A stretch of DNA of 25,563 nt, from IMG/VR virus record IMGVR_UViG_3300032116_001192, positions 1-25,563 of that record; one strand, given 5' to 3'. Positions 1 through 25,563 of this stretch are shown here, piece by piece. Position 1 is the first letter of the stretch. Every line of letters starts with the position of its first letter. Made by a program: the position numbers and the translations under genes. Source of the DNA: a virus. The notes under the pieces are model-generated. The model saw only the letters and a list, made by a program, of their open reading frames with translations. It made no database searches and had not been told where the DNA came from.

Positions 1-756
1 GTTGCGAGCTTTGCTGGCAAAGTTGGGGTACTGACGAATCAGCCCCATGTTGTGCGCAAAGGCTTCTGGGTCTTGCTTGACGGCCTGGAGGTCGATCACC
101 AGCCTGCTGGTCAGCGGATCCTCGGTTTTCTTTACTGCGGTCGGCAGGCGGGTGCTGACCAGGTTGGGGCCGGGCGGGGCTCCAGTTGGGATCCCGTCAA
201 CAGCTTGGATACTCAGGCCAACAGGCAAATTCTTCGGAAGTAGTTTTGCGGCCTTCACAGTGCCAACAGCGCCCGGCACCATGCCAAGCACAGCCCCACC
301 AGCTTGCAGCGCGGCGGTGCCATAGTTGCCTTGCTTGGCAGACTCAACCGCCTCGCCACCCATGATGGCGGCCTCCTCTGTTTGCATGGTGGTGCCCAGG
401 AATGGCACAACGTCTGCCAGGCCCATGTTCAGTGGTAGGTTGCTACTGGGGCCGCCAATGATCGATTGAGCGTTCTGACGGGCTTTGTAGCGGTTCATGC
501 CCAAGCCCTCAAACCCGGCCTGCAAGAAGTCAGACAGGCGCTGCCTGATGGTTGGGTCAAATGGCTTGATGCTGTCTACGGGGCCACCACCACCGGCATC
601 GGTCATGGTCTGGCTCGGGCCAGCGGCCAGCAGCACATCACCCGGCTGGGTGCCAGGTGCAACCTGCTCTGGCATGTCGGGCTCAACAGGTGCGTCTGGG
701 AATTGGACAGCGGTCAAGGCCGACAGGTATTTGTCCTCAATCGAGCTGTAGGCCAT
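1..756 (-). CDS. Putative large internal virion / DNA-ejection protein, N-terminal part (cut by window edge)
   Basis: The reading frame stays open for 252 codons from an ATG at 756 to the left edge, so this is only the N-terminus of a longer protein. The ATG shares one base with the stop of the preceding gene (TGATG), which implies translational coupling. The visible part begins with an acidic, proline-rich leader. A Gly/Ala-rich hydrophobic stretch follows at roughly residues 140-190 (contains AALQAGGAVLGMVPGAVG), then a charged segment with FAHNMGLIRQYPNFASKAR. Hydrophobic Gly/Ala tracts in a very long late protein downstream of the tail-tube genes are typical of podovirus internal or ejection proteins. 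No enzymatic domain can be seen in this fragment. The role is inferred from position and composition, and a large polyvalent protein is an alternative. Confidence 0.7.
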   Translation of the reverse strand, partial: MAYSSIEDKYLSALTAVQFPDAPVEPDMPEQVAPGTQPGDVLLAAGPSQTMTDAGGGGPVDSIKPFDPTIRQRLSDFLQAGFEGLGMNRYKARQNAQSIIGGPSSNLPLNMGLADVVPFLGTTMQTEEAAIMGGEAVESAKQGNYGTAALQAGGAVLGMVPGAVGTVKAAKLLPKNLPVGLSIQAVDGIPTGAPPGPNLVSTRLPTAVKKTEDPLTSRLVIDLQAVKQDPEAFAHNMGLIRQYPNFASKARN

Positions 757-2537
757 CACTGATTCCCTTCTGCTTGTTCAAGTAGACGTTTGATCTGGGC
801 GATCTCACGTTGTTTGTTTTTGTCGTTCCCTACCTTGCGCTCCAAAGCTGGCAGCGAGTCGCGAGTGATGGGGCCATTGATCCATGGCTTCTTCTCCCAA
901 ACCTCGGTCAATGATCTCTGTGCAGCCTTGGCCTGCTCGGTATTGCGTCTGGCCTCCAGATCCTTGGACACTTGCTCAAGTATTTGCCTGGGCTGCAACA
1001 CCTTGCCTTCTCTTATGGCCTGGGATTGGATCTGCAAAGCATTGGCGCGGAGCTGCTGCAAGCGCTCAAACTCTTTGCCCTTGGGGTCGATCACAGTGAC
1101 CGACCCTGGTGATGTCGGTATCCCCGCGAGCCTTGCCAAGCCGGTATCAATGTCTCGCTGGTCGCGGCGGTCTTCACTGGTCAGAAGCTTCAGTGCAGAC
1201 ACCTTCTGCTTGCCGCTCAAGGTAGAGTTGTTGAAGATCTGATCTGGGCTGGTGATGGTGCCCTCATAGATCCCGCGCAATGTGTTGAACTCTGCGATGG
1301 GGTTGCCTTCCTTGTTGGGCTCCAGCAGGTCTTTGAGCACGCCCAGTGGCACCGCATCTGGCTGGCGCTCGGCGATGCCAACAATCTGAGAGATCAATGT
1401 CTTGCGTTGAGCGTTGCCCTCTGGAAGCGCCAAGGCCTTGTCATACAGCGGCACAAACTCAGCCACGGCCAGGCGCTTGTCTTCAACACGTTGGGCATCT
1501 TGCACCGACTTGCGGTTGTTGAAGGCCACCATGTAGTTGGCCACCACCTTGGCCTTCTCATCATTTGGCATGCCGGCAAAGACATCTTTCATCTTGCCAA
1601 CTTCACCAGTTTGCAGCATGGTCAAGCCCTGGCTGAAGTCGGGCGTGAATTCCTTGCTGGTCACAAACGCGCTGACAGCGTTGACCTTGGCGGTCTTGAG
1701 AGCGGCCTCAAATTTGTCGCTGTACGTCTTTTGCAAGCTGGCATCGCCAATCAGCAAAGCGCTGGTGTTGATGGTCTGTCGAAAGACATCGGCCAGGTCA
1801 TCAACTGATCGAACCGTTGGAGACACAGATTTGGTGCCGTCGCTCTCGTAGTACGTTTGCGTGTTCTTCGTATCGAGCCAATATCCTCTTGAGACAGCGG
1901 CCTCCAGCAGCCTGGTGCTGTTGTCAAAGTCGCGGTCAAATTTGATGATCTGCGCTTGCTTCTGGCGCTTGATCTCGGTTTCAGCAGCCTTGGCCAGCAC
2001 GGTGTTGCCCATGGTCGCGATGGTGGCGCGGAACTTGAGCGAGGCCTCTGGATCCACCCCGGCCAAGCTCTTGCTGTACCCATCCATCATGGTTGCAATC
2101 TTGTTCTGCACCTGGCTGGTTGTGGCCATGCCTTGCTCAACAGCGGTGAGCATGACGGTCAGCTCGTTGCGTGCTTCAGCCTCAAAGTTGCTGGACACCT
2201 CAAACGCCCTGGCTTTGCGCACGGCCTGGTCATAGATGTTGAACTTGCCACCCAACTGCAACGGCGCTGGGTTGCCATCCTTGGCCGCTCGCAATTGCTC
2301 ATCGGTGATGGGATTGTTCGCCACATATTGAAAGCCAGCCTCCTGTGCGGCCCCCTTGGCGATGCCAAACAGCGTGCCGCTCAATCGGTCAAGCGACTGG
2401 GCAAGCGTGTTCTGGTAATTGGCTGCAGCCTGCAGGCCAACATACTGGACTTGTGGTGCTTGCACGCTGGGTAACACAGCACCAGGAATGCCGACATTTT
2501 CAACGCGGCCAGATTGAAGCAATGGTAGATCGGCCAT
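756..2537 (-). CDS. Putative internal virion protein (593 aa)
   Basis: This is a long, mostly helical, Ala/Gln/Lys-rich protein in the late structural operon, between a T7 gp14-like gene and another large virion gene. It has no visible signal peptide, membrane segment or catalytic motif. The N-terminus carries a hydrophobic, Gln-rich leader (LPSVQAPQVQYVGLQAAAN), and the middle and C-terminus are rich in charged helices. Size and position match the middle-sized core or ejection proteins of podoviruses (the equivalent of T7 gp15). I infer function from synteny and not from sequence similarity. The start codon overlaps the upstream stop by one base (TAATG), with AAGGA about 10 nt upstream. Confidence 0.75.
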   Translation of the reverse strand: MADLPLLQSGRVENVGIPGAVLPSVQAPQVQYVGLQAAANYQNTLAQSLDRLSGTLFGIAKGAAQEAGFQYVANNPITDEQLRAAKDGNPAPLQLGGKFNIYDQAVRKARAFEVSSNFEAEARNELTVMLTAVEQGMATTSQVQNKIATMMDGYSKSLAGVDPEASLKFRATIATMGNTVLAKAAETEIKRQKQAQIIKFDRDFDNSTRLLEAAVSRGYWLDTKNTQTYYESDGTKSVSPTVRSVDDLADVFRQTINTSALLIGDASLQKTYSDKFEAALKTAKVNAVSAFVTSKEFTPDFSQGLTMLQTGEVGKMKDVFAGMPNDEKAKVVANYMVAFNNRKSVQDAQRVEDKRLAVAEFVPLYDKALALPEGNAQRKTLISQIVGIAERQPDAVPLGVLKDLLEPNKEGNPIAEFNTLRGIYEGTITSPDQIFNNSTLSGKQKVSALKLLTSEDRRDQRDIDTGLARLAGIPTSPGSVTVIDPKGKEFERLQQLRANALQIQSQAIREGKVLQPRQILEQVSKDLEARRNTEQAKAAQRSLTEVWEKKPWINGPITRDSLPALERKVGNDKNKQREIAQIKRLLEQAEGNQ

Positions 2538-3268
2538 TATGTTGGTGTCCTTGTCTGTGCGAAGCGCAGCACGCCTTCGCCAAATGAGATGCCAGACAGC
2601 ATGCCGCCAGACTTGGCAGCAAACTCACCAGCCAGGCGCATTTGCTTGGCCTGAGTCTCGGCTGCGTTCATGGTCAGATCAGCCTGCTCCTTGGCCGCCA
2701 GCACCATGGCGCTTGCATCTTCATAGCCCAGGATCCGAGCGGTCAAAGCATTGAGGTTTGTGACTCCCACGTCCCGGTATGTGGCCCCCACGTTGGCGGC
2801 CTGGACAGATGCTGCGGATCCCTCACCAGCGACTATCCCGTTGGCAGCAGCTCGCGCACGCACGGCAGCGTTGGCACGCTCCATTCCCCGCAGCAATGTG
2901 TTGCCAGCGATGGTGTAGTTGAGCGCCTGCATCTCGGCTTGCTTGAGCTTGCGGCCAGCTTGAATTGATGCATACTTCTGATCTTGATCGGTGCGGATCT
3001 GGGCCAAGCGCAGGGTGTCAATTGCCTGGACTTCGTACATGGCCTGCTGGTAGTACCCGGCAGCCTGTTGCGCACCGGCCTTGGCAATGTCGGCACTGAG
3101 TTGCATATATGGCGATGCCGCGTTAAGTACCCCAGTTGCGGTATTGAGCAGCTTTCCACCGGCATCCAAGATGTCGTTGAAGGTGATGTCAGTGCTTGAA
3201 TTGACACCAGCATCAGAACCAGAATCGAATGCTGGTGTAGTTGATATTGTTAAGTCGGGATCCATCAT
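2537..3268 (-). CDS. Putative virion core protein, T7 gp14-like (243 aa)
   Basis: The protein has an Asp/Ser/Thr-rich N-terminus, then a long Ala/Gln-rich helical body (about residues 35-235) with repeated short helices such as AQIRTDQDQKYASIQAGRKL and a Gly-rich turn AAANGIVAGEGSAAS. This pattern of a small, Ala/Gly/Gln-rich helical protein just after the tail-tube gene is characteristic of the gp14-type internal core proteins that form part of the ejection channel. A strong ribosome site (AGGAGG) precedes an ATGATG pair at 3268 and 3265. The second ATG has the better spacing, so the true start could be one codon later. The start overlaps the stop of the upstream gene. Confidence 0.75.
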   Translation of the reverse strand: MMDPDLTISTTPAFDSGSDAGVNSSTDITFNDILDAGGKLLNTATGVLNAASPYMQLSADIAKAGAQQAAGYYQQAMYEVQAIDTLRLAQIRTDQDQKYASIQAGRKLKQAEMQALNYTIAGNTLLRGMERANAAVRARAAANGIVAGEGSAASVQAANVGATYRDVGVTNLNALTARILGYEDASAMVLAAKEQADLTMNAAETQAKQMRLAGEFAAKSGGMLSGISFGEGVLRFAQTRTPT

Positions 3269-5262
3269 GTGCCTCCTGACACGGCAACCTTGTACTCAAG
3301 GCCCAACAGGGTCATCTTGAGCGGCAGGCTTTGTGATATTTCAACAGTGGCTTCGCGGGAATACCCAAGCACGCCATTGACCCGCTTGATGCCGGTGAAC
3401 TCTGGCTCTGGGTCATCCAGCAGCGGGTTGTCGAAAGTTCGGAAAGGCACAGGGTTGTTGTTCAATGCAATGTGTTGGGTGTCGTTGACCACCGCATTGA
3501 TTTCGACAATGCGCTTCTTGAACCCCAGCCTGGTGCCGGTCTGCAGCTTGATCTCGACAGGCATGGTCTTGGCATAGACGGTGAACGGCAGGCCAACCTC
3601 GTAGCTGGTAGTGCTGGCACGGTCAAAGGTTACCGAGCCGCCACCGCTCACGGTCTCATTACCCTGTGGCACGCCATCGCAGATGACGTTGAGTGCCTTG
3701 CCAATGTGCGGCAAGCTGCTGGCGCTTGCAGCGGCACCGCCGACAAACGCGCAGTCAGTGAATCGATCAAAGCTGAAATACTCGACAAAGTATCTGTCGG
3801 TGCCGTTGAACGTGCGTTTGACAACCGCATAGATGTCAGTGACATCCACGCCCACATCTCTGAACACACCATCTGTGATGAACTCAGACGGGGCTGTTAT
3901 TTGCTGGCTGCGCATGATTGAAAACACAGCCATGGTGCCATCGTCGGTGTTGACCATCATCAGCAAGTCGCCCTCATCGGTGCTGGTTGCCCGGCGCAGC
4001 GCCATGCGTGATGGAGTCTTGAGCAAGTGGCCAGACAACAATGAGATGCGAGTTGTGACGTATGTGAGCTGTGTGTCGGAAAACAGGAACTCGTTGAGCG
4101 ATTTGCCTTGGCGCTGGATATAGACCGATCCAGATTCCAGGGATTGCACGCGAGTGCCGGTCTTGGTGCCATTGCGTGACACGGCCTTGAATGTCAGCGT
4201 CAGCGGGGTGATCGGCTCAGTGCCAGATTGAGGCACATAAAACTCGCCACCAGTGGTGAACACTTGCAGGTCACGGCCAGAGATCATGTCAACAATGACA
4301 TTGAGCGAGCTGGTGTCCAGCGTTGCCTCAACAGCATCATCGTCCAGCGACTCACTCGCTTCGAACTCATAGAACAAGTTGATCTTGCTGCCCCAGATCG
4401 TGGATGGCCGAGACTTGGATCCACCAAAGTACAGGCGACCCTCGTGGAAAGTGACCGTGCGTGGCCAGCCTTTGCCGGAGCTCCACACGTCCTCATAGCC
4501 CGACTCAATCTCCCAATTGCCCTGGGCGATGTTGGCTGTGCTGAAGAAAGGGTACTCAACGACAGCATTAACCTTGGTGGCGCTGGTGTACTGAATGATG
4601 CGAGCGCGGCCTTGTGGGGTCGCATTGATGTACTGCCCAACGCTTGCTGCACTGAAGGCAGAATTCTGCGATGTCAACTCGACATTGCCAGACACAGCGC
4701 TTGGTGTCAGATGGCCAGCAGACAGCGTGGTTGAGCTGGTGACAGTCATCGTGAAAGCGTATTTTGGGATGCTGTCAAACGTGATGGTGGTCATCGTCCA
4801 GTCAGCATTTGTGGCACCGCGCACCAACTTCACCGGCTGCAGGTCAGGGTGAACAATGATCATGGTGTCTGCACTCTGCGTCCAGCAGATGTCGGACAGC
4901 ATGGCCCCGGTGATGCTGGTGGCCAGGTAGTCATTGGCACCACCATTGATGGCAGTAATTTGCACGCCATCCTTGAACACATACATGCGCGACGGGGTGA
5001 AGCACAGCATGTAGCTGTCATCCACAGAGAACTCAAACGGCACCAGGCGCACGCCATTGGCCGCGCTTGGCGTGCTGCTGTTGGGCAGCTCTGCCAGGTA
5101 CTTGAGGCCAGGCCTGCGTCGAAGGCCGCCCTGGGGCTGCACAACCACATTGGTGGCCTTGGACAGAGCATTGTTGTACTGTGCCAAGTCCACCCGCGAG
5201 CGCAGCAAGGGGTCGAGCTCCCCTGTGCTGAAGTTGGTCTGGATGTCTACAAAGCGCGGCAT
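3265..5262 (-). CDS. Tail tubular protein B / tail nozzle (T7 gp12-like)
   Basis: The N-terminus shows the signature of podovirus nozzle or stabilisation proteins: a short FSTGELDPLLRSRVDLAQY segment, then NVVVQPQGGLRRRPGLKYL at about residues 38-56. The rest is beta-rich with many Thr/Ser/Gly strands, as expected for a beta-propeller nozzle. At 665 residues it is close to the usual 600-800 for the family. In the virion it forms the distal part of the short tail, below the gatekeeper ring. It follows the tubular A gene with TGATG coupling, and tubular A then B is the standard podovirus order. The start is supported by AGGGGC just upstream. Confidence 0.88.
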   Translation of the reverse strand: MPRFVDIQTNFSTGELDPLLRSRVDLAQYNNALSKATNVVVQPQGGLRRRPGLKYLAELPNSSTPSAANGVRLVPFEFSVDDSYMLCFTPSRMYVFKDGVQITAINGGANDYLATSITGAMLSDICWTQSADTMIIVHPDLQPVKLVRGATNADWTMTTITFDSIPKYAFTMTVTSSTTLSAGHLTPSAVSGNVELTSQNSAFSAASVGQYINATPQGRARIIQYTSATKVNAVVEYPFFSTANIAQGNWEIESGYEDVWSSGKGWPRTVTFHEGRLYFGGSKSRPSTIWGSKINLFYEFEASESLDDDAVEATLDTSSLNVIVDMISGRDLQVFTTGGEFYVPQSGTEPITPLTLTFKAVSRNGTKTGTRVQSLESGSVYIQRQGKSLNEFLFSDTQLTYVTTRISLLSGHLLKTPSRMALRRATSTDEGDLLMMVNTDDGTMAVFSIMRSQQITAPSEFITDGVFRDVGVDVTDIYAVVKRTFNGTDRYFVEYFSFDRFTDCAFVGGAAASASSLPHIGKALNVICDGVPQGNETVSGGGSVTFDRASTTSYEVGLPFTVYAKTMPVEIKLQTGTRLGFKKRIVEINAVVNDTQHIALNNNPVPFRTFDNPLLDDPEPEFTGIKRVNGVLGYSREATVEISQSLPLKMTLLGLEYKVAVSGGT

Positions 5263-5876
5263 CAGCCCCTCACTGCGATCAAGCTGTAGTCTTCGATCAC
5301 CCTGGTCGGGGTGCCTTGGCCATCGATGTTCATGGCCGTGCGCATGTACCCGCCGCGGCCATTTTCAGCCGGGTCACCCACAGCCACGCGCTGCCAATAC
5401 ACAGCTCGGTCTGATTGCTCGGTGATAGGCATGGCCAAGTGCCAGGACAGCATGTACTTCATCAGTTGGACAAAGTACTGGGGCATTGCGTACTCGCCAA
5501 TGCTGTACTGGTAGTCGATGTAGACGCTGGTCAGATTGGTGAGCAGCGCATCGCCCTGGATCTCCCACTCCTTTTGGACTGGGCTGCCTTGGGCCGAGCT
5601 GTTGTACACAGCCCTTGGGTTATTCAGACGGTCGCCAGGCAGTTGATACTGGTAGCGCCACACGCTGGTTGGTGCCGTCACCAACTGAGCGAGTTGTATT
5701 TTCTTGGTGTTGAATGTCCACGGGTACACCACCAGGGTGGAGTCGCGGATGTCTGGATACAGACGGTCGCAGGTGCTTGACTCGTCGGTGCCATCATTGA
5801 ATGAGCTGATGGCCTTGGCACCCAGCATGATGAGTGCATCTGAGCAGATTGTGATCCCGGTATCGCCAGCAGCCAT
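5262..5876 (-). CDS. Tail tubular protein A / gatekeeper (T7 gp11-like)
   Basis: This 204-residue protein has the family pattern: ICSDALIMLGAKAISSFND near the N-terminus, then CDRLYPDIRDSTLVVYPWTF at about residues 36-55, then a conserved YQYQLPGD and a C-terminal segment rich in Tyr and Trp. These proteins form a dodecameric adaptor between the portal and the nozzle and close the tail channel. It is encoded directly before the nozzle gene. The ATG at 5876 has AAGGGG 5 nt upstream. A stem-loop upstream (5899-5928) separates it from the capsid genes. Confidence 0.88.
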   Translation of the reverse strand: MAAGDTGITICSDALIMLGAKAISSFNDGTDESSTCDRLYPDIRDSTLVVYPWTFNTKKIQLAQLVTAPTSVWRYQYQLPGDRLNNPRAVYNSSAQGSPVQKEWEIQGDALLTNLTSVYIDYQYSIGEYAMPQYFVQLMKYMLSWHLAMPITEQSDRAVYWQRVAVGDPAENGRGGYMRTAMNIDGQGTPTRVIEDYSLIAVRG

Positions 5877-5898
5877 GTGAACCCCTTAATGTGAGAAA

Positions 5899-5928
5899 GG
5901 CCAACCCTTAGTTGCCCAAGAGTTGGCC
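5899..5928 (-). terminator. Possible weak terminator/attenuator after the capsid genes
   Basis: On the minus strand GGCCAAC (5928-5922) pairs perfectly with GTTGGCC (5905-5899) across a 16-nt loop, and CTTTCTC follows. The long loop and interrupted U tract make it weaker than the terminator at 7278-7305. It lies exactly between the putative decoration protein gene and the tubular A gene, where partial termination would limit read-through from the strongly expressed capsid unit. Confidence 0.45.
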
Positions 5929-5946
5929 CGTCTATTTGGACTCCGT

Positions 5947-6228
5947 TTAATCAGTGTCCGTTGCAGTCACGGTCACACCGTCAGTGATGTCAACCACGCC
6001 AGAAGCGTTGCTGTTCACATAGGCGGTGGACATCACAGGGGTGCCGCCCGTTGCCGAGTAGCAGAAGATGATGTCGCCAACCTTGAGGATGGATGCAACC
6101 GAATTGAAATACCCAGAAGCGCGGATCACACTTTGTGCGTCAGTGCTTGCGTAGGTATAAATTGCGGGAGCATTGCCAGCCTTGGATTGACCGCCAACGG
6201 CATTAAAGCCAGTAGATGAAAAAGCCAT
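5947..6228 (-). CDS. Small putative capsid decoration/cement protein (93 aa)
   Basis: This is a small Ser/Thr/Ala/Val-rich protein with predicted beta character (YTYASTDAQSVIRASGYF, then VGDIIFCYSATGGTPVMS, then a Thr/Asp-rich C-terminus). It lies 14 bp downstream of the major capsid gene, with its own good ribosome site (GGAG, 6 nt before the ATG). In BPP-1-like phages the gene after the capsid gene encodes a cement protein that stabilises the head. The present protein is shorter than that one, so the assignment rests on position and composition. It probably shares the capsid transcript that starts near 7222. A minor head protein of unknown role is the alternative. Confidence 0.7.
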   Translation of the reverse strand: MAFSSTGFNAVGGQSKAGNAPAIYTYASTDAQSVIRASGYFNSVASILKVGDIIFCYSATGGTPVMSTAYVNSNASGVVDITDGVTVTATDTD

Positions 6229-6242
6229 GTCAGTCTCCTAGA

Positions 6243-7085
6243 TTAAGTTTCACGGCAGGTGATCTTGACGATACCTTCGTCATCGATGGCCACAGCACCA
6301 GCACTGAAGACTTCATTCACCAACCAAGAGGTCTTCTCGGCGATGTAATTGATCTCGGTGCGCATGCCAATGCCTTCGCCGTAGCCCACTGCGTCCTTGT
6401 GGAACGCAAAGCAGGTGCGGTCGAGGGAACCGTCGATGGGCAAGCCACCTTCGGAGCGGTCACCCAACACATGGAACGTGAAGCCCAAGTAGGTGTTGAT
6501 CTCGCCTTGCACCAGCGCTTTGACGCTGTTGAAGTCGGAGCTCGTCACGCTGGTTTCGGACAACAAGTTGGACAGGCCGTTGGCGTGGATGATGATGTGA
6601 CGGCCATCAGGCGGCACATTGCCCTTGTCCAACAGACGTTTCGCTTCGCGCAGCTTGGCGATGTTCATGTTGGTAGTTGCGCCACCAATGCTGTTGGCAA
6701 CAGTCAAGCTGGTGCTGGAGCCGTTGAGGGCATCCAGAATCATTTGGTCTTGACGGCGGCCCATGGCACCAGCCACGACTTGCACCAGTTCTTGGCGCTC
6801 ATCGAAGTTGACTTTGGCTTGGGAGAAGATGTCGCTGTACTCTGCAGCGTTGAAGTCAGCCAATGTCAAAGTGACAGTGCTGAAGCCAACATTCAGAGGG
6901 GTGACATCAGTTTGGGGGACGCGAACAGTGGCAACGCCACGGCCCACTTTGGGGAACTTAACAGTTGAACCTTCGACTCCACGACGCTGGCGAACCGCCG
7001 GAACCAACATTGCCTTACCTTGGTAGGCTTGTTTGACTTCCGCGTCGAAGAGGGTAACGAAGGCATTGCTTAAAGAAATGCTCAT
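6243..7085 (-). CDS. Major capsid protein
   Basis: This 280-residue protein is very likely the HK97-fold shell subunit. The N-terminus (MSISLSNAFVTLFDAEVKQAYQ) is followed by GSTVKFPKVGRG at about residues 39-50, then a long helix (FDERQELVQVVAGAMGRRQDQMILDALNG) resembling the spine helix of podovirus capsid proteins. Near the C-terminus are FHKDAVGYGEGIGMRTEINY and ITCRET, resembling the A-domain end of the family. It lies between the scaffold and a small decoration-like gene, as in BPP-1-type head modules. A strong ribosome site (GAGG, 7 nt before the ATG) fits high expression. It has its own promoter (7229-7256) directly after a terminator, so its transcription can be uncoupled from portal and scaffold. 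No delta domain or protease gene is visible. Confidence 0.88.
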   Translation of the reverse strand: MSISLSNAFVTLFDAEVKQAYQGKAMLVPAVRQRRGVEGSTVKFPKVGRGVATVRVPQTDVTPLNVGFSTVTLTLADFNAAEYSDIFSQAKVNFDERQELVQVVAGAMGRRQDQMILDALNGSSTSLTVANSIGGATTNMNIAKLREAKRLLDKGNVPPDGRHIIIHANGLSNLLSETSVTSSDFNSVKALVQGEINTYLGFTFHVLGDRSEGGLPIDGSLDRTCFAFHKDAVGYGEGIGMRTEINYIAEKTSWLVNEVFSAGAVAIDDEGIVKITCRET

Positions 7086-7228
7086 TTGGATACCTCATTC
7101 GGTTGTTGAAAAAACAGGGTTCTCGCGCCGGTGAGCCTGAGAATCAGGGCCGAATGCTTGCTGGTTGCGCCAGCCAATCGTCAGCATCCGCTGCGGTAAG
7201 GGTCGGTTGCCCGGTGGGCCTTGGGCGC
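7086..7228 (-). other. Long 5' leader of the capsid mRNA
   Basis: About 135 nt separate the predicted transcription start (near 7222) from the capsid ATG, which is long for this very compact genome. No convincing gene lies here. The leader contains a small stem-loop (GCTGG-CGCAA-CCAGC on the minus strand) and ends in a strong ribosome site. The leader may stabilise the capsid mRNA or regulate its translation, but I see no known riboswitch or leader peptide. Confidence 0.5.
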
Positions 7229-7256
7229 ATTGTATGGCTTTTTTACAACAGCGCAA
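7229..7256 (-). promoter_or_regulatory. Sigma-70 type promoter for the capsid gene
   Basis: On the minus strand TTGCGC (7256-7251) is followed after exactly 16 nt by TACAAT (7234-7229). The -10 box matches consensus at 5 of 6 positions and the -35 begins with the key TTG. The spacer contains an A6 run. The site sits just downstream of a Rho-independent terminator and upstream of the capsid gene, where an independent promoter is needed. Confidence 0.7.
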
Positions 7257-7277
7257 CCCCCCGCTTGATCTCTGGAC

Positions 7278-7305
7278 AAAAAAAGACCCGGCACCTGGCC
7301 GGGTC
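7278..7305 (-). terminator. Rho-independent terminator after the scaffold gene
   Basis: On the minus strand GACCCGGC (7305-7298), a 5-nt loop (CAGGT) and GCCGGGTC (7292-7285) form a perfect 8-bp GC-rich stem, followed at once by seven T residues (7284-7278). It is the clearest terminator in the window. It ends the transcript that carries the portal and scaffold genes, 33 nt after the scaffold stop codon. Confidence 0.93.
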
Positions 7306-7337
7306 AAATGGCAACTGCCTTTTGGGCAGACCTTGGA

Positions 7338-8102
7338 TTATTGGACAAATTGCTGGAACATGCGCTCGACCTTTTGTCGGTAGCCTGGATCGGTCTTGTA
7401 TTTCGGATCGTTGACCATTTGGTAGAGCTCCTCTTTGGACGGTGCTCCCTCGATGGGCGCTGAATCGATGGGCACCCGACCCTCGTAGGCCTCGCGGATC
7501 TTGAGCAATGCACGCATGCCCTTGGCCGTGCCACCCATGATCTTGAACTCTTCAAAGTCATCTTTGCCCCATACGCCCTTGTTGACCAGGCCGCGAGCCC
7601 AATCAACCATGCCGTTGATCACTGCTTGGCCATTTGGCCCAAGCGCCTTGATCTCCGCTTTGGTGTCAATGGCTGGGCCTGCTGACTCCTCGGCGATAGC
7701 CATGGTGCGCTGTGCGAGCTCATCAAATGCTGCCTGCGGCAAGCCCCACTTGGCTGCAAACTCTGTGAGCGCCCCAGCCACCGGGCCTTCACCCAGCGTT
7801 GCGGTATCGTATTTGCCGCCTTCTGGTGCCTTGTGCTTGCCCTGGCTGATCATCTTGCGAAGATCGCCCCAGGACTTGGCAATGCCCTCCAGATCGGGCT
7901 CATTGGAGTCCTTCTTCCAGAAGTTTTCTGGCCAAAAATCTGGCCGCTCTAAAGGCTCATCAGGTTCGGCTGCGCCTGCTGGGGTGGCCTTGTGGTCAAT
8001 CTCGACCTTTTGTGAGTTGTCTGCTGGCTTGGTATCGTCGGTCACTTGCACGTTGTCAAGTAGGCCGGTTTCACCGGGCTCGACTGTTGCTGTATCGCTC
8101 AT
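7338..8102 (-). CDS. Capsid assembly scaffolding protein
   Basis: This 254-residue protein has an acidic, low-complexity N-terminal half (many Thr, Asp, Pro, Glu), then RPDFWPENFWKKD at about residues 54-66. The helical C-terminal region ends in the basic tail VERMFQQFVQ. The PEKFWKD-like motif and the position between portal and major capsid genes are typical of podovirus scaffolding proteins, which guide shell assembly and then leave or are degraded. The ATG overlaps the stop of the Bbp19-like gene (ATGA). The terminator at 7278-7305 follows, so portal, Bbp19-like protein and scaffold share one transcript that is separate from the capsid transcript. Confidence 0.85.
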   Translation of the reverse strand: MSDTATVEPGETGLLDNVQVTDDTKPADNSQKVEIDHKATPAGAAEPDEPLERPDFWPENFWKKDSNEPDLEGIAKSWGDLRKMISQGKHKAPEGGKYDTATLGEGPVAGALTEFAAKWGLPQAAFDELAQRTMAIAEESAGPAIDTKAEIKALGPNGQAVINGMVDWARGLVNKGVWGKDDFEEFKIMGGTAKGMRALLKIREAYEGRVPIDSAPIEGAPSKEELYQMVNDPKYKTDPGYRQKVERMFQQFVQ

Positions 8103-8362
8103 AGTTTCCTTGCTTGGTTAATCCGCGCCTCGATGTCCCTGATGACGTTGCGTTGCCCTTCGGCAAAGAACGCATGCGAGGGGTCTGTGCCCGGCACGGC
8201 GATGGGCACATTCACATACATGTCGCGCATCCAGGCCAGCAGCTTCTGGCCATCTTCGTCGCCAAAGACGCGCAGCATCAGGCGCGAGAGATCATCTCGC
8301 TTTTGATCGACATCGCGGATGTCGGTGTTCTGGCCAATGGCATCGAGCTCGTCCCAGCTCAT
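8099..8362 (-). CDS. Bbp19-like small phage protein (87 aa)
   Basis: The pattern LMLRVFGDEDGQKLLAWMRD, then PGTDPSHAFFAEGQRNVI and a helical end (IRDIEARINQARKL), resembles the Bbp19 family named after Bordetella phage BPP-1. That family is a small protein of unknown biochemical role, consistently encoded between portal and scaffold genes. The order here is the same. Both ends are coupled: ATGA overlap with the portal stop upstream and ATGA overlap with the scaffold start downstream. I infer an accessory role in head assembly or in the host takeover that accompanies it, without direct evidence. Confidence 0.8.
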   Translation of the reverse strand: MSWDELDAIGQNTDIRDVDQKRDDLSRLMLRVFGDEDGQKLLAWMRDMYVNVPIAVPGTDPSHAFFAEGQRNVIRDIEARINQARKL

Positions 8363-9969
8363 GCGGGTGCCCCGGCAGGCGCTGGCAGGGCAGCAGCGCC
8401 ACCTTGCATTTGCTGCATTTGCATTTGTGCGGCCATGGCCTGGGCTTGCTGGGCCTGGCGCTCTTCAAGCAGGAATGCACGCTCCGCAGCGTCATTGCGC
8501 AGCGCTGCAGGCACGCCGAGCTTCTCGCCCAGGTAATCGATCATGTCGCCAAATTTCACGGCCACAGTGCCCTCTGGCCCCATCTGCTGGGTCAGTTGAG
8601 CAAACTGCATCACTGCGTTGATCTCATCCATGGCCTGCGCGTTGGCCAGCGGTGCCACCGGGGTGACCTTGACCTCCAGCCCATTGACGCGCAGGGGCAG
8701 ATCAATCAGGCCGCGCTCGTCCATCACTTCCAGGATCTTGGCCACCAGCGGGATCATGGTCTCGTTGATCAGACGGCCAAAGGCTGAACCCAGGTTCTGC
8801 GAGAGCTCCTTCATGCGCTCGACAATCTCGGTGGCCGACCGGGCGCTCATGTTGTCGGGCGGCAGCGACTCATCCAGCAAGATGCGCTTGACGTTGGAGC
8901 GCAGATCATTGATCACAAGCTGGGTGACGTTGAAGTCGCCAGAGCGGGGCAGGGCTTGCAAAGCCGGGCCTTGGGGGCCACCGTTCCTGGCCACCGGGAT
9001 GATGGCACCAGGCACGATCTTGACCGTGTTGGGATTGAGCACACCGTCATCAGCCGCCGTGTAGACACCAGACACCGCCAGGCTGGCGTTCTTGAGCAGC
9101 AGCTCGATGGTCTTGTTCAGCGTCTTGATGTCGGGCAGGGCGGTCATCAATGGGCCACGGCCATAGATCTCACCGGCCACCTTCATGTAGCGCGAGATCA
9201 CCCAGGGTGAATACGTCTTGCGCCGGTAGACCAGCTCCTCCTTGGATGTTTTGTCGATGACGTGGTAGCAATAGTCGCCACGCTTGTGGTCATAGATGGT
9301 GGCTTCCAGCAGCTCGATGTCATCGGTTGGCTTGTGCTCGATGCGCCTGGCCATCTCGTCAGGGATCTTGGCATCTGGCCACTGGCGCTGGATGCTCTCA
9401 CCCTTCATGCGCATGCGCCGGTAGACGTTGTCCACCTGCCCATTGGCACCCTCCTCGTAGCTCACCAGGAAGAGCGGCACGGGGATGAAGTTGAGCGGGG
9501 AGACATCGTCGCCAGGCTGCACCATCATGGCTGCGGTGCCCACGGCCAGGTCGAGCAAGAACTCGCCCATGGCAATGTCCAGGTTGGACTGCCGCAGCAC
9601 AGCGAACATCTTCTCGTTGTACAGGTCGAGGATCTGCTGGGCCTGGCTTCTGCGCTCCATGGGGATGTCAACGCCGGGATCCAGGCGGCACCATTTGCGT
9701 TGTGGTGGAAATACCACAGACTGCAATCTGTTTGCAAACCGTTGGGTGCTGTTGATTGCTGTACTGTCGAAGACCCGCTGCATCTTCTTGGATCCAACGG
9801 CACCACCCTCCCACACGCCATAGAGCTGGCGCTGGGGCAGGGCGAATTCATAGGCATCTTGGTAGAGCTGCTGGAATTCGTCCTTCTTGGTTTGCGCCAA
9901 TTGCTGGCGCTTCAAGATTTGTTCGGGGGTCAAGCGCATGCCGCCTGGTGCGTTCTTCTCGTATTCCAT
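8359..9969 (-). CDS. Portal protein (head-tail connector)
   Basis: This 536-residue protein shows features of podovirus head-tail connectors: an N-terminal basic helix (TPEQILKRQQLAQTKKDEF), QLYQDAYEFALPQRQ, DSTAINSTQRFANRLQSVVFPP at about residues 68-90, a central IYGRGPLMTALPDIKTLN, and SATEIVERMKEL near the wing/stem region. A Gln/Met/Ala-rich C-terminal tail (about residues 495-536) resembles the barrel or low-complexity tail of the family. Twelve copies would form the ring through which DNA enters and leaves. I chose the ATG at 9969 because AAGGA lies 6 nt upstream. An in-frame TTG two codons earlier has no suitable site. The stop overlaps the next start (ATGA). Confidence 0.93.
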   Translation of the reverse strand: MEYEKNAPGGMRLTPEQILKRQQLAQTKKDEFQQLYQDAYEFALPQRQLYGVWEGGAVGSKKMQRVFDSTAINSTQRFANRLQSVVFPPQRKWCRLDPGVDIPMERRSQAQQILDLYNEKMFAVLRQSNLDIAMGEFLLDLAVGTAAMMVQPGDDVSPLNFIPVPLFLVSYEEGANGQVDNVYRRMRMKGESIQRQWPDAKIPDEMARRIEHKPTDDIELLEATIYDHKRGDYCYHVIDKTSKEELVYRRKTYSPWVISRYMKVAGEIYGRGPLMTALPDIKTLNKTIELLLKNASLAVSGVYTAADDGVLNPNTVKIVPGAIIPVARNGGPQGPALQALPRSGDFNVTQLVINDLRSNVKRILLDESLPPDNMSARSATEIVERMKELSQNLGSAFGRLINETMIPLVAKILEVMDERGLIDLPLRVNGLEVKVTPVAPLANAQAMDEINAVMQFAQLTQQMGPEGTVAVKFGDMIDYLGEKLGVPAALRNDAAERAFLLEERQAQQAQAMAAQMQMQQMQGGAAALPAPAGAPA

Positions 9970-9971
9970 TT

Positions 9972-10295
9972 TCAATCCTTGTCCATCTTGTACTTCTCAA
10001 GCAAATTTCTTCCCTTTGCCGCCAACCTTGCTGCAGCTCCAGCAGTGCGCGGCACCGGCTCACCCCAGGCATTTGCGGCCAGAGCCAGCCGGGTCGGATC
10101 TCCATCCTTGCCCACCAGAGGCCCACTTGGGTTGGTGTAGAAGCGGGTCAAGAATGAGCCCTTGCGCCGCGCACGCTCACCACCTGGGCTTGCGTCTTTG
10201 ACTCCAGGCTGCAGGTTGCCGCTCTCACCAGAGCGCTCAAACTTACGCCGACCGGCTTCAGTCAAACCACCCTCTGGATCCTTGTACTTGCTCAC
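9972..10295 (-). CDS. Small basic phage protein, DUF6321-like (107 aa)
   Basis: The protein opens with MSKYKDPEGGLTEAGRRKFE and continues with RKGSFLTRFYTNPSGPL (about residues 44-60) and PTRLALAANAWGEPVP. This set of motifs recurs in small proteins encoded near portal genes of many phages. I associate it with the DUF6321 group but cannot confirm it here. It is basic and has no membrane segment, so nucleic acid binding or head assembly is possible. The start is GTG, overlapping the stop of the upstream micro-gene (GTGA), the same coupling style used elsewhere in this genome. Confidence 0.75.
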   Translation of the reverse strand: MSKYKDPEGGLTEAGRRKFERSGESGNLQPGVKDASPGGERARRKGSFLTRFYTNPSGPLVGKDGDPTRLALAANAWGEPVPRTAGAAARLAAKGRNLLEKYKMDKD

Positions 10296-10450
10296 TTCTT
10301 GTCTCGCGCTGCGGCCATGTTGTCAACAAGATTGGGGTAGGGTCGGCCAGCTTTGGCAGCCCGGCGCATGGCCATCCGCTTCTCAGCCGAAGACAGCTCC
10401 TTTGGCTTGGGCAGGTCATTGGGTCTTGGCTTGTCCCAGACTTCCTTCAT
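10292..10450 (-). CDS. Small basic protein of unknown function (52 aa)
   Basis: A 52-residue reading frame starts with MKEVWDKPRPNDLPKP, has a Lys/Arg-rich helix (SSAEKRMAMRRAAKAGRPYP) and ends in AAARDKK. It is coupled on both sides: its ATG overlaps the stop of the DUF6496-like gene, and its TGA overlaps the GTG of the next gene. The tight packing, the preceding AAGGAG and the regular charge pattern support a real gene. I do not recognise a function. It may be a small head-associated or DNA-binding protein. Confidence 0.7.
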   Translation of the reverse strand: MKEVWDKPRPNDLPKPKELSSAEKRMAMRRAAKAGRPYPNLVDNMAAARDKK

Positions 10451-10623
10451 TTGTTTTTCTCCTTGCTCATACCAGCCTCAGACATGGCAATGGCCACGGC
10501 CTGCTTTTGGTTGGTGACTTTGTCACCGCTTGAGCTCTTGAGCTTGCCAGCCTTGTATTCGCGCATGACCTTGGCCACCTTGTCTTTCATCTTGCTCGCT
10601 TTCATTTCATAGTGACTTGGCAT
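10447..10623 (-). CDS. DUF6496-like small protein (58 aa)
   Basis: This 58-residue Lys-rich protein has KVMREYKAGKLKSSSGDKVT at about residues 18-37, followed by NQKQAVAIAMSEAGMSK. It closely resembles the DUF6496 family of small basic proteins, which occur in bacteria and phages and have no assigned biochemical activity. It starts 1 nt after the stop of the coiled-coil gene upstream (TGA-A-ATG), and its stop overlaps the next ATG. The neighbours are portal-region genes, so it is probably expressed late. Confidence 0.75.
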   Translation of the reverse strand: MPSHYEMKASKMKDKVAKVMREYKAGKLKSSSGDKVTNQKQAVAIAMSEAGMSKEKNK

Positions 10624-10624
10624 T

Positions 10625-11416
10625 TCATCCGACTCCTAGTGTTTGTGTTGATCCCAATGTGCCGCCTCCACCCATATTGCCGCCATAGCCCAGCGTTTGT
10701 GGGCCACCATTTGCCGAAGCACCCATGAGTAGCGGCCTGGCCGTTGCAGATCTGGCGGCGAGTTTGCGGCCAGCCTCGCGTTCTGCCCCTTCGCGTTGCA
10801 CACCTTCAAACTCGGTGCGTGCTTTTTCTTTGACCAGGGCTGCCTGCTGTTCAGCCGCGACACGTTGCTGCTCAAGTACTGCCTGCTCGGCCTTCAATCT
10901 CAACGCTTCAGCAGCCGCCTCTTCCTGCAACTTCTTTTGCTGCGCATCGTATTCAGCGGCCTGCCTGGTGATGACATCACGCTCTTTTTGAGCTATTGCT
11001 TCAATCTCAGCCTGTGCCTTGGTAAATGCTTCTTGATCAGCCAGGCGCTGTGCTTCCACTTGTGCCGCATACGTCCTTTGCTCATTCTCAAAGGCAATGC
11101 GCTCTTGCTCTGCTATTGCTTTCTGTTCATCAATGTATCGTTGCGTTTCAGCATCCAGCGCCTTATCTTCAAGATTCAATGCTTCTGTGGATATGGCACC
11201 TCCAGAAGAAATGAGATTCTTATTTTCATCGTAAAGATTTATGAACTCTGGAAGGCCGGTAGTTGGATTTGGCTGGCCAGAGCCACCCATCGCCTTCAAA
11301 GCGGCAGCCTCTTGGGGGTTGATGTGAGCAAGGATGGTGTCGCCACCACGCCCATGCTTGCGCAATAGCTCAACTGCCTTTTTTATTGCGCGCTTGTCTG
11401 CCATATCAGTACCCAC
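10625..11416 (-). CDS. Coiled-coil structural protein, paralogue 1 (263 aa)
   Basis: The N-terminal module (about residues 22-58) reads GRGGDTILAHINPQEAAALK, then a Gly turn, then NPTTGLPEF. A long coiled coil rich in Ala, Glu, Gln and Lys follows at about residues 80-215. A short basic hinge (RKLAARSATARPLLMG) and a Gly/Thr-rich tail with GGGGTLGSTQTLGVG end the protein. The same order of modules appears in the next gene upstream, so the two are paralogues. The N-terminal motif recurs in phage late proteins, but its function is not known to me. I infer a virion or assembly protein. ATG at 11416 overlaps the upstream gene by 11 nt; a second ATG five codons later (11404) is a possible start. 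Confidence 0.78.
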   Translation of the reverse strand: MGTDMADKRAIKKAVELLRKHGRGGDTILAHINPQEAAALKAMGGSGQPNPTTGLPEFINLYDENKNLISSGGAISTEALNLEDKALDAETQRYIDEQKAIAEQERIAFENEQRTYAAQVEAQRLADQEAFTKAQAEIEAIAQKERDVITRQAAEYDAQQKKLQEEAAAEALRLKAEQAVLEQQRVAAEQQAALVKEKARTEFEGVQREGAEREAGRKLAARSATARPLLMGASANGGPQTLGYGGNMGGGGTLGSTQTLGVG

Positions 11417-12305
11417 GCAGGGATGTGATTTGCTGATCTTCCACGCCCATGCCAGCGAGGCCTGTTTCTGGTGTCAGCCTGGTCTCTGACAGCAGAGCTC
11501 GGCGGCCACTGCGGCGGCGAGCGGTCATCTGAGATGACTCTCGCTGGGCAATCTTGCGACGCTCGGCTTCCAGCGCTGCAGCCTGGTCGGTTGCTGCTTT
11601 TTCCATCGAGGTCTTTTGCTCTTGATACTGCTTTTGCTGTTCGGCAAGCTGAGCCTTGGCAGCTTCTGCAGCTTGGTATTGTTGGGCGGTCATGTTCTCC
11701 ATGAGCTTCTTTTGCTCATCGGCAGTCAACTGGGTTTGCTGGAGCCTGGCAGCAGCATCGGTCTTTTGTTGCTCCAAAGCAGAGGCCTGCAGCTCGCGGT
11801 TCTTCTGTGACTCAGTGGCAGACTGCTCCCGCGCCAGACGCGCAGCCTCAATGGCTGCTTCGCGTGACTTCTGGGCTTCAGTGGCTGCGGTTTCACGCGC
11901 CAACCGTGCCTGCTCCATAGCTTCTGCTTGCGCTCGCTTGGCTTGGTCGCGAGCTTGAGCGGAGGCTTTTCTGGATTCGCTTACAGAGTAGACAGTCGCA
12001 GCAGCGGCAACCAATGGCACCCACCAAACGAACTCAGGCTGGCCAGTTTCCGGGTTGATCTTGTTCTTTTCATGGCCAACCGTGAACTCATCCAGGTTGC
12101 CGCCAGAGCTCTTGAACAACTCGGCGATCATCTGCTTGTTTTTGGGGTCAGCCATGATTTGGGCAGGGATGATGACCTCGCCCTTTGTCAGGTGGCCAAC
12201 GGTGTCATCGGTGCCGCGACCCTTTTTGGCCGCTTTGTCCATGCTTTCCTCAAGATCATCGTCCATTGAGTCTTCAATCATCGTGCGCTTGTTGCGTTCT
12301 TTCAT
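11406..12305 (-). CDS. Coiled-coil structural protein, paralogue 2 (299 aa)
   Basis: An acidic leader precedes GRGTDDTVGHLTKGEVIIPA (about residues 29-48) and INPETGQPEF. A short hydrophobic stretch (VWWVPLVAAAATVYSV, about residues 94-109) comes next, then a very long Ala/Gln/Glu/Lys coiled coil to about residue 255. The end is basic, with RRRSGRRALLSETRLTPETG. The GD/DT-H-PxE plus NPxTGxPEF architecture is shared with the following gene. The hydrophobic segment could contact membrane or other virion proteins. I chose the ATG at 12305 because GAGGTGA lies just upstream. An in-frame ATG at 12329 lacks a ribosome site. A candidate promoter and a perfect dyad lie upstream. A structural or ejection role is inferred. 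Confidence 0.78.
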   Translation of the reverse strand: MKERNKRTMIEDSMDDDLEESMDKAAKKGRGTDDTVGHLTKGEVIIPAQIMADPKNKQMIAELFKSSGGNLDEFTVGHEKNKINPETGQPEFVWWVPLVAAAATVYSVSESRKASAQARDQAKRAQAEAMEQARLARETAATEAQKSREAAIEAARLAREQSATESQKNRELQASALEQQKTDAAARLQQTQLTADEQKKLMENMTAQQYQAAEAAKAQLAEQQKQYQEQKTSMEKAATDQAAALEAERRKIAQRESSQMTARRRSGRRALLSETRLTPETGLAGMGVEDQQITSLRGY

Positions 12306-12332
12306 GGTCACCTCACAGTTGTCATGCAAAGG

Positions 12333-12360
12333 ATTCTATTGGCGTTTGGACATGATGCAA
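12333..12360 (-). promoter_or_regulatory. Candidate promoter upstream of coiled-coil paralogue 2
   Basis: On the minus strand TTGCAT (12360-12355), 16 nt, then TAGAAT (12338-12333). The -10 matches consensus at 5 of 6 positions but the -35 matches only at TTG. It lies in the only gap between the large terminase gene and the coiled-coil genes, directly downstream of the dyad at 12367-12385. Confidence 0.4.
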
Positions 12361-12366
12361 TAGGCT

Positions 12367-12385
12367 GTATATCAGCGGGATATAC
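12367..12385. promoter_or_regulatory. Perfect dyad GTATATC-N5-GATATAC (operator candidate)
   Basis: GTATATC (12367-12373), a 5-nt spacer AGCGG, and GATATAC (12379-12385) form a perfect 7-bp inverted repeat just after the large terminase stop codon and just upstream of a candidate promoter. A near copy (GTATATC-N5-GATAT) lies at the start of the ribbon-helix-helix regulator gene at 18841. The AT-rich stem without a following T tract is a poor terminator, so protein binding is more likely. Confidence 0.5.
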
Positions 12386-12387
12386 CC

Positions 12388-13941
12388 TCATGCAAACACG
12401 TCAAAGTCGGTATTGGCGCTGACTTGGCCAGGCGGCCTGGCACCGTAGCTGTTTGTGCGGGTCATGCGGTTGTATTCGCCACCGCCCAGCATCAGGTACC
12501 CAAAACTGTCGCCAATGTGTGAGTGTTCGTTCTTGTTTGGGGCATCTCTGAAGCGCTCCTGGCCAGCTCCCACCGCCACCCGCTTGAAGTGGTAGCCGCC
12601 GCCCAGGGCTTTGCGCAGCAGCTTGCACTCTCGGCTCACAATCAGGCCTGGCTTGCCGTTGATCAGGCGCTGCATGGGGGCTGCAGAGGCCTCCCGGCGC
12701 ACCTTGAAGTCGTTGCTGGCCGTTGGTTGGGCCTTGAGCCCCAGGGTTCGCAGGAAATCAAAGGCTGTTACCTCATAAATTGCGTCCCTGGCCATGCCTG
12801 CCGGGTCGCCCCAGATCATTACCTGGTGGTTTGGCCACCTGGAGTTGAGCTCGGCGAGCAATTGCTGGCCAAAACGCTCCAGCCCCATGTCAAAGGTCAC
12901 GATCTCATGCAAGATCTGCCACCTGCCGTTGGGCAAACGCTGGCCAATGGTGGCTGCCGGGGTCAATCCGAAGTCCAATCCGACCTGGATGGGCACATCT
13001 TTGCTCACTTCCACGTCGCCAGACATCGAGCTGTCTTCGTATTCTGGCCAGACGGGCCTGCCTTCTTGCACATAGGTGTACTCACCCCCGGCATAGCAGC
13101 GGATCCAGTCCAGGTTCTTGCCCAGCAGCATCTGCTGGTAGTAGCCGCCGGGCAGGTTGTTGACGTTCTCGGCGCGAGGGTTGAGCTTCCACCACTTGCC
13201 AGCGCTGTATATGTGGTCTTGGGCCTCGGGCATCTCGGGCAGGTCTTCGACATCGACCGGCACCACGCCACCAGGCTGCTTGAAGAACTTCCAGGCATAG
13301 GGGCCGGTCATCTTCTCCTTCTCGGCCATCTTGTGCCACCAGTGGTCGTCATCCATGGGGTTGGTGTCCATCCAGATCCCATGCCAGGAGGCACCGCCAT
13401 CGCGCTTGGTGGGGTAGCGGCCAACCCGGTGGGTCAACCCGTCGATCACCGCCTTGGGCAGCTCACGCGCCTCATTGACCCAGGCACCAGTGAGCTCCAG
13501 CGACAAGAGCTTCCTGACATCCTTGGGCTGGTCAAGGGCCAGGAAGATGACCTCGCAGTCGATCCCAGCGGCATCCCCACGGGCAGGCAGCCGGATGTGG
13601 TGGGTGATGGGCGGTGTCCACAGCATGGGGCCAAAGGTGTTCTCAGGGAAGAGATCCAGCCACGTCTTGATGGTGGTGGTCTTCAGCATCGGGTAGCTGT
13701 TCCTGACAATCGCCCAGCGCGAGTACTTGATGCCATCAATCGGGCTTGGCTTTTGTTGGACAGCTTTCAGCATGATCTTTGCCGCGCAGCCATAAGACTT
13801 GCCCGACCCCACCGGCCCCATCACGCCCTGCACAAAGGCCTTGCTCTGGATGAAGTCGTAGATCACAGGCGACTTGCTGAAGTCCAAGTTGAGCCCGGTG
13901 ATGGGCACCTCCTTGCCTGATGTCTCTTTGGTTCTGCTCAT
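12388..13941 (-). CDS. terL: Terminase large subunit
   Basis: This is the DNA-packaging motor: an N-terminal ATPase that pumps DNA through the portal and a C-terminal RNase H-fold nuclease that cuts concatemers. Visible ATPase motifs are Walker A GPVGSGKS (residues 42-49), Walker B-like AWVNEARE with the catalytic Glu157, and the coupling motif MDTNP (191-195). Likely nuclease acidic residues are Asp323 (GLDFGLTPA), Asp379 (MIWGDPAG) and Asp478 (HIGDSFGY). At 517 residues it has normal length. The ATG is preceded by AAGGA with 5-nt spacing. It follows the small terminase and a micro-gene. The large and small subunits together would recognise and cut the packaging site. Confidence 0.95.
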   Translation of the reverse strand: MSRTKETSGKEVPITGLNLDFSKSPVIYDFIQSKAFVQGVMGPVGSGKSYGCAAKIMLKAVQQKPSPIDGIKYSRWAIVRNSYPMLKTTTIKTWLDLFPENTFGPMLWTPPITHHIRLPARGDAAGIDCEVIFLALDQPKDVRKLLSLELTGAWVNEARELPKAVIDGLTHRVGRYPTKRDGGASWHGIWMDTNPMDDDHWWHKMAEKEKMTGPYAWKFFKQPGGVVPVDVEDLPEMPEAQDHIYSAGKWWKLNPRAENVNNLPGGYYQQMLLGKNLDWIRCYAGGEYTYVQEGRPVWPEYEDSSMSGDVEVSKDVPIQVGLDFGLTPAATIGQRLPNGRWQILHEIVTFDMGLERFGQQLLAELNSRWPNHQVMIWGDPAGMARDAIYEVTAFDFLRTLGLKAQPTASNDFKVRREASAAPMQRLINGKPGLIVSRECKLLRKALGGGYHFKRVAVGAGQERFRDAPNKNEHSHIGDSFGYLMLGGGEYNRMTRTNSYGARPPGQVSANTDFDVFA

Positions 13942-13949
13942 ATCGATCC

Positions 13950-14111
13950 TTAATTTGTTTCTTGCGCCAGCCCGTCATCAGCGGCCTCACACTTCTCACA
14001 GCCTGGGTGATCAGGATCCCTGCAGTCAGGGTTGGCCATCAGCCTGGCACGCTGCTGGTTCAAAAAGAGCTGCTCCATGCGCATCTCAATGATGTCTTGG
14101 TCATCTAGCAT
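13950..14111 (-). CDS. Micro-protein with Cys/His cluster between the terminase genes (53 aa)
   Basis: This 53-residue frame begins MLDDQDIIEMRMEQLFLNQQ (an acidic helix) and contains the cluster C30-x4-H35-x2-C38-x2-C41 in NPDCRDPDHPGCEKCEAAD. That spacing could bind one zinc ion. The start lies 11 nt inside the end of the small terminase gene and the TAA lies 8 nt before the large terminase start, so it fills the gap precisely. It may help packaging or be a separate regulator. I know of no named family, and the call rests on frame, coupling and composition. Confidence 0.65.
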   Translation of the reverse strand: MLDDQDIIEMRMEQLFLNQQRARLMANPDCRDPDHPGCEKCEAADDGLAQETN

Positions 14112-14550
14112 CGTCTGGCTCCACATCAGTCACGTCTGGTGCCATCACATTGATGCCAAGCACAGACGGCCTGTCCTCGTTGTCAGGGTTGTCCAGCAAG
14201 CCACTTGCCTTGGCCAGCAGCCGCAGCACCCCGACCTTGTCATACAGCTCGATCTCCAGCGTGCTGTATGTGTCGCCATCCTTGTCCTTCCGGGTCTGAA
14301 CCCGGATGTTCTTGATCGCGTGCAGCGCATGCTCCGGGATCTCATGGCTTGCCTTCACCTTGACATTGCCCTGGTCATCCCAGGACATGATGTCTGTCAG
14401 CTTGGTGTTGGCCATGGACAGCAGCGCATAAGCCACCGCCTCCTTGTTGGCCAGCAGGGTCGAGCTGCGCTCCAGTCGGCGCTGCACAGACCTCACCCCA
14501 CCCCAGTTGGTCAGGGGAGGGATGACACTGGTCTGTTTAGGCCTGGCCAT
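14101..14550 (-). CDS. terS: Terminase small subunit
   Basis: This 149-residue protein starts MARPKQTSVIPPLTNWGGVR, a basic N-terminus with a probable DNA-binding helical region. A helical centre follows (EAVAYALLSMANTKLTDIMSWD), then a beta segment (DTYSTLEIELYDKVGVLRLL) and an acidic tail (DNPDNEDRPS ... DVEPDDAR). KVGVLRLLAKASGLLD resembles the C-terminal portion common in small terminases. Small subunits bind the packaging site as rings and hand the DNA to the large subunit, which is encoded just downstream. The start overlaps the SSB-like gene stop (TGATG). Confidence 0.85.
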   Translation of the reverse strand: MARPKQTSVIPPLTNWGGVRSVQRRLERSSTLLANKEAVAYALLSMANTKLTDIMSWDDQGNVKVKASHEIPEHALHAIKNIRVQTRKDKDGDTYSTLEIELYDKVGVLRLLAKASGLLDNPDNEDRPSVLGINVMAPDVTDVEPDDAR

Positions 14551-14834
14551 CAGAAAGGTATATCGTCATCATTGCTCACCAGCATGGGCACCGGGGCAGC
14601 ACCCAAAGGCGGCACCGAGCTCGCCACAGGCTGCTGTTGACACCTGTCACCAATCTGACAAGAGATCCACTTCTCGCCAGCCTGGGTCGTCTTCGTCCAG
14701 CCCTTGAACCAGTGCAGCGTCCCGTCAGGCAGCATGATCTTGCCACTCAGGTTGGGATCCTTCCTGTCAGGCCTCATGTCCTTGTTTTTGAACAGCGACC
14801 CACTGTTGGGTCTGATCTCAAAGTTAGTAGCCAT
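14550..14834 (-). CDS. SSB-like OB-fold protein with DDDIPF tail (94 aa)
   Basis: The body (GSLFKNKDMRPDRKDPNLSG, then DGTLHWFKGWTKTTQAGEKW) has the strand and turn pattern of small phage OB-like single-strand DNA-binding proteins. A flexible Gln/Pro/Ser/Ala linker follows, and the last six residues are DDDIPF. That hexapeptide is identical to the C-terminal tip of E. coli SSB, which recruits many replication and repair enzymes. I infer that this protein binds single-stranded DNA and docks host SSB-partner proteins. AAAGGAG lies upstream of the ATG. It is first in the packaging transcript, directly after the long non-coding region. Confidence 0.8.
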   Translation of the reverse strand: MATNFEIRPNSGSLFKNKDMRPDRKDPNLSGKIMLPDGTLHWFKGWTKTTQAGEKWISCQIGDRCQQQPVASSVPPLGAAPVPMLVSNDDDIPF

Positions 14835-15133
14835 TTACAAATGCTCCTTTTGGTTGATTGTCGTACAGGTTGGAAAAGTGGGGAAAATTTGAGGGGAACC
14901 CCCGGACGCTACCGTAGGGGGTGGGGGGGCAAGGGTCGCGTTCCGGGCGCGTCGTCGGGCGCGGATCGCAGGCGCACACGCTGGCGCATATAAGGCCGCC
15001 GGTCTGCCAGCAGCAGGACACGCCTCGATCTGCCCGGCTTGTACAAAACCCATACGTTCGTCTGATGGTTGGACAGACCGATTTAAACGGCCTACAACGC
15101 ATCGAATGGCTGGCTGGCTACCTGCGTACCAGC
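14835..15133. other. Non-coding 299-bp region between initiator and SSB-like gene
   Basis: I see no convincing gene here. The overlapping minus-strand frames are Arg/Pro/Cys-rich and lack ribosome sites. The region contains a G-rich tract on the plus strand (14917-14935), an inverted ACCCCC/GGGGGT pair (14899-14904 and 14917-14922), two direct CGGGCGCG copies (14944-14951 and 14956-14963) and a TTGTACAA palindrome (15039-15046). It lies just upstream of the terminase operon and downstream of the replication gene, so a packaging site, a late promoter or a transcription stop are all plausible. No good sigma-70 promoter was found. Confidence 0.6.
14917..14935 (+). other. Potential G-quadruplex motif
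   Basis: The tract GGGGGTGGGGGGGCAAGGG contains four runs of at least three G with loops of 1-3 nt, a canonical G4 pattern, on the plus strand. This is the template strand for the minus-strand terminase operon. It stands out because long homopolymer runs are otherwise rare in this window. Confidence 0.5.
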
Positions 15134-16150
15134 TCATGGTTTTGCAGGGCTTCCTGAGGCTTCCAGGTGCCTTGCCGTGGCATCGGATTGGTGCTCGATC
15201 ACTGCATTGATCCACCACTCCAGTCGTTTGGGGGGCTCGACACCCTCGCGCCTGGCCGCTGCCAGCAGGTCGTCAACCGCCTGCTCGACCTGACCGACAG
15301 TGAAGTCCAGGTCAGTCAGGTATCCGATCAACATTTCTTCGTTTTGGTTGTTCAGAACATTTAAACTTCTTTTAATAAATATATCTCTAATAACCTTCTG
15401 ACTAGATCCTGTTCGGTGTTTTGTACAACCCTCAGAGGTTGTTGATTTTTGCTCTCCAGGTTGTATCTCATCAATTTGAGAAGATGAGTTATCCACAGGC
15501 TGTTGGACTGCTTGTGCAACAACCTCTGGAGGTTGTATGGGAATGCCTTTGGACTGCCTCTTTTTGGCGATCTCTGCCTTCATCTTCTTGACCGTCAATG
15601 TGTCGTTGCCTGTTGGCATGGTGTACTCCTTTGGTTGTGGTTTGACTGACTTGAGTGCGCCTTGCATGAGCTTGGCGATTCGCTGTTGACCGGCCCTGCT
15701 GACTGGTTCTTCCATGGCTTTTTGGTCGATCTTTTGCATGACTGGTGGCCTCGTATCTTCAATGGTTGACGTGATGGTGATGGCATCTTGAGCGCTGATT
15801 GATGGGTCGTAGATGACCCGCCAGGTGTTCATGCGCTCGCCTGGCTTGGCCTTCCAGACCACTTCCAGGTAGCCCAGCTTGGTCAACTTGACCACTTGTT
15901 TGCTGATAGCTTGCTGGCTGACCTTGAGCTGCTCGGCCAGCTTTGCCTGGCCAACCCAGGTGATCCCGGCACGGTTGCAGTAGCTGCAGATCAGGATCAG
16001 GGCACGCATCATCCCCTCAGAAAGCCGCCTGTCAGTGCATGCGCGGATCGGGATCACGGCCAGCTTGCGCTGGTCTGGGATCGGATCACGCTCTTTGATG
16101 CGCGGCTTCTTGGGGATGCTGAAGGGCACGATGTTGTCAATCATGGGCAT
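15134..16150 (-). CDS. Putative replication initiator (winged-helix protein, about 338 aa)
   Basis: The N-terminal half carries a winged helix-turn-helix (VIPIRACTDRRLSEGMMRAL, then WVGQAKLAEQLKVSQQAISK, then the wing GYLEVVWKAKPGERMNTWRV). A long hydrophilic linker follows (about residues 130-250). The C-terminal helical domain holds YLTDLDFTVGQVEQAVDDLL and LEWWINAVIEHQ. This layout of DNA-binding N-domain, linker and small C-domain is that of lambda O or plasmid-type initiators, which bind repeats and recruit the host helicase. The linker-coding DNA contains a DnaA box, iteron-like dyads and an AT-rich tract, which strongly supports the role. The ATG at 16150 has TGAG upstream; GTG at 16159 and ATG at 16144 are alternatives. 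A transcription regulator cannot be excluded. Confidence 0.72.
   Translation of the reverse strand: MPMIDNIVPFSIPKKPRIKERDPIPDQRKLAVIPIRACTDRRLSEGMMRALILICSYCNRAGITWVGQAKLAEQLKVSQQAISKQVVKLTKLGYLEVVWKAKPGERMNTWRVIYDPSISAQDAITITSTIEDTRPPVMQKIDQKAMEEPVSRAGQQRIAKLMQGALKSVKPQPKEYTMPTGNDTLTVKKMKAEIAKKRQSKGIPIQPPEVVAQAVQQPVDNSSSQIDEIQPGEQKSTTSEGCTKHRTGSSQKVIRDIFIKRSLNVLNNQNEEMLIGYLTDLDFTVGQVEQAVDDLLAAARREGVEPPKRLEWWINAVIEHQSDATARHLEASGSPAKP
15421..15442. repeat. Iteron-like inverted repeat, copy 1
   Basis: TTGTACAACCCTCAGAGGTTGT joins an 8-bp palindrome TTGTACAA with the inverted pair ACAACC-C-TC/GAGGTTGT. It matches the pattern of the copy at 15513-15537. A further half-site (CCAGGTTGTA) lies at 15456-15465. 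Confidence 0.65.
15489..15497 (+). promoter_or_regulatory. DnaA box
   Basis: TTATCCACA is a perfect match to the strong E. coli DnaA box. It lies between the two iteron-like repeats, within 100 bp of the AT-rich tract. Confidence 0.75.
15513..15537. repeat. Iteron-like inverted repeat, copy 2
   Basis: TTGTGCAAC is followed by ACAACCTC-TG-GAGGTTGT, a perfect 8-bp inverted repeat with a 2-nt centre (15519-15536). It shares the TTGTRCAA plus ACAACC/GGTTGT architecture with copy 1. Confidence 0.65.
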
Positions 16151-16370
16151 TGCGCTCACGGTAGATGTCCTTCATGTGCTGCCTGATGCGCTCGGCACTG
16201 CCTTGGCCATAGATCTTCTCGCTGGCCAGCAGCATGCGCTCCACCATGGCCTTGTCCTTCTTGTAGTCCCAGGCTGCCAGGATGTCCCTGGCCTGGCCAC
16301 GCTCGGTGATCCAGCGCTCGGGCAGTGGGCCTGTGTTCTTTGGGTAGTGCGGCTTCCATGGCCGCTTCAC
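16137..16370 (-). CDS. Small basic protein of unknown function (77 aa)
   Basis: The protein starts at a GTG that overlaps the stop of the upstream gene by 4 bp (GTGA). It has a Pro/Lys-rich N-terminus (KRPWKPHYPKNTGPLPERW) and then a helical part (QARDILAAWDYKKDKAMVER, then IYGQGSAERIRQHMKDIYRE). A longer frame that extends upstream would overlap the 63-residue gene and has an atypical Cys/Arg-rich sequence, so I reject it. The function is not recognised. The position directly before the initiator gene suggests a role in replication or its control, which is only inference. Confidence 0.7.
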   Translation of the reverse strand: MKRPWKPHYPKNTGPLPERWITERGQARDILAAWDYKKDKAMVERMLLASEKIYGQGSAERIRQHMKDIYRERNAHD

Positions 16371-16558
16371 TTGAGCTTGATCGCGTTGATCACGCGCTGG
16401 GCAATGGTTGGGTTCTGATCGGCTTTGATGCTCTCGGCAAGGTGCTTGCGCAGCCACACAACGCCGCCCAGGCGCGTCCATTCCCTGTGCTCATGAGGTC
16501 TGAGCCTTGCGCTGACTGTTCGGGTCACGCCCGTCATCTCACTCTTTGGTCTTGGCAT
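16367..16558 (-). CDS. Small putative DNA-binding protein (63 aa)
   Basis: The sequence MPRPKSEMTGVTRTVSARLR, then EWTRLGGVVWLRKHLAESIK, suggests a short beta strand (RTVSARL) followed by two helices, compatible with a ribbon-helix-helix fold. Such small basic proteins are common in phage early operons and often regulate transcription. The start lies 20 nt inside the end of the upstream coiled-coil gene and the stop overlaps the next GTG, so it is tightly coupled. No close family is named here. Confidence 0.72.
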   Translation of the reverse strand: MPRPKSEMTGVTRTVSARLRPHEHREWTRLGGVVWLRKHLAESIKADQNPTIAQRVINAIKLK

Positions 16559-16775
16559 AGTCTTCTTTCAAAATCTCGTTGTTGAGCTCCAGGGCAATGC
16601 GTCGCACCCCTTTGAGCAGCTCATGCAGGTTGTCCACGGTCTCCATCTCCCGCTCAAGCGCGTCTTTGAGCAGCGCGATCTGGTGGTGCAGGTTGCGCAG
16701 CTCACCGTTGGCCTCTTGCGTGTCGCGGATGATCCCGTCGTCATCCCGGAATAGCTTGACGTAGCTCACATGCAT
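16539..16775 (-). CDS. Short coiled-coil protein (78 aa)
   Basis: After MHVSYVKLFRDDDGIIRDTQ comes a continuous amphipathic helix (ANGELRNLHHQIALLKDALE, then METVDNLHELLKGVRRIALE) ending in an acidic/basic tail, typical of a dimeric coiled coil. I prefer the ATG at 16775 because GGAG lies 6 nt upstream. An upstream ATG at 16829 would overlap the sigma-like gene by 64 nt. Next to a sigma-like protein, a modulator of transcription is a possibility, but nothing in the sequence shows it. Confidence 0.68.
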   Translation of the reverse strand: MHVSYVKLFRDDDGIIRDTQEANGELRNLHHQIALLKDALEREMETVDNLHELLKGVRRIALELNNEILKEDYAKTKE

Positions 16776-17215
16776 CGCTTGCTCCATTTCCAGTGGTTCC
16801 AGGTGGTCACGTCGCAGTCGAGCTCCCACAGATGCACCCCGGTGATCTTCTGCTGGTGACGGCGCAGCTTGCGCATGCCCTTGAGGTAGATCTGCCTGGC
16901 TCGCTCTTGTGTGCAGCCGAGCTCATGGCCAGCCTCTTTGAGCGTCAGTTCGTCATGCACGATCAGCTTGATGACCAGCATCTCTCGATCTGTCAGGGCT
17001 GCGTCAGCCAGGATTTTGAACAACAGATCTTTGGCCTCAACCAGATCCATGTCGTCCTGCAACTGCCATGACCACTTGTGCCGGGGCAGCTCGGGCAGCT
17101 CTTCATCCCGGCTGTACCAAATCTTTTTGACCTCGCTGGGCAAAGTCTCGGTCATGAGCTGGCCGTAGTAGGGCGAGCCACGACCGTTGCGGTTTACTGT
17201 GTTTTTGCCAGTCAT
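16766..17215 (-). CDS. Sigma-70 region 4 family protein (149 aa)
   Basis: Residues about 72-118 match sigma region 4: LTDREMLVIKLIVHDELTLK, then EAGHELGCTQERARQIYLKG, then MRKLRR, with the helix-turn-helix at about 90-112. Region 4 contacts the -35 box and the beta flap of RNA polymerase. The first 70 residues do not look like region 2, so the protein is probably not a complete sigma factor. It may redirect host polymerase or act on late promoters. The C-terminal tail is Trp/Cys-rich (VHLWELDCDVTTWNHWKW), an unusual extension. The ATG overlaps the stop of the membrane micro-gene upstream. Confidence 0.82.
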   Translation of the reverse strand: MTGKNTVNRNGRGSPYYGQLMTETLPSEVKKIWYSRDEELPELPRHKWSWQLQDDMDLVEAKDLLFKILADAALTDREMLVIKLIVHDELTLKEAGHELGCTQERARQIYLKGMRKLRRHQQKITGVHLWELDCDVTTWNHWKWSKRCM

Positions 17216-17313
17216 CGTTTGTGCTCCCAGGCCTTCACAAAGGCATAGAGCACGGCCAGGCAGATCACTGCACCCAGCACCAGCACGCCAAAGATCACAA
17301 GCAGGTCAATCAC
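17212..17313 (-). CDS. 33-residue single-TM membrane micro-protein
   Basis: A GTG start (overlapping the previous stop as GTGA) opens a 33-residue frame: a hydrophobic helix (LLVIFGVLVLGAVICLAVLY, about residues 4-23) followed by FVKAWEHKR. The positive C-terminus predicts an inner-membrane peptide with an N-out, C-in topology. The TGA overlaps the sigma-like gene start (ATGA), so the frame fills the gap exactly. I cannot assign a function. Superinfection exclusion, a small holin-like or a regulatory peptide are candidates. Confidence 0.7.
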   Translation of the reverse strand: MIDLLVIFGVLVLGAVICLAVLYAFVKAWEHKR

Positions 17314-17465
17314 GCGACTACCCCTCGCATTTCCCACCCTGCTAGAAAGTAACTCCAGCGGCCTTGCATGGCAGCGTTGGTATATCTGCCCTTGTCCATC
17401 TTTAAGTCATCTTCTGTGTAACCTTTGCCCGTCATCAGGGCCGTGAATACTTGTCGTGCTTTCAT
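17310..17465 (-). CDS. Small protein of unknown function (51 aa)
   Basis: This frame reads MKARQVFTALMTGKGYTEDD, then LKMDKGRYTNAAMQGRWSYF, then LAGWEMRGVVA. The ATG overlaps the stop of the WVGLTE paralogue and its TGA overlaps the GTG of the membrane micro-gene. AAGGAG lies in the end of the preceding gene at good distance. The composition is that of a soluble small protein, and no family is recognised. Confidence 0.72.
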   Translation of the reverse strand: MKARQVFTALMTGKGYTEDDLKMDKGRYTNAAMQGRWSYFLAGWEMRGVVA

Positions 17466-17698
17466 GTGTTCTTCTCCTTGAGTTTGGCTTCGGTTAAATC
17501 AAAAATACTGCCCTCTGATCTCAAAATCGTATCTCGCTCATCTTCCGTTAGCCCTACCCACACACGTTTTGGTTTAATAAGTTCTTCCTTTGCAAAAGTC
17601 ATGGCTTGCCCCAGCTTCTTGACAAGTACATCTTCGATCAATGGCACTATGATCTCTTGCAGATATTCACGCAACGCATCTTCTTGTTTTGGTGTCAT
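17462..17698 (-). CDS. Small WVGLTE-motif protein, paralogue 1 (78 aa)
   Basis: The N-terminus (MTPKQEDALREYLQEIIVPL) is helical, the middle is KKLGQAMTFAKEELIKPKRV, and the C-terminus holds WVGLTEDERDTI followed by LTEAKLKEKNT. The WVGLTxxE core and the LKEKN end also occur in the next gene upstream, so the two arose by duplication. Similar short proteins with this core occur in other phages of related hosts, but the function is unknown to me. I prefer the start at 17698 because it overlaps the upstream stop (ATGA) and follows AAGGAG. Confidence 0.75.
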   Translation of the reverse strand: MTPKQEDALREYLQEIIVPLIEDVLVKKLGQAMTFAKEELIKPKRVWVGLTEDERDTILRSEGSIFDLTEAKLKEKNT

Positions 17699-18003
17699 GT
17701 GTTGCGCTCCTTGAGTTTGCGCTCGACCGCGGCACCGTAAAACACCCAATCAGCACTCATGCAACCGCACTCAACAGCAATATCGGTATGTTCTTGCTCA
17801 GTCAGCCCAACCCATGTGCGATCTGTCGCCTCGATCTCTTGCCCAAGCCTCTGCACTTCGCTCATGGCGCGTTCTGCCAAGGCCTTCTCTGCTATCAGTT
17901 TGGCAAAGGCTTCCAGGTGATGCACAAATCTTGCTCTGTCTTTGCCCAGGCCATACAACTCCATGCCTGAGTCACGGGCCATCTCAATAATTTCTCGTGT
18001 CAT
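17695..18003 (-). CDS. Small WVGLTE-motif protein, paralogue 2 (102 aa)
   Basis: This longer relative of the next gene has an N-terminal helical half (FVHHLEAFAKLIAEKALAER, then AMSEVQRLGQEIEAT), then RTWVGLTEQEHTDIAVECGC, and ends in ERKLKERNT. Like its paralogue, it pairs a coiled-coil-like half with the WVGLTE core. The extra MTREIIEMARDSGMELYGLG leader is absent from the shorter copy. The ATG overlaps the stop of the RuvC-like gene (ATGA). The role is unknown; possibly both form heteromers. Confidence 0.78.
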   Translation of the reverse strand: MTREIIEMARDSGMELYGLGKDRARFVHHLEAFAKLIAEKALAERAMSEVQRLGQEIEATDRTWVGLTEQEHTDIAVECGCMSADWVFYGAAVERKLKERNT

Positions 18004-18464
18004 TTGTCGGCCTCCAGTGCCCAGTGCAGCAGCGCCAGTGCGTCTGCTTCGTTGTCGTCAGTTACCGGGTGGCCAAGTAGTTGCATGGCTGCAACCATGG
18101 CTTGCTTGTCGGCGTTGCCCCGGCCAGTCGCGTGCTTCTTGATCGTGCCCACCGGCACGCCCTGGTAGGGAATGTTGTTTTGCTCGCACCAAGAGGTGAG
18201 GGTGGCCAGCAGTCCACCGTAGACATGCGCTGAGTCGGTGCTGGCGTGTCTGCGCACCTCTTCAAAGTAGATCGCGCTGATCTCTGGGCCAACGCTGCCG
18301 TAGATCTCAGCCAGCCACTTCTTGAAGCGCAGGTAGCGCATGCCGCCACCCTCGTAGCGGCCAGGCTTAAAGCTCGACCAACCATGCACGATGGTGCCGT
18401 CAGCCGCCTGGCAGGCCCAGCCGGTGGTGGTGCCCAAGTCCAGGGCCAGAACAACCGCGGTCAT
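18000..18464 (-). CDS. RuvC-like Holliday-junction resolvase (RNase H fold)
   Basis: This 154-residue protein has the RNase H-fold signature: VLALDLGTTTGWA with catalytic Asp9, a second acidic strand AIYFEEVRRH (Glu68/Glu69), and a C-terminal acidic helix TDDNEADALALLHWA (Asp137/Asp141). Such phage RuvC-like enzymes cut four-way junctions to debranch DNA before packaging or to resolve recombination intermediates. The length is close to that of bacterial RuvC. The phage also has a YqaJ/RecT pair and a terminase, so both roles are plausible. The ATG overlaps the upstream stop. Confidence 0.85.
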   Translation of the reverse strand: MTAVVLALDLGTTTGWACQAADGTIVHGWSSFKPGRYEGGGMRYLRFKKWLAEIYGSVGPEISAIYFEEVRRHASTDSAHVYGGLLATLTSWCEQNNIPYQGVPVGTIKKHATGRGNADKQAMVAAMQLLGHPVTDDNEADALALLHWALEADK

Positions 18465-18637
18465 AGCTGGCCAGCCTCGCGCAGCGCCTGCACAAATGCC
18501 TCGACATCAGGGCAGGGCAGGTCACGCCAGCAGGCAGCGTCCCCGGTCATGAAGAGCGCCTCGGTGATCACGTCATCGGGCAAGCGCTGGCCTTCCTTGG
18601 CCTTGTCCAGTATCTGGGTGGCTTCCTGGTGTGTCAT
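18461..18637 (-). CDS. Small acidic protein of unknown function (58 aa)
   Basis: This frame reads MTHQEATQILDKAKEGQRLP, then DDVITEALFMTGDAACWRDL, then PCPDVEAFVQALREAGQL. It is acidic and helical. Its ATG overlaps the stop of the regulator gene upstream and its TGA overlaps the RuvC-like gene start, so it fills the gap in a continuous operon. I recognise no family. Similar small acidic proteins next to phage regulators are common. Confidence 0.72.
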   Translation of the reverse strand: MTHQEATQILDKAKEGQRLPDDVITEALFMTGDAACWRDLPCPDVEAFVQALREAGQL

Positions 18638-18834
18638 GGCTGGCGCACCCCAGACAAGAATCGCTGCAGCCGGGGCTGAAGCTCACCATATTTGGGCATG
18701 AGCTGGTCGCGCACGCACTGGTCAATCAGGGATGAAACGCTGCGCCGCTGGTCGGCAGCCGCAGTGTCCAGCAGCGCCCTGGTGGCAGGGTGCAGCCGCA
18801 TCAGGAAGGGTTTGAGTTTGGGTGTGTCCATCAT
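18634..18834 (-). CDS. Ribbon-helix-helix (Arc/CopG-like) regulator, first gene of the early operon
   Basis: The N-terminal KLKPFLMRLHPATRALLDTA supplies a short strand followed by a helix. Then DQRRSVSSLIDQCVRDQLM, with the RSVSSLI turn, gives the second helix of a ribbon-helix-helix fold. Such proteins bind DNA as dimers at inverted repeats. Its own upstream region contains GTATATC-N5-GATAT, which suggests autoregulation. The start is uncertain: ATG ATG (18834/18831) follows AGGTGA at a rather long spacing, and an in-frame GTG at 18849 is possible. It is placed to control the divergent early and recombination transcripts. Confidence 0.75.
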   Translation of the reverse strand: MMDTPKLKPFLMRLHPATRALLDTAAADQRRSVSSLIDQCVRDQLMPKYGELQPRLQRFLSGVRQP

Positions 18835-18840
18835 CCAAGT

Positions 18841-18857
18841 GTATATCACCTAGATAT
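18841..18857. promoter_or_regulatory. Operator candidate GTATATC-N5-GATAT
   Basis: The sequence GTATATCACCTAGATAT has left half GTATATC, a 5-nt spacer and right half GATAT. The left half and spacing match the perfect dyad at 12367-12385. It overlaps the start region of the ribbon-helix-helix gene. Confidence 0.5.
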
Positions 18858-18894
18858 TGCACAGGCCACCCAAGTCACTGATTTAGCGCTGGAT

Positions 18895-18909
18895 TAGGGT
18901 AAATCCCTA
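18895..18909. promoter_or_regulatory. Operator candidate TAGGG-TAAAT-CCCTA
   Basis: A perfect 5-bp inverted repeat with a 5-nt AT-rich centre lies midway between the two divergent genes. Short symmetric dyads in this position are typical operator sites, and no other copy was seen in the window. Confidence 0.45.
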
Positions 18910-19005
18910 GAAAATACCGCCTTTTGGGGGTTGTACAGCGATATACAAACCGTGCTACAGTACACCCATGTTCAACGCACAGATGACGTGCAAGGAGTTG
19001 CAAAC

Positions 19006-19251
19006 ATGACCACCACCATCATCACCAACACCGGCAAAACAGAAGCTGGCAAGTATTTCGAGGTTGACTGCGGCAAGACCTCTGCCCATGTTTACATCAG
19101 CAATGCTGGCTACATCAATGTGTGCTGCAAAAACGCATCGCACAAGGCATGGAAAGCCAGTGGCCGTTACTTCCGCACATTTGGCGAAGCCTTGGACGGC
19201 TATAAGTCTGCAGAGATGAAGGCCATCATCAGCGCTGTGATGGAGGCCTGA
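19006..19251 (+). CDS. Small protein of unknown function, first gene of the plus-strand operon (81 aa)
   Basis: The protein begins MTTTIITNTGKTEAGKYFEV and continues with CGKTSAHVYISNAGYINVCC (about residues 22-41) and RYFRTFGEALDGYKSAEMKA. Its regular alternation suggests a small beta-sheet with a C-terminal helix. I chose the ATG at 19006 because AGGAG lies 8 nt upstream. It is encoded directly before the serine recombinase with a 2-nt gap. The function is unknown; a regulator or accessory factor of the recombinase is possible. Confidence 0.75.
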   Translation: MTTTIITNTGKTEAGKYFEVDCGKTSAHVYISNAGYINVCCKNASHKAWKASGRYFRTFGEALDGYKSAEMKAIISAVMEA

Positions 19252-19253
19252 TC

Positions 19254-19928
19254 ATGACACCCCACACCGGCAAATTCGTCGCCTACTACCGCGTTTCAAC
19301 CGACCGCCAAGGCCAGTCAGGCCTCGGCCTTGATGCCCAGCGCGAGCGCATCATGACCTACCTCAATGGTGGCAGTTGGTCTCTGATCGGTGAGTTCACC
19401 GAGGTCGAGTCGGGCCGCATGAACGATCGCCCGGCGCTGGAGGATGCGGTCAAGCTGTGCAAGCGCGAGAAGGCCACCCTGGTGGTGGCCACCCTCGACC
19501 GTCTGACCCGTGATCTGGCGTTCGGCGCGACCCTTTTGAACGACACCAAGGTGCGCTTTGTCTGCGCCGACTTCCCCGAGGCCAGCCGCGAGATGCTGCA
19601 GATGCGCATGGTGTTTGCCGAGTGGGAGGCACGCAAGATCGGTGAGCGCACCAAGCTGGCGCTGGCCGAGCTCAAGAAGAAGGGCAAGAAGCTGGGCTCA
19701 CCCACCCCCAAGATCGGTTCGGCTGCCGGGGTCAAGGTGGTCAAGGCCAAGGCCGACAAGTACGCCGACAGGGTGGGCCCCATCGTGCGCGACATCATCC
19801 GCAGGTCGGGTGCCGACACCATGCGCGACATCGCCGCCGCCTTGGAAGCCCGTGGCGTGGCCACCCCGCGTGGCAACACCAACTGGGGCCCGACTCAGGT
19901 TTCCAACCTCCTGAAGCGCATCAAATGA
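19254..19928 (+). CDS. Serine recombinase (resolvase/invertase family)
   Basis: The catalytic N-terminal domain shows YYRVSTDRQ with the nucleophile Ser15, GLDAQRERI, TEVESGRMNDRP, and ATLDRLTRDLAF with the active-site arginines near 83 and 86. A long helix with EWEARKIGERTKLALAELKK (about residues 123-145) follows, and a C-terminal DNA-binding part ends in GPTQVSNLLKRIK. At 224 residues it belongs to the small serine recombinases (resolvase, invertase or related), not the 450-600 residue integrases. It could resolve dimers, invert or delete DNA, or integrate at a compact site. GGAGG lies 7 nt before the ATG. Confidence 0.88.
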   Translation: MTPHTGKFVAYYRVSTDRQGQSGLGLDAQRERIMTYLNGGSWSLIGEFTEVESGRMNDRPALEDAVKLCKREKATLVVATLDRLTRDLAFGATLLNDTKVRFVCADFPEASREMLQMRMVFAEWEARKIGERTKLALAELKKKGKKLGSPTPKIGSAAGVKVVKAKADKYADRVGPIVRDIIRRSGADTMRDIAAALEARGVATPRGNTNWGPTQVSNLLKRIK

Positions 19929-20398
19929 CCGCCTGCACCCTGCACGCCGCCGCCAGTCGGGTCACCCTGACCGGCTGGTTGAGTGTGTCCACAATGCCAC
20001 ACATCGAGGAGATGTTTGTGTCTGACCCGTTGTTCAACTGGGAGCAGCTATTCCCAGAAGATGCCACCAAGCTGGGCGAGTACCTGCAGGAGATCGGCCA
20101 CCGCCCGGTGTGCCGCCTGGACATCAGGATCACCAGCCTGGAAGAGCTCAAGAAGGCCGCCGTGCTCATCAGCGAGCTCAACAAGACGCTGCAGGTGCTG
20201 GCCTATGCCGACGACCGGCATGAAGCTCTGCGGGTGATCCTGGCCCGTGGTGCAATGCAACAAGCACGCATCGGATTGAAGTTTTTGCGCACCAAGAAGT
20301 TCTTGGCTGGGCAGAAAAAGGACACTACCCGTAGTGTGCCCTGGCCAATACAGGTTGGGGATTTGGACAGGCCTTGGAAGGGGCCGAAAGCAGATTGA
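19925..20398 (+). CDS. Protein of unknown function (157 aa)
   Basis: The ATG at 19925 overlaps the recombinase stop (ATGA), so translational coupling is likely although no ribosome site is seen; ATGs at 19994 and 20012 are alternatives. The middle part (LFNWEQLFPEDATKLGEYLQ, RLDIRITSLEELKKAAVLIS, LQVLAYADDRHEALRVILA) is a mixed alpha/beta domain of a kind I cannot name. The C-terminal tail is basic. The 3' end carries the dyad ACACTAC-CC-GTAGTGT (20322-20337). Co-transcription with the recombinase suggests a related role. Confidence 0.7.
   Translation: MTACTLHAAASRVTLTGWLSVSTMPHIEEMFVSDPLFNWEQLFPEDATKLGEYLQEIGHRPVCRLDIRITSLEELKKAAVLISELNKTLQVLAYADDRHEALRVILARGAMQQARIGLKFLRTKKFLAGQKKDTTRSVPWPIQVGDLDRPWKGPKAD
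20322..20337. repeat. ACACTACC dyad, copy 1
   Basis: ACACTAC-CC-GTAGTGT is a perfect 7-bp inverted repeat. Related 16-bp dyads lie at 20481-20496, 21058-21073 and 21202-21217. Confidence 0.55.
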
Positions 20399-20415
20399 TT
20401 TACAAGGAGAAAATC

Positions 20416-20571
20416 GTGAAGCCTTTTTTTAAAACCGAGGTCAATGCGCATAATGTATATAGCGTCAGTAGAAGCCATAGGCACTACCTATGGTGTTCCG
20501 CTGCGCCAGCACGGCGACAGCGTGACAGCGTTGCTGCAGTGCAGCGCCTCTGCAATGGAGGTGCAGTATGA
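20416..20571 (+). CDS. AHNxYSVSR-motif micro-protein 1 (51 aa)
   Basis: A GTG start at 20416 follows AAGGAG with 6-nt spacing. The protein begins MKPFFKTEVNAHNVYSVSRS and continues with HRHYLWCSAAPARRQRDSVA. The core AHNVYSVSR...HYLxC reappears in the gene at 21107-21310, and the DNA of the core is a 55-bp repeat. The C-terminus is basic and ends at a TGA overlapping the next ATG. The gene contains dyad copy 2 and the perfect hairpin CCATAGG-N5-CCTATGG. I recognise no family. Confidence 0.65.
   Translation: MKPFFKTEVNAHNVYSVSRSHRHYLWCSAAPARRQRDSVAAVQRLCNGGAV
20443..20497 (+). repeat. 55-bp AHNxYSVSR element, copy 1
   Basis: This 55-bp stretch aligns without gaps to 21164-21218 with 41 identical positions. 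The strongest conserved blocks are TGCGCATAAT and GTCAGTAGA at the left, and CACTACCT plus GTGTT at the right. The two copies lie 721 bp apart in direct orientation. Rare codons (AGA, AGT, TAT) stand out from the surrounding GC-rich genes. Confidence 0.7.
20481..20496. repeat. ACACTACC dyad, copy 2
   Basis: GCACTACCTATGGTGT aligns with copy 1 (ACACTACCCGTAGTGT). It overlaps a longer perfect hairpin, CCATAGG-CACTA-CCTATGG (20475-20493). Confidence 0.5.
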
Positions 20572-21077
20572 GCTACGAAGTAGAAAAAGACTGGATTACT
20601 CAGGCTGGTCTGCGGGCCGTCGTCATCATGGGTGACTTGGGTCACCGCTGTGGCTACGTTGGCATCCCTGCTGAGCATCCGCTGCATGGCGTGGAATACA
20701 GCGAGAAGTCGCCGCACCTCAAACTCAACCCCGAGCGATCCACCGAGAAGATGAGCCCCATACAGATTCTGTGCGGGGCAGGCAAAGACTTCGACGACCT
20801 CAACTCGCCCGAGTATGTCTTTGAGGTGCATGGTGGCCTGACATTCTCAGGCGGCAATGGCAAGTACCCGGTCGAGTCAGACCTTTGGTGGTTTGGTTAT
20901 GACTGCGGCCATTCCGGTGATGCACCTGCGCCTGGATCGCGCATGGCCGAGTACGGCATCTATGAGGGCGATGTGCATCGCACGCTTGAATACTGCAAAG
21001 CCGAGTGCGAGTCGCTGGCCAAGCAAATAGCGGCCGTCATCGCCAATTCCACTGGCGACACTACATCTAGCGTCTAA
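20568..21077 (+). CDS. Conserved phage protein of unknown function (169 aa)
   Basis: The sequence opens MSYEVEKDWITQAGLRAVVI and contains DLGHRCGYVGIPAEHPLHGV (about residues 23-42), EVHGGLTFSGGNG, SDLWWFGYDCGHSGDA and TLEYCKAECESLAKQI. Proteins with this Gly/Trp/Cys-rich pattern occur in many phage and prophage genomes, but no function is established to my knowledge. Conserved His, Cys and Asp residues could bind metal. The ATG overlaps the preceding TGA. The 3' end carries dyad copy 4 (21058-21073). The gene lies between the two 55-bp elements. Confidence 0.75.
   Translation: MSYEVEKDWITQAGLRAVVIMGDLGHRCGYVGIPAEHPLHGVEYSEKSPHLKLNPERSTEKMSPIQILCGAGKDFDDLNSPEYVFEVHGGLTFSGGNGKYPVESDLWWFGYDCGHSGDAPAPGSRMAEYGIYEGDVHRTLEYCKAECESLAKQIAAVIANSTGDTTSSV
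21058..21073. repeat. ACACTACC dyad, copy 4 (degenerate)
   Basis: ACACTACATCTAGCGT matches copy 1 at 12 of 16 positions. It lies at the 3' end of the 169-residue gene, in the same position relative to the next gene as copy 1. Confidence 0.4.
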
Positions 21078-21106
21078 TCAAAAACACACCTTTGGGAATT
21101 AGAACC

Positions 21107-21310
21107 ATGCAGATCAATCACTTAGAGCGAACATCTCAGACGATACCAGAACATCGTACTGTAATTGCGCATAATTTGTATAGTGTCAGTAGACACCGGC
21201 AACACTACCTGCAGTGTTTGCCTGAGCCAGAGGAGACCCTCGGAGAGAGGGTTGCTGCAGCCGCAGCATTTCTGGTGTGCATCGCCCTGTTGATCATCAT
21301 CACGGGGTGA
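21107..21310 (+). CDS. AHNxYSVSR-motif protein 2 with C-terminal membrane segment (67 aa)
   Basis: The protein begins MQINHLERTSQTIPEHRTVI and then has AHNLYSVSRHRQHYLQC, matching the core of the gene at 20416. The C-terminus is a hydrophobic helix (AAAAAFLVCIALLIIITG, about residues 50-67), so it is probably a tail-anchored inner-membrane protein. The first copy lacks this helix. The start is not certain: the ATG at 21107 has only a weak GGGAA site. The gene holds the second 55-bp element and dyad copy 3. Confidence 0.65.
   Translation: MQINHLERTSQTIPEHRTVIAHNLYSVSRHRQHYLQCLPEPEETLGERVAAAAAFLVCIALLIIITG
21164..21218 (+). repeat. 55-bp AHNxYSVSR element, copy 2
   Basis: This direct repeat of 20443-20497 has 41 of 55 identities. 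It includes the dyad ACACTACCTGCAGTGT (21202-21217), which extends to an inverted GGCAA-CACT/AGTGTTTGCC pair with one bulge. Confidence 0.7.
21202..21217. repeat. ACACTACC dyad, copy 3
   Basis: ACACTACCTGCAGTGT contains the inverted halves ACACT/AGTGT and extends to AACACT/AGTGTT. It is aligned with copy 2 within the 55-bp element. Confidence 0.5.
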
Positions 21311-21313
21311 CGC

Positions 21314-21508
21314 ATGACTGTCAAGACCACCACCCCACCGAAGACCCTGCTGGAGGGCGCTGAGTACACAAGCGCCGCGGCCACTGACATTGAGCGCACC
21401 TGGCGCAAACACGGCTGGCTGCCCAAAGAGGAGCGCGAGGCCGAGCTCAAGGCCCAGCAGACGGTCAAACGCATGAAAACCAAGGAGCGCAATGATGCTG
21501 GCTCCTAA
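21314..21508 (+). CDS. Small protein of unknown function (64 aa)
   Basis: The frame reads MTVKTTTPPKTLLEGAEYTS, then AAATDIERTWRKHGWLPKEE, then a Lys/Glu-rich helix. It follows the previous gene after 3 nt, with GGGG upstream of the ATG. The DIERTWRKHGWLPKEE motif is common among small phage proteins, but I cannot name a role. It overlaps the next gene by 17 nt. Confidence 0.72.
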   Translation: MTVKTTTPPKTLLEGAEYTSAAATDIERTWRKHGWLPKEEREAELKAQQTVKRMKTKERNDAGS

Positions 21509-21803
21509 CCTGGCCGCTGGCCGCGACATGCGCGAGCGCCAGCTCGACATCTTTGAGCAGCGAGATCACCAGTTCCTGGAGCGCTGCCGGGCACTAGCTG
21601 TGCTCATCTGCCGCCAGCAGGGGCAGGTCTCAATCAACGACATCAGGCAGTTCATCGAGGTGCCGCCGGGTGTCCACCCATCTGTCCTGGGCGCGGTCTT
21701 CCGCACCAAGCAGTTCAAACGGGTTGGCTTCATCGAGGCCGCCCACCCAGAAGCTCACGCCCGAGTGGTGCGTGTGTATTCCCTCGCCACCAACAAGGAG
21801 TAA
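21492..21803 (+). CDS. Small winged-helix-like protein (103 aa)
   Basis: The protein has a charged N-terminal helix (RDMRERQLDIFEQRDHQFLE), then CRALAVLICRQQGQVSINDI and RQFIEVPPGVHPSVLGAVFR. The last part, KQFKRVGFIEAAHPEAHARV, could form the wing, so a small DNA-binding winged helix is possible. AAGGAG lies 4 nt before the ATG at 21492; a second ATG follows directly. It precedes the exonuclease gene and may control or accompany recombination. Confidence 0.7.
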   Translation: MMLAPNLAAGRDMRERQLDIFEQRDHQFLERCRALAVLICRQQGQVSINDIRQFIEVPPGVHPSVLGAVFRTKQFKRVGFIEAAHPEAHARVVRVYSLATNKE

Positions 21804-21807
21804 AAAA

Positions 21808-22767
21808 ATGGCTGGAAAATTAACCGACGACAAAGAGATGAGCGCCAGCCGCCTGCCTGGCCTGATGGGGTTCAGCAAGTACAGCAGCCCCAACGATGAG
21901 CTGCAGTTCTCGATCAACGCCATCGACGGCAAGGAGCGCCCCGACATTGGCAACGAAGCCATGGGCTGGGGCAACACGCTGGAGCCGGTGATCCTGACCG
22001 AGGCTGCCAAGCGGCTGGGCATCGAGCAGTTCGACACCCAGATCGGTCAGGCCTACACGCACCGCAGCTTCGCGCTGTCGTGCAGCCTGGACGGGGTTGG
22101 GTATGGCATTGGCCAGGAGATCTTCACCGACCCGGACAAGGGCCTGTATGTGGTTGGCCAGGACTCCATCGTGCTTGCTGGCCCCGGCGTGCTGGAGGCC
22201 AAGCTCACCAAGTCCATGCCCGAGGAGACCCCACACCTGGCCCGTGGCCCCATCCAACTGCAAGGCCAGATGCTGGTCACCGGCCACAGGTGGGGCGCGG
22301 TCTGCGTGCTTTACCAGGGCATCGAGCTGCGGGTGTTTCTGTTTGCACCCCACCATGACACCCAGAAGGAGATCGTCAAGGCGGTGCTGACCTTTGAGCA
22401 CAAGCTGCAGGCCTACCGGGAGAGCGGGGCCATCGACTGGTATCCACCCGCGAGCAGCAAGGAGCTGGATCGGATCTACCCCATGGTGGCCACCAAGGAA
22501 GAGGTCGAGCTCGATGTCAGCGTGGCCGACCTGGCCGCCGGCATTGTGGCCAACAAGGCCGCGATCAGGGCAGCCGAGGCCAGCATCGAGAGCGCAGAGA
22601 AGCTGATCAAGACGCAGTTGGGCCAGGCCGAGCGGGGCAGGGCAGGGCAGTACCTCATCAACTGGCCCATGCGCAACTACAAAGCCCAAGCGGAGCGTTT
22701 GATCCCTGCCAAGGAACCCTACTCTGTGCGCCAGAGCACGCTGTCGATCAAGGAGCTGCAGCCATGA
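21808..22767 (+). CDS. YqaJ-type viral exonuclease (lambda exonuclease family)
   Basis: This 319-residue protein has the PD-(D/E)xK core: WGNTLEPVIL with Glu59, SCSLDGVG with Asp95, and GVLEAKLT with Glu130 and Lys132. QLQGQMLVTGHRWGAVCVLY follows, as in YqaJ recombinases. The C-terminal half is helical and ends in a basic tail. It should degrade one strand of double-stranded DNA to expose single strands for the RecT-like protein encoded two genes downstream. The start at 21808 follows AAGGAG at 7 nt; an upstream in-frame ATG would overlap the previous gene by 134 nt and is rejected. Confidence 0.87.
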   Translation: MAGKLTDDKEMSASRLPGLMGFSKYSSPNDELQFSINAIDGKERPDIGNEAMGWGNTLEPVILTEAAKRLGIEQFDTQIGQAYTHRSFALSCSLDGVGYGIGQEIFTDPDKGLYVVGQDSIVLAGPGVLEAKLTKSMPEETPHLARGPIQLQGQMLVTGHRWGAVCVLYQGIELRVFLFAPHHDTQKEIVKAVLTFEHKLQAYRESGAIDWYPPASSKELDRIYPMVATKEEVELDVSVADLAAGIVANKAAIRAAEASIESAEKLIKTQLGQAERGRAGQYLINWPMRNYKAQAERLIPAKEPYSVRQSTLSIKELQP

Positions 22768-22949
22768 ACCTTCCCGACAAGCCTGCCATCAGGCATGCCT
22801 ATGAGCAGGCCGTTGTGGCCCTGCTAAACGCAACAAACGCAACCGAGGAAGATGCCGAGGTCTTCGTTGACGCGATGGCCGACCTCATCTTCACCACCAT
22901 GCAAACCTACCTATCCGAGAAAGACATCAATGCAATTGACCACCACTAA
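22764..22949 (+). CDS. Small acidic protein between exonuclease and annealing genes (61 aa)
   Basis: This short protein reads MNLPDKPAIRHAYEQAVVAL, then LNATNATEEDAEVFVDAMAD, and ends in LSEKDINAIDHH. It is acidic and helical. Its ATG overlaps the exonuclease stop (ATGA), and its last 20 nt overlap the RecT-like gene. Small acidic proteins in such cassettes sometimes modulate nuclease or annealing activity, but no evidence here shows this. Confidence 0.7.
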   Translation: MNLPDKPAIRHAYEQAVVALLNATNATEEDAEVFVDAMADLIFTTMQTYLSEKDINAIDHH

Positions 22950-23994
22950 TCGGGGCTTTGCCCCAGCCACCCTCACTGAGGCCATTCAGTTCAGCGACAT
23001 GCTGGCGAGCTCCAGCATGGTGCCCAAGGCCTACCAGGGAAAGCCCCAGGACATCCTGGTGGCCGTTCATTGGGGTATGGAGTTGGGCCTGGCACCCATG
23101 CAAGCCCTGCAAAACATCGCTGTGATTAACGGCAAGCCCAGCGTCTATGGCGATGCCATGATGGCCTTGGTGCAGGCCAGCCCGGTCTGCGAGGATATCG
23201 AGGAGTACTTTGAGGGTGAGGGCACACCCAACCCTGTGGCAGTGTGCGTGGCCAAGCGCAAAGGGCGCAAGCCGGTGACCGTCAAATTTAGCGTTGAGGA
23301 TGCCAAGCGAGCTGGCCTATGGAATAAGGCAGGGCCGTGGTCGGCATATCCCAAGCGCATGATGCAGATGCGAGCTCGCGGGTTTGCTTTGCGCGATGCC
23401 TTCTCAGATGTTTTGAAAGGCTTTGTGATTATTGAAGAAGCGCTGGACGAAACACCACTGCATGAAGACGAAAACTTTGGGCATGTCAAAGAAAGAAGTC
23501 CAAAGCCACGCAACCCTCTGGACATGGTGGCCAAGCCAGAGCCGGTGGCCATCCCGATTGAGATCACCGACCCGGCAATCATTGAGGCCGCACTGGCCGA
23601 CACGGTCGAGCCAGATCCAGTACTTGATGCGATTGATGATGCCATTGCTTTCGCAGACAAGATGGTTGAGCGCTTTGAAGTGGTGGACATACCCGAGGTG
23701 CATGAGACAAGCTCACCTGATGAGCCTGCGGTCATTGGCTTTGCTTTGCTGGTGCCCGGCAAGGAGCAGCCCTTCTCAGTCCACCAGAGCTTGGATGAGT
23801 GGCAAGATGCCTATGAGGATCTGGCCGACAAGACGGCCAAGGCTGGCAAGCGACCGCCACGGGAGCGCATGACAGCGCTCAAGGAGCTCAAGCAGATCAA
23901 TGAGGAAACCATTCAGCGGGTGGACACAATCAAGCGATTGCGCCACACAAGCTCGTATCAGCGCCGACTCAATGCGTTGGGCGCTGCGCAGTAA
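22930..23994 (+). CDS. RecT-like single-strand annealing protein
   Basis: The N-terminal part carries motifs of the RecT-like group: TEAIQFSDMLASSSMVPKAY, DILVAVHWGMELGLAPMQAL, and QNIAVINGKPSVYGDAMMAL at about residues 58-77. GPWSAYPKRMMQMRARGFAL follows, with DAFSDVLKGFVI closing the core near residue 170. It should anneal single strands made by the YqaJ-type exonuclease. The remaining C-terminal 180 residues are an acidic linker and a helical end (RRPPRERMT-like, LKELKQINEETIQRVDTIKR), an extension longer than usual. I chose the ATG at 22930, inside the end of the preceding gene, because GAGAAAG precedes it. Confidence 0.82.
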   Translation: MQLTTTNRGFAPATLTEAIQFSDMLASSSMVPKAYQGKPQDILVAVHWGMELGLAPMQALQNIAVINGKPSVYGDAMMALVQASPVCEDIEEYFEGEGTPNPVAVCVAKRKGRKPVTVKFSVEDAKRAGLWNKAGPWSAYPKRMMQMRARGFALRDAFSDVLKGFVIIEEALDETPLHEDENFGHVKERSPKPRNPLDMVAKPEPVAIPIEITDPAIIEAALADTVEPDPVLDAIDDAIAFADKMVERFEVVDIPEVHETSSPDEPAVIGFALLVPGKEQPFSVHQSLDEWQDAYEDLADKTAKAGKRPPRERMTALKELKQINEETIQRVDTIKRLRHTSSYQRRLNALGAAQ

Positions 23995-24588
23995 TCAAAG
24001 GACTGCAAGCACCTCGTTGGTGTGCTTGATGCGATCTGAGAGCCCTATGGCCCCGCCATTTATGATCTTGGTTAGCCTCTGGTGATCAAGAGCGTCAGCG
24101 GGGGCATTGCACTTGTGTGTTGACCAAAACCACCCGGCGGTCAGGGCTGCGTACTTAGGCGTGGCCACCAAGTCGGGCTGGGTAACCAGGTCAACACCCA
24201 ATGCTTTGCTTGCGTGATGGTAATTGTCCGAGCCGGTCAATTGAATTAGACCTCTGCCGCGCATCATCCAGCCATCATTGCTGGCCTCGTCCCGGTTTCC
24301 CATGCGACCGCTGTAGACCTTGTTCGCGATAAGACGCGGCTGGCCTGCGTACTGGTTAGCGATCTCCATCGTGGGGAATCGCTTGGGCCAGACCCGCATC
24401 AATGTCGCTGCCTTGTAGTTCAAATTTTCCTCAAGCATTCTGAAATTGCCTGACTCATGCGAGCACTGGCCAATGAAGCAGGCTTGCTGATTTTTGGTGG
24501 TGATGCCAAAGCGCTCAAATGTTTCGTTCAGTGGATCAACCCACTTCACATCAATGTGGAGCTTGGTCAGTTGTTCAGCGTTTAGCAT
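23995..24588 (-). CDS. Endolysin, GH19 chitinase-like muramidase
   Basis: This 197-residue protein has the GH19 signature: FIGQCSHESGNFRMLEENLN with catalytic Glu45 and a second acidic residue near 54, then GRGLIQLTGSDNYHHASKAL. No secretion signal is present, so release needs the holin encoded upstream. It should hydrolyse the glycan strand of peptidoglycan. The start lies 14 nt inside the Rz-like gene with GGGGG 6 nt upstream. Its stop directly abuts the stop of the convergent RecT-like gene. Confidence 0.92.
   Translation of the reverse strand: MLNAEQLTKLHIDVKWVDPLNETFERFGITTKNQQACFIGQCSHESGNFRMLEENLNYKAATLMRVWPKRFPTMEIANQYAGQPRLIANKVYSGRMGNRDEASNDGWMMRGRGLIQLTGSDNYHHASKALGVDLVTQPDLVATPKYAALTAGWFWSTHKCNAPADALDHQRLTKIINGGAIGLSDRIKHTNEVLAVL
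24006..24028. terminator. Possible stem-loop at the convergent operon ends
   Basis: CAAGCAC (24006-24012) and GTGCTTG (24022-24028) form a perfect 7-bp stem over a 9-nt loop within the last codons of the endolysin gene. No T tract follows on either strand, so intrinsic termination is not certain. It could slow both converging polymerases. Confidence 0.3.
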
Positions 24589-25075
24589 TGATTGCCCCCA
24601 TCACTTGGTTGTAGCTGTCGATGCAGGCGTTGAGTTGGTTGATGGCACGGTCACCGTCGGCTGTGATTTGGGCGATGAGTCGGAGGACTTCTCGCTCCTC
24701 ATCAGAAGGCGTGTCAGCCGGTCGGTCAGGTTGGGCTCTCGCTTCAGTCCAATTTCCGGGGGCAGCGGCGGCACTTGGGGCGGCTGATACACAACTGGGG
24801 GACGGGAGGCGCACCCGACCAGCAGAGATAGCGCGATCAAGTGCAGACTGTTTTTGATTGACAACATTGTTGACCTCCATGAGTTTGGTTGATGTTTCAG
24901 TAATTTGTGCAGTGAGCTTTTGCTCTGTCTCTCTGGCCTCTGCGTTCTTCTTTGCAATTTCAATTTGCATTTCTTGATCGCGGCCAACCCAGCCCTTGTG
25001 GTGACCATAGAAGTAGGCCGAGGTGCAGACAACAACTGCGCCCAGGATCAGGTAGGGGTTGGGTAGCCCGATCAT
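24575..25075 (-). CDS. i-spanin (Rz-like inner-membrane spanin)
   Basis: The protein begins with a short N-terminal transmembrane anchor (NPYLILGAVVVCTSAYFYGH, about residues 6-25). A periplasmic coiled coil follows (EIAKKNAEARETEQKLTAQI, then TETSTKLMEVNNVVNQKQSA) and then a Pro/Ala-rich segment. A helical C-terminus has DSYNQVMGAINAKR. That is the topology of Rz-type spanins, which join inner and outer membranes with an Rz1-type lipoprotein and fuse them in the last step of lysis. The ATG overlaps the holin-like stop. A complete o-spanin gene lies in another frame inside this gene. Confidence 0.85.
   Translation of the reverse strand: MIGLPNPYLILGAVVVCTSAYFYGHHKGWVGRDQEMQIEIAKKNAEARETEQKLTAQITETSTKLMEVNNVVNQKQSALDRAISAGRVRLPSPSCVSAAPSAAAAPGNWTEARAQPDRPADTPSDEEREVLRLIAQITADGDRAINQLNACIDSYNQVMGAINAKR
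24601..24867 (-). CDS. o-spanin (Rz1-like lipoprotein), embedded in the i-spanin gene
   Basis: In a different frame from the i-spanin, MLSIKNSLHLIALSLLVGCA is a lipoprotein signal with lipobox LVGC (Cys19 the lipidated residue). A Pro-rich segment follows (SRPPVVYQPPQVPPLPPEIG), then a Ser/Thr/Lys-rich tail, typical of Rz1 proteins of outer-membrane spanins. The mature protein is about 70 residues. GGAGGT lies 5 nt before the ATG at 24867, so it is well translated. The whole gene is inside the i-spanin gene, the lambda-type Rz/Rz1 embedded layout. Confidence 0.87.
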   Translation of the reverse strand: MLSIKNSLHLIALSLLVGCASRPPVVYQPPQVPPLPPEIGLKREPNLTDRLTRLLMRSEKSSDSSPKSQPTVTVPSTNSTPASTATTK

Positions 25076-25563
25076 TTGACTGATGCCCTGGCTTCAGCCT
25101 GGAGCTCGCGCTCTGCGTCATCCTCAAGGCTGGGCGGCGTTGTCGGTGGTGGCGGTGGCGACCAGCTCTCATCAAGCGGTGGGTTTGTCCAGACAGGCAA
25201 CGCCCCAAATGTATTTTGTACAGGGGCAGCAGGCACTGGCGGGGTTGTGGGTGCCGGTGCAGCCGGGGCAGGGGCATGTGTGGGTGTGGGTGGCGGTGTA
25301 GGTGTAACGGCCTGGCTGACGGCCCCCACGGCACGCTTGCCCACAATCCCGCCAATGCCGCCGACAAGCAAAAGCACAATGTCGTTCAAGATTTTAGAGA
25401 ACTGCATGTCGAGTGGGGCCATAGATTTAATTGGCTGAACGACAAAAATTAGGCTATAAAGTAGTACAAAAACGATTCCGAAAAGGATGATGGTTATGCA
25501 GACAACGACAAAGCCCCAGATTCTGATCTCAATGTCTTCTGCGGTGTATTTACTTTTTAACAT
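25072..25563 (-). CDS. Putative two-TM holin with Pro-rich tail (163 aa)
   Basis: The first hydrophobic segment (about residues 16-42, containing WGFVVVCITIILFGIVFVLL) and a second, shorter one (about 61-75, IVLLLVGGIGGIVG) form a two-helix membrane protein. A basic loop (GKRAVG) follows the second. The C-terminal half is very rich in Pro, Thr and Ala (PTPPPTPTHAPAP), ending in an acidic, then basic tail. Its place before spanin and endolysin fits a holin, which makes the membrane hole that releases endolysin. The ATG is exactly at the right window edge, so upstream sequence could reveal an earlier start. A spanin- or tail-associated membrane protein is the alternative. Confidence 0.7.
   Translation of the reverse strand: MLKSKYTAEDIEIRIWGFVVVCITIILFGIVFVLLYSLIFVVQPIKSMAPLDMQFSKILNDIVLLLVGGIGGIVGKRAVGAVSQAVTPTPPPTPTHAPAPAAPAPTTPPVPAAPVQNTFGALPVWTNPPLDESWSPPPPPTTPPSLEDDAERELQAEARASVK

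Follow-up and report, generated by a model that had tools for sequence, protein, structure and literature searches.

A probable replication origin inside the initiator gene of a large group of small and almost entirely uncultured bacterial viruses

In the 25,563-nucleotide stretch of viral DNA analyzed here (IMG/VR record IMGVR_UViG_3300032116_001192; hereafter the window), a replication origin very probably lies inside the gene for its own initiator, which we call rep. An origin within this gene had been put forward as the original prediction, and it is now supported by an array of repeats in the DNA encoding a linker, by synonymous constraint on that DNA and by a match between the recognition helix of Rep and the half-sites of the array. 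This support comes from sequence comparison and not from mapped replication. Only rarely can a phage origin be placed by its sequence alone, and here comparison alone points to one for about 540 contigs.

The initiator gene and the motifs in its linker DNA

The gene and the DNA-binding part of its product are as follows.

15134..16159, minus strand: replication-initiator-like gene rep, an open reading frame of 341 aa with a GTG start
15812..16048, minus strand: winged-helix DNA-binding domain, residues 38-116, AlphaFold2 pLDDT mostly 80-93
15875..15916, minus strand: recognition helix, residues 82-95, a helix in the AlphaFold2 model; residues 82, 83 and 87 track the half-site class

The winged helix is followed by a helical segment, a linker (203-259) and a helical C-terminal domain (about 270-335). 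The linker, described earlier as low in structure, is predicted to be disordered in the AlphaFold2 model, and the disordered stretch coincides with the part encoded by the array. Profile matches of Rep were weak: the best was a PHROGs replication initiation protein (E=1.8e-6), and in the Pfam scan HTH_36 and other helix-turn-helix families also matched, HTH_36 below its own cut-off. The winged helix has many structural neighbours. They include the initiator N-terminal domain 4pql/4pt7 (Z 8.1-8.2), which we take to be that of pSK41-type RepA and which scored no better than other winged helices, as well as MarR- and LexA-like repressors. A separate model of the C-terminal domain contained three helices, for which a fold search returned no significant match; in RepA_N plasmid initiators this domain is a compact one of five helices and contacts primase. 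An Rfam search of the window found nothing.

The linker DNA and the adjoining tract hold the following motifs.

15519..15536, no strand: palindrome 1, ACAACCTCTGGAGGTTGT (ACAACC-N6-GGTTGT), conserved in relatives
15425..15442, no strand: palindrome 2, ACAACCCTCAGAGGTTGT (ACAACC-N6-GGTTGT), in a reading frame different from that of palindrome 1
15459..15464, no strand: single half-site GGTTGT between the palindromes, seen in the sequence
15346..15351, no strand: half-site GGTTGT bordering the AT tract on its far side, seen in the sequence
15489..15497, plus strand: perfect DnaA box TTATCCACA, translated on the minus strand as VDN
15348..15402, no strand: AT-rich tract, a probable unwinding element, within which lies the 45-mer of lowest stability in the 25.6 kb contig

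Both palindromes and the DnaA box had been predicted, and both findings stand; the box is the sole perfect one in the window (expected 0.06). The third half-site is also real, although it starts at 15459 and not at 15456 as first given. Two further elements of the prediction fared less well. The TTGTRCAA-type sequences TTGTACAA (15421) and TTGTGCAA (15512, not 15513) do adjoin the palindromes and the inverted CTCATC/GATGAG pair (TATCTCATC/GATGAGTTA) is present at 15464/15483, but in distant relatives neither the former as a separate unit nor the latter was found, and both were rejected as functional units. The AT tract, with a nearest-neighbour energy of -46.9 against a contig mean of -67.7 (sd 4.2, 45-mers), does contain rare codons as claimed (ATA 2.4, AGA 2.8 and TTA 1.2 per 1000) and is conserved in relatives. 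In 20,000 synonymous shuffles that re-drew the codons of rep by their usage in the window, neither two such palindromes nor seven half-sites ever arose; a DnaA box appeared by chance in 2.9% of them.

Constraint on the linker DNA and its match with the recognition helix

Protein searches of viral contigs reached about 540 loci or contigs, with one cultured relative. Our comparative set comprised 167 distinct full-length relatives, and a stricter set used for enrichment comprised 142 distinct proteins fetched by protein alone, without use of the linker DNA. A candidate locus, L011, was discarded as a chance tblastn match, and of the contigs fetched by a degenerate DNA pattern, most of those with a match on a single strand lacked the gene and were probably chance hits. 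A collection of 84,980 species genomes of bacteria and archaea contained no full Rep relative and yielded one weak partial match confined to the helix-turn-helix, and none was found in a plasmid collection. Methylophilales phage MEP301 (MW452941) was the sole match to Rep among known cultured or annotated phages. The absence from bacterial genomes fits a lytic lifestyle; this remains an inference, as a serine recombinase gene with a resolvase domain is present at 19254-19928.

Relatives with the same protein domains but without the repeats and DnaA box had been named beforehand as evidence that would count against an origin. This condition is not fulfilled among the 167 full-length relatives, all of which have linker half-sites of a recognisable class, those of L248 in degenerate form only. 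In the strict set of 142, half-sites of a protein's own class occur at 20.8 per kb in the linker, 1.0 in the rest of the gene and 0.7 in the flanks, an enrichment of about 29-fold over flanks. Perfect DnaA boxes numbered 99 in the linkers, none in the rest of the gene and two in 617 kb of flanks; 82 of the 142 linkers have a perfect box and 130 have one with at most one mismatch.

That the linker is constrained as DNA had also been proposed, with a comparison of synonymous sites in relatives as the check, and this check was passed in the following block.

15422..15541, no strand: block of lowest synonymous divergence (codons 207-246, pS 0.137), taken as the origin core

The mean for the gene is 0.356 and none of 5000 codon permutations reached a value as low, even though amino-acid identity in this block is among the lowest of the gene. 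Across relatives, each of the three reading frames is used by palindromes of the main class (64/59/103), indicating that the DNA is what is conserved. The DnaA box always occurs in the same frame and strand, as VD(N/K), so a share of its conservation may lie at the peptide level. Synonymous variants of this peptide exist, and it is spelled GTG-GAT-AA in 131 of 256 cases against about 11% expected. The AT tract comes after the median half-site in 163/167 relatives. In 8 of the 11 contigs tested, no 45-mer of the whole contig is less stable than that of this tract; the window is one of these, as are two contigs (G007 and G008) whose end repeats suggest that they are complete. In the other three the weakest point is elsewhere. 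Outside rep, the long contigs hold only two single palindrome copies and no second array was seen. Cumulative GC skew, another check suggested at the outset, gave no signal at rep, with no consistent extremum in 14 long contigs rotated to this gene.

A de novo search of each linker yielded inverted repeats, whose half-sites fell into five classes. The class ACAACC (107 proteins) goes with Q82, Q83 and K or R87, GCAACC (31 proteins) with R82, Q83 and K or R87, and GGACAC (23 proteins) with R82, Q83 and N87, while GTTATC (five proteins) goes with Q82 and P83, and TCAACC (one protein) with K82 and Q83. Class and residues 82/83/87 agree in 167/167 proteins, with three assignments resting on a one-motif margin and a fourth (L248) being a tie. 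On a tree for which helix and linker had been left out, 14 class changes are required. In a tree-aware test on supported branches, a non-canonical half-site accompanied a non-QQ helix in 7/7 independent pairs (p 0.016), and GGACAC accompanied N87 in 5/5 pairs (p 0.06). A scan of all 183 columns before the internal start described below, with no residues preselected, placed 82 at the top, followed in order by 111 (in the wing), 87 and 86. Since the half-site class matches these residues throughout, Rep probably reads and binds the array in its own linker DNA, a conclusion drawn from covariation. Exchange of helix and array as one recombining module would inflate the change count and leave the conclusion the same. 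The family offers a natural recognition code, in which changes at three residues track half-site changes in seven independent comparisons. This opens the specificity of initiator for origin, the way it evolves and the switch from host to phage replication to direct testing. In a minor class, linkers (L041, L044, L045, L049 and L023) contain up to four perfect DnaA boxes each, and the half-site of the corresponding Rep, GATAAC, forms part of TGTGGATAAC, so that sites there might be shared by DnaA and Rep or contested between them.

An internal start codon in rep

An internal start codon, which had not figured in the original prediction, was found upstream of the linker together with its signals.

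15617..15619, minus strand: internal start codon ATG at residue 181, ATG in 162/167 relatives and GTG in 4/167
15626..15632, minus strand: Shine-Dalgarno AAAGGAG belonging to the internal start; the leader upstream of it is A/C-rich and has little structure
15134-15619, minus strand: 161-residue reading frame from the internal start, without the winged helix

The one remaining relative has a GTG one codon upstream of this position. The mean Shine-Dalgarno match is 5.1 nt at the internal start and 2.4 at other in-frame ATGs, its distance to the start varies from 10 to 15 nt and hence falls in different phases, and the folding energy of the leader is -4.2 versus -11.4 kcal/mol. Synonymous divergence dips here as well. 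Taken together, the conserved start codon, the Shine-Dalgarno, the weak leader structure and the synonymous dip suggest that rep probably encodes a second product of 161 residues, consisting of the linker and the C-terminal domain, which annotation missed. A third, smaller synonymous dip (0.16) lies in the C-terminal domain, at codons 296-305 (about 15245-15274).

A model for initiation, alternatives and known systems

In the mechanism that we propose, Rep, probably as dimers, would bind through its winged helix to the palindromic half-sites of its own linker DNA, host DnaA would occupy the adjacent DnaA box, and the AT tract just downstream would melt. Host DnaB-DnaC and polymerase III would then be recruited through DnaA, the C-terminal domain of Rep or both, and circular replication would begin. 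We infer a host source from the lack of any recognised gene for a helicase, loader or polymerase: no DnaB_C, IstB/DnaC, PolA or lambda P (PF06992) profile was found in 17 records, the window itself being a partial genome. A loader may have gone unrecognised, and the small unassigned genes beside rep (16137-16481, 16539-16829) could include one. The disordered linker peptide would tolerate any sequence that the DNA dictates, and the short form could tune or assist initiation. A more speculative reading, to which we give only limited credence, is that the locus nests three functions, namely a full initiator, an internal-start protein without the DNA-binding domain and an origin, and that at this DnaA-assisted phage origin the short protein takes the place of the missing step of helicase loading or governs it. 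If so, the five half-site classes would be replication compatibility groups, driven by competition among related phages or by origin-targeting parasites.

Could the array instead be an operator, at which Rep represses or roadblocks transcription inside its own gene while replication starts elsewhere? The covariation with the helix makes it probable that Rep reads the array but does not tell what its binding does, and the structural neighbours of the winged helix include winged helices of MarR- or LexA-like repressor type. However, an array, a DnaA box and the least stable DNA in fixed order have the layout of an origin, operators as a rule lie over promoters and not midway in a coding region, and the long contigs showed no second array; we regard an operator as improbable. 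A packaging (pac) or partition site is a still weaker candidate. The small terminase gene (14101-14550) is about 600 bp away and the contig of one relative ends inside the AT tract, but the ends of other long contigs lie elsewhere, the window proteins that were scanned included no recognised partition gene, and the half-sites covary with the recognition helix of Rep.

Least credible of all is that conservation serves the linker peptide and that the DNA motifs are its by-product. The recurrence of VD(N/K) in linkers, in some cases with synonymous variants, is what can be said for it. Yet the same palindrome encodes different peptides in its three frames, the minimum of synonymous divergence falls in a stretch of low amino-acid identity, the synonymous shuffles produced no palindrome pair, and the peptide concerned is predicted to be disordered. 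We thus retain an origin inside rep as the preferred reading, and its best description is one that works like those of lambda O or pSK41 RepA with the addition of a DnaA box, while belonging to neither family by profile.

The resemblance to lambda ori, noted in the original prediction, holds in that gene O likewise carries initiator-binding repeats and an AT-rich tract mid-gene, and extra iterons lengthen the encoded protein in lambdoid O (PMC7466680, PMC3985674). It does not extend to the protein family: a search with Phage_rep_O (PF04492) gave no hit at E<=1, whether in the window or in six related records, and PHROGs O-like matches of Rep were weak (E 6e-4). Moreover, the DnaA box lies here inside the array, whereas the reported lambda DnaA sites are downstream of the pO promoter (PMC3985674), and the present family has several half-site specificities, an internal start and, in the 17 records, no lambda P. 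With pSK41-type RepA_N initiators, Rep shares an N-terminal winged helix, an ori-encoded central linker and a separate C-terminal domain, and in pSK41-type RepA the winged helix binds Rep boxes central in rep (PMC5703833). In contrast, RepA_N (PF06970) had no match to Rep at E<=1 and none in the Pfam scan, DnaA boxes were not detected in staphylococcal plasmids (PMC5703833), and the replicon there is a plasmid and here a phage.

In the ICP1 PLE satellites, the DNA-binding domain of RepA and the iterons also covary and swap as a module, but the origin is intergenic, not inside repA, and the protein has a RepA_N domain (PMC8263062). The pIGRK pair RepR/RepR' likewise involves an internal in-frame start, giving an N-terminally truncated, inhibitory initiator. 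RepR' still binds DNA (PMC6854812), whereas here the start is inferred only and the short form would lose the whole winged helix. We found no paper in the open-access literature describing this phage origin family.

The label of a BPP-1-like podophage was not upheld. The terminase is 74% identical to that of MEP301 and 42% or less to those of the next cultured phages, and MEP301 also shares a similar gene set and a Rep winged helix at 38% identity. Unlike Rep, its gp55 (L012 34057-34662) has 201 residues, no linker array and no DnaA box, which makes this distant phage the only family member without linker, array and box. No array was found among repeats near gp55, and no text on 'origin' was found in the MEP301 paper (PMC8024684). 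Without a linker array or DnaA box, the origin of MEP301 must be arranged differently.

Several features of the surrounding DNA and of a close relative were also observed. The non-coding DNA between rep and an SSB-like gene (about 15035-15100) is highly conserved in close relatives (TTTAAATCGGTCTGTCC ... ACGAACGTATGGGTTTTGTACAAG), and one of the proteins encoded in the gene cluster upstream of rep is small and contains a sigma-70 region 4 domain (16766-17215). In the closely related 33.1 kb contig IMGVR_UViG_3300049009_000318, the sequence breaks inside rep at the AT tract (end of locus L008, start of L010). Its two ends fall one base apart on the window sequence, possibly reflecting an assembly break in a circular genome.
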